A stretch of 64,000 nt of DNA from Erythrobacter sp. (GTDB taxonomy: Bacteria > Pseudomonadota > Alphaproteobacteria > Sphingomonadales > Sphingomonadaceae), in NCBI GenBank assembly GCA_027311945.1, contig DAICXZ010000005.1:1-64000 (forward strand), read 5' to 3'. Below the pieces are notes generated by a model. The model saw nothing but the letters and a program-made list of their open reading frames with translations, did not search any database and had not been told where the DNA came from. This document shows, one piece after another, positions 1-64,000 of the stretch (within the stretch, counting starts at the first letter, position 1; every line of letters begins with the position of its first letter). Made by a program: the position numbers and the translations under genes.

Positions 1-140
1 GCGCCCTGCGCCAGCAAAACCTCCGCTTCACGCAGCTTGCCGATAATCTCTTCCGGGCGATGCTTCTTGCTCGGCATTCGTAATCTCCTTCGTCGTCCAA
101 AATATCATCAATTTTGGACCACTCAGAAGGGGTCAGATCA
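1..140 (-). mobile_element. End of an IS3-family insertion sequence with the 5' end of orfA (runs off the window)
   Basis: Minus strand from 77 reads MPSKKHRPEEIIGKLREAEVLLAQG, typical IS3-family OrfA N-terminus; candidate terminus TGATCTGACCCCTTCTGAG ends near 140. Confidence 0.75.
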
Positions 141-1650
141 ATTGCTCGGCTTTTATGGAGTGCCTCACATTCTTGTCGAGCAGCATCGGGGAACGGCCAT
201 CCACCCCCGTGCCGCTTCCTTTCACCAGCGGACACTCGAAACATTCCGCAGTGTCGGATTGCAGGACGCGGTCGAAAAGGCGGCTGCCAAGGAATTCGTC
301 CAGGACGGGGCGATCAACTCGGTCGACACGCTCGGGGGGCTGGAACTGACGTCATTCTATCAGTCGTTCAATGAAGGCGTGGAGGAACTTAGTCCCACTC
401 GCCGTCTGTTCATCACCCAGATCGGACTAGAATCCGTGCTGCGCGAGCGCGCCGTAGAGCTCGGCGGCGATCTGCGCTTCTCCACCGAGCTGACGCATTT
501 TTCGCAGGACGAGACGGGGGTGTTCGCAAGATTGCGTTCACGCGACGGTGGTGAGGAAAAGCGCGTCCGCGCTCAATTCATGATTGCGGCGGACGGCGCG
601 CACAGCCCGGTTCGGAAAGAACTCGGGATCCCGATGAATGGTCGGGGCGAAATCACGCAATGCGCCACGATCTACTTCAAGGCGGATGTGCGCTCGCTGA
701 TAAACGGACGAAATCTCAGCGTCGTCTACGTTAATCAGGCTCAGCTGCTGGCCTTCTTCCGGTTCTCGATAACGGGCGATGCCGGCTTTCTGGCTGTCTT
801 TGCATCGCTCGACGAACAGGGCCGACGCATCCCGCTACTCGATGAGAATATTTCGGCGGACAATTGCGCGACGCTTGTGCGAGCGGCTCTCGGCGTGTCA
901 CCGGAATTTCCTGTCGAGATCGAGGATGTTCAGCCATGGACGGCAACCGCCGCGACCGCCGCTTCCTTCCGGAGAGGTAATATCTGTCTCGCAGGCGATG
1001 CGGCGCATGTGATGCCGCCCACCGGCGGCTTTGGCGGCAATACCGGTGTTGCCGACGTTCACAACCTGGCCTGGAAACTGGCCATGGTGATTGATGGCAA
1101 GGCAAGTCCGGGACTGTTGGACAGTTATGACGCGGAGCGCCAGCCCATCGCGGATATGACGGTAGAGCAGGCCTATCGCCGATATGTCGAGCGGGTCGAC
1201 CCGTCGCTTCCGACAGACGATCTTGCGCCGAATATTGCCGATACGGCCATCGAGCTGGGCTCGATCTATCGGTCGCCTGCCGTAGCCGGTACCGTCGAAG
1301 GCGGCGAACTAACCGAACCGCCCGAACATGCGAGTGTGCGTCCCGGTACCAGGCTTCCGCACCATTGGTTGCAAGTGGAAGGCGGGGAGGTTTCAACGCT
1401 CGACCTTGTCGGCCCTGGCTTCACCATGATTGCTGGGCCCGATGGAGGCGCCTGGATCGAGGCCGCCAGTCGGGTCGACGATCTCGACGCATATCGCATC
1501 GCAGAACGGGACATCGCCAAAGCCATCAGCCTCGCGGATCATGGCGCATTAATCATACGCCCAGATGGCGTGGTCGGTTGGCGATGCGATGAAGCCGACG
1601 ACGAGACATCGGCCTTGGCTGCAGGCCTGTCGCTATTGCAAGCGATGTGA
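141..1650 (+). pseudogene. FAD-dependent monooxygenase (PheA/TfdB/MhpA-like), 5'-truncated by the IS end
   Basis: Homology starts at LLGFYGVPHILVEQHRGTAIHPRA; the GxGxxG N-terminus is absent and replaced by IS sequence; NICLAGDAAHVMPPTGGFGGNTGVADVHNLAWKL motif present. Confidence 0.75.
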
Positions 1651-1687
1651 ACTGGCTTGGCCGCCGGGCTTCGCGGCTAATGGCGCT

Positions 1688-2917
1688 CTAACTTGCAGCC
1701 TGGCCCTTCTGCTGATCGGGCATCGGGCAGACAAGTCCGATCAGTGGCACGAACAGCATCGCACCGCCGGAGATCATCAGGGCCACGGCAACGCCTTCGG
1801 ACTCGGCTACATGCCCCCAAAACCAGCTCCCGAGCGCGATGCCGCCGAAGGTCAGGCTGCTGACCATCGCCACAACCCGGCCGACCGCCTCGAGAGGCGC
1901 CCAAAGCTGGCCAGCGACCGAAAAACCCGAAAGCGCCTGAACCCAGCCCGCACCTGCGACCACGAGCAGGAATGTCATCGCGAAAAGACCCGGCTGAAAC
2001 GCCACGCCAATGCAGCTCAGCCCGTATACAATGGCCGCTATGCGCACGAGCGTTTCCGCCTTGAACCGGTTGCGGAACCAGGTGCTTGTCGCTGCGCCGA
2101 TCACGGCCCCCAGCCCCAGCGCCCCCAGCAAAATACCGAACGTCGCGGAACCCTCGCCGAGAAGATCGCTCGCGACCAGAGGCATAAGCGCCCAAGCCGC
2201 CGCGCCGGCGCAGGTGAACGTCACGGCTCGCAACAATATGGTGCGGATTTCCGGAACCGCCCAGGCAATGCGCAGACCGTCGCCGATCGTGGCCCAGAAC
2301 CCGGTGGGGGGGCTGGCGCTGGTGCCTTGCGGCTCTCCTCGCCAGCGCCACAACACTACTATAACCAAAAGGTAGCTCATGGCGTTGACGGTAAAGGCCG
2401 CTGAAGCCCCACCCAACGCGACAATGCCGCCGCCCAGCGCCGGACCGACACTGCGTCCGACATTGAACGCAAGGATGCTGAGCGCGACCGCAGCGGCAAG
2501 CTCCGCCTTCGAAACCGTGCTTCTCAGGGAAGCCGACAGTGCCGGGTTGAAACAAGCGACGCCGGCCGCGAGTACCGCCGTCAGCCCGATGATCGCGACG
2601 GGCGGTGCGGTGCCGGCCAATGCGAGGATCGCCAGCAATACCGACGCCGCAAACATGCCCGACTGGGCGGTGAGCATGATCATGCGGCGATCAAGCAAGT
2701 CTGCCCAGGCGCCTGCGGGCAGCGCCAGCAGCATAATCGGAAGGTTGATGGCGGTCTGCACGAGGGCGACAATGTCGGCGGGCTGCCCGCTTTCTGTAAG
2801 GTGCCAGGCTGCGCCGACGGACTGGATTGCATTCCCGAAATTCGACAACAGGCTTCCAGCCAGAATGAGTGCGAAAGCACGATGCCTCAAAGGCGCAAAG
2901 GTTGCTGACGAATCCAT
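1688..2917 (-). CDS. MFS transporter (EntS/MFS_3-like)
   Basis: ORF from MDSSATFAPLRHRAFALILAGSLLSNFGNAIQSVGAAWHLT; multiple TM segments. Confidence 0.8.
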   Translation of the reverse strand: MDSSATFAPLRHRAFALILAGSLLSNFGNAIQSVGAAWHLTESGQPADIVALVQTAINLPIMLLALPAGAWADLLDRRMIMLTAQSGMFAASVLLAILALAGTAPPVAIIGLTAVLAAGVACFNPALSASLRSTVSKAELAAAVALSILAFNVGRSVGPALGGGIVALGGASAAFTVNAMSYLLVIVVLWRWRGEPQGTSASPPTGFWATIGDGLRIAWAVPEIRTILLRAVTFTCAGAAAWALMPLVASDLLGEGSATFGILLGALGLGAVIGAATSTWFRNRFKAETLVRIAAIVYGLSCIGVAFQPGLFAMTFLLVVAGAGWVQALSGFSVAGQLWAPLEAVGRVVAMVSSLTFGGIALGSWFWGHVAESEGVAVALMISGGAMLFVPLIGLVCPMPDQQKGQAAS

Positions 2918-3000
2918 GTGGGGTGAATACCGTCGTTTCGCGAGAAAGTCCTCAAAACAAGCGAACTGCCACGATAGTTCACAGAACCGGGATAATGCTA

Positions 3001-3850
3001 GGTCGTGTTGACAAAAGGGATTCCCAATCGCCGCCGGTTCTGATTCAAGACTGCTTTTTGAGGAGCAGTCATGGGTCGCGGGGATTTGTCGGACGCGGAG
3101 TGGGAACTGATCGGGCCCCTGCTGCCGCCCGAGCGTGGTCGCTGGGCGCGGCCAGCGGGCGATAATCGCCGGTTCCTCAATGGCACGCTCCACGTGCTGC
3201 GGGTCGGCTGCCCTTGGCGCGACATGCATGAGCGCTACGGCAAGTGGAACTCGGTCTATGTCCGGTTCCGGCGCTGGGCTGAACAGGGCGTCTGGGATGC
3301 CCTCCTGCAAACACTGGTCGACCTGGGCCTGACCGATGACTGGCAGCACATGATCGATAGCACCAGCATTCGCGGCCACGTCTCGGCAGCGGGTGGAAAA
3401 GGGGGGCTCGTGCGAACGCTCTTGGTCGATCACGCGGCGGCTTTACGAGCAAGATCCACGCCCGATCGGACAATCAGGGACGCCCTCTCGGCTTCGTCCT
3501 GACCGGCGGCGAGGCGTCAGATTACACCGCAGCCGAGCCGCTGATGGCGATCCCGGTCGCCACGCCAAAAGGGTTGCTGGCCGATAAGGGATACGATGGC
3601 GACAGCTTCCGCGAGAGCCTGCTGATCCGAGGCATCCTGCCAATCATCCCGCCCCGTTCGAACCGCAAGATGCCCGAGCATCCCGACTATCGGCGCTACC
3701 GGGATCGCAACCGCATCGAACGCATGTTCGGAAAGCTCAAACAGCAGCGGCGTATTGCCACCCGCTACGACAAGACCATCCTGTCCTTCGAGAGCTTCCT
3801 CAACCTCGCAGCCGCTCGCCTCTGGTTGAAGTCTTTTGTCAACGCGGCCT
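3001..3850 (+). mobile_element. IS5-family (ISL2/IS427-like) insertion sequence
   Basis: Near-perfect terminal inverted repeats CTAGGTCGTGTTGACAAAAG / CTTTTGTCAACGCGGCCTAG, CTAG at both junctions, transposase ORFs inside. Confidence 0.9.
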
Positions 3851-3852
3851 AG
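3071..3852 (+). CDS. IS5-family transposase, two ORFs joined by -1 frameshift
   Basis: orfA MGRGDLSDAEWELIGPLLPPERGRWARPAGDNRRFLNG; orfB frame ANALGRSRGGFTSKIHARSDNQGRPLGF...RIERMFGKLKQQRRIATRYDKT; shift at AAAAGGGGGG. Confidence 0.9.
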
Positions 3853-5136
3853 GTCTTTCCGAGAAACCGTGTCGGGATTGATCGACATCCTGAAATAGGT
3901 CTGGAAATGGCGGGCCGAGGCGATGCGGCGATCTTTGTCCAACCGTGATCCACCGTGGATCGTATTGCCCCAGATCGCGTCCAATTTTGGAAACAGTCGC
4001 ACCAGCGCGTCGCGGTAATGCTGCTTGTCCGAGACCTTAGAAAGGAGCACAGCATCCAAGCGTTCGGCGCCCTTGTCGCGGTCGTATTGCTCGCGGATCG
4101 ACTCCAAGACAAGCGCCTGGTTATCGCGGATAGCCCGGTAGATCGATGGCTGAAAAAGCCGGAACGCCTCGACCGCGATGAAGTCGCCCAAGTCTACCTC
4201 GCCCTCAACGGCCGGCCATGTGATCGTCAGTGCATTGATGTAGCGCGCGGCGTCGCGAGGGGTCCTGATTTCGGACGCCACGGCGGCGTGGAACATGTTC
4301 ATCACATGCAGCAGGTGTCGCTCGCATATTCCGCCAACCAACGCGTCGATGTTCGCGATAAGGATCCGGTGCACGTCCTGCTCTACTGGCGCTGGAAGCT
4401 CGAAGGCGGCCTGGACAATCTTTTCGAGATAGTGCGGGCCCTCCGACGGGAAGCGTTCGGCGACCACGCGCTCGGCAAGCTCGCGGTCGAAGGACAGGAC
4501 GTAGATGACGTTCGGTAGCCGACCAACCGACTTGACCATCCTGAACATCGCGAGCGCCTCGTCCGGCGCGAGGCGGTCAATGTCGTCGATCAGCACCACA
4601 AAACGCTTCGACTGCCCGGCGAGCGCCTCGGACAGCTCCCGGTGCAGCTTCTCGACGCTCTCGCCGTCCTCGATCATCCCGCCGAACCAGCTCATCACGC
4701 CCGAAGCGATCGCGCCGGCGCCAGACGCACCTGCCGCGTCTGCGATGGGAGCCACCGCCCCGCCGCCATTTAGGAGACGCGCGCCAAGCTTCGGTAGCAA
4801 GTTTGTGGCCTTGTCGCCTAGGCTCGGCTTGGTGGCGGAGTAGAGCTCGCGGAAGAACGCGAGCACGAGCGCCTCCTCGCCGCGGAACCACCACGGATTG
4901 AACTCGACGACGTCGATCTCGCCGGCGGAAGTGGCGTCCGACATGTGGTGTTTGAGTAGGTTGATGGCGCTGCTCTTGCCCGATCCCCAGGGGCCATTAA
5001 GCGCTATCACCACGCCATTGGGCGAACGCATGGTCTTAACGGAGCGGGCGAGCGACTTTACGAAGCCGTCGATGCCGAACATGTCCTGCTCGGGCTTACT
5101 GATCGGCAGATCGCCGTAGTCTACTTCGATGGTCAT
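3853..5136 (-). pseudogene. KAP-family P-loop NTPase, 3' end replaced by IS5 element
   Basis: Walker A GPWGSGKSS, Walker B FVVLIDDIDRL, FNPWWFRGEE; alignment ends at YFRMSINPDTVSRKD at the IS junction. Confidence 0.8.
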
Positions 5137-5389
5137 GCGAGCAACTTAGGGAGGAACGGCAAAATTGAAAACTTAACTGTTACCGTAGGAAACAGGCTTT
5201 TGCGGCACAACTAGGACGGCTGGAATGCCCCGGACTCAGCCACTGCACTCTCTCTCAAGCGAACGGCAGCTTTTAGGGCCAACCGAGTAGGTTAGGAATG
5301 ACCGAGATTGGAGCGCAAAGCAGTCCCGCACATATCACCGCCTTGGATGGCGGCGGGCGATCAGAGCAGGGCCGATGCCAAGCCGTCCC

Positions 5390-5887
5390 TCAGGCCTGTG
5401 TCGGATTCAGTCGTTTCGCGAAAGTCTTCGACATGGGATGGAAGCCGTAACGCTCGAAGAAACGGTGGGCCCCCTCATTCTCCAGACCGCTCTCAAGGAA
5501 CGCCCATTCCATGCCTCGTGCGATGCCTTCCTGCTCGGCGAATGCGACAAGCGCTGCGCCCACGCCATGCGATCGCATGGCGGGGTCCACAGCTAGGTCT
5601 TCGATCACCATGAAGGAGACTCGGGGCGTGGTCTCCCAAAGCAGGATCGCGGCTCCGACGACCCCCTCCGGGCCGACCGCGACCGCCACCGAGTGTTCGT
5701 TGCCGAGCGCCGCGAAGTCCTCCGCCATACGGGCCTCAAGGTCGGGCGCCCAATCGACCCCATCCAAGCTCAGGCCGGTCTGGATCTCGCCATGGCTTAC
5801 ATAGGACGAGTCGAGCGCGATGATGCGCGCAAAGAACGTAGCGAGCGACGGAAGTTCGTCAGCGGTGGCCCAGCGGCAGTCAATCAT
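5390..5887 (-). CDS. GNAT-family N-acetyltransferase
   Basis: 165 aa with VIEDLAVDPAMRSHGVGAALVAFAEQEG acetyl-CoA binding motif. Confidence 0.85.
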   Translation of the reverse strand: MIDCRWATADELPSLATFFARIIALDSSYVSHGEIQTGLSLDGVDWAPDLEARMAEDFAALGNEHSVAVAVGPEGVVGAAILLWETTPRVSFMVIEDLAVDPAMRSHGVGAALVAFAEQEGIARGMEWAFLESGLENEGAHRFFERYGFHPMSKTFAKRLNPTQA

Positions 5888-5890
5888 CGC

Positions 5891-6670
5891 TCAGCTATAG
5901 GCGAGGGGATGCTTCGCAGGAAGCCCGGTCGCCGCGACCTTTGCGATCCAGCCGCCGATCGTTGGGCAGTCAAACAGATTCGCGATCTCCACATAGAATT
6001 CGGAGCGCCGCGCCTCCAGCTCCGCGGGCGGTACATCCGGCAGACCGTACGTCGTGAAAGGCTCATTTGCATCGGGCGACGCATGGGGGATGTCCCACGC
6101 CAGCAGAAGACGGCCGCACAACGGATCGAAGATGGCGCGCAGATCTGCGGTGTAATTGTCCCGAAGGTCGTGCCACAACGCCCGGAACCCCCATTCGGTA
6201 CAGGTGTCGAAATACCAGGCCACCCAGCTCCCGAACACGTCATCGTCGATCAAACGGTATTTGCGCAAGCGCGCCGCGATCTCAAACAGGTTGCAGTTCA
6301 TCTCATAATATTTGCGGGCAATCATCGCGATCTGCCGCGCGTTCATCTCTTCGCTATATTCGTCCCTGACGACGAGATCGCCTAGTTTCGCGACTGGGAC
6401 GAGGCGGCGTTTCATCATGGGAACGAGCTCGGGATGACGGGCCTCGAACTCGAACACACGGTTCGATTCGATCTCAAGCCGCTGGTAGATCTCGATCTTA
6501 CGGGCCTCGAGTCCCAGGGCAGCGTCCTCGTGCCGCTGCGCGGCAGCTTCGGCCTGGCCCCTCCGGTAGCGGTTGCTTTCAATGATTACCGTGACGAGCG
6601 CGGCGAGGAAGGCCGCAGTCTGGATGATATCGCCGACCCCGATGTCGTGCTTGAGCACAAAGCCCCACAT
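5891..6670 (-). CDS. Hypothetical protein with N-terminal TM segment
   Basis: ORF from MWGFVLKHDIGVGDIIQTAAFLAALVTVIIESNRYRRG; 3 nt from the downstream GNAT gene. Confidence 0.65.
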   Translation of the reverse strand: MWGFVLKHDIGVGDIIQTAAFLAALVTVIIESNRYRRGQAEAAAQRHEDAALGLEARKIEIYQRLEIESNRVFEFEARHPELVPMMKRRLVPVAKLGDLVVRDEYSEEMNARQIAMIARKYYEMNCNLFEIAARLRKYRLIDDDVFGSWVAWYFDTCTEWGFRALWHDLRDNYTADLRAIFDPLCGRLLLAWDIPHASPDANEPFTTYGLPDVPPAELEARRSEFYVEIANLFDCPTIGGWIAKVAATGLPAKHPLAYS

Positions 6671-6986
6671 AGCGCCCCTCGGTTCACTATTTCGCCTCAG
6701 CGCACTAGATCGCCCATTGGCGGCGTGCGCAAGGCTTTTCGCTTCGCGCAAGTCTCTGAGGCAAGCCAGTCCCGGCGCGCCGTGTGCACCTCAATCGTCA
6801 TCGAAGGGGCACACTGCTCACAATTAGGGTCCGCTGTCGGGGCGTAGCTGCCATGATCTGAAGAACTGAACGAACAGCAGCTTACGGGCATTTGGGCGAG
6901 CAGGTTGAAGTGCCATATTTGAGGGCGCAAAGCCGTCGCGGCGCACCACACGCTTCGCGAACCCAGATCGGAAATCAGTGAAAAGG

Positions 6987-7033
6987 AATGGTAGCGGAGG
7001 AGGGACTCGAACCCCCGACACGCAGATTATGAT
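6987..7033 (-). repeat. Duplicated 3' half of tRNA-Met (candidate att site)
   Basis: 47 bp matching the tRNA-Met 3' half at 11153..11199 with one mismatch. Confidence 0.85.
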
Positions 7034-7077
7034 GCCAACGAAAGGACGGTTGTAGACCCGTCAAAGTTGCGCAAATT

Positions 7078-7106
7078 GCGGCTTCCACGAGCAGTGTGGA
7101 AGCCGC
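7078..7106. terminator. Perfect 11-bp hairpin downstream of the TonB receptor gene
   Basis: gcggcttccac-gagcagt-gtggaagccgc. Confidence 0.6.
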
Positions 7107-7113
7107 GTTCACA

Positions 7114-9291
7114 TCAAAATTCGAGTGTCGCCGATGCTTTAATGGTGCGCGGCAACCCCAGCTGCAAGTCAGGGCGGAAACTGTCGAACGCCGAAGCCCA
7201 GTAGGATTCGTCGGTCACATTGTCGACGTTGAAGCGCAGCGTAAGCGCGCTTTCACCGACCACTGCAACATAACGCGCCCCGACATCGAGCCGGGCCCAA
7301 TCATCGAGGAACAGTGTGTTGGTGATGTTGGCGGCCTGTTCGCCCGTATAAACCACGCGCCCCGTGAGTGTGAGCGCAGGCACAAAAGGTACGTCCCATT
7401 CGAGATTGGCGTTAAGCATGTATTCGGGCACACCCACCGCTTGATTGCCCTCGTTGACACCATTTTCGGTGTTGCGCAGCTTGGCATCGACCACCGATCC
7501 ACCCGCGATCAAGCGCAGACCTTCGGCCAGCTCCCCAGCAACGGTGAATTCGATCCCGCGATTTCGCTGGATGCCATAGGGTCCGAATTCGAGCATGGCA
7601 GCATCGCTCGGATCAACTCTCAGGATGGCAGTCTCGCGGTCGATCTTAAACAGGGCCAAGGAAAGGTCCACCGAACCAAGTGCGAGCTTTCCGCCCACTT
7701 CGTACTGCTCGGACACGAAAGGTGACAGCACATCACCAGCATTGCTCACCGGAACCGTATTGCCATTTCCGTCGGTGCCGCTCACCGGTGCGGTCGATCC
7801 GGGCACGAGCGCCTCTATCCGGTTGGCGTAAAGCGACAATCCGTCGACAGGCTTTACAACCAGGCCGACGACTGGCGTCCACGCGTCTTCCGAATACTCG
7901 CCAGTCAACTCAGTCGTGAATGCTGAATAGGACTTGGTAGTTATCTCTTGAAGTCGCAAACCAGCAGTCAACAGCACACGGTCATCCCAGAAGCCTAGCG
8001 TGTCGGAGACGAAAGCGCTCATGAGTTCGGTGCGCGAGATTGGGAAAGGATTGTCGAGATCGCCGCCGACAAACGAAACAGTAGTGGAACGCGGCAACTC
8101 TACAGGCTTGTAGAGGTTATTGACGCCCGTGGAGGCAGTGTAGAACTCATAAGCGTTGCGATTCACCTGCCAGTTCATCGATCCGCCGATATTGATTTCG
8201 TTCGAAAAGCCACCCGTTTCGAAGCGTGCACGCAAGCCCGCTGTCGCCGCTTCGTTGTTGTCGGTACGAGGGATGAACGAACTGCTCACCGTCATGTCGC
8301 CAGTCGTGGCATCGGTCAGCGTCGGGGTGCTGTAGACGCCCTCTTCCGATCCGTCGCGTGCGCCGAACGCGGCATAGACCATCACGTCTTCTGCAACATC
8401 GTATTCGGCACGGAACTGGCCGGAGATATCGCGAAGCTTGGTGTATTGCCAGGGCTGGCCGAAATTGGTGTCGGCATCGGGCACAGCGGGAATCGGAAGG
8501 CTGTTAATGCGCAACTTGGGTCGGAAGTGCGAAACCTCCACTTCCTGATAGGCAAGGTCAAGCGCGAGGCGAAGCGGGCCGGCGTTGTAGTCGATAGCGC
8601 CGCCCAGCACATGGGCACTTCGAAATTCGCCGTCGACCGACACGTCGCCACCTCGGACAGCCCCGTTGACGCGTACACCCCATTCGCCGTGGGTGCCGAA
8701 ACGCCGTCCGACATCGAAGCTTGCGCCGATATGCTGCGAAGAGGTGTAGCCTATGGTGGCCCGCGTAATGTCACGGTCAGTAGCACGCTTCGGCTTCAAG
8801 TTAACGCTGCCGCCAATGCCTGTGCCCCCCGGGGCCGCGCCATTGAGGAAGGCGCTCGACCCGTTGAGCACCTCCACGGAATCGTACAGCTCGGGCGCCA
8901 CAAGCTGGCGCGGCATGATGCCGTAAAGTCCATCGTAGCCGATATCGTCTCCAGCCAGCGCAAAACCGCGGATCACGAACAGCTCGCCAGCGATGCCGAA
9001 TCCGGTAGTGGTGCGGATCGTCGGATCGTTCTCCAGCACCTGGCCCAGCGTTTGCGGCTGCTGATTGAGAATGAGCGCCGAATTGTAGCTTCGCAGGTTG
9101 AACGGAAGATCTTCGGCTGGCTTATCGCCTAGCACGCCGGCGCTGCCCGATTGCTCTACCCCTGATTGGTTCTCGCGTTGTGCGATGACGAGGATGGTCT
9201 CATCCTCCTGCGCGACAGCTGGAAAGGCGAGAACCGGGACGGTCGTCGCGCCTGTGATAAGCAGCAAGGGGCGAATGGCAGAAACAGTCAT
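7114..9291 (-). CDS. TonB-dependent siderophore receptor
   Basis: Signal peptide MTVSAIRPLLLITGATTVPVLAFPAVAQ, plug and beta-barrel signatures, C-terminal ...RTIKASATLEF. Confidence 0.9.
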   Translation of the reverse strand: MTVSAIRPLLLITGATTVPVLAFPAVAQEDETILVIAQRENQSGVEQSGSAGVLGDKPAEDLPFNLRSYNSALILNQQPQTLGQVLENDPTIRTTTGFGIAGELFVIRGFALAGDDIGYDGLYGIMPRQLVAPELYDSVEVLNGSSAFLNGAAPGGTGIGGSVNLKPKRATDRDITRATIGYTSSQHIGASFDVGRRFGTHGEWGVRVNGAVRGGDVSVDGEFRSAHVLGGAIDYNAGPLRLALDLAYQEVEVSHFRPKLRINSLPIPAVPDADTNFGQPWQYTKLRDISGQFRAEYDVAEDVMVYAAFGARDGSEEGVYSTPTLTDATTGDMTVSSSFIPRTDNNEAATAGLRARFETGGFSNEINIGGSMNWQVNRNAYEFYTASTGVNNLYKPVELPRSTTVSFVGGDLDNPFPISRTELMSAFVSDTLGFWDDRVLLTAGLRLQEITTKSYSAFTTELTGEYSEDAWTPVVGLVVKPVDGLSLYANRIEALVPGSTAPVSGTDGNGNTVPVSNAGDVLSPFVSEQYEVGGKLALGSVDLSLALFKIDRETAILRVDPSDAAMLEFGPYGIQRNRGIEFTVAGELAEGLRLIAGGSVVDAKLRNTENGVNEGNQAVGVPEYMLNANLEWDVPFVPALTLTGRVVYTGEQAANITNTLFLDDWARLDVGARYVAVVGESALTLRFNVDNVTDESYWASAFDSFRPDLQLGLPRTIKASATLEF

Positions 9292-9326
9292 CTGAATTGG
9301 TCCTCTATGGGGTAGTTTTTGAATTG

Positions 9327-9530
9327 TCAGGATCGACGCGCGTGCATCGCCCAGATCAGCACGACCAAGGGGATGGCGAGCCCAACCCACGAAGCCGCGT
9401 CACGCCAGCCATCGCCAGTCAGCGCGATCACCAGCGCCGCGACCGCGCCGACAAATATTGCCAGCGGCAGCGCGAAGATGGTCATCAGGCTATTCGATCG
9501 GCGCCGCGCGGAGGTACGGGGGCCGGTCAT
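9327..9530 (-). CDS. Small membrane protein in iron-uptake operon
   Basis: MTGPRTSARRRSNSLMTIFALPLAIFVGAVAALVIALTGDGWRDAASWVGLAIPLVVLIWAMHARRS; 4-bp overlap with the upstream PepSY gene. Confidence 0.7.
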   Translation of the reverse strand: MTGPRTSARRRSNSLMTIFALPLAIFVGAVAALVIALTGDGWRDAASWVGLAIPLVVLIWAMHARRS

Positions 9531-10693
9531 TCGGCCGGCTCCGCTATGTGCTCCATCCGATGAAGTCGCACGCTTGGCGAAGAGGCCGAGCGTGCCACCC
9601 AGAGGTAGAGGCCGCTGCCCAACACGACCATCGTGAACACCGTCAAAGCCGCCCACAACAGCTTTAGCGGCAGGCCGCCATAGTCACCGAAATGCAGCGG
9701 CCGCGACATCGACAGTGCCATGTAGTACCAGGGCATGGCCCGGGCGTCGGTGAACTCGCCTGTCTCGGCATCGATCAGGGCCGGAGTCAGCAGTCGTTCT
9801 GTCAGCGGCGTGTCGCCCTGAAAGAATACAGCATAGTGATGCTTGGAACTGAACGTCCCGCTCGGGAAAGCGATGAACTGCGGATTGTTGCCAGGCAACG
9901 CTTCGCGCGCACGGCCCATTGCTACATCGAGCGAGCCATAGCGCGTCGGGTCGAGCGCTTCGCGTCCGTCATATTCGCGCGTCATATCGGCCAGCTCATT
10001 AGCCTGCCACATATCCTCAATCGGCACCGACAGCGCGTTGATCACCCCAGTGAGTCCCACGACCATCATCCACGCCAGCGCCACGATGCCGAGGAGATTG
10101 TGGTAATCGAGCCATTTGAGTCGCCGGCTGCGATTAACGCGCAAGGTGCCGAAATCGAGCTTGCGCATGAACGGAGCGTAGAGGACCACTCCCGACACCA
10201 GAGCGGCTGTGAAAAGCACGCCCATCGCACCCAGAAACAGCATGCCTGGCAGCCCGAGAAACATGTCGGTATGCAGTTGGAGCAGGAAGTGCATCACACC
10301 GCCTTCGCCTTCCGCCTCAATGCCGATCTGCTGACCGGTCGAGCGGTCAAAAGACTGGATAGTCATGTCAGAAGCGGGAGAGTCCGGGCGCGGCGCCGTG
10401 GTAATGGTCATCGAGGGCTGATCGTTGTCGAAGGCCATGTAGACAGGCACTTCGCCGGGCCGGTTGGCGAGCGCGATCCGCATCATTTCATCGAGCGACA
10501 GCAGGCCATCGGCCTCGCCTGACGAACCGACGCCTGGCATGCCGAATTCCGGCGCCTCCTCTGTCAGGTAGTCGATCTCATCGTGGAAAATCAGCGGCAA
10601 ACCTGTGATGCAGAGCATCAACAGGAACGCCGTACAGACGAGGCTGGTCCATTTGTGCACCAGGAACCAGAGGCGAATCCCCTGAGGTGTCAA
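9527..10693 (-). CDS. PepSY-associated TM helix domain protein (PiuB-like)
   Basis: VHKWTSLVCTAFLLMLCITGLPLIFHDEID...; four predicted TM segments. Confidence 0.85.
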   Translation of the reverse strand: MTPQGIRLWFLVHKWTSLVCTAFLLMLCITGLPLIFHDEIDYLTEEAPEFGMPGVGSSGEADGLLSLDEMMRIALANRPGEVPVYMAFDNDQPSMTITTAPRPDSPASDMTIQSFDRSTGQQIGIEAEGEGGVMHFLLQLHTDMFLGLPGMLFLGAMGVLFTAALVSGVVLYAPFMRKLDFGTLRVNRSRRLKWLDYHNLLGIVALAWMMVVGLTGVINALSVPIEDMWQANELADMTREYDGREALDPTRYGSLDVAMGRAREALPGNNPQFIAFPSGTFSSKHHYAVFFQGDTPLTERLLTPALIDAETGEFTDARAMPWYYMALSMSRPLHFGDYGGLPLKLLWAALTVFTMVVLGSGLYLWVARSASSPSVRLHRMEHIAEPAE

Positions 10694-10709
10694 AAAGAAA
10701 ATCCTTTAT

Positions 10710-10728
10710 GCAACGCATTATCATTAGC
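10710..10728 (-). promoter_or_regulatory. Candidate Fur-like operator upstream of the PepSY/TonB operon
   Basis: gcaacgcattatcattagc partially resembles GATAATGATWATCATTATC, 17 nt upstream of the start codon. Confidence 0.35.
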
Positions 10729-11154
10729 ACCCCTAGAAGCGTTGTATTTTGATTTCAAGCCGAGATAGTGATGAATTGACACGCTGGCCGCTGGCTTCGC
10801 GCCATCGCCGAGGCGACGCTAAGCTATCAACAACCCGCGCTTCATTTCGCCCATAAGGTCCACGTCTTTCACAGGGTCGTGAAACTTGCTTGGTCGGAAA
10901 CACGCGATCAGGGTCATGTCGCTCCGAGCGAATCAGCTTCACATTGCGTGCAACGTTATGCGGCAACGGACCGCGTTCCTGCGCTGCGCTGATATTCGAC
11001 CGGGGCGTGGTCAGGCACTTCTTTGCCGTCGCTCGCATGCTGTCACGGAGCAGGCCATCGAGGCAATCTCTGCCGTGAACTGCGCTCAACTCGGTGAGCA
11101 TCAGATCCCCTACCACGCGCTCGTTAGGCAGGTTTCGCCAGCTATCGGAGAAAA

Positions 11155-11231
11155 TGGTAGCGGAGGAGGGACTCGAACCCCCGACACGCGGATTATGATT
11201 CCGCTGCTCTAACCGGCTGAGCTACTCCGCC
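11155..11231 (-). tRNA. tRNA-Met (CAT)
   Basis: GGCGGAGTAGCTCAGCCGGTTAGAGCAGCGGAATCATAATCCGCGTGTCGGGGGTTCGAGTCCCTCCTCCGCTACCA; anticodon loop ATCATAA. Confidence 0.93.
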
Positions 11232-11336
11232 ATACCATGCTTGCCGCCCCGGTTCGCTCTGCGAACGCGTTGGCAAGGCGCGCCCTTTAGGTCGCCCTGA
11301 CGCGGCGGTCAACCCTGCCTTTTCGCTCGTTGCAAA

Positions 11337-11894
11337 TCAGTCGTCGACACGTGCCTGGCCGCGGAAGGAAAAGTCACGCAGTAGCTCCCACGGCCCCCCT
11401 CTGTAAGCATACAAACCAAAGCCGCGGAAGGCGAATTCGCGCGGCAGAATACGCGGCGAAAGCTCCGCCTGCAGCGCCTTTGCCTCCTCCAGCGAGACCT
11501 TGTTCTGGATCGTCACATGCAGGCGCGGACGGTGTTCGTCCTGCGGGGTGAGCAGGCCGTGGAAGCGGTCTGCTAGCCGCTCCCACAGTGCCAGCATGTC
11601 CTCGCTCTCGATTCCCAGCGCGGTGCCCCGCCCCAGCTTCATCACGCCGGTCAGATAGGCTGGCACCGGGGCATGTTCGCGCACCAGCTCGGCCAGCAGC
11701 GCGCGCAGTTCGGCCTCACAGCTTGGCGGCAGCGCGTGGAACAGCGTGACGTGTGCCTTGAGGTAATTGCGCTCCGGCGGGAAATGCGCCTGCCGCAGCT
11801 GGTCCGCGCGCGATTGCAGGCCCTCGGGCAGCAGCGCGGTGACGATCAGCGGAGCTGGCCCGCCCTTGTCACCCTCTGCCCGGTCGGCGCTCAC
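11337..11894 (-). CDS. 2'-5' RNA ligase family protein
   Basis: HVTLFHALPP and HVTIQNKV (HxT/S motifs). Confidence 0.85.
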   Translation of the reverse strand: MSADRAEGDKGGPAPLIVTALLPEGLQSRADQLRQAHFPPERNYLKAHVTLFHALPPSCEAELRALLAELVREHAPVPAYLTGVMKLGRGTALGIESEDMLALWERLADRFHGLLTPQDEHRPRLHVTIQNKVSLEEAKALQAELSPRILPREFAFRGFGLYAYRGGPWELLRDFSFRGQARVDD

Positions 11895-12859
11895 ATCTCG
11901 CCCCGCTCACGGCGCAGCGCGTACCACTTCTCAACGTTGGCATTGTGCTCGTCCAGCGTGTCGGCAAAGGCATGCCCGCCCTCACCATCAGCCACCATGT
12001 AGAGCGCGCTGGTCTTGGCCGGGTTCAGCACGGCCGCGATGCTGGCGCGGCCCGGATTGGTGATCGGCGCCTTGGGCAATCCAAGCATCGAATAGGTGTT
12101 GTAGTCGTTGATGGCAGCGATCTCAGACTGGCGAATGCGCCGTCCCAGCGGCTTGCCCTTGGTGATCGGATAGATGATCGTGGGATCGGCCTGCAGCATG
12201 ATGCCCTGCCTCAGCCGATTGGAGTAGAGCCCGGCGACCATCTCGCGCTCTTCGGGCAAGGCTGTTTCCTTTTCCACGATTCCGGCGAGAATCAGCGCTT
12301 CGCGCGGCGTGCTCACCGCAATGCTCGGGCCGCGCTTCTCCCACTCCTCGGCCAGCGCACTGGTCATCGCGGCCTGCATCCGGTCAAGCACCGCCTGTCG
12401 GCTCTCGCCGCGCTGGAAATCGTAGCTTTCGGGCAGCAGCGTGCCTTCGGCAGGGACCTCGATCTCGCCAGTCAGCAGCGGTTCGGCCATCAGCATTTCG
12501 TAGACGAGAATAGAAGGCATCCCCTCGGGGATCGTCACATAGCGGCGCAGCACGTCGTTGCTCTGCAGCCTGGAGAGGATCGCCGACCCGCTTGCGCCGG
12601 CCGGAATGAGGAATTCGCCCGCCTTGATCGGATCGCCGCTGCCCAGCAGCTTCGCGCGCAAGGTGAAAGTCTCGGCCGAGGCAATCAGGCCTTCGGTTTC
12701 GAGCTTGTCGGCGACCGATGACAGCGAAGCGCCCGACGGCACGATGAAGGATGTCTCCTTCTCGACCGTCGAGGCGCCATACCAGCCCCAGGCGCCCCAC
12801 CCGACGACAGCCACCGCAACCAGAACAGCAGCGAGGAGCAGACCGCCGAGCAGGCGCAT
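11891..12859 (-). CDS. mltG: Endolytic transglycosylase MltG
   Basis: LILAGIVEKETALPEEREMVAGLYSNRLRQGIMLQADPTIIY; ITNPGRASIAAVLNPAKTSALYMVADGEGGHAFADTLDEHNANV. Confidence 0.95.
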   Translation of the reverse strand: MRLLGGLLLAAVLVAVAVVGWGAWGWYGASTVEKETSFIVPSGASLSSVADKLETEGLIASAETFTLRAKLLGSGDPIKAGEFLIPAGASGSAILSRLQSNDVLRRYVTIPEGMPSILVYEMLMAEPLLTGEIEVPAEGTLLPESYDFQRGESRQAVLDRMQAAMTSALAEEWEKRGPSIAVSTPREALILAGIVEKETALPEEREMVAGLYSNRLRQGIMLQADPTIIYPITKGKPLGRRIRQSEIAAINDYNTYSMLGLPKAPITNPGRASIAAVLNPAKTSALYMVADGEGGHAFADTLDEHNANVEKWYALRRERGEM

Positions 12860-12860
12860 G

Positions 12861-14120
12861 TCAGTCTACCTTCTTCATCACCAGCGAGGCGTTGGTGCCG
12901 CCGAAGCCGAACGAATTGTTCAGCACCGCGCGCACTTCACGCTTCTTGGCCACCAGCGGCACCAGATCGACGCCTTCGGTGCCCTCATCCGGGTTGTGCA
13001 GGTTGAGCGTGGGCGGAACCACCCCATCGCGCATGGCGAGTATGCAGAAAATGCTCTCCACCGCGCCCGCGCCGCCCAGCAGGTGGCCGATCGCGCTCTT
13101 GGTGCTGCTCATCGAGGCACCACCAAGGTCGTCGCCCAGCACGCGCTTCACCGCAGCCAGTTCGATGGTGTCGGCCATGGTCGAGGTGCCGTGGGCGTTG
13201 ACGTAGTCGATATCGCCTGAGGCCATTCCGGCCTTGCGCAGCGCCATGCGCATCGAATTCTCCGCGCCCTTGCCCTCCGGGTGCGGCGCAGTGACGTGAT
13301 AGGCATCGCCCGACAGGCCATAGCCAACCACCTCGGCATAGATCTTCGCGCCGCGTGCCTTGGCGTGTTCGTATTCTTCAAGCACCACCACGCCCGCGCC
13401 CTCGCCCATCACGAAGCCGTCGCGGTCCTTGTCATAAGGGCGGCTGGCCTCGGTCGGGCGGTCGTTCATCGAGCAGTTGAGCGCGCGCGCCTGAGCAAAG
13501 CCGGCCACGCCAAGCGGGTTGATCGTGCCTTCCGCGCCGCCCGCCAGCATGATATCGGCATCGTCGTCGCGGATCATGCGGGCAGCATCGCCGATCGAGT
13601 GCGCGCCGGTGGAGCAGGCGGTGACGACCGCATGGTTCGGCCCCATCAGCCCGTATTTGATCGAGACCTGCCCCGAGATCAGGTTGATCAGGCGGCCATG
13701 CACGAAATGCGGGGAAACACGGCCCGGCCCGCGTTCGTGCAGATTGATCGATTCGCTCTCGATGCCCGGCAAGCCGCCGATGCCCGAGCCAATCGAGCAG
13801 CCCGCGCGCAGGCGCATCTCTTCGGACATATCCTCAAGACCAGCATCTTCGATCGCCTGTCCGGCGGCATCGATGCCATAGATGATGAACGGATCGACCT
13901 GACGCTGGACCTTGTGATCGACCCGCTTGTTCGGATCGAACCCATATTCATGGTCTGCCGGCTTGACCTCGCCGGCGATCAGGCACTTCTGACCCTCGGT
14001 ATCGAAGCGGGTGATCGTGCCGATCCCGCTCTTGCCCGCAATCAGGTTTGCCCAAGTTGTTTCGACGTCAGCGCCCAGCGGCGTGACAAGCCCCAATCCG
14101 GTTACGACGACACGCCGCAT
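12861..14120 (-). CDS. fabF: Beta-ketoacyl-ACP synthase II
   Basis: MRRVVVTGLGLVTPLG; VVTACSTGAHSIGDA; NNSFGFGGTNASLV. Confidence 0.96.
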   Translation of the reverse strand: MRRVVVTGLGLVTPLGADVETTWANLIAGKSGIGTITRFDTEGQKCLIAGEVKPADHEYGFDPNKRVDHKVQRQVDPFIIYGIDAAGQAIEDAGLEDMSEEMRLRAGCSIGSGIGGLPGIESESINLHERGPGRVSPHFVHGRLINLISGQVSIKYGLMGPNHAVVTACSTGAHSIGDAARMIRDDDADIMLAGGAEGTINPLGVAGFAQARALNCSMNDRPTEASRPYDKDRDGFVMGEGAGVVVLEEYEHAKARGAKIYAEVVGYGLSGDAYHVTAPHPEGKGAENSMRMALRKAGMASGDIDYVNAHGTSTMADTIELAAVKRVLGDDLGGASMSSTKSAIGHLLGGAGAVESIFCILAMRDGVVPPTLNLHNPDEGTEGVDLVPLVAKKREVRAVLNNSFGFGGTNASLVMKKVD

Positions 14121-14138
14121 AGTAGCTCTCCACAATCA

Positions 14139-14169
14139 CAAAAGGCCCAGCCGATTTGGCTGAGCCTTT
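14139..14169 (-). terminator. Hairpin between acpP and fabF
   Basis: aaaaggcccagccgatttggctgagccttt; reads as GC stem plus TTTT on minus strand. Confidence 0.55.
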
Positions 14170-14219
14170 GATCCCCGTCCGCGATCGGGCGGACCTTTCG
14201 CGAACGAGGCGGTCCGACC

Positions 14220-14456
14220 TCAGTCGGTATGTTCTTCGATGTACTTGATGGCATCGCCAACAGTGTTGATCTTCTCGGCCGCATCGTCGGGGATTTCGAC
14301 ACCGAATTCCTCTTCGAACGCCATCACCAGCTCGACGATGTCGAGGCTGTCGGCGCCCAGATCATCGATGAAGCTTGCGTCGGGGGTAACTTTCTCTTCC
14401 TCGACGCCGAGGTTCTCGACGACGATCTTCTTAACGCGGTCAGCGATATCGCTCAT
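14220..14456 (-). CDS. acpP: Acyl carrier protein
   Basis: [52 protein letters not shown]. Confidence 0.97.
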
Positions 14457-14573
14457 GAAACTGTGCCTTTCGAAGGGTTCTGAATTCGTTTCCCCCTCGC
14501 CCCTAATGAGTGCTGCGGAGGCTGGCAAGTGCCGTAAAACGGCTTTGCGACCAGCAATATGGGGATTGCGGCG

Positions 14574-15486
14574 CTATTGTCCAAAATGAAAAGCAATTTG
14601 CGCGTTCGCCGCCACCGTATCCTCGATCCGGCGCAGGCCCGCCGAAGCCTCATCGTCCGACCGGTCCGAGGCCAGAGCCATGCGATACGTGTCCTGCGCC
14701 AGCGCATGGTCGCCGCGCCGTTCGGCACAAAGGCCGACATTGAACATCAGCGAGGGCTGGTCGGGGTTCGCGCTCGAAAGATTCGCAAGCGGCAGCCTCG
14801 TCGCCCTTGGTGAGGCGGATGGCATCGCGGAAACTATCGCGGTCATCGCCCGAAAGGCCGTTGCGGCGCTCCATGATGCGGACCGGCAGCATGGTGCCGC
14901 GGGGTGTGAGTTCGCGGCTGATGTCCTGCACCAGATCCGGCAGAACGTCGTCGATCATGGAGCGCACATCGGGATCGCTATCGACATCCGGGCAGAACTC
15001 TTCCTGATCGCCCCGCGCCGAGGTGGATGTCCACAGCAAAGTGCCGTCGCGTGCCACCAATCGCACGTCGGGGCGGACATTGACCATCAAACGTATGCAG
15101 TCGAGTTCGACCTCGCGTTTCTCGGTGCATTCGCCCTGTTCGTTCTCGGTCCAGCAAACCTCGCGCTTGCGGCGGAAGCTGTGTTCGGAAATGTGCGGTG
15201 TCACACCGCCTTCGAGCACCGCGTCGACCTCGGCCCCGGCGTCGACCAGCACGGTGAACCACGGCTGCCCGCGGATGGACGCCTGTTGCAGCGCGTCGGC
15301 CACCATGAACGAAAACCGCGCGCCTTCACGGCCGGCGAACCGGTCCACCGCAATGCTCCGCACGCCAAGCGCGGCTTTGCTGAGCGCGGGGCTGTAAGTC
15401 TCGACCGTCAGCGTTTCAGCCGTAGCCGGGGCTGCCGCAGCCAGTGCAGCAAGCCCCGCGAAAACCGCCTTCCCCACCATGTTCAC
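14574..15486 (-). pseudogene. Secreted hypothetical protein with TPR-like C-terminus, apparent frameshift
   Basis: Signal peptide ORF 15486..14650 loses coherence after GDEAAACESFER; frame 14846..14574 continues ANPDQPSLMFNVGLCAERRGDHALAQDTYRMAL. Confidence 0.65.
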
Positions 15487-15564
15487 GCCCTTTCGCCTTT
15501 CGACTTTCTGAAAGCTTTAGGCGGAGAAACCTGAACAAGATGCAACGATAGCGATCAGCCCTAA

Positions 15565-17484
15565 TCAGCCTTCCTTGGGCGCTTCGACCGTGCGGATATG
15601 CACGTCGCGCAGCTGCCGGGGCGAGACCTGCGAGGGTGCGCCCATCATCAGATCCTGCGCGCGCTGGTTCAGCGGGAAGGCGATCACCTCGCGAATGTTC
15701 GGCTCGTCGGCCAGCAGCATCACGATGCGGTCGATCCCCGGAGCCGAGCCGCCGTGCGGCGGCGCGCCCAGCTTGAACGCCTCGATCATCCCTGAGAAGT
15801 TCTCGTCCACATCGGCCTTGGTATAGCCCGCGACTTCGAAGGCCTTGTACATGATATCAGGGCGGTGGTTCCGGATCGCACCCGAGGACAGCTCGTAGCC
15901 GTTGCAGACGATGTCATACTGCCAGGCGAGGATATCGAGCGGGTCCTGCGTTTCCAGCGCTTCCATCTCGCCCTGCGGCATCGAGAACGGGTTGTGGCTG
16001 AAGTCGACCTTCTTCGCGTCTTCGTCGTACTCGTACATCGGGAAATCGACGATCCAGCAGAACTTGAAGCAGTTTTCCTCGATCAGGCCGAGGATTTCGG
16101 CTGTGCGGGTGCGTGCGGCCCCTGCCAGCTTGGCCGCGTCCTTTTCCTTACCCGCGGCGAAGAAGATGCTGTCGCCTGGCTTGCAACCAAGCTTCTTCAA
16201 GAGCTTTGCCTGTTCGGCTGGTGCGAGATGCCTGGCAATTGGTCCCTTCAAAAAGCCTAGCACCGAATCCTTGTTCGCCCCCTCATCCGCAATACGTTGC
16301 TGGGCCGGAACTCCATCAATAACTAAACCAGAAATCGACTGATCAGCATCGCCATTCCAGAAGTTGAAGGCAAACTCCTCGATTGGCCCCTGATTACCCC
16401 TTGCATTAGCATATCCCAAACCTGCGAAGCCCTCTCTCTTCGCCCAGTCGTTCATTTCGTCAAAGAACTTGCGGCTCATCTCAGATGTATTGGGTGCGGG
16501 AATGGCGCGGATCACCCCACCCCTTGAAACGATGCTGTCAAAAATTCCGAAACCAGAGTTCCCGAAAAACTCAGTGACGTCCGCAATCTCGATCGGGTTG
16601 CGCAGGTCAGGCTTGTCCGAGCCGTACTTGAGCATCGCCTCGCGATAGGGGATGCGCGGGAAGGTGCCTGCTGGGGTCACGGTCTTGCCGCCGGAGAATT
16701 CCTCGAACACGCCTGCCAGCACCGGCTCGATAGCCTGGAACACGTCCTCTTGCGTGACGAAGCTCATCTCGAAGTCGAGCTGGTAGAATTCCGGGCTGCG
16801 GTCAGCGCGCAGGTCTTCGTCGCGGAAGCAGGGGGCGATCTGGAAATAGCGATCGAAGCCCGCCACCATCAGCAGCTGCTTGAACATCTGCGGCGCCTGC
16901 GGCAGCGCATAGAAACGGCCCGGATGCAGGCGGCTCGGCACCAGATAATCGCGCGCGCCTTCGGGGCTGGAGGCACCGAGGATCGGGGTCTGAAACTCGT
17001 TGAACCCTTGCGCGATCATCCGCTGGCGCAGGCTCGAAATGACCTTCGAGCGCAGGATGATGTTGTTGTGCACCCGCTCGCGGCGCAGGTCGACGAAGCG
17101 ATACTTGAGGCGCGTTTCCTCAGGATAGTCCTCCGCCGAGTTGACGATCAGCGGCAGTTCCTCGGCGCGGCTCTGGATCGTCACCTCGCGGGCGAACACC
17201 TCGATCCCGCCGGTCGGCAGGTTCGGGTTGACCGCTTCGGGCGCACGGGCCTTCACATCGCCATCAATGGTGACGACCGATTCCAGCTTCAGCTTCTCGA
17301 GCACCGGCAGCGCCGGAGAATCGCTGTCAGCCACGATCTGGGTGATGCCATAGTGATCGCGCAGGTCGACGAACAGCACGCCGCCATGATCTCGCTTGTT
17401 GTGCACCCAGCCCGACAGGCGGACGCTCTGGCCGACGGCACTCTGGTTCAATGCGGCACAAGTGTGGGTACGATAGGCGTGCAT
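15565..17484 (-). CDS. aspS: Aspartyl-tRNA synthetase (with extra in-frame segment)
   Basis: [65 protein letters not shown]. Confidence 0.96.
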
Positions 17485-17637
17485 GGGGACTCTTTCCAAA
17501 AGGCGGGCTAAAGGGCTAAGGGCGCGCTACGCAGCGTCGCTCCAAGCCATTGCTTTACGCGCGCGCTAACAGGGCAAGCCAGTCGCTTTGTCAAGGTCGG
17601 CACCTCTGCCGGGGACTGTGGCGAATGGTAGGCCGAC

Positions 17638-17653
17638 GGACGGTGCACCGTCC
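17638..17653. promoter_or_regulatory. Perfect 16-bp palindrome upstream of rnd
   Basis: GGACGGTGCACCGTCC. Confidence 0.4.
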
Positions 17654-17673
17654 AAACCTTGTATGGGAAAGAC

Positions 17674-18876
17674 ATGAAGATCCATCCCCTGATTACCAAG
17701 TCCGCCGAACTCGCCGAACTGTGCGAGCGGCTCGCCGAACACGATTTCGTCTGTGTCGACACCGAGTTCATGCGCGAGAACACCTATTATCCGCTGCTGT
17801 GCCTGATCCAGATCGGCAATGGCGAGGAGGCCGCCGCGGTCGATCCGCTGGCCAAGGGTATCGACCTCACCCCGCTGTGGAACCTGCTGTGCGAGAACGA
17901 GGACGTGCTAAAGGTCTTCCACGCGGGCGGGCAGGATGTGGAGATCGTCTACAACTTCACCGGGAAAACCCCGCACCCCATCTTCGACACCCAGATCGCA
18001 ATGATGGCGATCAGCCAGTCCGAACAGATCGGCTATGCCAACCTCGTGGAAAGCTGGCTCGGCAAGACCATCGACAAGGGCGCCCGCTTCACCGACTGGA
18101 GCCGCCGCCCGCTGACCGAGCGGCAGATCGAATATGCGATCGGCGACGTGACCGATCTCGCCGACATTTTCCCGCGCATCCTGAAGAAGCTGATCAAGAC
18201 AGACCGCGGCCACTGGCTCGATGCCGAGATGGAAAAGCTGGCCGACCCGGCGAACTATGCCAATGATCTCGAGATCGCCTGGCGGCGCATCCGCGCGCCG
18301 GGGCGCAATCCTGCGGTACTCGGGCGACTGAAAGCGCTCGCCGCATGGCGCGAGACTGAGGCGCAGGGCAAGGATATCCCGCGCGGCCGCATCATCCGCG
18401 ACGAGACGCTGGCCGACATCGCCAGCCACCCGCCGAAGAAGCAGGCCGATCTCGCGAAGGTGCGCGGCCTGTCGCAGGCCTGGGCCGAGAACGACATCGG
18501 CAAGCGGCTGATGAAAGTGATCGCCGCAGCCGAGCCGCTGCCCAGCGATGAGCTGCCCGAACGTTCGGGCCGCGGCGCGCCGCTGGGCAAGGAGGGGGCT
18601 CTGGTGGCCGACCTGCTCAAGCTGCTGCTGAAAATCCGCTGCCGCGAGATCGACGTCGCCTCGCGCCTGCTCACCCGATCGGACGAGATGGAGGCGCTGG
18701 CCGCCGGGGTGCGCAAGCTGCCGGTGCTCGAAGGCTGGCGCTACGAGGTGTTCGGCCGCGATGCGCTCGATCTGGTCGAAGGCAAGCTCGCCTTCGCGGT
18801 CGAGAAAGGGCGGCTGAAGATGACTCACATCGACGATGTCGAAGCCGACATGGCCTCGCAGGCGGCGGCGGAGTGA
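17674..18876 (+). CDS. rnd: Ribonuclease D
   Basis: FVCVDTEFMRENTYYPLLCLIQIG; HRDC region. Confidence 0.95.
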   Translation: MKIHPLITKSAELAELCERLAEHDFVCVDTEFMRENTYYPLLCLIQIGNGEEAAAVDPLAKGIDLTPLWNLLCENEDVLKVFHAGGQDVEIVYNFTGKTPHPIFDTQIAMMAISQSEQIGYANLVESWLGKTIDKGARFTDWSRRPLTERQIEYAIGDVTDLADIFPRILKKLIKTDRGHWLDAEMEKLADPANYANDLEIAWRRIRAPGRNPAVLGRLKALAAWRETEAQGKDIPRGRIIRDETLADIASHPPKKQADLAKVRGLSQAWAENDIGKRLMKVIAAAEPLPSDELPERSGRGAPLGKEGALVADLLKLLLKIRCREIDVASRLLTRSDEMEALAAGVRKLPVLEGWRYEVFGRDALDLVEGKLAFAVEKGRLKMTHIDDVEADMASQAAAE

Positions 18877-18890
18877 TGAACGAATCTTGC

Positions 18891-18925
18891 TCGTCATTGC
18901 GAGCGTAGCGAAGCAATCCAGCTCC
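18891..18925 (+). repeat. REP-like palindromic repeat, left copy (family A)
   Basis: tcgtcattgcgagcgtagcgaagcaatccagctcc. Confidence 0.85.
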
Positions 18926-18926
18926 G

Positions 18927-19226
18927 ACGCACGCCAGCTTCCAACCTGCGGTCTACCTCATGGCCAACCGCAAGCATGGCGCGGTCTACACGGGCGTGAC
19001 ATCGGATCTGCAACGGCGCGTCTGGCAACATCGCGAAGGTTTGGTCGACGGCTTCACCAAGAAATACGGGTGCAAGCTGCTGGTCTGGTTTGAGCTGCAC
19101 GCCACCATGGAGCTGGCGATCTTGCGCGAGAAGCAGATCAAGGGTGGCTCGCGGAAGAAAAAGGTGGCTTTGATCGAAGCGGAAAACGCCGACTGGTTCG
19201 ACCTCTGGCACAGAATCCGGGTGTAG
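18927..19226 (+). CDS. Small GIY-YIG nuclease family protein (start uncertain; first ATG at 18960)
   Basis: In-frame HASFQPAVYLMANRKHGAVYTGVTSDLQRRVWQHREGLVDGFTKKYGCKLLVWFE...LREKQIKGGSRKKKVALIEAENADWFDL. Confidence 0.8.
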   Translation, partial: THASFQPAVYLMANRKHGAVYTGVTSDLQRRVWQHREGLVDGFTKKYGCKLLVWFELHATMELAILREKQIKGGSRKKKVALIEAENADWFDLWHRIRV

Positions 19227-19262
19227 GAGCTGGATTGCTTCGCCTTCGGCTCGCAATGACGA
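19226..19262 (-). repeat. REP-like palindromic repeat, right inverted copy (family A)
   Basis: ggagctggattgcttcgccttcggctcgcaatgacga; reverse complement of the left copy except the loop. Confidence 0.85.
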
Positions 19263-19286
19263 AGCGATTTGGGCTAAGCAGCTGAC

Positions 19287-20183
19287 ATGTCCACCTACCT
19301 CCCCACCATCAAGCAGCTGCAATACCTCGTCGCGCTGCACGAGGCAGGCCACTTCGGCCGCGCGGCCGACGCCAGTTTCGTCTCGCAGTCGACGCTCTCG
19401 GCGGGCATCCGCGAACTCGAAAGCCTGCTCGGCGTGACGCTGGTAGAGCGCAGCCGCAGGGTCGTGCGGTTCACCCCGCTCGGCAATCAGGTGGTGGCCA
19501 AGGCACACCGCCTGCTGCGCGAGGCGGAGGAGCTGAGCGAGCTGGTGCAGGCGGCGGGCCAGCCGCTGGTGGGCGAGTTGCGCATGAGCGTGATCCCTAC
19601 CATCGCCCCGTTCCTGCTGCCGCGCATCCTCCCTCGCCTCAGGAAGGAGCGCCCGCAGCTGAAACTGTTCCTGCGCGAGGAAACGAGCGACCACGCCATC
19701 GAATCGCTCCATCACGGCCGGGCCGATTGCGTGCTGCTCGCCCTGCCCTTTGCTACCGGCGAAGTGGCCAAGGCAAAGATTTGCGACGACGAACTCTACG
19801 TCGCCTTTCCCAAGGACGACCCGCGCGATCCGCCAGCCGAGATTCCGCCCGCGATGATCGACGAGGCGCGGCTGATGCTGCTCGAAGACGGACACTGCCT
19901 GAAAGAACATGCCCTCGCCGCCTGCAACCGGCCCGAACTGCGCGCGAGCGCGACAATGATCGGCACCAGTCTGCACACGCTGGTGCAGATGGTCGACAAT
20001 GGCCTCGGCCTCACGATGCTGCCCAAGATGGCAATCGACGCCGGGATTCTGCACGAGACGAACGTGGTCGCCCGCCCCCTCAAAGGCACCAGGACGAGCC
20101 GCGAGATCGCGCTCGTCTGGCGCGCCAATTCGCCGCGCGAGGAAGAGTTTCGGATGCTCGCAGAGGAGCTGCGCGTTGGTTGA
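19287..20183 (+). CDS. LysR-family regulator, OxyR-like
   Basis: LPTIKQLQYLVALHEAGHFGRAADASFVSQSTLSAGIRELESLLG; OxyR-like LLLEDGHCLKEHALAAC. Confidence 0.88.
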   Translation: MSTYLPTIKQLQYLVALHEAGHFGRAADASFVSQSTLSAGIRELESLLGVTLVERSRRVVRFTPLGNQVVAKAHRLLREAEELSELVQAAGQPLVGELRMSVIPTIAPFLLPRILPRLRKERPQLKLFLREETSDHAIESLHHGRADCVLLALPFATGEVAKAKICDDELYVAFPKDDPRDPPAEIPPAMIDEARLMLLEDGHCLKEHALAACNRPELRASATMIGTSLHTLVQMVDNGLGLTMLPKMAIDAGILHETNVVARPLKGTRTSREIALVWRANSPREEEFRMLAEELRVG

Positions 20184-20195
20184 GCGAGCCTTGGC

Positions 20196-20789
20196 TCAAT
20201 CCATGTGCCGCAGCCCCACGCGCAGGTAGTCCCAGCCGGTAATCACGGTCAGCACCGCCGCGCCCCACAGGCTAATCAGGCCGACGATGTGCGGCACATT
20301 GTGGACGATCCCGTCGGCCACAACGGTCCAGCCCGGCAGCCCCTCGCCCAGGATCAGCGAGCCGAGCGAAATCAGCTGGAATGTCGTCTTCCATTTGGCG
20401 AGCTTGCTGACCGGCACGCTCACCTGCAAGCCGCCGAGAAACTCGCGCAGCCCCGACACGGCAATTTCGCGGATCACGATGATCATGCCTGCGATCACAT
20501 GTACGTCGCCGGCATAGGGCCCGTTCAACACCCCCATCGCCGCGAGCACGAGAATCACCGAGACCACCATGATCTTGTCGGCAATCGGATCGAGAAAGAT
20601 GCCCAGCTTTGACACCTTCCCGCTCTGGCGCGCCAGCATCCCGTCGAAATAGTCCGTTATGCCCATCACGCAGTAAAGCGCGAAGGCGGCGAGATAGCCC
20701 GCGTGCCAGCCCGGCCACCAGAGGAGAGCGGCAAGCAAGGGGATCATCGCGATCCGGCTCATGGTGAGAATGTTCGGCAAGGTCAGCAT
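20196..20789 (-). CDS. pgsA: CDP-diacylglycerol--glycerol-3-phosphate 3-phosphatidyltransferase
   Basis: MLTLPNILTMSRIAMIPLL; GITDYFDGMLARQSGKVSKLGIFLDPIADK. Confidence 0.94.
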   Translation of the reverse strand: MLTLPNILTMSRIAMIPLLAALLWWPGWHAGYLAAFALYCVMGITDYFDGMLARQSGKVSKLGIFLDPIADKIMVVSVILVLAAMGVLNGPYAGDVHVIAGMIIVIREIAVSGLREFLGGLQVSVPVSKLAKWKTTFQLISLGSLILGEGLPGWTVVADGIVHNVPHIVGLISLWGAAVLTVITGWDYLRVGLRHMD

Positions 20790-20909
20790 GTCTTGCCCCT
20801 AGTGCGATATGGCGACGGGAAAAAGGCCTTGGCGCAATCAGATGTAAATCCCTAAGGCAGATGACAGCGCCCGCGGGCGCGAAAGTCCGCAGGCAGCGCG
20901 AAGGCATAG

Positions 20910-22223
20910 ATGCTCACCTCGACCTATCTTCTCCGTCAGCAGCGCTTCGGCCCGCTGTTCGTCACCCAGCTGTTCAACGCCTTCAACGACAACCTCTACA
21001 AGAACGCCATGGTGCTGTTCGTCGTCTACTCGGTCTACAATTCGGCCGCGGCGGAGACGGTGTTTTCGGGTGTCGCTTCGGGCCTGTTCATCCTGCCGTT
21101 CTTCCTGCTCTCGGCGCTGGCCGGGCAACTGGCCGACATGCGCGACAAGGCGAAGATCATCCGCATCATCAAGGCGGCGGAGATCGGGATCATGTTCGTC
21201 GGCGCCATTGGCCTCACGCTGGCCTGGCAAGGCGTGCTGACCGAGACGCTGGCCTTGCCGCTGATGCTGCTGGCGTTGTTCGCGATGGGTATCCATTCGA
21301 CCTTCATCGGCCCGATCAAATATTCGATCCTGCCGCAACACCTGCAACCCAAAGAGGTGCTCGCGGGAACGGGGCTGGTGGAGGCCGGCACCTACCTTGC
21401 GATCATGGCGGGCACGATCCTTGCCGGTTTCATCGATGTCGAAGTGGCGGCGGTGCTGGTGATCGTGATTGCGGCGCTCGGCTTTGTGTCCAGCCGCCGG
21501 ATCCCCTCGGCACCCGCCATCGGTGCGATCGAGCCGATCGACTACAACCCCTGGACCGCCTCGGTTCGCATCGTCAGGCGCACGATGCACAACCACGAGG
21601 TGTTCTTCGCCATCCTCGCGATCAGCTTCTTCTGGACCATTGGCGCGGTGCTGTTCATCCAGTTTCCGCCATTGGCCAAGAACGTGCTGATGGCGAGCAA
21701 GGAGGTGGCGAGCCTGTTCCTCGTGGTATTCTCCATCGGCATTGCGATTGGCTCGGTGGCGATCAACGCGCTGCTCAAGGGCGATGTCTCGGCACGATAC
21801 TCGCCCGCCTCGGTGATCGCGATGGGGGTGATGGTGGCACTGTTCTACTTCGTGTGCCGCGCCTGGAATGCCAGTGTCGGCACGACCGACCTGCTCGATA
21901 TCGCCGACTTCGTCGCCCATCCGATGGCCTGGCTTGTGCTTGGCGCGCTGCTGATGATTGCCATTTTCGGCGGCATGTTCGTGGTGCCGCTCTATGCCTT
22001 CCTCACCACGCGGGTCGAAGCCAGCGAAGCCAGCCGGACGGTGGCGGCGAACAACATCGTCAACGCCGGTGCCATGGTGGCCGGCTCGATCCTAGCGCTA
22101 GGGCTGAGCTTCGTCGGGGTTCCGCTGGCCGAGCAGCTGCTGCTGAGCGCGGCCATGTGCGTGATTTCGGCCTGGCTGGGCTGGCGGCTGTGGCAGGCAG
22201 AAAAGGCCGCCCGCCGCAGCTGA
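20910..22223 (+). CDS. MFS transporter (LplT-like)
   Basis: RQQRFGPLFVTQLFNAFNDNLYKNAMVLFVVYS; PIKYSILPQHL. Confidence 0.85.
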   Translation: MLTSTYLLRQQRFGPLFVTQLFNAFNDNLYKNAMVLFVVYSVYNSAAAETVFSGVASGLFILPFFLLSALAGQLADMRDKAKIIRIIKAAEIGIMFVGAIGLTLAWQGVLTETLALPLMLLALFAMGIHSTFIGPIKYSILPQHLQPKEVLAGTGLVEAGTYLAIMAGTILAGFIDVEVAAVLVIVIAALGFVSSRRIPSAPAIGAIEPIDYNPWTASVRIVRRTMHNHEVFFAILAISFFWTIGAVLFIQFPPLAKNVLMASKEVASLFLVVFSIGIAIGSVAINALLKGDVSARYSPASVIAMGVMVALFYFVCRAWNASVGTTDLLDIADFVAHPMAWLVLGALLMIAIFGGMFVVPLYAFLTTRVEASEASRTVAANNIVNAGAMVAGSILALGLSFVGVPLAEQLLLSAAMCVISAWLGWRLWQAEKAARRS

Positions 22224-22232
22224 GGCGCCAGT

Positions 22233-22436
22233 TCAGGCGAAGAAGGTGAAGGCGGCGACGAAGCCCGTGCAATAGGTGGCAGCCGCGTTCTGGATGTCGG
22301 CGCGGGTCAGGCCGAGGCGGAGATACCACGGTACACACTGCTCGACCTCCCCCATCCGGGCGAAAACATGGGGCGGCAGCGAGGCCCGGAACGGGTGGCG
22401 AGCCGATTCGGAGGTCAGGACAAGTGCTCTTCTCAT
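22233..22436 (-). CDS. Small hypothetical protein
   Basis: MRRALVLTSESARHPFRASLPPHVFARMGEVEQCVPWYLRLGLTRADIQNAAATYCTGFVAAFTFFA. Confidence 0.55.
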   Translation of the reverse strand: MRRALVLTSESARHPFRASLPPHVFARMGEVEQCVPWYLRLGLTRADIQNAAATYCTGFVAAFTFFA

Positions 22437-22561
22437 GGCGAGGCAGGTTAACGTTTCGGTAACCATTGGCGAGCGCGCCATGGCCTGTGTCCAGAGAGGG
22501 GACAGGTTGGCAGCGATCCACTCGCTTGCCGAGCCTGAGATGGCGCGCTAGCCCGTTGCAG

Positions 22562-24235
22562 ATGAAACTGCCTGCCGACAGCCCGCTCACTGCAGCCCAG
22601 CTGCTCGTCGCCTGCCTTGAAGAACAGGGCTGCGACCGGATCTTCACCGTCCCCGGCGAGAGCTTCCTCCCGGTGCTCGATGCGTTGGCCGATGATGGCG
22701 CCATCGAGGTAGTGACTTGCCGACAAGAAGGCGGCGCCGCCTTCATGGCCTGCGCCGATGGGGCCATGCGCATGCAGCCCGGCGTGGCCTTCGTGACCCG
22801 CGGCCCCGGCGCAACCAACGCCAGCATCGGCGTGCATGTGGCGATGCAGGATTCGCAGCCGATGATCCTGTTCATCGGCGACGTTGACCGCTCCATGCGC
22901 GACCGGGAAGGCTTTCAGGAGATAGATTTCTCGGCCTTCTTCGGCCCCATCTGCAAGTGGGCCGCGCGGATCGACGATCCTGCGCGCATCCCTGAATATG
23001 TCGCGCGGGCCTGGTCCACTGCCATTGCGGGCCGCCCCGGACCAGTGGTGCTCGCCCTGCCCGAGGACATGCTGCACGAGGCCGAGATTGCCGCTGCCCC
23101 GCGCCCTGCAGTGGTGCGCCCGGCCCAGCCACCCTGCCCCGATGCGCTATCCGCGCTGATGGCCATGATCGGCGATGCTGCGGCGCCGTTGGCGATTGTC
23201 GGCGGTGCGGGCTGGCACGAAAAGGCGCGCAGCTATTTCACCGCGTTTGCCGAGCGGATCGGCCTGCCCGTCGCCACCGCCTTTCGCCGGCAGGATGCGT
23301 TGCCGCCTTCCTCGCCCGTTTACGCCGGAAACCTCGGCTACGGCCCCAATCCCAAGCTGGTCAGCCGCATCAAGGAGGCCGATCTGGTGCTGGTCGTCGG
23401 CGCGCGGCTGGGCGAGGCGACCACCGACGGCTACACGCTCATCACGCCCGACCATCCCGATCAGGTGCTGGTCCACGTCCACCCCGACCCCGAGGAACTG
23501 GGCCGCGTCTATCGCACCGATCTTGCCATCTGCGCCGACCCCGCCGAATTTTCCGAAAGCGCCGCGCTGTGGGATGATGGCAGCATCATCCCCTTCGATG
23601 CCGGGGCGCAGGCGCACGCCGAATGGTGCGAATGGAACACCCCGCGCGCAGAAGCGCTGTTCCCGCTCGACCTCGCCCGCGCAGTGGCCACCGCGCGCCA
23701 GCTGCTTCCCGCCGATTCGATTATCTGCAACGGCGCGGGCAATTTCTCGGGCTGGTGGCACCGTTACTGGCCCTATGCCGGATTTCCCTCGCAGCTCGCC
23801 CCTACGGCTGGCGCGATGGGATACGGCATTCCGGCCGCCGTTGCCGCCTCGCTGCGCTTTCCTGATCGCTGCGTACTCGCGGTCTGCGGCGACGGCGACT
23901 TCCTGATGAACGCGCAGGAACTGGCCACAGCTGCCCAGCACGGCGCGAGCATGCTGGTAATCGTGTTCGACAATTCAGCCTATGGCACGATCCGCATGCA
24001 TCAGGAGCGCGCATATCCTGGCCGGGTATCCGCGACTCGCCTCGCCAACCCGGACTTTGCGATGATGGGACGCAGCTACGGCGCCTGGGCCGCAACGGTC
24101 AGCACCAATGCCGAATTCGACGAAGCGCTGAGGGAGGCCATGCAGTGCGATGGCCTGCGCCTGATCCACTGCCTGACCGATATCGAGCAGCTCAGCGCAG
24201 GCGGCGCGACGATCAGCGGTCTGCGCTCAGCCTAG
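22562..24235 (+). CDS. Thiamine pyrophosphate-binding protein (acetolactate synthase-like)
   Basis: TAAQLLVACLEEQGCDRIFTVPGESFLPVLDAL; CGDGDFLMNAQELATA. Confidence 0.88.
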   Translation: MKLPADSPLTAAQLLVACLEEQGCDRIFTVPGESFLPVLDALADDGAIEVVTCRQEGGAAFMACADGAMRMQPGVAFVTRGPGATNASIGVHVAMQDSQPMILFIGDVDRSMRDREGFQEIDFSAFFGPICKWAARIDDPARIPEYVARAWSTAIAGRPGPVVLALPEDMLHEAEIAAAPRPAVVRPAQPPCPDALSALMAMIGDAAAPLAIVGGAGWHEKARSYFTAFAERIGLPVATAFRRQDALPPSSPVYAGNLGYGPNPKLVSRIKEADLVLVVGARLGEATTDGYTLITPDHPDQVLVHVHPDPEELGRVYRTDLAICADPAEFSESAALWDDGSIIPFDAGAQAHAEWCEWNTPRAEALFPLDLARAVATARQLLPADSIICNGAGNFSGWWHRYWPYAGFPSQLAPTAGAMGYGIPAAVAASLRFPDRCVLAVCGDGDFLMNAQELATAAQHGASMLVIVFDNSAYGTIRMHQERAYPGRVSATRLANPDFAMMGRSYGAWAATVSTNAEFDEALREAMQCDGLRLIHCLTDIEQLSAGGATISGLRSA

Positions 24236-24645
24236 GCGGCGTCCTTCGACATACGCAGAATCTCGTCCCATTCCTTAACCGTCAGCTCGGCCACCGACAG
24301 GCGGCCAAGCCGCACCAGTTCGATTCCCTCAAGCGCGGGATTGGCCTTGATCGCCTTCAGCGTCACCGGGCTCGGCACCGGCTCGACCGGCTTGAACTTC
24401 ACCGTGGGCCACTTGCCTTCGGGATCGGTCGGATCGATCAGGCCGTCCTCGCTCACCTCGGCAATGCCAACAATCTCCAAACCCTTGTTCGAATGGTAGA
24501 AAAAGGCGAGATCACCCTTCTGCATCGTGCGCAGGTTGTTGGCGGCGCGGTGGTTGCGAACCCCGTCCCAGACCGTTTCACCATCGCGCAAGAGGTCGTC
24601 CCACGCGTATTTGAACGGTTCGGATTTGATCAGCCAGCGATGCAA
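24232..24645 (-). CDS. EVE domain-containing protein
   Basis: HRWLIKSEPFKYAWDDL...TVWDGVRNHRAANNLRTMQKGDLAFFYHSN; TTG start after GGAGGG. Confidence 0.9.
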   Translation of the reverse strand: MHRWLIKSEPFKYAWDDLLRDGETVWDGVRNHRAANNLRTMQKGDLAFFYHSNKGLEIVGIAEVSEDGLIDPTDPEGKWPTVKFKPVEPVPSPVTLKAIKANPALEGIELVRLGRLSVAELTVKEWDEILRMSKDAA

Positions 24646-24770
24646 AATTAGCCCTCCTTCTTCTGCCACCGGGCCTAGACGGTTGACTGCGTGTGCGCAA
24701 TTAACGGGATATTGATTGTGTGGCGCGACAAACAGTGATGAAATTCAAGGTCCGTCGATAAGAGCTGCCT

Positions 24771-26462
24771 ATGAAACAGGACAACGTAAAAACCCCGTCG
24801 GATGGCCGCCGTGGCAAGGCAGACCATGACGTTGTAGCGCTTGGCATCGTCACGGCGGCGATCATCCTGTTCGTCGGCGCCGGCGGCAACCTGATGCCGA
24901 AGATCGTCCACTCCTGGATGACCGACAGCTATTCGCCCGACATCCTGCTTTCCAACGCCGTCCTGCTCAACATCGCCTTGGTGATCTTTGGCTGGCGGCG
25001 ATACAACGACCTCAACAAGGAAGTGCGCGAAAGGCGGCTTGCCGAACAGCGCGCGCAGCAACTGGCCGAAATCGATCCGCTCACCGGCAGCCTGAACCGG
25101 CGCGCCGGGCTACCTGCCATTGACCGGCTGCTGTCCGAAGCTGCCGCCAACGGAAACGAGGTGGCAGTGATGGTGCTCGATCTCGACAACTTCAAGCAGG
25201 TCAACGATCTCAAGGGCCATCAGCTTGGCGACCGCGTGCTGCAGTGCGTTGCCGAACGGCTCGATACGGCGCTGCCTGACAGCAGTATCATGATCCGCAT
25301 GGGGGGCGATGAATTTGCCTGCGCCATGGCCTACAGCAGCAAGGCCAGCGAAACCGTCGAGAAGGTCGCCGCAAGCATTATCGAGCTGGTCAAAATGCCG
25401 ATCAGGCACGAGGGCCTCGAAGCCGAGGTCAGCACCTCGCTCGGCATTGCGTCAACAGCCGATAGCGAGGCCGAGGCGGCGGACCATACGGCCGAAGCCC
25501 TCATCCACTGCGCCGACATCGCGATGTATCAGGCCAAGAAGCGCGGACGAAACCGGTTCTTCTGGTTCGAAAGTGCGATGGAGAGTGAATTCCGTCTGCG
25601 CAACGAGCTTGAAGGTGCCATCCGCCGCGGTATCGCTCAGGGGGAATTCCTGCCTTATTACGAGCAACAGATCGACATCATGACCGGCGAACTGGTCGGC
25701 TTCGAGATGCTGGCGCGCTGGAAATCGCCGCAGTATGGCCTCGTCAATCCGGACGTGTTCATTCCCGTCGCCGAGGAATGCGAGCTGATTTCCGACCTTT
25801 CCGAATCGCTTATCCGTCAGGCTCTGCGCGACGCTCAGGACTGGGCCCCGCACCTGACGTTGTCGGTGAACATCTCGCCCATCCAGCTGCGCGATCCTTC
25901 CTTCGCGCAGAAGCTGCTGAACATGTTGATTGAGACCGGCTTCCCGCCGACCCGGCTCGAAGTCGAGATTACCGAGACCTCGCTGCACGAAAACGTCGCT
26001 GCCGTCCGCGCGATTGCCGAAAGTCTGAAGAACCAGGGCATCAAGATAAGCCTCGATGATTTCGGCACCGGCTATGCAAGCCTTGCCCAACTACGCAACC
26101 TGCCGTTCGACCGCCTGAAGATCGACCGCAGCTTCGTGGCCGAGCTGAGCAACAGCACCAAGGGCAGCGAACTGGTGGAGGCGATCGTCTCGCTCGGCCA
26201 TGGGATGGACCTGCCGATAACCGCCGAAGGGATCGAAACGCCTAAAGTGCTTGAGGCGCTCAGGAAATTCGGCCAGCTCAAGGGTCAGGGCTATCTCTAT
26301 GGCCGCCCCGAGGACGCAGCCGCAACGCGCGAAAGGCTGGCGCGCGGCGGGCTGCCCAAGTGCTCCGCAGGTGCGGTTCCGGCAAGCGAGCTGTCCGCAT
26401 CTTCTGCCAAGAATCCGGGCACTACGCCCCCGCTTCATCTCGCAGGTCGCCTGGCCAGCTGA
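24771..26462 (+). CDS. Diguanylate cyclase/phosphodiesterase (GGDEF-EAL) with TM segments
   Basis: RMGGDEFACAM; GFEMLARWKSPQYGLV; SLDDFGTGYASLAQLRNLPFDRLKIDRSF. Confidence 0.93.
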   Translation: MKQDNVKTPSDGRRGKADHDVVALGIVTAAIILFVGAGGNLMPKIVHSWMTDSYSPDILLSNAVLLNIALVIFGWRRYNDLNKEVRERRLAEQRAQQLAEIDPLTGSLNRRAGLPAIDRLLSEAAANGNEVAVMVLDLDNFKQVNDLKGHQLGDRVLQCVAERLDTALPDSSIMIRMGGDEFACAMAYSSKASETVEKVAASIIELVKMPIRHEGLEAEVSTSLGIASTADSEAEAADHTAEALIHCADIAMYQAKKRGRNRFFWFESAMESEFRLRNELEGAIRRGIAQGEFLPYYEQQIDIMTGELVGFEMLARWKSPQYGLVNPDVFIPVAEECELISDLSESLIRQALRDAQDWAPHLTLSVNISPIQLRDPSFAQKLLNMLIETGFPPTRLEVEITETSLHENVAAVRAIAESLKNQGIKISLDDFGTGYASLAQLRNLPFDRLKIDRSFVAELSNSTKGSELVEAIVSLGHGMDLPITAEGIETPKVLEALRKFGQLKGQGYLYGRPEDAAATRERLARGGLPKCSAGAVPASELSASSAKNPGTTPPLHLAGRLAS

Positions 26463-26521
26463 ATGGCTTCCCGGCCCCGCAGCCATTGCCACCGGGCGGC
26501 GCGCGCCCTACTTGGCGGGGC

Positions 26522-27331
26522 ATGCGCGTAGAGTTCACCAAGATGCATGGGCTGGGCAACGATTTCGTGGTCATCGACGACCGCTCCGATCGCCTGCCCG
26601 CCTTCACGCCCGAGCGCGTACGTCAGCTGGCCGACCGCCATATCGGGATTGGCTGCGACCAGTTCATTCTGCTCAAGCCGAGCACCAGCGCCAGCTGCCG
26701 CATGGTCATCCACAATGCCGATGGCGGCGAGGTCGAAGCCTGCGGCAATGCCAGCCGAGCGGTCGGCCTGCTGCTGGGCGAACCAGCCACGCTGGAGACG
26801 CTTGGCGGCACGATTGCCACCCGTCCCGATAGCGCCGGGATCAGCGTCGACATGGGCGAGCCGCGTTTCGGCTGGGAGCAGATCCCGCTCGCCTATGCGA
26901 TGGACACGCTGGCCATGCCGCTCGGCTGGGATGAGCTGGAGCGGCCCGTAGCGGTAAACGTCGGCAATCCGCATGCGATCTTCTTCGTGCCCGATTGCGA
27001 TGCAGTGCCGCTCGACGCGCTTGGCCCACAGATCGAACACGATGCCGTCTTCCCCGAGCGAGTGAACGTCAACGTGGCGACCATTGTGGACCGCGAAACG
27101 ATCCGTCTGCGCGTGTGGGAGCGCGGAGTGGGCCTCACCCGCGCCTGCGGCACCGGCGCCTGCGCCACGGCCATTGCAGCGATGCGGCGCGGCCTGACCG
27201 GGCGCGAGGTGACGGTCATGCTCCCCGGCGGTCCGCTGCGGATCGGCTGGGGCGAGGATAACCGCATCACCATGACCGGCCCCGCCACCGTCAGCTTCTG
27301 CGGCAGCTTTGCCTGGGACGACTTCAGTTGA
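26522..27331 (+). CDS. dapF: Diaminopimelate epimerase
   Basis: MRVEFTKMHGLGNDFVVIDDR; ADGGEVEACGNASR; TRACGTGACAT. Confidence 0.97.
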   Translation: MRVEFTKMHGLGNDFVVIDDRSDRLPAFTPERVRQLADRHIGIGCDQFILLKPSTSASCRMVIHNADGGEVEACGNASRAVGLLLGEPATLETLGGTIATRPDSAGISVDMGEPRFGWEQIPLAYAMDTLAMPLGWDELERPVAVNVGNPHAIFFVPDCDAVPLDALGPQIEHDAVFPERVNVNVATIVDRETIRLRVWERGVGLTRACGTGACATAIAAMRRGLTGREVTVMLPGGPLRIGWGEDNRITMTGPATVSFCGSFAWDDFS

Positions 27332-28533
27332 ACCCAGCGCCTGAAGTTGTTTCTCCCGAGGTTATTTCTCTGGGTTGCCGCCTCAACATCGCCGAAAGCG
27401 AGCGTATCCGCGCGCTGGTGGCTGGCGAAGGCAATCTGGTGGTGGTCAATTCCTGTGCTGTCACCTCCGAGGCCGTGCGCCAGACCCGGCAGGCGATCCG
27501 CCGCGCGCGCCGCGCCAACCCCGATGCGCGCCTGCTCGTCACCGGCTGCGCCGCCGATATCGAGCGCCAGCAGCTCGCCGCCATGCCGGAGGTCGACGGC
27601 CTGATCGCCAATGCCGACAAGCTCGACGCACGCGCCTGGAACGTTCCCGAGCCGGGGCGCACCCCGCCGCTTCAACGCACCCGCGCCTTTATCGCCGTGC
27701 AGAACGGGTGTGACCATTCCTGCACCTTCTGTGTCATCCCGCAGGGGCGCGGCGCGAGCCGCTCGCTGAGCGTGGCCGAGGTGCTGATGGAAGTGGAGGC
27801 ACACCTCGATCAGGGCGCGCCCGAGGTGGTGCTGACCGGGGTCGACCTCACCAGCTGGGGGCATGACCTGCCCCAAAATCATCAGGGCTCTCCCGCACTC
27901 GGCACGCTGGTTAGCGCGCTGCTCGACGCTTTCCCCCAGCTACCACGGCTGCGCCTGTCCTCGCTTGACGGGATCGAGATCGACGCCGCGCTGTTCGACC
28001 TCATCGCACACGAGCCCCGCGTGATGCCGCATGTCCACCTGTCGTTGCAGCACGGCGCGGACCTCATCCTCAAGCGCATGAAGCGCCGCCACAGCCGCGC
28101 CCAAGCGCTCGATCTCGTGGCCCGGCTCAAGGCGGCACGGCCTGAAATCGCCGTGGGTGCCGACATTATCGCCGGGTTTCCGACCGAGACCGAGGCGCAC
28201 CACGCCGACAACCTTTCGATCATCGCCGAGCTGCCGGTCGTGCATGGCCACGTGTTTCCCTATTCGCCCCGCCCCGGCACCCCGGCGGCGCAGATGCCGC
28301 AGGTGGACAAGAGCGTGATCCGCCAGCGCGCGGCAGAGCTGCGCGATGCTGTCGCCAAAACCCGCGCGGCGTGGCTCGAAAGCCTTGTGGGCGAACGGCT
28401 ATCCGTGCTTACCGAAAGGGATGGCACCGGCTATGCTGGCAACTTCGCACGGGTGCAGCTGCCCCACGGCACCGCGCCCGGCACAATCATCGCCCTAACT
28501 CCCACCCAAGTGACAGAAGGCCTGCTCGTTTGA
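27328..28533 (+). CDS. mtaB: tRNA t6A37 methylthiotransferase MtaB (radical SAM)
   Basis: VISLGCRLNIAESERI; QNGCDHSCTFCVIPQGRGASRS. Confidence 0.92.
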   Translation: MNPAPEVVSPEVISLGCRLNIAESERIRALVAGEGNLVVVNSCAVTSEAVRQTRQAIRRARRANPDARLLVTGCAADIERQQLAAMPEVDGLIANADKLDARAWNVPEPGRTPPLQRTRAFIAVQNGCDHSCTFCVIPQGRGASRSLSVAEVLMEVEAHLDQGAPEVVLTGVDLTSWGHDLPQNHQGSPALGTLVSALLDAFPQLPRLRLSSLDGIEIDAALFDLIAHEPRVMPHVHLSLQHGADLILKRMKRRHSRAQALDLVARLKAARPEIAVGADIIAGFPTETEAHHADNLSIIAELPVVHGHVFPYSPRPGTPAAQMPQVDKSVIRQRAAELRDAVAKTRAAWLESLVGERLSVLTERDGTGYAGNFARVQLPHGTAPGTIIALTPTQVTEGLLV

Positions 28534-29459
28534 CCGATAGCGCTCCGTCCTGGACGCAGAAGCTGTTTGGCGGCTTCCGCAAGACCTCCGAACGCCTTGC
28601 CGACAACCTCACCGGCGTGGTCGGCTCGGCCACGCTCGACGATGTCACGCTCGACGATGTCGAGGATGCCCTGATCCTGTCAGATCTCGGGCCATCAGCT
28701 GCCGCGCGCATTCGCGCCAAGCTGGCGGAGAAACGCTTCGGCCTCACCATCACCGAGCAGGAGCTGAAGGAGGCGGTGGCCGAAGAGATCGCAGCGATCC
28801 TGCGCCCCGTCGCCAAGCCGCTGGAAATCACGGCCTTCCCGCGTCCGCAGGTGATCCTCGTGATCGGGGTCAACGGCTCGGGCAAGACGACCACCATCGC
28901 CAAGCTCGCGCACTGGTTTCAGGAAGACGACTACGGCGTGCTGCTGGCTGCGGGCGACACTTTTCGCGCTGCTGCCATCGGCCAGCTGAAGGTCTGGGCC
29001 GAGCGGATCGGCGCGCCGATCATCACCGGCCCCGAAGGGGGCGACCCGGCCTCGATCGTGTTCGACGCGGTGAAGCAGGCGACCGACACCGGGATCGACG
29101 CGCTGGTGGTCGACACCGCCGGCCGCCTCCAGAACAAGCGCGAGCTGATGGACGAACTGGCCAAGATCCGCCGTGTGCTGGGCCGCCTCAACCCCGAGGC
29201 CCCGCACGACGTGGTGCTGGTGCTCGATGCCACCAACGGCCAGAACGCGCTGTCGCAGATCGAGATTTTCAAGGAGGTGGCGGGCGTCACCGGCCTGATC
29301 ATGACCAAGCTTGATGGCACCGCGCGCGGCGGAGTGCTGGTGGCGGCGGCGGAGCAATATGGCTTGCCGATCCATGCCATCGGCGTGGGCGAGAAACTGG
29401 ACGATCTGCGCCCGTTCGACCCCGATCTGGTCGCGCGCGTGATTGCCGGGGTGGCTTGA
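28530..29459 (+). CDS. ftsY: Signal recognition particle receptor FtsY (TTG start)
   Basis: VILVIGVNGSGKTTTIAKLA; DALVVDTAGRLQNKRELMDEL; GVGEKLDDLRPFDPDLVARVIAG. Confidence 0.96.
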   Translation: MTDSAPSWTQKLFGGFRKTSERLADNLTGVVGSATLDDVTLDDVEDALILSDLGPSAAARIRAKLAEKRFGLTITEQELKEAVAEEIAAILRPVAKPLEITAFPRPQVILVIGVNGSGKTTTIAKLAHWFQEDDYGVLLAAGDTFRAAAIGQLKVWAERIGAPIITGPEGGDPASIVFDAVKQATDTGIDALVVDTAGRLQNKRELMDELAKIRRVLGRLNPEAPHDVVLVLDATNGQNALSQIEIFKEVAGVTGLIMTKLDGTARGGVLVAAAEQYGLPIHAIGVGEKLDDLRPFDPDLVARVIAGVA

Positions 29460-29480
29460 GGCCTGCAGTCTTATACAACC

Positions 29481-29572
29481 CCGCTCATCCTGAGCTTGTC
29501 GAAGGATCGTTCTTTCTTCAAGCACCACGGCCCGAAACAAGGACGGCCCTTCGACAAGCTCAGGGCGAGCGG
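29481..29572. repeat. Inverted pair of palindromic repeats (family B, REPIN-like)
   Basis: ccgctcatcctgagcttgtcgaaggatcg / cggcccttcgacaagctcagggcgagcgg separated by ~34 nt. Confidence 0.85.
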
Positions 29573-29592
29573 ATTGGGATACAATTGTTCAG

Positions 29593-30246
29593 ATGACCAC
29601 CGAAGCCATCAAGAAAAAACCCGCCAGCGGCTGGCTCAACGTCGCGGTCGACTACGGCCCGCTGCTGGTGTTCTTCCTCGCCTACAAATGGTTCTCGCCC
29701 GATGGCGAAGGTGAGGACGCGGCGGGCGAGATCCTCGCCGTGGTCAAGGGCACCGGAGCCTTCATCGTCGCCTCGCTGGTGGCGCTGGCGGTGAGCAAGC
29801 TGCGGCTCGGCAAGATCAGCCCGATGCTGTGGCTCTCGACCGTTCTGATCGTCGGCTTCGGCGCGCTGACGATCTACTTTCAGGACGAACGCTTCATCGA
29901 GTGGAAGCCGACCGTGATCTATCTCGGATTCGGCGTAATGCTGCTTGGCGGCTGGCTCAAGGGCAAGGCGCTGCTCAAGGTGCTGCTGGAAACCGCCTTC
30001 GAAGGTTTGACCGACGAAGGCTGGCTCAAGCTCAGCCGCAACTGGGGCGTGTTCTTCCTGGTCCTCGCCGTGCTCAACACAGTGCTGATTTACACGCTGA
30101 GCTTCGAGAGCTGGCTGGCGGCGAAGTTGTGGTTGTTCATGCCGCTGTCGTTCCTGTTCACCTTCACCCAGATCCCGATGCTGCTGAAGCACGGGCTGTC
30201 GCTGGGGGATGAAGAAGAAGTCGTGCAGAACCCGCCGCACGACTGA
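29593..30246 (+). CDS. yciB: Inner membrane septation protein A-like
   Basis: WLNVAVDYGPLLVFFLAYKW; RFIEWKPTVIYLGFGVML; WGVFFLVLAVLNTVL. Confidence 0.9.
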   Translation: MTTEAIKKKPASGWLNVAVDYGPLLVFFLAYKWFSPDGEGEDAAGEILAVVKGTGAFIVASLVALAVSKLRLGKISPMLWLSTVLIVGFGALTIYFQDERFIEWKPTVIYLGFGVMLLGGWLKGKALLKVLLETAFEGLTDEGWLKLSRNWGVFFLVLAVLNTVLIYTLSFESWLAAKLWLFMPLSFLFTFTQIPMLLKHGLSLGDEEEVVQNPPHD

Positions 30247-30444
30247 GCTTTCCTACAGACACTGCGATGTGCTTGGCGGGGGGTGTGATTATCCCCCTCG
30301 CCCTCCTCTGCTGCCGCGCAAATCCCGCACAGGTGTCAACTTCGTCGCAAGCGCGCGAAGCTCAGCGTTTCTGCGGAAAATCGCGCCCTTCGAGCGCAGA
30401 CAGGGTGTCAACTTTGTCAACCAACCGCGCCGCGCTGGCGCGGG

Positions 30445-32337
30445 CTAGATTTCGACCTGGCTACCCAGTTCAACCACACGGTTCGTCGGCAAGCCGAAGA
30501 ACTCCATCGCGGTGGTCGAGTTGCGCATCATCCAGGAGAACAGCTTTTCTCGCCAGACCATCATCCCGGGCTTGTCGGCCGACAGCAGCGTCTGCCGAGA
30601 GAGGAAGAAGCTCGTCTTCATCATGTCGAACGGACCACCGCAAATCCGATGGTTGTCGAGCACTTGCGGAATATTGGTCTCTTCCATGAAGCCATAGTGC
30701 AACGTGACGCGATAGAAACCATCGCCCAGTTCCATCACGTCGACCCTCGCATCGGGGTCGACATAGGGCGTGTCGGCAATTCTCACCGTCAACACCACCA
30801 CGCGGTCATGCAGCACCTTGTTGTGCTTGATGTTGTGCAGCAGCGCCGAGGGCGTACCCGCCGTCGCCGAATCGAGGAAGATCGCCGTGCCTTCCACCCG
30901 CGCCGTGCTCGACCGGGCGGACTTGGCGAAGATGTCGAGCGGGAGCGAGAACTCGCTCATCCGATCGCGCATCAGCTTTCGTCCCTTCGACCAGGTGGTG
31001 AGCAAGGTGAAAGCGATGCCGCCGATCATGAGCGGGAACCAGCCACCATCGCCGAACTTGGTGAGGTTGGCCACGAAGTAGGCCCCGTCGACCAGCAGGA
31101 ACACCGCCACAACCGGCGCTGCCAGCCACCACTTCCATTTCCACACGCTGACGAACAGCACCGCCATCAGCAGCGTGTCGATCGTCATCGCGCCGGTCAC
31201 TGCAATGCCATAGGCGCTCGCGAGGTTGGACGATTTCTGGAAGAACAGCACCAGCAGGATCACCGCCACCATCAGCGCCCAGTTAATCACCGGGATATAG
31301 ATCTGGCCGTGATGCTCGTCGCTGGTGTGGCGGATCGACAGGCGCGGTACGAAGCCGAGCTGGATCGCCTGATGGGTGATCGAGAAGGCCCCGGAGATCA
31401 CCGCCTGGCTGGCAATGAAGGTGGCGCAGGTGGCGAGGATCACCAGCGGCAGGCGATAGGCCTCGGGGGCAAGGTAGAAGAACGGGTTGAGGATCGCATC
31501 CTCGGCCGCCGCATCGCCCAGCCCGATGATCATCGCGCCCTGCCCGAAGTAGTTGAGCAGCAGGCACGGCATCACAAAGCCGAACCACGACAGCCGCATC
31601 GGCCCGCGTCCGAAGTGGCCCATGTCGGAATAGAGCGCCTCGGCACCCGTCACCGCCAGCACCACCGAGCCCAGCGCAAGGAAGGCGAACCACTTGTCGG
31701 TGAGGAAGAACTGGTAGGCATACCAGGGATTGAGCGCCCACAGGATCTGCGGGCTCTGGACGATGTACCAGATGCCCAGCCCCGCCAGCACCAGGAAATA
31801 GAGCCCCATCACCGGCGCGAACATCGCGCCGACTTTGGCCGTGCCCCGCTTCTGCAACACGAACAGCGCGATCAGCAGGATCAGCGCGATCGGGATAACC
31901 AGGTCGTCAAGCCGGCTGTCGACTACGGTCAGACCCTCGACCGCCGAGAGCACCGAGATCGCCGGGGTGATCATCGAATCGCCGTAGAACAGCGCCGTCG
32001 CCGCCACGCCGAGCATTACCACCAGCCAGCTGTGCTTCGACTTGCCGACATGGCGCGACAATAGCGCCACCAGCGCCAGCGAGCCGCCCTCGCCCTTGTT
32101 GTCGGCGCGCATCAGGATGGTGACGTATTGCAGCGATACCACGATCGTCATCGACCAGAAGATAAGGCTGAGCACACCGAAGATGTGCATGTCGTCGATG
32201 GGCAGATGATGCGCACCGCGGAACGTTTCGCGGAACGCGTAGAGCGGCGACGTGCCGATATCGCCGAACACGATGCCCACGGCACCGACGGCGAGTTTCA
32301 GCTTGGCACTGGTGCGGTCGGACCCGGCTACGCTCAT
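30445..32337 (-). CDS. kup: Potassium transporter Kup
   Basis: [58 protein letters not shown]. Confidence 0.96.
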
Positions 32338-32430
32338 CGAGGATTTCGACTCATGTCGCTTGTGTGCAATTGCGAAGCGCGCCGCTTAGCAGTGTGGCAA
32401 ACCCGGTGCAATCGCGGGCAGACCATGTGT

Positions 32431-33117
32431 CTACTGCCCGGACGGATCAGGAGAATCGCCCGGCGCAGGCCCGTTGCCCTCTTCCATCTGCGATACGGCG
32501 GCCAGCATCGCATCGAGCCGCTCCAGCTGCTGCGCGACAATTTCGCGCCCGGTTGCCCCTTCGGGGGCAGCGGCGAGCGAATCGGCCCAGACCTGCCGCG
32601 CCTCAAGCAACCGCCCCTGCCGGATCAGCGCCACGCCGAGAAAGTAATTCGGCGCGAGGTGCCGGGGCTTCAGCTCGGCGGCCTGCCGGTAGGCGAAAAG
32701 CGCGGGCACGGTGAGAACGCCGTCGGCATGTTCGACCAGCGCATTGCCCTCGGCAATCCAGGCCTCGAAATCCTGCGGGTTCTTGCGCGTGACCGAGGCC
32801 AGCAACTGCGCCGCCTGCTGATAGCGCCCTTCACGCGCCATAGCATCAGCGGTGACGATGAAGTCGGCGCGCGAGCGTTCGTCGCTTGCCAGCAGTTCGC
32901 GGCGCACCTCGACCACGTCGAACAGCGGCGCGGCCCGGTTCTCACCCGCCGCCTTGGGGGCGCTGGGCATGCCGGGGCTGGCCTGAAGCGAGTAGCCCGC
33001 CAACCCGACCGCCAGCGCGGCCAGCAGGCTCGACCACAGGGTTTTCTCGAGCTTGAACAGGAAAACCGCGGCGACAAAGGCCAGCGCGGCAATTGCAATG
33101 ACGATCAGCCAGGTCAC
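32431..33117 (-). CDS. ccmI: Cytochrome c biogenesis protein CcmI-like TPR protein (GTG start)
   Basis: N-terminal TM segments, TPR repeats; 4-bp overlap with upstream ccmH. Confidence 0.8.
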   Translation of the reverse strand: MTWLIVIAIAALAFVAAVFLFKLEKTLWSSLLAALAVGLAGYSLQASPGMPSAPKAAGENRAAPLFDVVEVRRELLASDERSRADFIVTADAMAREGRYQQAAQLLASVTRKNPQDFEAWIAEGNALVEHADGVLTVPALFAYRQAAELKPRHLAPNYFLGVALIRQGRLLEARQVWADSLAAAPEGATGREIVAQQLERLDAMLAAVSQMEEGNGPAPGDSPDPSGQ

Positions 33118-33530
33118 TTGCGAGCCCTCATCCGCCGGGCAATGGCAAAGCCCGCCACCAGCACCACGATGACAGGGATCGCAAACAGCGGCCAGGTGGA
33201 GCTGCTCAGATGCGGCTTGTAGCTGACATAGTCGCCATAACGCGACACCAGCCATGCGCGGACCGCTTCCGGTTCTTCCCCGGCGGCAATGCGGGTGCGG
33301 ACCTGATGGCGCATATCGCCCGCCATCGGTGCATCGCTGTCGGCAATCGACTGGCTCTGGCACTTGAGGCAGCGCAGCGTGATCATCAGGTCCTGCGCCT
33401 TGGCTTCGAGTGCGGGATCGGCGAGCTGCTGATAGGCATAGGGCGCGGGCGGCAGGCTATCCTGCCCCAGCACCGGCACGGCAAGCGGCAGCGCGAGGAT
33501 CAGCGCGAGAAGAGCAACCAGCCGCCTCAT
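33114..33530 (-). CDS. ccmH: Cytochrome c-type biogenesis protein CcmH/CycL
   Basis: LMITLRCLKCQSQSIADSDAPMAGDMRHQVRTRIAAGE. Confidence 0.93.
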   Translation of the reverse strand: MRRLVALLALILALPLAVPVLGQDSLPPAPYAYQQLADPALEAKAQDLMITLRCLKCQSQSIADSDAPMAGDMRHQVRTRIAAGEEPEAVRAWLVSRYGDYVSYKPHLSSSTWPLFAIPVIVVLVAGFAIARRMRARK

Positions 33531-34063
33531 GCCCCGGCCTTGCGCAGTTCTTCGAGGATCGTGCTGACCTGCTCGGGACGGATATCGCCGATATGCTGGT
33601 AGGTAATGCGCCCCTGCCCGTCGATCACGAATGTCTCCGGCACGCCCGAGGAGCCGAGCGAAAGCTGCACTTCGGAAATGTCGTCGCGCCCGATGCGGGC
33701 GAAGGGATTGCCATAAGTGGCAAGGAAACGGTCCACGTCCTCCTCGCGGTCGCGGATCGCTACGCCCACGATCGTGGCACCGGCCCGCTCAAGCTCAGCG
33801 AGCTGCGGGGCCTCGGCCGCGCACGGAACGCACCAGCTGGCGAAGATGTTGAGCAGCTTGGGCTTGCCATCCGCCAGATCGGCACTCGAAAGCGCCGGAC
33901 GGCTGGCCGTTGCGGCGGGCAGATCGAAGGCGGGAATCCCCTGCCCGATCATCGCGCTCTTTACGAATTCGTCCTTGGGCTGGCTCAGCTGATAGGCGAA
34001 CAGCCCGAACAGGAAGGCAGCAATGCCGACCAGCACCCACAGGCCGATCCGGACTTTCCTCAT
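33527..34063 (-). CDS. ccmG: DsbE/CcmG thiol:disulfide oxidoreductase
   Basis: LLNIFASWCVPCAAEAPQL; GVPETFVIDGQGRITYQHIG. Confidence 0.94.
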   Translation of the reverse strand: MRKVRIGLWVLVGIAAFLFGLFAYQLSQPKDEFVKSAMIGQGIPAFDLPAATASRPALSSADLADGKPKLLNIFASWCVPCAAEAPQLAELERAGATIVGVAIRDREEDVDRFLATYGNPFARIGRDDISEVQLSLGSSGVPETFVIDGQGRITYQHIGDIRPEQVSTILEELRKAGA

Positions 34064-36012
34064 GCGCTTGCCTCCTGCTCTTCGCGGCGTTCGGCCAGCT
34101 TGCCCTTCGCCGAACGGCGGCGCAGATCGCCTGCCACGCGCCCGACCAGCGCCAGCGAGCCGCCCAGAGCGATCAGCAGGCCGCCATACCAGATCCAGGT
34201 GACAAACGGCTTCCACCACAGGCGGAGCTGCCAGCGCCCATCCTGCGTTTGGTTGCCGATGGCGACATACAGCTGGCCATTCCAGCGCGTGATAAGTGCC
34301 ACTTCGCTGGTCTCCTGCGGCGGGGTCCAGAAATGACGGGCCTGCGGACGCGCATCGCGCCATTCGCCGCCTTGATAGGAGACCTTCATTTCGGCCTCCA
34401 TCGCAACCCAGTTCGGGCCTGCGGCGGGCTTCACCGCATCGAGCCGCGCCTGCCACGGGCCGATATTCACCACATCGCCAACGTTGGAAGCGATCAGGCG
34501 CTCCTGCTGGAACGCGCTATCGGCAGACATCCCGAACAGCGCCACAGCGAGCCCGAAATGGCCGATGCACATGCCCCAGACCGCAATCGGCAACCGGCGC
34601 AGCGAACGCCCACGCAGCGGCACGAAGCTCGACACGGCCACCGCGACCGAAAGCGCGAGACCGAGCAATGCGAGCAGTGAAATGTCGCTCAGCAGCGCAG
34701 CCGCAACAAGAACCGCCAGCCCCAGCGCGGCGGCAATCAGAACCGGCCACTTCACGCGAGCGAACGAATCCTTCCGCCAGCGCAGCAGCGGGCCGATCAC
34801 CAGCACTGCCAGCATCGGATAGAAGAAGATCGCGCCAACCGGATCAAAGTAAGGCGGCCCCACGGAAACCTTCACGTCGAAGGCTTCGGTCAGCAGCGGA
34901 TAGAGCGTACCCAGCAGCACAATGCCGAGGATCGCCGAGAGCATCACGTTGTTGACCACCAGCGCGCCCTCACGGCTCATCGGCGAGAAGCGCTCGCCTT
35001 CCGAGACAGTGCTGGCGCGGGTGGCGAACACGGCCAGCGCGCCGCCGATATTGATCGCCAGCAGCGCCAGGATGAAGCTGCCGCGCTCGGGGTCGACCGC
35101 AAAGGCGTGGACGCTGGTAAGAATGCCGGAGCGGACGAGGAAGGTGCCGACCATGCTCATCGAAAAGGCCACCACGCCGAGCATGATGGTCCATGTCCGC
35201 AAGGCATCGCGCGCGGCGAGGACCGAGGCCGAATGCAGCAAGGCCGTCGCCGCCAGCCACGGCATCAGCGAGGCATTCTCGACCGGGTCCCAGAACCACC
35301 AGCCGCCCCAGCCCAGCTCATAGTAAGCCCAGTACGATCCGGCGGTGATGCCGATGGTGAGAAATATCCACGCGCCCAGCACCCAGGGCCGCATCACGCG
35401 GGCAAACTCGGGCGTGACCGAACGGGTCAACAGCGCGCCCACGGCAAAGCTGAAGGCCACCGACAGGCCGACGTAGCCGACGTAAAGCGTGGGTGGATGG
35501 AACGCGAGGCCGATGTCCTGCAACAGCGGGTTAAGCCCGTTGCCCTCGGGCGGCACGGGCACGAGCCGCTCGAACGGGTTGGAGGACAGCAGCAGGAAGG
35601 CATAGAAGCCCAGTCCGACAAAGGCCTGCGCGCCGAGCGTCGCCAGCATGGTCCGCTCGGGCAGGCGGCGCTCGATCAGCGCAATCGCCCCGCCCGCCAG
35701 CGCCATCACCGTGACCCACAGCAGCATCGAGCCCTCGTGGTTGCCCCAGGCTCCGGCCAGCTTGAAGATCAGCGGTTTCATCGAGTGCGAGTTGTTCGCC
35801 ACCAGCAACACCGACAGATCGGTCAGCGCGAAAACATAGAGCAGGCACAGGAATGAAAGCCCGCACAGCCCCGCCTGCAGCACTGCCGCAGGACGCACGA
35901 CGCCCGCCAGCGGATGACCGTTCTCGCCAGCGCCGAGCAAGCCGCCCAACAGCTGCAAGGCAGCGAGCGCGGCGGCGAGCCACAGCGCGGCAAGACCGAT
36001 CTCGGGAATCAT
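34060..36012 (-). CDS. ccmF: Heme lyase CcmF
   Basis: WGNHEGSMLLWV; LGWGGWWFWDPVENASLMPWL. Confidence 0.97.
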   Translation of the reverse strand: MIPEIGLAALWLAAALAALQLLGGLLGAGENGHPLAGVVRPAAVLQAGLCGLSFLCLLYVFALTDLSVLLVANNSHSMKPLIFKLAGAWGNHEGSMLLWVTVMALAGGAIALIERRLPERTMLATLGAQAFVGLGFYAFLLLSSNPFERLVPVPPEGNGLNPLLQDIGLAFHPPTLYVGYVGLSVAFSFAVGALLTRSVTPEFARVMRPWVLGAWIFLTIGITAGSYWAYYELGWGGWWFWDPVENASLMPWLAATALLHSASVLAARDALRTWTIMLGVVAFSMSMVGTFLVRSGILTSVHAFAVDPERGSFILALLAINIGGALAVFATRASTVSEGERFSPMSREGALVVNNVMLSAILGIVLLGTLYPLLTEAFDVKVSVGPPYFDPVGAIFFYPMLAVLVIGPLLRWRKDSFARVKWPVLIAAALGLAVLVAAALLSDISLLALLGLALSVAVAVSSFVPLRGRSLRRLPIAVWGMCIGHFGLAVALFGMSADSAFQQERLIASNVGDVVNIGPWQARLDAVKPAAGPNWVAMEAEMKVSYQGGEWRDARPQARHFWTPPQETSEVALITRWNGQLYVAIGNQTQDGRWQLRLWWKPFVTWIWYGGLLIALGGSLALVGRVAGDLRRRSAKGKLAERREEQEASA

Positions 36013-36482
36013 TCGAGCGTCGCTTCCACCTGCTTGCGGACCTGCTCCTGGGTCATCCCGTCCAGCTCCTTGGGCATGTAATTTTCGTCGTGCTTGGCGA
36101 GCAGGTTATCGGCAACGAACACGCCGTCGGCACTCATCTTGCCCTCGGCCACCACGCCCGAGCCCTCGACGAACAGCGCCGGGGCGATGCCGGTGAAGCT
36201 GACCGGCACCTTGGCCGTGCCGTCTTCGACGATAAAGCGGATGGTGGTCCCGTCAGGCTGTTCTTCGATCGAGCCCATCTCGACCATACCGCCCAGCCGC
36301 ACGCCCTGATCGGGAGCAGGCGCTTCGGCGATAATCTCGCTCGGCAGGTAAAAATAGCTCGCCTGATTGCGCAGCGCCCAGGCCGCGAGCAGCCCCGCCC
36401 CGATCAGCGCCACCAGCGCGAGCGACAGCAACACCAGCCGCTGATGCTTCGGCTTGAGACCCTTGGTTGCACTGTCGGTCAT
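36009..36482 (-). CDS. ccmE: Heme chaperone CcmE
   Basis: KHQRLVLLSLALVALIGAGLL; VFVADNLLAKHDENYMPKEL. Confidence 0.96.
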   Translation of the reverse strand: MTDSATKGLKPKHQRLVLLSLALVALIGAGLLAAWALRNQASYFYLPSEIIAEAPAPDQGVRLGGMVEMGSIEEQPDGTTIRFIVEDGTAKVPVSFTGIAPALFVEGSGVVAEGKMSADGVFVADNLLAKHDENYMPKELDGMTQEQVRKQVEATLE

Positions 36483-36619
36483 TTCCGGCGACTCTCCTCG
36501 CGGCGCCTTTCGGCCGCGCGCATGCTGGCGAAGCTCCACCCCGCCAGCGCCAGCGTACCAATAAGGCAAATCGCATATGCCGCATAGACGAAGTCCATCA
36601 TGTCGAGCGTTTCGCGCAT
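36479..36619 (-). CDS. ccmD: Heme exporter CcmD
   Basis: 46 aa single-TM protein between ccmC and ccmE. Confidence 0.85.
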   Translation of the reverse strand: MRETLDMMDFVYAAYAICLIGTLALAGWSFASMRAAERRREESRRK

Positions 36620-37368
36620 CAGGCTTCTCCTGCCGTGGCTTGGGCCAGTTCGGCCTTCTGGGCCTTGCGGCGCAGTCGCGCCTCGGCCTGAGCATCGGCG
36701 AGGATCGCGCGCATGCGTGCAAAAACGACGCCGCCGAACAGCAGCGAGAAACCGAGCACGCTGGCGAGCAGCGGATAGAGATAGATCGGATCGATCGCCG
36801 AATTGCCCATCGTAATCGAGGGGGGCTGGTGCAGCGAGTTCCACCACACCACCGAGCGGTTAATGATCGGCACGTTGATCGCGCCAACCAGCCCGAAAAT
36901 CGCCGCGATCCGGCTCGACGAGCCTTCGCGGGCCAGCGCATTGGTGAGCGCCATATAGCCAAGATAGAGGAACAGCAGCACCAGCATCGAGGTCAGCCGT
37001 CCGTCCCACACCCACCATGTACCCCAGGTCGGGCGGCCCCAGATCGAACCGCTGGCAAGGCACAGGAAGGCAAACACCGCCCCCGGCACCGCTACTGCCC
37101 GCGCCGAAATTGCGGCCAGCGGGTGACGCCAGACCAGTTCAACAAGGCTGGCGATGGCAATTGCCGTCCAGCCGCCCATGCCGAGCCAGGCAGCCGGCAG
37201 GTGGACGAACAGGATCTTCACCGAATCGCCCATCAGCCGGTCGGGCGGAGCCGTGGTCCAGCCCCAGACCAGCGCCGCGGCAGTCACCAGCAGCCCGCCC
37301 ACCAGCAAGGGCATGGTGAACCAGCGGGCGATTTTCAGGAACCGGGCGGGGTTGGCGTAGCCGTGCAT
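36619..37368 (-). CDS. ccmC: Heme exporter CcmC
   Basis: VKILFVHLPAAWLG; WGTWWVWDGRLTSMLVLLFLYLG. Confidence 0.96.
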   Translation of the reverse strand: MHGYANPARFLKIARWFTMPLLVGGLLVTAAALVWGWTTAPPDRLMGDSVKILFVHLPAAWLGMGGWTAIAIASLVELVWRHPLAAISARAVAVPGAVFAFLCLASGSIWGRPTWGTWWVWDGRLTSMLVLLFLYLGYMALTNALAREGSSSRIAAIFGLVGAINVPIINRSVVWWNSLHQPPSITMGNSAIDPIYLYPLLASVLGFSLLFGGVVFARMRAILADAQAEARLRRKAQKAELAQATAGEA

Positions 37369-37453
37369 CTCTCGGACAAAGTCAACTTCTTGGCCGCATC
37401 AAGCGGTTCGTCCCTTTGGCATTAGTGCGCCGACAGAGCAAGGATAACCGGGG

Positions 37454-38536
37454 CTATTCCCCGCGACCAATGGCCTTGCGCGCCATGCTGTCTGCCACCT
37501 CATGCGCGCCGGTGCCTGTACGCTCGCTTTCCTGCCAGATCGCGGTGAGCGTGGTGCCGATGCCTTCGATCCGCTCCATCACGGTGCTGGCCGAGCAGCT
37601 CTCGCCCGCGCGCCGGGCGAGATATTCGAGGCCGACGTTGATGATGCCGCCCGCGTTGATCACATAGTCCGGCGCGTAGAGAATGCCGCGTTCGCGCAGC
37701 ATTTCGCCGTGCTCGGCACGGGCCAGCTGGTTGTTCGCGCCGCCTGCCACAATCGCGCAGTCGAGTTGCGGGATGCTCGCATCGTCGAGAATCGCGCCTA
37801 GTGCATTGGGGCTGAACACGTCGCAGGCGACCTGCATGATCTCTTCGGTGGGCACGCAGCTGCCGCCCAGCTCCGCTGCCAGTGCTTCGGCTCTGGCGCT
37901 GTCGATATCGGCCAGCGTCACCCGCGCGCCCTCGCCCGCCAACAGCCTCGCCACGCCGCCGCCGACCGAGCCGCAGCCCTGCACCGCGACATGAACCCCG
38001 TCCATGTCAGCGCGGCCAAGCCGGTGCGCTACGGCGGCCTTGATGCCAAGATAGATACCACGCGCGGTGTAGGGGCCGGGATCACCGCCCGCCTGACCTG
38101 CGGCAACGGGTAGACCGCAGACATGCTCGGTGCGCTGGTGGATCGCTTCCATGTCAGCCTCGCTCGCGCCAACATCCTCGGCGGTGACATAGGCCCCGCC
38201 AAGCGCCTCTACCGCAGCGCCAAAGGCGGCGAGCATCTCGGGCGTCTTGGTCCGCTGCTCGTCGAGCAGAACCACCGCCTTGCCCCCGCCCAGCGGCAGG
38301 CCTGCAAGCGCATTCTTGTAGCTCATCCCGCGCGACAGGCGCAGCGCATCGCGCACAGAGGCCAGGGGCTGCGGATAGTGCCAGAAGCGTGTGCCACCCG
38401 CGCCGGGGCCGAGATGAGTCGAATGCAGCGCAATTATCGCGGTGAGCCCCGAGGCACGGTCGTGGATGACCTCGACGCGCTCGTGCTCGTCAAAATCGGG
38501 CATGGTCCAGATGGCGGCAGAGCCGGGCGCAGTCAT
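37454..38536 (-). CDS. Glu/Leu/Phe/Val dehydrogenase
   Basis: GMSYKNALAGLPLGGGKAVV; VAVQGCGSVGGGVARLL; ORF upstream of 38536 reads through a tRNA and is spurious. Confidence 0.9.
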   Translation of the reverse strand: MTAPGSAAIWTMPDFDEHERVEVIHDRASGLTAIIALHSTHLGPGAGGTRFWHYPQPLASVRDALRLSRGMSYKNALAGLPLGGGKAVVLLDEQRTKTPEMLAAFGAAVEALGGAYVTAEDVGASEADMEAIHQRTEHVCGLPVAAGQAGGDPGPYTARGIYLGIKAAVAHRLGRADMDGVHVAVQGCGSVGGGVARLLAGEGARVTLADIDSARAEALAAELGGSCVPTEEIMQVACDVFSPNALGAILDDASIPQLDCAIVAGGANNQLARAEHGEMLRERGILYAPDYVINAGGIINVGLEYLARRAGESCSASTVMERIEGIGTTLTAIWQESERTGTGAHEVADSMARKAIGRGE

Positions 38537-38579
38537 GTCGGGAATCCCCAGTGCAAGAGCCTGCAATGCTGGGAGAAAA

Positions 38580-38657
38580 TGGGGCGATCGAGGGGTCTCG
38601 AACCCCCGACCTCCGGTACCACAAACCGGCGCTCTAACCAACTGAGCTACGATCGCC
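38580..38657 (-). tRNA. tRNA-His (GTG)
   Basis: GGCGATCGTAGCTCAGTTGGTTAGAGCGCCGGTTTGTGGTACCGGAGGTCGGGGGTTCGAGACCCCTCGATCGCCCCA. Confidence 0.93.
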
Positions 38658-38842
38658 ACATGCCAGCCAGGCATTGATCAATGCACGGGCTGTTACGTCC
38701 CTGTGCCAGCCGGTCAAGCGGCTTTCAGCACGGGCGAGCGCCTCTTGCACACACGCCCCGTTTTGCAAAGCGAAAATTGCGCAAAAGGTGCGACTATTGT
38801 TCATGCTTGAACCCTGCCCTGCGCGCACTATCACGCCGAGGC

Positions 38843-39484
38843 ATGACTCAACCCGGCTCCACCAGCCCCGAAGTGCTGCTCGAAACAACCGGCATGATGC
38901 GCATGCCCAACCCGCGGCTGGCGCTGTTTCAGGGGCCCGGTTTCCTCCCGCCCGAGCTGTGCGAGGAACTGATCGCCCTGATCGAGCGCGACCGGCGCCC
39001 CTCAACCATCGCCGACCCTAACGGCGACAATTACTTCCGCACCAGCGAAACCTGTGACCTTCCGGCCGACGAACCTGCCGTGATTGACCTCGAACAGCGG
39101 TTGTACACGCTCAACCGCATCGATCCGGCGCATGGCGAGCCGGTACAGGGGCAGCGCTATGCCGTGGGGCAGGAGTTCAAGCCGCACACCGACTATTTCG
39201 AGCCCGGCGGCGAGGACTTCCAGAAGTACTGCAACATCGCAGGCAACCGCACCTGGACGTTCATGATCTATCTGAACGATGTCGAGGCCGGGGGCGCGAC
39301 GCGGTTCAAGGTGATCGACAAGACGTTCAAGCCAGAAACAGGCCGCCTGCTGTGCTGGAACAACCGCCGCGACGATGGCAGCCCCAACCCGGTCACGCTG
39401 CATCACGGGATGAAGGTGCGCAAAGGCGTCAAATACGTGATTACCAAGTGGTATCGCGAGAAGCCATGGGGATGGAGCGAATGA
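38843..39484 (+). CDS. 2OG-Fe(II) oxygenase (prolyl 4-hydroxylase-like)
   Basis: YAVGQEFKPHTDYFEP; RTWTFMIYLNDVEAGGATRF; TLHHGMKVRKGVKYVITKWYRE. Confidence 0.9.
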   Translation: MTQPGSTSPEVLLETTGMMRMPNPRLALFQGPGFLPPELCEELIALIERDRRPSTIADPNGDNYFRTSETCDLPADEPAVIDLEQRLYTLNRIDPAHGEPVQGQRYAVGQEFKPHTDYFEPGGEDFQKYCNIAGNRTWTFMIYLNDVEAGGATRFKVIDKTFKPETGRLLCWNNRRDDGSPNPVTLHHGMKVRKGVKYVITKWYREKPWGWSE

Positions 39485-39789
39485 CCGGAGCCGTCTTCAT
39501 CTACCGCTGGCGCGTTGTGGCAGAGCACGAGGCGGCCTTTCTCGACCGCTGGCGGCGGGCGACGCGCGATCTCGGCACACGCGGCGGGTTGGGCTCGTTG
39601 ATCGGCAAGAACGCAGCGGGCGAGTTGGTGGCTATTGCCTTGTGGCCCGATGTCGAGAGCCGCGAGGCCGCATTCGCCACCACCGACGATGCCGAGCCGT
39701 GGCCCCCGTCCGAGCGGATCGCGACGGAGCAGATCGATCCGCTTTCCGACATGTGGAATCTCGAAGCCTGGAAGGACTTACACCGATGA
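39481..39789 (+). CDS. Antibiotic biosynthesis monooxygenase-like (ABM) protein
   Basis: FIYRWRVVAEHEAAFLDRWRRATRDL; overlapping ATGA with both neighbours. Confidence 0.7.
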   Translation: MTGAVFIYRWRVVAEHEAAFLDRWRRATRDLGTRGGLGSLIGKNAAGELVAIALWPDVESREAAFATTDDAEPWPPSERIATEQIDPLSDMWNLEAWKDLHR

Positions 39790-40235
39790 CAGCCTATCGC
39801 CGAGAGGGCTCCTGCCATTGTGGCTCCGTCCGCTTCACCGTGGAGTTTCCCGATGAGACGCTGCGCGGATCGCGCTGCAACTGCACGATCTGCGCGATGA
39901 AGGGCGCTGTAATGACCTATGTGCCACTCGAAGCCGTGACTGTGACGCAAGGCGAGGATTCGCTGGCCTGCTACAGCTTCAACACGGGCGTCGCCAAACA
40001 CCATTTTTGCAAGACATGCGGCATTCACTGCTTCCATCAGCCGCGCTCCGACCCGAATCTTTACGCGGTCAATGCCGCCACGTTGGAAGGTGTACGCCCC
40101 TACGAGGACTTCCCCGAGATATCGGTCAACAACGGCCAGACTCACCAGCTCGACAACGGCGGCGTGCGGCGGCTGGCAGGCTCGCTGCGGTTCACGCCCT
40201 CGCCCGATGGCAAGTGGCCGCACGAGGGTTGGTAG
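39786..40235 (+). CDS. GFA family (CENP-V/GFA domain) protein
   Basis: GSCHCGSVRFTVEFP; RCNCTIC; HFCKTCGIHCF zinc ligands. Confidence 0.93.
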   Translation: MTAYRREGSCHCGSVRFTVEFPDETLRGSRCNCTICAMKGAVMTYVPLEAVTVTQGEDSLACYSFNTGVAKHHFCKTCGIHCFHQPRSDPNLYAVNAATLEGVRPYEDFPEISVNNGQTHQLDNGGVRRLAGSLRFTPSPDGKWPHEGW

Positions 40236-40245
40236 CGCACAACGA

Positions 40246-40275
40246 AAAAGGGCGGCCCCGCAAGGCCGCCCTTTT
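40246..40275. terminator. Bidirectional intrinsic terminator
   Basis: aaaagggcggcc-ccgcaa-ggccgccctttt between convergent genes. Confidence 0.85.
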
Positions 40276-40305
40276 CGAATAAACGCCAGTGCTGGCGCGG
40301 CTCGC

Positions 40306-40533
40306 TTACTTCTTCTTGAGCGAGAGACCGCCGAAACGCTGGTTGAACTTGGCCACGCGGCCACCGTCCTGAATACGCTGCGGACCGCCAGTCCAGGCCG
40401 GGTGGCTGGTCGGGTCGATCTCGAGGTTCATGGTGTCGCCTTCCTTGCCCCAGGTCGACTTGGTCTGGAACTCGGTACCATCGGTCATCTTGACGTTGAT
40501 GGTGTGGTAATCGGGATGAATATCGGCCTTCAT
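40306..40533 (-). CDS. rpmE: 50S ribosomal protein L31
   Basis: [29 protein letters not shown]. Confidence 0.96.
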
Positions 40534-40627
40534 GGCATTGGTCCTTCGTAGCCTCGAAGCGGTTCCGACCGCCTCAGCTGTAAATGGGAAGGCGCGCCCC
40601 TAGCGAAACGACGCGCAAAAAGCAAAC

Positions 40628-41077
40628 CTATTCCGGCGCATCAGCAATCATGGCTGTGAACTGCACTTCGCAGGTGGTCTTGCCTTCAACACTGGCCTTG
40701 CCGGCAAACTTGCAAACCTTGCTGCGCTGCTGGACAAAGCTGGCATCCAGCTCAAGCAGGCAACCCGGCGTAACCGGAGCGCGGAACTTAGCGCCCTCGA
40801 TGGCCATGAAGAACACCAGCTTGCCGCTGCCCGCCAACTCCAGCGTCTCCACAGCGAGGATGCCGGCGGCTTGTGCCAACGCCTCGATCTGGAGCACGCC
40901 CGGCATGATCGGAGCGCCGGGGAAGTGGCCCTGGAAGAACCCTTCGTTGAAGGTCACGCCCTTCACCGCCCGGATGGACTCGCCCTTGTTGAGCTCGACC
41001 ACCCGATCGACCAGCAGCATCGGATAGCGATGCGGCAGGGCGCTGAGGATCTTCGGGATGTCGTAGATGTCGCTCAT
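40628..41077 (-). CDS. fabZ: 3-hydroxyacyl-ACP dehydratase FabZ
   Basis: [42 protein letters not shown]. Confidence 0.96.
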
Positions 41078-41102
41078 GCGCCCTGCCCCGTCGATGCCTG
41101 TC

Positions 41103-41768
41103 TTAGCGGCCCGAAGTGGCCGGCTGGCCCTGAGCGCCCTGCGCAGCGGCGGCAGCTTCCTGCTGCTGACGCATTTCGCGCGGCACCCAGCCTTCGGGCG
41201 GAGTGACCTGCACGCTCGGAAGCGCGGTGTTGAGCTGGTTCAGCACGGCCTCGTTGAGGTTGTGCGAATTGTCGGCCCACAGCACGGTGTCGGGGCTGAG
41301 CACCAGCGTCACGCCAGCGGCCTGCGCGGCAGCCTGAACGGCGGCGCCAAGGCGGTCTTCGATCTGCTCGGTGACATAGGTTTCCGAACGTGAAACCGGG
41401 GCGAGGATCTGGTTCAGCTCGGCCTGGCCAGCCTGCTGCAGCTGCTGGATCTGCTGCGCCTGCTGCTGCAGGGCGGCCTGATCGGGATTCGCCGCCTGAC
41501 GTGCGGTCTGGAACGCAGTCATCAGCGGGTTGATCTGCGCCTGCAGCGCGGCACGGCGCTGCTCAGCCTGCTGGAGCTGTGCGGCAAAGGTCGTCTGCTG
41601 CGCGGTCTGCGCGCCCTGATAGGCCGACGAGTTGGCGATCACCGCCGGAAGGTTGACGATGCCCACCTTCTGCGCCGCCTGAGCCATGGCCGGAGCCGCA
41701 GCGAAAGGAGCGGCCAGCGAAGCGAAAGCGAGCCCTGCGGCAAGCGCGGTTTTGGTCAAAAGTTTCAT
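41103..41768 (-). CDS. OmpH/Skp family periplasmic chaperone
   Basis: Signal peptide, [18 protein letters not shown], Gln/Ala-rich helical region, position downstream of bamA. Confidence 0.9.
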
Positions 41769-44482
41769 CAGAATTGGGTCCCTACGTTGAACGAGAGTGT
41801 CTTGGTCTGGTCGCCACGCTCCTTGGACAGAGCATAGGCTAGATCGATCCTGAACGGACCGAAGGGGGAATTCCAGTTGACGCCAATACCGGCAGTGATG
41901 CGAGGCTTCCAGGTATTGCCTACGAATTCTTCGTAGAAATATGTCCCCAGATTATAGAAGAGCTGGGTATTGGCTGCACCAGTTGAAGACGTGGCATTGG
42001 TTACCTGCTCGTATTGCACGTTGCCGTCAGTGCCGAGCACCGGAGAGCCCGAGCTATCGACGACGAGCTGGCTGTAGAGCTGGTTTCCATCGGAATCGCG
42101 CAAGGCGATGTTGATCTGATTATCCGGGTCGTTCGGATCGTTGTAGTTGAGCACCGGCGTATCAACACCGAACACCGAGCCGACATCGACAAAGATCGAG
42201 GGCCGCAAGCCAAGCTCTCGCGCGCCCGAACCGAGCGGTATCTCGATCTCGGCTCGGGCAAGGTAATAGGCCCGGCCACCAAGTGCGTCGTCCTGGTTGT
42301 TGTCGTCATACAGGTCATTGAGGGTGTAGTTGCCTTCCTCATCCTGCGTGTAGAAGCGACGCACCACACGCGGTCCAACGCCGCGAATGTCGAAGCCGCG
42401 AATCTGCGATTCGCCCAAGAAGAAGCGATCGGTCAGCAGCACGTCGCTCTGATCCGGATCGCGGCTTCCCCAACCCATGATGTAGCCGCCTTCGACCTTG
42501 AGCGAGCCGATAAAGCCGCCGCCCAGCGGGAAGTACTGCGCTGCATCTGCCCGCGCGCGGATATACTTGGTGTTGCCGCCCAGGCCTGCCACGTCCAACC
42601 CGATGGTCGCCGATTGGCCACTCGACGGGCGCAGGCGCGAGTTGAGCGAGTTGTAGCTCAGCGACAGGCCGAGAATCGATTGCGTCCGGCTGCCCAAAGC
42701 CTCGCACAGGTAGCGCCCCGAGAGTACGGGTTCGCAAGTCGCCACGCCGTCGCCGTCGAAATCGGCGAAATAGCTATCTTCATCGACGGTGATGTCCTGG
42801 AAGTTCAGCGTATAGCTCGCCAGCGCACTCAAATACTCCGACAGCGGAACGCCAACGCGCAGCCGCGTACCCGTGGTAGACTGCTCATAGGTCGCGGTCT
42901 GGCTCGAATAGTAGGCGTTGTTGACTTCCTGCCGATAGATTTCCATGCCGCCGGCGATATCACGGTCGAAAAGATGCGGCTCACTAAAGCTGATGTTGCC
43001 CGACTTCTGATAGCGCGAGTAGTTCACGCCCAGCCCGACCGACTGGCCACGGCCGCGGAAGTTGTTCTGGCGGATCGAACCCGAAAAGATGAAGCTCTCA
43101 AGGCTCGAGAAGCCTGCCGACAGCGACAGTTCGCCGGTCGGCTTTTCCTGCACGTTGGCAACGAGGCGAATACGGTCGGCGGTTGCCCCCTCGACCTGCT
43201 CGATCTCGAAGTTCTCCTGGAAATAGCCCAGCGAGTTGATGCGTGCGTTCGAGCGGTTAACCTGCAACGAGCTGAAGGCGTCGCCCTCCGCGATGCGGAA
43301 TTCGCGGCGGATCACCTTGTCCTGCGTCAGCGTGTTGCCGTTGATCTCGATCGCCTCGATGTAAGTCCGGTCGGAATCGGCCACGGTGAACGTGACGTCC
43401 ATCGTCAGCGTTTCACGGTTGAGCCGGATATCGGGGCGCACGTTGGCGAAGGCATAGCCGAAGGCGCCAGCCGTCTCGGTCAGCCCTTCCACCGTATTGT
43501 CGACCAGTTCGGCATTGTACCAGTCGCCGGTCTGCATGGATAGCGACGAGGTCAGCGCCTCGGAACTGAAATCGCGCAGCTGGCTGATCACCTCGACGTC
43601 GCCGAACTTGTAGCGCTCACCCTCTTCCACCACGTAGGTGATGATGAAGTCGCGCTTGTCGGGCGTAAGTTCGGCCACCGCCGAAACAACGCGGAAATCG
43701 GGATAGCCCTCGGTCAGGTAGAACTGGCGCAGCTTCTGCTGATCGAACGCAAGGCGATCCGGGTCGTAGCTGGTGTTCGAACTGAAGATCTTGAAGAAGC
43801 CAGCTTCCTTGGTGACCATCTCGCCGCGCAGTTCGCCGTCAGAGAACACATCGTTGCCGATGATGTTGATCTGGCGAACCTTGGACTTCGGCCCCTCGGT
43901 GATCTCGAAGATCACGTCGACGCGGTTCTGGTCGAGCATCACCATCTGCGGCTCGACACTGGCAGCAAAACGCCCCTGCCGCTTGTAGAGCTCGATAATG
44001 CGGGCAACGTCGGCGCGCACCTTGGAACGCGTGAAGATCTGGCGCGGAGCGAGATTGATCTCAGGGTAAATCTTGTCGTCCTTGAGGCGCTTGTTGCCTT
44101 CGAGCACGATGCGGTTGATCACCGGGTTTTCCTGCACCGTGATGACCACGTTGCCGTTATTGTTGGCGATCTGATAGTCGGCGAACAGCTCGGTCGCCGC
44201 GAGATCCAGCAGTGCCTGGTCAGCCGCGGCGGCGGTGTAAACCTGGCCCACGCGCAGCTGAACATAGCTGACGATGGTGGCCGGCTCGAGCCGCTGCGCA
44301 CCCGAGACGGCGATGGAGCGAATGACATCACCCTGCGGCTCACTCGGCGCAGTGTCTTCGGGGGGACTATCGGCCTCAGTTTCCTGGGCGAGCGCAGAGC
44401 CGGGCAGGCCTGCCAGCATCGTGCAGCCCAGCAGGGTTGCCGCAAAGAATTTGGCACAAGGCGTCGCTGTCTTCGAACCCAT
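41768..44482 (-). CDS. bamA: Outer membrane assembly factor BamA
   Basis: Five POTRA-like repeats; QIRGFDIRGVGPR; FGPFRIDLAYAL...FNVGTQF. Confidence 0.97.
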   Translation of the reverse strand: MGSKTATPCAKFFAATLLGCTMLAGLPGSALAQETEADSPPEDTAPSEPQGDVIRSIAVSGAQRLEPATIVSYVQLRVGQVYTAAAADQALLDLAATELFADYQIANNNGNVVITVQENPVINRIVLEGNKRLKDDKIYPEINLAPRQIFTRSKVRADVARIIELYKRQGRFAASVEPQMVMLDQNRVDVIFEITEGPKSKVRQINIIGNDVFSDGELRGEMVTKEAGFFKIFSSNTSYDPDRLAFDQQKLRQFYLTEGYPDFRVVSAVAELTPDKRDFIITYVVEEGERYKFGDVEVISQLRDFSSEALTSSLSMQTGDWYNAELVDNTVEGLTETAGAFGYAFANVRPDIRLNRETLTMDVTFTVADSDRTYIEAIEINGNTLTQDKVIRREFRIAEGDAFSSLQVNRSNARINSLGYFQENFEIEQVEGATADRIRLVANVQEKPTGELSLSAGFSSLESFIFSGSIRQNNFRGRGQSVGLGVNYSRYQKSGNISFSEPHLFDRDIAGGMEIYRQEVNNAYYSSQTATYEQSTTGTRLRVGVPLSEYLSALASYTLNFQDITVDEDSYFADFDGDGVATCEPVLSGRYLCEALGSRTQSILGLSLSYNSLNSRLRPSSGQSATIGLDVAGLGGNTKYIRARADAAQYFPLGGGFIGSLKVEGGYIMGWGSRDPDQSDVLLTDRFFLGESQIRGFDIRGVGPRVVRRFYTQDEEGNYTLNDLYDDNNQDDALGGRAYYLARAEIEIPLGSGARELGLRPSIFVDVGSVFGVDTPVLNYNDPNDPDNQINIALRDSDGNQLYSQLVVDSSGSPVLGTDGNVQYEQVTNATSSTGAANTQLFYNLGTYFYEEFVGNTWKPRITAGIGVNWNSPFGPFRIDLAYALSKERGDQTKTLSFNVGTQF

Positions 44483-44657
44483 TATCCGTCCACTTATCTC
44501 GGCACCGCACGCCCCGGAACCAACCTGCCCCTGCCAAATCCGAACTGACTAGCTGGGAACGGTCGAATATGACGCGAAATGCGCCCTTGCCCGATGCGCC
44601 AAGCGCAATCAAGCAATCCATCCGGATTGGGAAGCGAGTACCCGTCCTTATCCCCGC

Positions 44658-45767
44658 CTAGCTACCGAAGATCGGCAACTTGGCAATGTCCAGTATCGTG
44701 ACGAACAACATCAACGCTAGCACGAATGCCATGCCGGTGCGGAACGCCCATTCCTGACTGCGCGGGCTGGCCGGCTTGCGACGGATCGCCTCTGCCGCAT
44801 AAAAAGCCAGATGCCCGCCGTCGAGGGTGGGGATTGGCAGCAAGTTAATGAATGCCAAGTTAATCGAGATAAACGCGATCAGCTCCACGAACGGAAGCGG
44901 GCCGAGACTCAGGCGCTCACCCGAAATCTTCGCGATCGTGAGCGGGCCGCCAAGCTCTTCCACCGAGCGTTCACCGACGATGATCTGTTTGATGCCGGTG
45001 ACCATCATGCTCATCAGATCGACGCTGCGCTCGGCCCCGAAGGCGAGCGCGCCAATCGGCCCCTCGCGCACGAATTCCTGTTCGAACGAACCGATTCCGA
45101 TCCGTCCGATCCGCGAGGCGTTGCCGAAGCGATCCTTCAGCTCGACATCGGCAATCGTAAGGTCGGTGGTGCGCTCGGTTCCGTCGCGTTCATAGGTCAG
45201 TTCGACCGTGCGGCCCGGATAGGGCAGGATCTGTTCCTGCAGCTGCTGGAAGTTTTCGACTTCGGCGCCATCGACCGCGACGATGCGGTCTTCGAGAGCC
45301 AGCCCTGCCGCCTCGGCGGGCGAGCCCTGCGTGATCGCCTGGACCACCGGCGGCGTGCTCGGCACACCGAAGCTCATCGCAAAACCGGCAAAGATCAGCA
45401 CCGCGATCAACAGGTTGGTGAGCGGCCCCGCCGCCACGATCAGGGCGCGCTGATAGAGCTTGGCGTGCTGGAACGCGCCCCTTTCTGCCGGAGCATCGGG
45501 ATCGGGCGCGGAGGCCGGGTTCATGTCGCCGACGAACTGGACATAGCCGCCCATCGGGATCGCCGAAATGCGCCAGCGCGTACCGCGGCTGTCGGTCCGG
45601 CCCCACAGCTCCTTGCCGAAGCCGACCGAAAAGACCTTGGCGCCGACACCGAACCAGCGGCCGACGAGATAGTGCCCCAGCTCGTGCAGGGTGACGAGCG
45701 GGCCGAGCATCAGCAGGAAGCCGGCCAGCATCATCCACAGGGGAACCGATTCAAAACTATCTGGCAA
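44658..45767 (-). CDS. rseP: RIP metalloprotease RseP (probable TTG start)
   Basis: VTLHELGHYLVGRWFGV; INLLPIPTLDGGHL; PDZ domain. Confidence 0.93.
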   Translation of the reverse strand: MPDSFESVPLWMMLAGFLLMLGPLVTLHELGHYLVGRWFGVGAKVFSVGFGKELWGRTDSRGTRWRISAIPMGGYVQFVGDMNPASAPDPDAPAERGAFQHAKLYQRALIVAAGPLTNLLIAVLIFAGFAMSFGVPSTPPVVQAITQGSPAEAAGLALEDRIVAVDGAEVENFQQLQEQILPYPGRTVELTYERDGTERTTDLTIADVELKDRFGNASRIGRIGIGSFEQEFVREGPIGALAFGAERSVDLMSMMVTGIKQIIVGERSVEELGGPLTIAKISGERLSLGPLPFVELIAFISINLAFINLLPIPTLDGGHLAFYAAEAIRRKPASPRSQEWAFRTGMAFVLALMLFVTILDIAKLPIFGS

Positions 45768-46914
45768 CTTGCAACATCTCCTTGGCGCAGACCCTCGCCT
45801 CGGCATCGACACTTAGCACGTCTTCGAGGCAGGCAGGCGCATCCGGCCCGAATTTTTCGAGCACTGAGCCAACCAATGCAGCAATTTGGGTGAATTTTAT
45901 CTGACCGTCCAGAAAAGCGGCCACCGCGATCTCGTTGGCGGCATTGAGCACCGCCGGTGCGCCGCCACCCGCCTGCGCCGCCTCGCGCGCCAGACGCGTG
46001 GCCGGGAAGCGCTCCTCATCCGGAGTAAAGAAGGTCAGTTCGCCGATAGCCGCAAGGTCGAGCGGCTTGCATGGGGTGTCCATCCGAGCGGGATAGGCAA
46101 GGCACGAGGCGATCGGCACGCGCATGTCGGAAGGGCCGAGCTGCGCCAGCGTGGAGCCATCGCGGTATTCGACCATCGAATGAATGATGCTCTGCGGGTG
46201 AACGACGATCCTGAGCCGGTCGAGACCCACCGGGAACAGGTGCCAGGCTTCGATGAATTCGAGGCCCTTGTTCATCATCGTGGCGCTGTCGACGCTGATC
46301 TTCGCGCCCATGTCCCAGTTCGGATGCGCGACGGCCTGTGCCGGGGTGGCAGCCTCAAGTTCGGCCAGCGACTTGGTACGGAACGGTCCACCGCTGGCGG
46401 TGAGCGTGATCCAGCGAACGTCCTTCGTGGCATTGCCTTCAAGGCACTGGAAGATCGCGTTGTGCTCGCTATCCATCGGCAGCAGCGTGGTTCCGTGGCG
46501 GCGCACCGCCTCCATCATCACGTCGCCCGCCGAAACGAGCGCCTCCTTGTTCGCGAGCGCGACCGTGCGGCCCTGCTCGATGGCGCGCATGACGGGGCCG
46601 AGGCCCGCACAGCCGACGATGGCGGCCACAGTCACATCGACCGGACGAGCGGCGGCATCGCACAACGCTTCGCGGCCTCCGACGGCTTCGATCTGGGTGC
46701 CCGCGAGGTGTTCGCGCAGTTCGGCGAGACAGCCTTCGTCAGAAACAACAGCGACTTGGGCATCGAACTCGATAGCGAGTTTCGCCAGCTTTTCCGCCGA
46801 ACAATTCGCCGTCAGCGCGACGACCTGCCAGTACTCGCGGTTGCGGCGGATCAGATCGAGCGTGGAATCGCCGATGGAGCCGGTGGCTCCGAGAATGGAA
46901 ATGGTGCGGGTCAT
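45757..46914 (-). CDS. dxr: 1-deoxy-D-xylulose-5-phosphate reductoisomerase
   Basis: ISILGATGSIGDSTLDLIRRN; ANKEALVSAGD; DSEHNAIFQCL. Confidence 0.97.
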   Translation of the reverse strand: MTRTISILGATGSIGDSTLDLIRRNREYWQVVALTANCSAEKLAKLAIEFDAQVAVVSDEGCLAELREHLAGTQIEAVGGREALCDAAARPVDVTVAAIVGCAGLGPVMRAIEQGRTVALANKEALVSAGDVMMEAVRRHGTTLLPMDSEHNAIFQCLEGNATKDVRWITLTASGGPFRTKSLAELEAATPAQAVAHPNWDMGAKISVDSATMMNKGLEFIEAWHLFPVGLDRLRIVVHPQSIIHSMVEYRDGSTLAQLGPSDMRVPIASCLAYPARMDTPCKPLDLAAIGELTFFTPDEERFPATRLAREAAQAGGGAPAVLNAANEIAVAAFLDGQIKFTQIAALVGSVLEKFGPDAPACLEDVLSVDAEARVCAKEMLQVAR

Positions 46915-47687
46915 GAAAGGCCAAACATTTGCGGCGCAGTGACGAGCAGATAGACGCCAACGAGCAAGGACACTGCCACCAGCCCGTCGATGCGATCAAG
47001 CACGCCGCCATGGCCGGGGATAAGATCGGAGGAATCTTTCATCCCGGCGCGGCGCTTGAGCCAGCTTTCAAGAAAGTCGCCGCTCTGCGCGACAACCGCG
47101 ATCAGCATTCCGACCCCGATCAGCGCCGCAAAGTCTCCCGCATGGGGTTGCCAGTACTGGCTGCAACCCGTGGCAAAACCGCCATGCACGAAAGCGGGAG
47201 CCGGTTCGCGCCATTCGCAGATCCAGCGCGGCACTTGTGAATTCAAAACGACCGCCAGCGCCGCCCCAACGGCTCCGCCGCCAAGCCCAGCCCAGGTTTT
47301 CGACGGGCTGATCCGCGGAGCGATCTTCGGTCCGCCAATCGAGCGGCCGAAGAAATAGGCGAACACATCCACCGCGATCACTGCGCTGATGATCAGCACC
47401 AGCCACGCGAGGCTCTGTGCGCTGATGCTCGCCAGCACGAAAACGGCGAGGCCGAGGTAGACTGCCCCGAAAGCAGTCCAGGCAAGCCGCGCACTGCCGG
47501 TGAATGCTGCCTTGGCGAGGCGCAAAAATTCCCAGAAACCTGCGGCACCCACCGCTACGATAAACGCTGTCAGCACCCAGCCACCAAGCCAGATTGCCAC
47601 GCCTGCGACGGCCAGCATGACCACCGCACTCGCGGCCCGCACGCCCAAGTCGGACGCGCCTTTCGCCTTGCGATTGGCGCCGGTCAC
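46911..47687 (-). CDS. cdsA: Phosphatidate cytidylyltransferase
   Basis: AYFFGRSIGGPKIAPRISPSKTWAGLGGG; DSSDLIPGHGGVLDRIDGL. Confidence 0.95.
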   Translation of the reverse strand: MTGANRKAKGASDLGVRAASAVVMLAVAGVAIWLGGWVLTAFIVAVGAAGFWEFLRLAKAAFTGSARLAWTAFGAVYLGLAVFVLASISAQSLAWLVLIISAVIAVDVFAYFFGRSIGGPKIAPRISPSKTWAGLGGGAVGAALAVVLNSQVPRWICEWREPAPAFVHGGFATGCSQYWQPHAGDFAALIGVGMLIAVVAQSGDFLESWLKRRAGMKDSSDLIPGHGGVLDRIDGLVAVSLLVGVYLLVTAPQMFGLS

Positions 47688-47743
47688 AAGCCCGCCCCCG
47701 CTCCCGAAGGACTGCTTTTCGCTTCAACATCAGCGGGCCAATC

Positions 47744-47781
47744 GGAAGGACGACCCCTCGACAAGCTCAGGGTGAACGGAC
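47744..47781 (+). repeat. Solo family B palindromic repeat
   Basis: gaaggacgacccctcgacaagctcagggtgaacggac, shares TCGACAAGCTCAGG core with the pair at 29481. Confidence 0.7.
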
Positions 47782-47804
47782 AGTGAGATCTGTCCATGAA
47801 CAGG

Positions 47805-48485
47805 TCAGCGCCCACCATAGCGGCGCTCCCTCGTCGCGAATTCCTCGCAGGCAGCGCGCAGTTCGGCCTCGCCAAAATCGGGCCATAGCACGTCGGTGAA
47901 TAGCATCTCGGCATAGGCCGATTGCCACAGCAGGAAGTTCGAAAGGCGAACCTCGCCGCTGGTGCGGATCAGCAGGTCCAGCGGCGGCAGGTCGGCGGTA
48001 TAGAGGTGCTTCTCAATGGCAGAGGCCGTAACTTCACCCTCCTCAGCCGCCAGCGCGGCCGCGCGAACGATTTCCTGCTGCGAACCGTAATTCAGCGCCA
48101 CCGCCAGTGTGCGCTGGCCGCCCGCCGTCCGCTCCAGAGCATCTTCAAGCCGCGCGACAATATCGGGATCGAAAGCCTTGTAATCGCCAATAATCTTTAA
48201 GCGCAAACCTTTGGCGATGAAGTCCGCAATGTTGGCCTCAATAAAGCGTCGCATCAGGTTCATGAGGTCGGAGATTTCCTCCGCCTCACGCTTCCAGTTC
48301 TCGCTGCTGAATGCATAGAGCGTCAGGCACTCGATCCCGAGCACCTCGCAGGCTTCGACTACGCGCTTGACCGCGTCGCCGCCCGCCTTGTGACCCATGG
48401 CGCGCGGCAGCATACGCTTCTTCGCCCAGCGGCCATTGCCGTCCATGATAATGGCGACATGGCGGGGATAGGACGTTCCGGACAT
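47805..48485 (-). CDS. uppS: Undecaprenyl diphosphate synthase
   Basis: HVAIIMDGNGRWAKKRMLPRAMGHKAG; LIRTSGEVRLSNFLLWQSAYAE. Confidence 0.97.
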   Translation of the reverse strand: MSGTSYPRHVAIIMDGNGRWAKKRMLPRAMGHKAGGDAVKRVVEACEVLGIECLTLYAFSSENWKREAEEISDLMNLMRRFIEANIADFIAKGLRLKIIGDYKAFDPDIVARLEDALERTAGGQRTLAVALNYGSQQEIVRAAALAAEEGEVTASAIEKHLYTADLPPLDLLIRTSGEVRLSNFLLWQSAYAEMLFTDVLWPDFGEAELRAACEEFATRERRYGGR

Positions 48486-48502
48486 GGAGACCTTTCTGCC
48501 GC

Positions 48503-49060
48503 TTACTGCGTCAGAATTTCCTTTTCCTTGGCTTCAGTCGCCTTGTCGACATCGGCGACATACTGATCGGTCAGCTTCTGCACCTCGTCCTCAAGGCGCT
48601 TGCGCTCGTCCTCGGAAATTTCCTTCTTCTTCTCGTCGTCCTTGAGCGCTTCGTTGGCGTCGCGGCGCACGTTGCGAATGGCGATCTTGGCCTGCTCACC
48701 ATAGTTACCGGCCAGCTTGGCCAGTTCCTTGCGCCGCTCCTCGTTGAGATCGGGCAGCGGCAGACGGATCGTCTGTCCGTCGCTCATCGGGTTGAGGCCG
48801 AGATTGGCCTTGGTGATGCCCTTCTCGACGGCACTCACGTTCGACTTGTCCCACACCTGCACGCTGAGCATGCGCGGCTCAGGCGCGGACACCGTGGCCA
48901 CCTGGCTGAGCGGCATCATCGAACCATAAACCTCAACCACGACCGGATCGAGCAATGCCGTGTTCGCGCGCCCGGTGCGCAGGCCGCCCAGATCGCTCTT
49001 GAGGCTCTCCACTGCGCCCGCCATGCGGCGCTCAACGTCAGCCTTGTCGTATTTTGCCAT
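48503..49060 (-). CDS. frr: Ribosome recycling factor
   Basis: [34 protein letters not shown]. Confidence 0.97.
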
Positions 49061-49091
49061 GATAAAATTCCTGAAATCCTGAATGCCTGTA

Positions 49092-49811
49092 TCAGTCCTT
49101 GCGGACAATCGTCTGCACGCCCTCACCCGCCAGCACGCGCGCCACGTTACCCTTCTCACGGATCGAGAACACCACGATCGGGATATCGTTCTCGCGGCAT
49201 AGCGCTACGGCTGCTGCATCCATAACCTTGAGATTGGCCGAAAGCACCTGCGAATAGGTGATCGTTTCGAAACGAACCGCGTCGTCGGCCTTTTTCGGGT
49301 CCTTGTCATAGACCCCGTCGACGCTCGTGCCCTTGAGCAGCGCATCGCAGTTCATCTCCGCCGCGCGCAGCGCCGCGCCGGTGTCGGTGGTGAAGAACGG
49401 GTTGCCGGTGCCAGCGGCGAAGATCACGATCCTGCCCTTCTCCAGATGCCGCTCCGCACGGCGACGGATGTAGGGTTCGCACACGGCGGGCATGGGAATG
49501 GCGCTCTGCACGCGGGTTTCGACGCCTGCGTTCTCAAGCGCATTCTGCATCGCGAGCGCGTTCATGACGGTGGCCATCATGCCCATATAGTCCGCCGTGG
49601 TCCGATCGAGGCCCTTGGCCGCGCCCGAAATGCCGCGAAAGATATTGCCGCCGCCGATAACGAGGCAGATTTCCAGCCCCGTCGCGTGAGCGGCCTTCAC
49701 CTCTTCGGCAAGGCCTGCAACAAACTCCGGGTCGATGCCGAACTCCTGCTCGCCCATCAGCACCTCGCCCGAGAGCTTGAGGAGAATGCGTTTGGTATCG
49801 GGCAGGAGCAT
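49092..49811 (-). CDS. pyrH: UMP kinase
   Basis: [46 protein letters not shown]. Confidence 0.97.
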
Positions 49812-50002
49812 GGGCGCGGGTTCCTTGGGCGTGGGCAGGTGTTGCGCGCTCTTAGAGAGACGCGGGGCACGTGCCAAGGGGCTACACCTCGCCACACGGG
49901 TGCAACGTGCCTCGGCAATCGAGCCGAAAGGCCTTCCATTCGTCATCGCGGCAAGGCATCATTGCCCCCGCACATTCTGACGATGATCGTGGGGAACCTG
50001 TC

Positions 50003-51061
50003 ATGCGTAGTTTGTCCTTACCTCTGGTCGCAGCGCTCGGTTTCATGGGCGGGCCGCTGTTCATATCGCCCGCAGCTTCGCAGTCCCCGGCCCGGCAGCC
50101 TGCCCTCGAAGCCGCACAGGCGATCCAACTGTTTGCCGAAGCAGGCTTCCCGCTGGTCGAAGGGCGTCCGGTCAACCGCTGCGGAAGACCGTCAAACCCG
50201 CGCATTGCCTTTGTCGATCTCAACGGAGACGGCGCGGCCGAAGCCCACATCGCCGATGTGGATCCCGCCTGTTACGGAAAGCCCGGTGCCTATTTCGCCA
50301 TCCTCGGCCAGGCGCAGGACGGCAGTTGGAAACGGCTGATCGCCGAAGACGGCATCGTGGGGTTCGAACCGTCGCGCACGCAAGGGTGGAGCGACCTCTC
50401 GCTCGAGGCCCGCGACTCCGCCTGCCCCGGCCCGCGGCGCTTTACCGGTAGCGATTATGGCGCCCCGACCGCCTGTGCGGCCTGGGCTTCCACGGCGGGC
50501 GAGGCCGTCGCTGTCGCCATCGCCGGGGCTACTGAAGCGCCAGCGCCGCCCCTCACCGGCACCCGTATCGAACAGCTGGCGCAACTACTGCGCAACATCG
50601 CTCCCGCCGCGCACGAGCGCAGCTGGGTGCGCGCCATGGCCGCCTTCCCCGGTGCGAGCTGGGGTGCGCGTGAAAGCCACCGGCCCAACTGGTACGGCTC
50701 CGACCAGTCACTCTCGGGCGTCATTCGTCTTGACGGAGTGACTTATGACATCGGGATCAGCGGAACCGCCGAGGTAGTGAACGAAATCAATATCGGCGGC
50801 CCCGGCAACGACAACCTCGAGTGGTCGGAGATCGCGGCAGCGATTCCCGCAACGGGCGCTTCGTCGCGCAATATCGGCTGCCACAGTCCAACCGGCTTCG
50901 GCTATGTCCGCCTGACTTTCGAAGGGCAATCGGCGGTGATGCACAAATTCATGAACTACGGGACTGCCGTGCCGAGCACCGATCACTACAACTTCATGCT
51001 CATCGATCCAATGGATGGCAAGACCGAGGCCGAGGTCGCCGCTGACCGCACGTACTGTTGA
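50003..51061 (+). CDS. Secreted hypothetical protein (FG-GAP-like DLNGDGAAEAHIADVD segment)
   Basis: Signal peptide MRSLSLPLVAALGFMGGPLFISPAAS; single long ORF with low antisense plausibility. Confidence 0.65.
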   Translation: MRSLSLPLVAALGFMGGPLFISPAASQSPARQPALEAAQAIQLFAEAGFPLVEGRPVNRCGRPSNPRIAFVDLNGDGAAEAHIADVDPACYGKPGAYFAILGQAQDGSWKRLIAEDGIVGFEPSRTQGWSDLSLEARDSACPGPRRFTGSDYGAPTACAAWASTAGEAVAVAIAGATEAPAPPLTGTRIEQLAQLLRNIAPAAHERSWVRAMAAFPGASWGARESHRPNWYGSDQSLSGVIRLDGVTYDIGISGTAEVVNEINIGGPGNDNLEWSEIAAAIPATGASSRNIGCHSPTGFGYVRLTFEGQSAVMHKFMNYGTAVPSTDHYNFMLIDPMDGKTEAEVAADRTYC

Positions 51062-51085
51062 TACAGGCAACTGTCACAACGAAAA

Positions 51086-51120
51086 CGGCCGCCGGAGCAT
51101 CCCCCGGCGGCCGCCTTGTT
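51086..51120. terminator. Hairpin between convergent genes (tsf terminator)
   Basis: cggccgccgg-agcatccc-ccggcggccg. Confidence 0.75.
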
Positions 51121-51140
51121 GTTTCGAATGATCGAAAGGA

Positions 51141-52067
51141 TCAGCCGGCCACTGCCGCGGCCACTTCCGCCGCGAAGTCGGTCTCTTCCTTCTCGATGCC
51201 TTCGCCGAGCTGGAAGCGGACATAGTCCTTCAGCACGATCGAGGTGCCGGCTTCCTTGCCAGCCTTGGCCACGACATCAGCGATGGGCGTCTTGTTGTCC
51301 ATCACGAAGACCTGGCTCAGCAGGGCATTTTCCTTGGCATACTTGGCCACGGCGCCATCGACCATCTTGGCCTGCACTTCGGCCGGCTTGCCGCTCTCGG
51401 CAGCCTTTTCTGCCGCAATCTTGCGCTCACGATCGATCACCTCGGCATCGAGGCCTTCGGCGTTCAGCGCCTGCGGGAAAGCAGCGGCGATGTGCATAGC
51501 AAGCTGCTTGCCGAGCGGCTCGAGCACGTCGGCACCGGCCTCGCTCTCGAGCGCGACCAGCACGCCGATCTTGCCGAGGTTCGGCGCAGCAGCGTTGTGC
51601 ATGTAGGGAACGATCAGGCCGTTCGACACAGCGACGCTCTTCATGCGGCGAACCTGCTGGTTCTCGCCGATGGTGGCAACGTTGTTGGTCAGCTTGTCGG
51701 CCACGGTGCCGCCGTCGGGATAGGCAGCAGCCTTCAGCGCCTCGACATCATCGCCCTCGACACCCAGAGCAACCTCGGTGGTCTTGCGGACGAAGTCCTG
51801 GAACTGGTCGTTCTTGGCGACGAAGTCGGTTTCCGAGTTAACCTCGACCGCCACGCCCTTGGTGCCTGCGACGGCCACGCCGACGAGACCCTCAGCCGCA
51901 GTACGGCTCGACTTCTTCTGAACGGCGGCAAGACCCTTGGCGCGCAGCGCGTCGACCGCAGCTTCGATGTCGCCATTGGTCTCTTCGAGCGCCTTCTTGG
52001 CGTCCATCATGCCTGCGCCGGTCTTTTCGCGGAGCGCCTTCACGTCGCTTGCGGTAAATGCAGCCAT
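51141..52067 (-). CDS. tsf: Elongation factor Ts
   Basis: [43 protein letters not shown]. Confidence 0.97.
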
Positions 52068-52171
52068 TGTTCTCTTCCTTTATTCTGTTCCGGTGGCGCC
52101 GGACTTGTTCTGGCCGGCGCCTTGGAGTGCCTGTGTGACATGCCGCTTACATTCAGCGGCGCGCCTTGCGA

Positions 52172-52948
52172 TCAGGCGTCGGCAGCAGCCGGAGCTTCGG
52201 CGGCGACAGCCTCAGCGGGCGGCGCGTCCATGGCGCCGATGTCGGCACCCGAATCGACCACGCCCGCACCACGGCCGCTCGCCGCAGCAGCAGCAACGGC
52301 ATCGCAGTAGAGACGCACGGCGCGGCTGGCGTCGTCGTTGCCGGGGATCGGGAACGCGATGCCCGAGGGATCGACGTTGGTGTCAAGCACGGCCACGACC
52401 GGAATACCAAGCACGTTGGCTTCCTTGATCGCGAGGTCTTCCTTGTTGGCGTCGATGACGAACATGACGTCGGGAACGCCGCCCATGTCGCGGATACCGC
52501 CGAGCGACAGCTCGAGCTTGTCACGCTCACGGGTGAGGTTGAGGATTTCCTTCTTCGTCAGGCCGGTAGTGTCGCCACCCAGCTGCTCTTCCAGCGTCTT
52601 CATGCGGCGGATCGAGCCCGAAATGGTCTTCCAGTTGGTGAGCATGCCGCCCAGCCAGCGGTGGTTGACGAAGTGCTGGCCGCACGAACGGGCTGCCTGT
52701 GCGATCGGCTCGGCTGCCTGCCGCTTGGTGCCGACGAACAGCACCTTGCCGCCGGCGCGGGTGGTCGCCTGCACGAAGTCGAGCGCGCGCGCCATCAACG
52801 GCACGGTCTGCGACAGGTCAATGATGTGAACACCGTTGCGGGCGCCGAAAATGTACGGCTTCATCCGCGGGTTCCAGCGGTGGGTCTGGTGGCCGAAGTG
52901 TGCGCCGGCCTCGATCAATTGCTGCATCGTGACGGTAGGAGCCGCCAT
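52172..52948 (-). CDS. rpsB: 30S ribosomal protein S2
   Basis: [41 protein letters not shown]. Confidence 0.97.
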
Positions 52949-53293
52949 AGGTAAATTCCTTTCCGGTTAAGCCTCTGGATAGCGGGGAACCGGACCCGGC
53001 AAAAAGCCGGATGCGGCACCGGTGATGTGTGCCATCCATGTGGATTTGCTGAAAAACGCCCATGCGAGGGAATCGCATAGCCCGCTTCAACGCGGAGGCC
53101 TTTAACTGCCTTGCGAAAATTAATCCAGCCCCAACTGCACAAGCGCCACTTCCCGCGCTGGAACCAAGGCGATCTTCGCTATTTGTTCCAAAATGGCGGC
53201 AAAACCGCTTGACGTGCTGGAACAAAAAAAGAACAAGGGGCACATCGAGAACATTGCCGGAACATCCGGCGATTCGCAACTAGGAAGACTACG

Positions 53294-53515
53294 ATGATCC
53301 TTGCTGTCGCTCTCTCGCTCTTTTTCGGTGCTCTGGCCGGTCTGTCACTGCTGGTGTGCTATCGCTCGGGTGCCGAAGGCCTTGTGCAATGGCGCAAGAT
53401 CAGGGCGGAACTCGCGCTTATCGATCGGGCCGATCGGCCAGCGATTGCTCCACTTCGTCCACGCCCAGCGGTTTTCGCGCAGGTGGCCTGGCGGCTTCAT
53501 CGCGATCGCGCCTGA
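53294..53515 (+). CDS. Small membrane hypothetical protein
   Basis: MILAVALSLFFGALAGLSLLVCYRSGAEGLVQWRKIRAELALIDR; AGGAAG upstream; 3' end overlaps pssA on the opposite strand. Confidence 0.5.
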   Translation: MILAVALSLFFGALAGLSLLVCYRSGAEGLVQWRKIRAELALIDRADRPAIAPLRPRPAVFAQVAWRLHRDRA

Positions 53516-54347
53516 CCTTGGCGTAGCGCACGATACCCAGCGGCATCAGGGCGAGGTAAACCACGCAGATCAGTGCCAGCGTCCACCACGGCTCGCTCAG
53601 CAGCGCCGCAAACATCAGGCCTGACAGGGCGATGGCAGGGATTCGCACGTCGGTGGACGGGCGCAGCGACTTCCAGCTCATGGTGGCGATGTTGCTGATC
53701 ATCAGCACCGCTATCGCCAGTGCCCAGACGCCGACCAATATCGGTTCGCGGAAGATCTCCAGACCACTGCTGAGCCACAGATAGAGCGGCAGGAACACCA
53801 GCCCCGCCCCAACCGGTGCTGGAACGCCGGTAAGAAAGCCGGCAGACTTGTGGGGCTGCTCGTCGACATCGATCTGCGCATTGAACCGGGCGAGACGCAG
53901 GGCGCAACAGATGGCAAAGGCCAATGCGGCGAACCATCCCATGCGGGGCAAGTCCTGCAACGACCACAAGAACAGCACCAGCGCGGGTGCCATCCCGAAG
54001 CTGAGCGAATCGGCCAGGCTGTCCAGCTCGGCACCGAATCGCGACTGCGCCTTCAACAGGCGCGCGATACGGCCGTCGATCCCGTCGAGCATCCCGGCGA
54101 GGATGATAGCGAACAGAGTCTTTTCCCATTCGCCTTCGATCGCGAACCGGATTCCGGTAAGTCCCGAACACAGCGCCGCCGCAGTAATCGCATTGGGCAG
54201 CACTGCGCGCATCGACAGCCCGCGCGGAGACAGGGAGCGCTGGGTCGTTTCGTCCTCGCTCGCCTTCGGGCCGAGCCAGGCCGGACCATGCGGCACCGGC
54301 CTGTCCTCAAGCGGCAGCTCGTTGCGGTCGAGATCTTCGTCGCTCAT
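53418..54347 (-). CDS. pssA: CDP-diacylglycerol--serine O-phosphatidyltransferase
   Basis: LPNAITAAALCSGLTGIRFA; LDGIDGRIARLLKAQSRFGAELDSLADS. Confidence 0.94.
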   Translation of the reverse strand: MSDEDLDRNELPLEDRPVPHGPAWLGPKASEDETTQRSLSPRGLSMRAVLPNAITAAALCSGLTGIRFAIEGEWEKTLFAIILAGMLDGIDGRIARLLKAQSRFGAELDSLADSLSFGMAPALVLFLWSLQDLPRMGWFAALAFAICCALRLARFNAQIDVDEQPHKSAGFLTGVPAPVGAGLVFLPLYLWLSSGLEIFREPILVGVWALAIAVLMISNIATMSWKSLRPSTDVRIPAIALSGLMFAALLSEPWWTLALICVVYLALMPLGIVRYAKVRRDRDEAARPPARKPLGVDEVEQSLADRPDR

Positions 54348-54357
54348 GTATCCCCCA

Positions 54358-55110
54358 TCACTGGCTCACGCCTTCAATCAGGGCCATAGCGCCGACCTCG
54401 GCCAGGACAGTTTCGCCAGCGATCATCCGCTGGCCGGGCAGAACCTTCGGATCGGTCCCGGCAGGCAGATAGACATCCACCCGGCTACCGAACCGGATCA
54501 GCCCAACCCGCTGCCCCGCCGCAACGATATCGCCGGGTTTCACGAAAGGAACGATCCGCCGCGCCACGAGGCCCGCAATCTGCGTAAAGCCCACAGGAGC
54601 ACCATCGGCCTTCTCGATCAGGATATGCTGCCGCTCGTTCTCTTCGCTCGCCTTGTCGAGATCGGCGTTAAGGAAGCGGCCCGGAACATAGACGATCCTG
54701 CGGATCGTGCCGCCAACGGGCGCGCGGTTGATGTGCACGTCGAACACCGACATGAAAATCGAGATCCGCGTGACCGGTTCGCTGCCAAGACCGGGACGCC
54801 CCTGCTCGTCGGGCCCCTGCAATTCGGCCGGCGGGGGAACCTGCGTGATCAGCGAGACCATGCCATCGGCCGGAGCCACGATCAGCCGGTCACCCTGCGG
54901 CACCACCCGTTCCGGATCGCGGAAGAACGCGAAGACGCCGCCCGTCAGCGCGAGCAGCGGCCAGCCGAGATATTCCCAGTCGATCAGGAACAGTACGATC
55001 ATCGAGATGGCCAAGGCCAATAGCCCGAAGCGGCGCCCCTCCGGATGGACGGGCGGAAAGCTCCACTCGCCAATACCGCGCCCACGATTGTCTTTCAGTT
55101 CACCTGCCAT
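54358..55110 (-). CDS. psd: Phosphatidylserine decarboxylase
   Basis: [52 protein letters not shown]. Confidence 0.94.
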
Positions 55111-55219
55111 CGGTGCAAGTTAGTGAATCCGACCTGAGCCTACAAGCGTAGCGGCAGGCTTATGCGCGGGTTTGCGGGGCCTGAGCGCTGTCGGGATCGA
55201 AGCTGTGGGTGGCGGCGGT

Positions 55220-55304
55220 GGTGGACAGGGCTGGATTCGAACCAGCGTACGCTTGCGCGGGCAGATTTACAGTCTGCTGCCTTTAACCACTCGGCCACCT
55301 GTCC
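55220..55304 (-). tRNA. tRNA-Tyr (GTA)
   Basis: GGACAGGTGGCCGAGTGGTTAAAGGCAGCAGACTGTAAATCTGCCCGCGCAAGCGTACGCTGGTTCGAATCCAGCCCTGTCCACCA, long variable arm. Confidence 0.93.
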
Positions 55305-55452
55305 ACACAGATGCCGGATGCAGGGCTTAAAACCTGCTGCGAAAGTGGCCCCGAAAACAGGGCCGCTCCGGCCGAGAGGCGCCCCTTTGGCGAAGCGCCG
55401 CTTGCCTGTCAATGGTCACGCTGGCACTAGGCGCGCGAAAGTAGGACATGAA

Positions 55453-56250
55453 ATGGCAAAACAGTCAGAAAAACGAAATTTGCGCGGTCGCGCAGGACGC
55501 ATGAAAGGTGGACGCGGCTCTGGCCGTGCGAACAAGGGAGCCGTGCGCCTATGGGGGCGTCACGCGGTCGAAGCCGCCCTTCTCAACCCTGCACGCCAGC
55601 ACCGCAAGCTCTGGGCCACACACGAGGGCATCGAAAGTCTGTCCGGCGATCTGCCGCCCGATTTCCCCCTCGAATATGCCGGCCCGGAAGACCTCGCCCG
55701 ACTCGTCGCGCGCGATGCGCCGCATCAGGGGCTGGTGCTCGAATGCGAGCCGCTTGAGGACCTTCACCTCAGCGAGGTGCTCGACAGCGACGACAACCGA
55801 CCGATTCTCGTGCTCGATCAGGTTACCGATCCGCACAATGTCGGGGCGATTCTCCGCTCGGCAGCGGCCTTCGATGCCGCCGCCATCGTCACCCAGGATC
55901 GCCATGCCCCGCTCGAAGGCGGAGTGCTGGCCAAGTCGGCCTCCGGCGCGCTGGAGAAGGTTCCGTGGGTGCGCGTGGTCAATTTGTCGCGCGCGCTAGA
56001 GGAGATTGCCGAGGCCGGATACTGGCGCATCGGTTTGACCGGAGAGGCCAGCGAAACGCTCGGCGAAGCCCTGCCCGCAGGCCCGGTCGCGCTGGTGCTC
56101 GGCGCGGAAGGCGAAGGCATGCGCGCCAATGTCGAGAGCCATTGCGACGCGCTCGCCAAGCTGCCGATCAGCGAGGCGATGGAAAGCCTCAACGTCTCGA
56201 ACGCAGCCGCCATCGCGCTCTATGCTATAGCCACACGCGCGGTGGACTGA
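55453..56250 (+). CDS. rlmB: 23S rRNA (guanosine-2'-O-)-methyltransferase RlmB (SpoU family)
   Basis: LWGRHAVEAALLNPAR; LVLDQVTDPHNVGAILRSAAAF; LPISEAMESLNVSNAAAIALY. Confidence 0.95.
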   Translation: MAKQSEKRNLRGRAGRMKGGRGSGRANKGAVRLWGRHAVEAALLNPARQHRKLWATHEGIESLSGDLPPDFPLEYAGPEDLARLVARDAPHQGLVLECEPLEDLHLSEVLDSDDNRPILVLDQVTDPHNVGAILRSAAAFDAAAIVTQDRHAPLEGGVLAKSASGALEKVPWVRVVNLSRALEEIAEAGYWRIGLTGEASETLGEALPAGPVALVLGAEGEGMRANVESHCDALAKLPISEAMESLNVSNAAAIALYAIATRAVD

Positions 56251-56270
56251 ACGCAGGCCGCGCAAAGAAA

Positions 56271-56294
56271 AAGCCGTCCCGCAAGGGACGGCTT
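56271..56294. terminator. Intrinsic terminator between convergent rlmB and hup
   Basis: aagccgtccc-gcaa-gggacggctt. Confidence 0.8.
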
Positions 56295-56334
56295 ATCTTG
56301 CCAGCCGTGCAGGCTGGACAAAGATTGGATCGGT

Positions 56335-56607
56335 TTAGTTCACCGCATCCTTGAGGCCCTTGCCAGCCTTGAACTTGGGCTGGGTCGAAGCCTTGATCGT
56401 CATCGGCTCGCCGGTACGCGGATTGCGGCCGGTGGACGCCTTGCGCTTGGCCACAGAGAAAGTGCCAAAGCCGACGAGACGCACTTCGTCACCCTTCGAC
56501 AGGGCACCGGTGATAGTCTCAAATACACCTTCCACAGCCTTGGTGGCATCGCTCCGCGACAGGCCGCTGACATCAGCAACGGCACCGATCAATTCGTTCT
56601 TGTTCAT
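56335..56607 (-). CDS. hup: HU family DNA-binding protein
   Basis: MNKNELIGAVADVSGLSRSDATKAVEGVFETITGALSKGDEVRLVGFGTFSVAKRKASTGRNPRTGEP. Confidence 0.96.
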   Translation of the reverse strand: MNKNELIGAVADVSGLSRSDATKAVEGVFETITGALSKGDEVRLVGFGTFSVAKRKASTGRNPRTGEPMTIKASTQPKFKAGKGLKDAVN

Positions 56608-56873
56608 CTCGTTGGAAACCCCTCGTTCCAGTGTCCTAGCGGCAAGCCAAGAAGCGGATACAGACTCGCCGCGCTGGCGACGCAAGAGAGCGACTTTTCC
56701 CCCGAGTGTCAAAGGCAAAGCCACTCGAAGCGGCGCAATTCTGCGATAAATGGAAGGTTTAGGTAATCCAGCTTACCATTAATTACTGAACGAAACGCAG
56801 GCGTCGGAATTTGCAGCGCGCAAAACAAGCGATTCGCTGCGGCGCACCACGATCGGTGCACCGCAGCAAAATC

Positions 56874-59267
56874 TCAGTGCGCGGTCGGCGACGGCGGTGC
56901 GTCGCTACCGCCGGCGCCGGGCTGACTGGCCAGATCGTCTGCCTCGGTCCACTCGATGGGGGCCGGAATAGCGCTCAGTGCATGTTCGAGCACCTGATCG
57001 ACGTGGCTGACCGGCACGATCTCAAGGCCTTCCTTCACGTTGTCCGGAATCTCGGCGAGATCTTTCTCGTTCTCCTCCGGGATCAGGACTTTCTTGATCC
57101 CGCCGCGCAGGGCCGCCAGCAGCTTTTCCTTCAGCCCGCCGATCGGCAGCACCCGGCCGCGCAACGTGACCTCGCCGGTCATCGCCACCTCGGGCCGCAC
57201 GGTAATGCCCGTAAGGGTCGAAACGATCGAGGTGACCATGCCGATGCCAGCGCTCGGCCCGTCCTTGGGCACCGCGCCTTCGGGCAAGTGGATGTGGATG
57301 TTCTTGCGCGCGAAGACGCTGGGCTTGATGCCATAGGCAGGCGCCCGCGCCTTCACGAAACTGAAGGCCGCCGCGACGCTTTCGTTCATCACATCGCCCA
57401 GCTTGCCGGTGGTCTTCACCTCGCCCTTGCCCGGCGTGGTGACACTCTCGATGGTGAGCAGTTCGCCGCCGACCGAAGTCCAGGCCAGCCCCGTCACCGC
57501 GCCGACCTGCGCCTCGTCTTCCGACACGCCGTGCTTGAAGCGGCGCACGCCGGAGAAATCGGCAAGGTTTTCGGGCGTCACGGTGACGCTCTTGGTTTTG
57601 CCTTCGAGGATCTGGCGCAGCGCCTTGCGGCACAGCTTGGCGATCTCGCGTTCGAGCGTGCGCACGCCCGCCTCGCGGGTGTAGTAGCGGATCAGGTCGC
57701 GCAGGCCTTCTTCGGTGAGTGTGAACTCGCCCTTCTTGAGCCCGTGCGCCTCGATCTGCTTCGATACCAGATGCCGGGTCGCAATCTCGACCTTCTCGTC
57801 CTCGGTGTAGCCTTCCAGACGGATGATCTCCATCCGGTCAAGCAGAGGCTGCGGCAGGTTCAGCGAGTTGGCCGTGCAGACGAACATCACGTCGCTGAGA
57901 TCGATATCGAGTTCGAGATAGTGATCCTGGAACTTCGCGTTCTGCTCAGGGTCGAGCACCTCAAGCAGAGCCGAGGCCGGATCGCCGCGGAAATCCTGGC
58001 CAAGCTTGTCGATCTCATCGAGCAGGAACAGCGGGTTGCTGGCACCGGCCTTCCTGAGGTTCGACACGATCTTGCCCGGCATCGAGCCGATATAGGTGCG
58101 CCGGTGGCCGCGAATCTCGGCCTCATCGCGCACGCCGCCGAGCGACTGGCGGATAAACTCACGGCCCGTCGCCTTGGCGATCGACTTGCCGAGGCTGGTC
58201 TTGCCCACGCCGGGAGGGCCGACGAGGCACAGGATCGGACCTTTAAGCTTGTTGGTGCGCGCCTGCACCGCGAGATACTCGACGATCCGGTCTTTCACCT
58301 TGTCGAGCGCATAGTGATCGGCATCGAGCACCTCCTGCGCCTTGGCGAGGTCCTTCTTCAGGCGGCTCTTCTTGCCCCACGGCAGGCCCAGCAGCACATC
58401 GAGATAGTTGCGCACGACAGTCGCCTCGGCGCTCATCGGCTGCATCGACTTGAGCTTCTTGAGTTCGGCTTCGGCCTTGGCCTTGGCTTCTTTCGACAGC
58501 TTCGTCTCGGCGATCTGCTTGGTAAGTTCGGCGATCTCGTCGCCCTCCTCGCCTTCGCCACCGCCCAGCTCGCTCTGGATCGCCTTCAGCTGTTCGTTGA
58601 GATAGTATTCGCGCTGGGTCTTCTCCATCTGCCGCTTAACGCGGCCACGGATCTTGCGCTCGACCTGGAGGACCGAAAGCTCGCCCTCCATCACCGAGAA
58701 CACCATCTCCAGCCGCTTCAGCACATCGGCCTCGGCGAGCAGCTGCTGCTTGCTATCGACCTTGGCGACAAGGCTTGCAGCGATGGCATCGGCCAGCGCG
58801 CCCGCGTCCTCGATGTCGCGCAGCTCGCCCTCGATCTCGTCGCTCAGCTTCTTGTTGTGGCGCGCATATTCGGCGAACTGATCAAGCGCCGAGCGCATCA
58901 TCGCCGAAACTTCGCTGCCCGAGGCGGTCTGCTCCTCGATCACCACGGTCTGCGCCAGCACGTAGCCGTCGCTTTCGCGCATCTCGAGCATCCTGGCGCG
59001 CGCCTGCCCCTCGACCAGCACACGCACGGTGCCGTCGGGCAGTTTGAGCATTTGCTGGACCTGCGCGATCACGCCGATGTCGTAAAGATCGTCGGCCTCG
59101 GGATCATCGCAATTGGGATCGAGCTGGGCGACCAGCAGGATGTCCTGATCGCCTGCCATAGCCGCTTCGAGCGCGGCGACCGACTTGTCGCGGCCCACGA
59201 ACAGGGGCACGACCATGCCGGGAAAGACGACTATGTCGCGTAAGGGAAGGAGAGGGAATGCGGTCAT
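56874..59267 (-). CDS. lon: Endopeptidase La (Lon)
   Basis: [41 protein letters not shown]. Confidence 0.98.
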
Positions 59268-59380
59268 AAAAGGGTATCCGAAAGCTCTGTTTGCTCAAGG
59301 ATATGGGGACGACCGCCCGCCCCTGCAATGCGGCGAAAGGCCGGGGCTGTGGACGGAGCCGACAGCCACCGGCCAGCGCA

Positions 59381-59722
59381 CTACCCCATGCCGGGCAGGT
59401 TGAACCCCGGCGGCAGGCCGAGACCAGACTGCATTTCCTGCATCTGCTCGTTGGCGGCCCGGTCGGCCTTGTCGCGCGCATCGTTGAAGGCGGCGGTGAC
59501 GAGATCTTCCAGAATCTGCTTCTCGCTCGGCACCATCAGGCTGTCATCGATGGCAACGCCGATGATGCGCCCACGCGCGCTGGCGCGGACCTTTACCAGA
59601 CCGCCACCCGCAGCGCCCTCGACCTCGATGTTGTCGAGCTTCACCTGCGCATCGCTCATCTGCTGCTGGATCTTCTGCGCCGCTTCCTGAGCGGCCTTCA
59701 TCATTTCTTCCATGCTCTGCAT
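59381..59722 (-). CDS. YbaB/EbfC family nucleoid-associated protein
   Basis: MQSMEEMMKAAQEAAQKIQQQMSDAQVKLDNIEVEGAAGGGLVKVRASARGRIIGVAID. Confidence 0.95.
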   Translation of the reverse strand: MQSMEEMMKAAQEAAQKIQQQMSDAQVKLDNIEVEGAAGGGLVKVRASARGRIIGVAIDDSLMVPSEKQILEDLVTAAFNDARDKADRAANEQMQEMQSGLGLPPGFNLPGMG

Positions 59723-59738
59723 TCTTTACGTCCTCGTT

Positions 59739-61580
59739 CTAGCCGCGCTGGCTCCACTGTTGATGGCCGCGCGGCGCTTCTGTGTCTTCGACGAATTCGG
59801 CCCCCGGAAAGGCCTCGAGCGTGGCCCGCACCAGCGGATGAGCGCGCACCCGAGCCAGCTCCGCCGCCTTTTCCGCCTCGGCCTGTTCGGTTAGCGAGGG
59901 AGCGCCCTGCCCCTCGCCGCGTTCGACCCGCCAGCTTGCGCCAGTGGCCTTCACCAGCGCCTCGCGAATCTCGCGCGAGGGATCGTCGCTGATGCCATCG
60001 GCCAGTTGGTAGATCAGTTCGCCCGGTGCAAGACTGATCACCCGCACCCAGTCGCGCATGGTGCTGGCTGCGATCAGCGCGCCGCTGTGATCGACCCGGT
60101 CGACCAGTTCGGCCCAATCGAGCCCGCCCTGCTGTGCCGAAACGACCGGAGCCGCGGCCGGACCGGATGCCGATGCGCTTGCTGGAGGTGCAGCGCCGAC
60201 CGAGCCGCTCGCCGCCATATCCTGCAGTTGCCGCGCGAGCTTGCCCGGATCGGGCATGTCGGCCGCATGAAGCACACGCAGCAGCGCCATCTGCGCCGCC
60301 ACCAGCGGATCGGGCGCGCGGGCAACTTCCTCGTGCCCTTTGAGCAGCAACTGCCACAAGCGGTGCACCTGCCCCGGCGAAAGCCGCCCAGCCCAATCGC
60401 TCACCGCCTCACGCTCGTCAGCGATAGGCGCATCGCTCTCGCCGCCTGCAACCTGCGCCAGCGCGATCTTGTGAGTGAATTCCATCAAGGAGCGGATCAG
60501 CGCCAGTGGCTCCACCCCGAGCGCATATTGCCCGTCGACAGCCGCGAGCATCTCGGGCGCTTCGCCTTTCAGCAGATGCTCGAACAGACGCCTGCGCGCA
60601 CCGCGATCGGCAAGGCCCAGCATCGACTGGACCTTGGCGGCCGTCACCTTGGTCTCGCCGTCGCCCGAATCCATGTCGGCATGGGCAATGGCCTGATCGA
60701 GGATCGACAGCCCGTCACGCACCGAGCCTTCGGCGGCAGAAGCGACCAGCGCGATGGCCTCGTCCTCGGCCTTGACGCCTTCCAGTTCGCAGATGTGGGC
60801 GAAGTGGCTCGCCAGCAGCTCGGCAGGAATGCGGCGCAGGTCGAAACGCTGCGTGCGGCTGAGCACCGTCACCGGCAGCTTGTCGACCTCGGTCGTCGCA
60901 AACAGGAATTTTACGTGTGCAGGCGGCTCTTCCAGCGTCTTCAGCAGCGCGTTGAAGGCATTGCGAGAGAGCATGTGCACTTCGTCGATAATGTAGATCT
61001 TGTAGCGCGCCGAAACGGCGGCATAGCGCACCGCCTCGATGATCTCGCGCACGTCGTCGACGCCGGTGTGGCTGGCGGCGTCCATCTCGATCACGTCGAT
61101 ATGACGGCCCTCGGCGATGGCCTTGCACGGTTCGCACACCCCACAAGGATTGATCGTCGGGCCGCCCTCGCCATCGGGGCCGATGCAATTAAGCGCCTTG
61201 GCGATCAGCCGCGCGGTGCTGGTCTTGCCGACCCCGCGCACGCCGGTCATCAGGAAGGCATGGGCCAGCCGGTCGCGCGCGATGGCGTTCGACAGCGTCT
61301 GCACCATCGGCTCCTGCCCGATCAGCTCGGAAAAGGTCTGAGGCCGGTATTTGCGGGCGAGCACACGATAGGGCTGATTCGCGGCCGGAGGCATCGGAGC
61401 AGGCGCGACCGGTGCAGGCGTGGAGGGTTCCGCTACACTTGACGGAGCCGCAGCAGGCGCGGGGTCGCCGAACATTGCGTTCTGCCCTGCAGCCTCAAGC
61501 TCAGCCGCGCTCGGCTTGGCCTCGTCCTCATCGCCCATATTCCAGGGTGGTAGGCCAGAATTGTCCGGTGAATCGCTCAT
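59739..61580 (-). CDS. dnaX: DNA polymerase III subunit gamma/tau
   Basis: RVLARKYRPQTFSELIGQEPMVQTLSNAI; GVRGVGKTSTARLIAKALNC; IIDEVHMLSRNAFNALLKTLEEPP. Confidence 0.97.
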   Translation of the reverse strand: MSDSPDNSGLPPWNMGDEDEAKPSAAELEAAGQNAMFGDPAPAAAPSSVAEPSTPAPVAPAPMPPAANQPYRVLARKYRPQTFSELIGQEPMVQTLSNAIARDRLAHAFLMTGVRGVGKTSTARLIAKALNCIGPDGEGGPTINPCGVCEPCKAIAEGRHIDVIEMDAASHTGVDDVREIIEAVRYAAVSARYKIYIIDEVHMLSRNAFNALLKTLEEPPAHVKFLFATTEVDKLPVTVLSRTQRFDLRRIPAELLASHFAHICELEGVKAEDEAIALVASAAEGSVRDGLSILDQAIAHADMDSGDGETKVTAAKVQSMLGLADRGARRRLFEHLLKGEAPEMLAAVDGQYALGVEPLALIRSLMEFTHKIALAQVAGGESDAPIADEREAVSDWAGRLSPGQVHRLWQLLLKGHEEVARAPDPLVAAQMALLRVLHAADMPDPGKLARQLQDMAASGSVGAAPPASASASGPAAAPVVSAQQGGLDWAELVDRVDHSGALIAASTMRDWVRVISLAPGELIYQLADGISDDPSREIREALVKATGASWRVERGEGQGAPSLTEQAEAEKAAELARVRAHPLVRATLEAFPGAEFVEDTEAPRGHQQWSQRG

Positions 61581-61689
61581 TCCCGCAATCTAGGCCGCTG
61601 CGCTCGCGCTGTCGAACGATTGCAAGATCAGGGAAGACACGATATTAAGTTTTGTATTGCAACTATTATCGCAGTTTGGGATCAAAGCC

Positions 61690-62172
61690 ATGATCGAAGC
61701 GGGACGTTTCACCGATAGCTACGAGGGCCCACTGGTGATGTTTATCATCGGGATGCGGATCAACGCCTTTCACAAGATCGGCAAATGGCTCCCGGTGGCA
61801 CGCGCCATGGAGCCGATGCTGGCCGAACTTTCCCAGACCCCGGAGAGCGGCTTCCTCGGTGCCGAGCCGATGCTTAAGGGCCTGCGCACAGTGCTGCTGG
61901 TGCAATACTGGCGCGATTTCGATAGCCTCGAAGCCTATGCGCGCGACCGATCGCAATCGCATTGGCCCGCCTGGGCGGCCTTCAACAAGGCAATTGGCAA
62001 CGACGGCAGCGTCGGCATCTTTCACGAAACCTACTGCGTGCCCGCCGGAGCGCACGAAACCATCGGGGTTAACATGGAGCCCTTCGGCCTTGCCCGCTTT
62101 ACCGGGCGGCGCGCAGCATCGGGCAACCGCGCCGAAGCGCGAACCCGCATGAATGCCGGACTGAGGGGATAA
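61690..62172 (+). CDS. DUF4188-like / monooxygenase-like hypothetical protein
   Basis: VMFIIGMRINAFHKIGKWLPVARAMEPMLAEL...GIFHETYCVPAGAHETI. Confidence 0.75.
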   Translation: MIEAGRFTDSYEGPLVMFIIGMRINAFHKIGKWLPVARAMEPMLAELSQTPESGFLGAEPMLKGLRTVLLVQYWRDFDSLEAYARDRSQSHWPAWAAFNKAIGNDGSVGIFHETYCVPAGAHETIGVNMEPFGLARFTGRRAASGNRAEARTRMNAGLRG

Positions 62173-62173
62173 G

Positions 62174-62270
62174 AGGAGCCGAGCGACCCGCCGCAAGACA
62201 CTTGGGCTGCTTCCTTCCGGACCTGACCCGGTGAGCGAACGCAAACGTCCACCCGACTCCCGGCGCGCCC
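62174..62270 (-). ncRNA. ffs: Signal recognition particle RNA (small SRP RNA)
   Basis: Minus strand contains the conserved GGTCAGGTCCGGAAGGAAGCAGCC core with flanking pairing arms. Confidence 0.9.
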
Positions 62271-62298
62271 TATGGCGCAGCCGGGAGAGGATTTCAAC

Positions 62299-62577
62299 TC
62301 ATTTGAAGTTGTCGGCGTAAGCCTGAATTTTCAGCGCGCGCGGCGGGGTCTTGTGGACGAGCACGTCGATGCCGTGCTTATCGGCATAGGCCTGCGCGGC
62401 CTCGCAGCTTTCGAACTTCAGTTGCACCTGCTGCTGGGTGTCGCCGCTCCCGGCCCAGCCCATCAGCGGATCGGGCTTCTTGGCTTCGGCAGGCACAAAA
62501 TCGAGCACCCACTGGTCGGTGCGGGCCTTGCCGGACTGCATGGCGTTCTTCGGACGCTGGTAGATACGGGCTTGCAT
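62299..62577 (-). CDS. ETC complex I subunit (NDUFS4-like)
   Basis: MQARIYQRPKNAMQSGKARTDQWVLDFVPAEAKKPDPLMGWAGSGDT. Confidence 0.92.
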   Translation of the reverse strand: MQARIYQRPKNAMQSGKARTDQWVLDFVPAEAKKPDPLMGWAGSGDTQQQVQLKFESCEAAQAYADKHGIDVLVHKTPPRALKIQAYADNFK

Positions 62578-62644
62578 GGTTCTGACCTGCATTGAATTGA
62601 AAAGTCCGCTCGCCCTGAGCGGGATCGCGAATTCGGCTCCTAGA

Positions 62645-64000
62645 TCAGTCGCTCGTGCGTGTGAAGGCATTCTTGGTCTTGAGGCTCGGGCGCTCGGTCC
62701 ACGGAGCGTCGGGCCAGCGGTGCTTGGGGTAGCGCCCCTTCATATCCTTGGCGACATCGGCCCACGATCCGCGCCAGAATCCGGGCAGATCGCGCGTGGC
62801 CTGGAGCGGCCGCCCCGCCGGGCTGGTGAGGTGAAGCAACAGAGGCGTGGTGCCGATCATCGGGTGCTGGTCGAGCCCGAACAGCGCCTGCACCCGTATC
62901 TCGCAGGCGGGGGCATGGTCGCTGTCATAATCGATGGCGTGGTGTGTGCCCGCCGGGCTGACGAACTGGCGCGGGGCGAGCTGGTCGAGGGTCTGGCGTT
63001 CGTCCCACGAAAGCAGGTTCAGCGCCGCTTCGGCATAGCGCCCCGCTGGCAAATCGAGCTTGCGCTTGCCTTCGAGCAACGGGGCGAGCCACTCGTCTGC
63101 GCGCGCTGCAAGCTGCTCGGGCGCGAGCGCAACAATCCCGGCGAAGCGGCCTCGGGCGAGGAGACTTTTCGGCAGCAAGTCCACAAGCTTATCCACAGCC
63201 ATTTCCACCAGCAGCGCGGTGATAGTATCCGGGTCCGGCTCGGGGTCGGGCCCGCTGGCAAGCGTGATCGCGCCCAGCCGCCTTTCGCGCCGTGCCTCGA
63301 CCCTGCCCTCGCCCTCGTTCCAGCGCGCGATCGAGCGCTTTTCAATGAGGCCGCCGAGGTGCTGCTCGATCTCTTCCAGCGCCAGCGGAGCGGCGGCGGT
63401 GATGCGGGCGGCCTTGGCTTGCCCCTGCGCATCGCCGATCGCCAGCCACTCGCCGCGCGCCAGCGGGCTGGCCGGATCGAGCCGATAGCCACGCCCACCC
63501 GCCGAGAGCCAGGTCTCGCCCGAGGGATCGCGGCGGCGGGCAATGTTATCGGGCAAGGCGCGGGCGATGAGGATAGCCGGAGTTACAGCACCTCCATCCG
63601 TTCGCGTCGAGCGCAGTCGAGACGCATCGCGCCCGGTGTCTCGACTGCGCTCGACACGAACGGACCCTGCGCCATTGTCCGTGGCCAGCTTCGCCCATCG
63701 CTGCGCCAACTTGCGCGCCGCCTCGGCCCGCCCCGAACGCTCACCATCCCAGCGCATCAGTCGCGCTTCAAGGTCTTCGCTGCGACCGCCAAGTCCGCGC
63801 TCCTGCAGCAGCACCGCCAGTTTCGCCCCCAGCAGCGCCGCACCGCTGTCCGCCCCGGCGAGCACCATGGCGGCCTGCCACGGCTCCATCGGCAACGCCG
63901 CAATCGCGCGGCCCTGCGCGGTGATCGCCCCCGCCTCATCGAGCGCACCGAGCTTGCCCAGCCGCTCGCGCGCCGAAGCCAGCGAGGCCTCGGGCGGGGG
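62645..64000 (-). CDS. hrpB: ATP-dependent helicase HrpB, C-terminal part (runs off the window)
   Basis: LPMEPWQAAMVLAG; VQALFGLDQHPMIGTTPLLLHLTSPAGRPLQATRDLPGFWRGSWADVAKDMKGRYPKHRWPDAP. Confidence 0.94.
   Translation of the reverse strand, partial: PPPEASLASARERLGKLGALDEAGAITAQGRAIAALPMEPWQAAMVLAGADSGAALLGAKLAVLLQERGLGGRSEDLEARLMRWDGERSGRAEAARKLAQRWAKLATDNGAGSVRVERSRDTGRDASRLRSTRTDGGAVTPAILIARALPDNIARRRDPSGETWLSAGGRGYRLDPASPLARGEWLAIGDAQGQAKAARITAAAPLALEEIEQHLGGLIEKRSIARWNEGEGRVEARRERRLGAITLASGPDPEPDPDTITALLVEMAVDKLVDLLPKSLLARGRFAGIVALAPEQLAARADEWLAPLLEGKRKLDLPAGRYAEAALNLLSWDERQTLDQLAPRQFVSPAGTHHAIDYDSDHAPACEIRVQALFGLDQHPMIGTTPLLLHLTSPAGRPLQATRDLPGFWRGSWADVAKDMKGRYPKHRWPDAPWTERPSLKTKNAFTRTSD
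63598..63663. repeat. Palindromic repeat (family C) inserted in the hrpB coding sequence
   Basis: 26-bp arms CCGTTCGCGTCGAGCGCAGTCGAGAC / GTCTCGACTGCGCTCGACACGAACGG (1 mismatch), 14-nt spacer. Confidence 0.9.

Follow-up and report, generated by a model that had tools for sequence, protein, structure and literature searches.

The stretch of DNA analysed here (hereafter the window) comprises 64,000 nucleotides of an Erythrobacter sp. genome (contig DAICXZ010000005.1, positions 1 to 64,000). The region between rnd and the downstream regulator gene holds a small open frame for a GIY-YIG nuclease enclosed by two inverted REP palindromes, and a gene-less dimer of a second repeat family lies about 10 kb further on. 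The features considered are the following:

18877..19286, no strand assigned: rnd-lysR intergenic region holding the unit, from comparison with same-genus genomes
18892..18920, + strand: left REP, with an unpaired CGTC tag, an imperfect hairpin (ATTGC...GCAAT) and a CCA tail; sequence CGTCATTGCGAGCGTAGCGAAGCAATCCA
18909..19226, + strand: GIY-YIG nuclease open frame; the conserved part of the protein starts at 18942, the first ATG lies at 18960 and the stop codon at 19224-19226
19231..19261, - strand: right REP, an inverted copy of the left REP reading TGG...GACG on the + strand; inverted match score 27
29481..29572, no strand assigned: gene-less inverted dimer (REPIN-like) of family B, CTGAGCTTGTCGAAGG; the same type brackets two other GIY-YIG genes of the genome

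The bracketing REP measures 29-31 nt and occurs as the inverted pair CGTCATTGCGAG..GCAATCCA (type A), with divergence between the copies confined to the surroundings of the loop. A previous reading of this DNA, made from the sequence only, had proposed inverted repeat copies around the GIY-YIG ORF, and the segments at 18892-18920 and 19231-19261 are indeed reverse complements. The right REP begins four bases beyond the TAG stop codon (19224-19226), and the predicted hairpin of the left REP leaves CGTC unpaired. Since inverted scores of at least 15 were reached in related loci at 1-2% of displaced positions set at the same spacing, the match seen in the window is not attributable to chance. The downstream neighbour, previously described as oxyR-like, is a LysR-type regulator gene.

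From the end of the left REP to the first GIY-YIG strand, the window ORF contains no ATG, GTG or TTG codon, and translation from the ATG at 18960 would remove the near-invariant first tyrosine, which precedes that codon. The window ORF is therefore described here as a 105-codon open frame with an unusual or lost start, so that the earlier claim of an ORF of about 100 codons holds for the frame but not for an ordinary start. Because position 18927 reads ACG in the window in place of the GTG found in a close relative (L025) and the ATG found in L026, the window copy may have been inactivated recently; alternatively, it may use a rare start codon. The encoded protein matches PF01541 in Pfam (E=2.3e-12), and the Pfam/NCBIfam domain search yielded neither an NCBIfam name nor additional DNA-binding domains. 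The nuclease spans some 95-100 residues with a single GIY-YIG domain, in which Y21, R31 and E68 are invariant and Y10 is nearly invariant across 41 homologues, and it thus carries the domain and the conserved Tyr, Arg and Glu of the GIY-YIG superfamily. Its predicted fold (pLDDT 92) is closest to UPF0213 NMR structures, followed by the UvrC N-domain and Slx1, enzymes whose substrates are branched or damaged DNA. The dN/dS ratio between the window copy and L025 is 0.06, indicative of strong purifying selection and, hence, of a copy that has been used; the fold is intact and purifying selection has acted on the gene.

The type-A pattern has 11 matches in the 3.04-Mb genome, against none for the reversed control, and, with homologous genes also bracketed, flanks of this kind are not confined to the rnd-lysR locus. 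The remaining type-A copies are mostly paired into inverted, head-outward dimers about 100 bp long. These repeats display the features of the CGTC REP super-family defined by Di Nocera, De Gregorio and Rocco in 2013 (PMC3733652), namely an unpaired CGTC tag, a stem, a loop, a CCA tail and head-outward dimers, although their stem is imperfect, their loop exceeds the short loop of the definition, and their hairpin is weak (z -0.1) compared with those of the C and D types (z -3 to -4). Five PF01541 genes are present in the window genome, uvrC and four standalone genes. All four of the latter are bracketed by inverted palindromes belonging to three families (A, B, B and C), with CCGCTCGTCCTGAGCTTGTCGAAGGACCGC and CCGCTCAGCCTGAGCTTGTCGAAGGC as type-B and CGTCGCCCCGTGCTTGACACGGGGC as type-C brackets, whereas uvrC, checked alongside them, has no palindromic brackets. 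Family B may belong to the CGTC super-family as well, with some copies that begin with CGTCC and others with CCGCTCAGCC. The B dimer at 29481-29572 is shared with G060 and G059 and absent from G058, G050 and G057. Such presence or absence of REP dimers was found within synteny of 88% identity, with edges that are not sharp. At 48472-48499 a B-type dimer is found in G060 and none in the window, between flanks of 88-93% identity and without a clear target duplication, and at 49811-51082 the window carries about 1.27 kb, compared with some 90 bp in G060 and G059.

Bracketing was counted at an inverted-match score of at least 13 under a fixed geometry, with displaced positions as controls. By this measure, 67 of 75 close homologues are bracketed, almost throughout by type A, against 18 of 433 displaced positions. 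These homologues share 61-89% identity with the window protein and come from Alpha-, Beta- and Gammaproteobacteria, with one from a Planctomycete. An independent sample of standalone GIY-YIG genes, taken from 40 genomes of the family plus genomes across the class, returned 82/102 bracketed genes (displaced, 13/528), or 68 against 3 displaced at a score of at least 20, and hence other copies of the nuclease are also flanked. None of 20 UvrC genes reached a score of 13 (highest, at most 12.5), and the three YhbQ/UPF0213-like proteins of the sample (L245, L255 and L265) are unbracketed, as are a Photobacterium copy and one Rhizobium copy that were checked. The prediction that the Neisseria gonorrhoeae homologue would be associated with dRS3 held, its gene being bracketed by inverted copies of CGTCATTCCCGCGCAGGCGGGAATC, a dRS3-type CGTC repeat. 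Brackets also surround the Azospirillum lipoferum copy, located within the suf operon, and copies in Sinorhizobium meliloti, Shinella, Sphingobium and Novosphingobium, and in some units the nuclease ORF extends into the right REP. Intact nucleases include L026 and the C-type WP_041550427 of Novosphingobium pNL2. The phages searched for the nuclease gave one weak match only.

Several loci depart from the simple arrangement. A full REP dimer, and not a single REP, lies on either side of the nuclease in L047, L062, L099 and L127, and in the Bradyrhizobium loci L072 and L076 type-A repeats form tandem arrays with a spacing of about 169 bp adjoining the nuclease gene. L083 holds, at a contig edge, a tandem pair of 100% identical nuclease-REP dimer units with a 518-bp period, the product of either a recent duplication or an assembly artefact. 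In L302 (Spirosoma) and L299 (Planktothrix) the nuclease is bracketed by other inverted palindromes, which suggests that the link reaches beyond the Proteobacteria, to the Bacteroidota and Cyanobacteria.

Bracket types (A to E) mapped onto a tree built from 140 nucleases require 11 changes, against a mean of 62.2 after shuffling, with 0 of 200 shuffles as low; types were assigned by pattern, five of them manually, and the short alignment leaves the inner branches weak. Type B forms a single clade on one side of a branch with a support of 98. Several types coexist per genome, each with its own nuclease clade, and shared host ancestry alone is therefore insufficient to account for the pattern. 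Bracketing is specific to two GIY-YIG clades, and REP type is matched to nuclease clade.

We also compared repeat and nuclease content across 152 further Alphaproteobacteria, sampled at roughly one or two genomes per family; a genome counted as REP-rich from four A or C/D-type repeats upwards. A member of the nuclease clade is present in 25 of 35 REP-rich genomes and in 21 of 117 others (OR 11.4, p=7.5e-9; two repeat families counted, no correction for phylogeny beyond the sampling). Y1 transposases of the RAYT family, in comparison, occur in 11/35 and 26/117 (OR 1.6, p=0.27), and PF01797 (Y1/HUH) has 0 matches in the whole window genome. Within the genus, the split at four or more copies is not significant, and the association of the nuclease with repeat number (p=0.026) carries the caveat that scoring 10 candidates made nuclease detection incomplete in repeat-rich genomes. 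The clade nuclease is missing from ten of the 35 REP-rich genomes (G120, G132, G145, G151, G157, G158, G168, G196, G203 and G212), six of which (G120, G157, G158, G168, G203 and G212) have a single PF01541 gene, presumably uvrC. The earlier concern that the repeat might abound in the absence of this nuclease subfamily is thus partly justified, with G203, G212 and G196 as examples. The ten exceptions are compatible with enzyme loss, unassembled sequence or more distant enzymes, and weigh against a strict requirement for the nuclease.

Comparison of insertion sites revealed that in about 20 same-genus genomes the rnd-lysR gap is free of the unit and measures 14-137 nt. The closest empty site (G059; 28 nt) is 90% identical, although the gap itself does not align. 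The nearest relative (G060/L025) and L026 both have the unit, and L151 (G044) carries about 1.3 kb of other sequence between rnd and lysR. Full flanks were available for 71 homologue loci, which fall into 38 distinct genomic contexts. On Sphingobium plasmids, the REP-to-REP stretch is exactly what distinguishes filled from unfilled sites, and the unfilled form retains one hybrid palindrome, CGTCACCCCGGGTCAAGCCCGGGGTGACG, which could equally be a deletion scar. At the pTom locus, L303 and L311 are filled and L308 and L310 hold the palindrome. Direct flanking repeats of 3 nt or more were found in 0 of 48 nuclease units. The target-site duplication that marks DDE insertion sequences and MITEs is thus missing, which argues against cut-and-paste of the DDE type.

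The arrangement resembles that of RAYT (TnpA_REP) genes with GTAG REPs and REPINs in combining a small enzyme gene between inverted REPs, gene-less dimers and an enzyme-specific repeat type, and inverted, type-specific REP flanks are found here too; the RAYT system, however, employs a Y1 HUH enzyme and a GTAG tag, whereas the present unit has an unrelated GIY-YIG nuclease, no Y1/HUH transposase gene and a CGTC tag. Phage Seg-type free-standing GIY-YIG homing endonucleases are likewise small mobile intergenic nuclease genes, but they carry extra DNA-binding domains and are not known to have palindromic brackets. The nearest solved fold and sequence are those of UPF0213/YhbQ-like single-domain GIY-YIG proteins (1zg2), which differ in being unbracketed in our sample. 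CGTC REPs, including Neisseria dRS3 and Rickettsia RPE-4 and RPE-6, share with the window repeats the CGTC tag, short hairpin, CCA tail, head-outward dimers and a mainly alphaproteobacterial distribution (PMC3733652). They were reported to "apparently lack a dedicated transposase", and it was proposed that their transposase had been lost or that many enzymes serve them (PMC3733652); GIY-YIG proteins go unmentioned in that work, whereas here the nuclease is tied to the repeats. A term search of the 2006 GIY-YIG survey (PMC1564403) returned no mention of flanking repeats, and the open-access literature searched contains no description joining GIY-YIG to REP, REPIN, RAYT, dRS3 or CGTC repeats.

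The nearest rival to a role of the nuclease in REP movement is homing from one REP to another, in which no new REPs arise. A free-standing homing-type endonuclease would cut nuclease-free REP dimers, which would then be repaired from a nuclease-bearing copy through REP homology, so that the gene would spread across existing REPs that it neither makes nor moves. GIY-YIG is a classic homing fold (PMC1564403), and the lack of target duplications in 48 units, the exact inter-REP difference between Sphingobium sites with a hybrid palindrome left in the unfilled one, and the varied genomic contexts of the homologues would all be expected under homing. It leaves unexplained, however, why the presence of the nuclease goes with a much higher frequency of same-type gene-less dimers, and how insertion occurred where relatives have no REP, as at rnd-lysR, and we consider it unlikely, if the most serious of the alternatives.

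The likeness of the fold to the structure-specific nucleases UvrC (N-domain) and Slx1 and the strong purifying selection (dN/dS 0.06) would also suit a host-type function, the resolution or trimming of REP cruciforms or REP-borne structures by a nuclease that stays beside REPs because they drive or regulate its expression; patchy presence, many sites, several types per genome and exact two-sided bracketing make this improbable. Less probable still is that the gene is a passenger, captured by REP dimers that a Y1/RAYT or DDE transposase moves. GTAG REPs are moved by RAYTs, and Y1 genes do occur in 11 of the 35 REP-rich genomes, but the window genome has no Y1 transposase, the class-wide association is absent (p=0.27), no Y1 gene flanked by CGTC repeats appears in Di Nocera et al. 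(PMC3733652), and a captured gene would not be expected to track repeat type over the tree. Finally, REPs are abundant and mostly intergenic (PMC3733652), and could be so frequent that some small gene comes to lie between two of them; yet with 80% of standalone GIY-YIG genes bracketed against 2-4% of displaced positions and 0/20 UvrC genes, chance flanking is ruled out by these controls.

Together, these results establish, through bracketing, co-occurrence and empty sites, that a GIY-YIG gene and its own REP form a recurrent, type-specific unit. The explanation that we favour, with a probability of roughly 60%, is that REP-linked GIY-YIG nucleases are the enzymes of CGTC REPs, acting at the hairpins without target duplication. 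Under this explanation, the unit would be an autonomous CGTC-type REP element, consisting of two head-outward REP hairpins with the nuclease gene in the spacer, and the inverted REP dimers of about 100 bp found elsewhere would be its gene-less form. The nuclease would recognise the REP hairpin of its own family, extruded from supercoiled or lagging-strand DNA, and nick at or near the unpaired CGTC foot, after which dimers with or without the gene would be cut out or copied and joined elsewhere; recognition of the hairpin, cutting at the tag and mobilisation are our inferences. Against it count the ten REP-rich genomes without the nuclease and the 21 of 117 REP-poor genomes with it (two families counted), the weak A-type hairpin, the abnormal start codon in the window and the possible origin of the Sphingobium palindrome as a deletion scar. 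The analogy to RAYT-REP systems drawn by the sequence-only reading therefore extends to layout, recurrence, type-clade specificity, co-occurrence and empty sites, and falls short in the repeat-rich genomes that are nuclease-free. The wider proposition, that GIY-YIG proteins are the dedicated mobilisers of both the CGTC REP super-family and the CTGAGCTTGTCGAAGG family, forming tiny transposons (about 350-400 bp) that move without target duplication via terminal hairpins and not through DDE, HUH, tyrosine or serine enzymes, appears to us evenly balanced.

CGTC REPs abound in Alphaproteobacteria, Neisseria and Rickettsia, and each repeat family now has a candidate enzyme, providing matched enzyme-repeat pairs that are directly testable in vitro. 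If confirmed, this link would assign a role to many proteins annotated just as "GIY-YIG nuclease family protein" or "excinuclease ABC subunit C", and would explain the origin of a large share of bacterial intergenic repeats. GIY-YIG nucleases are thus the best candidates for the spreader of an abundant class of REPs reported without a dedicated mover.
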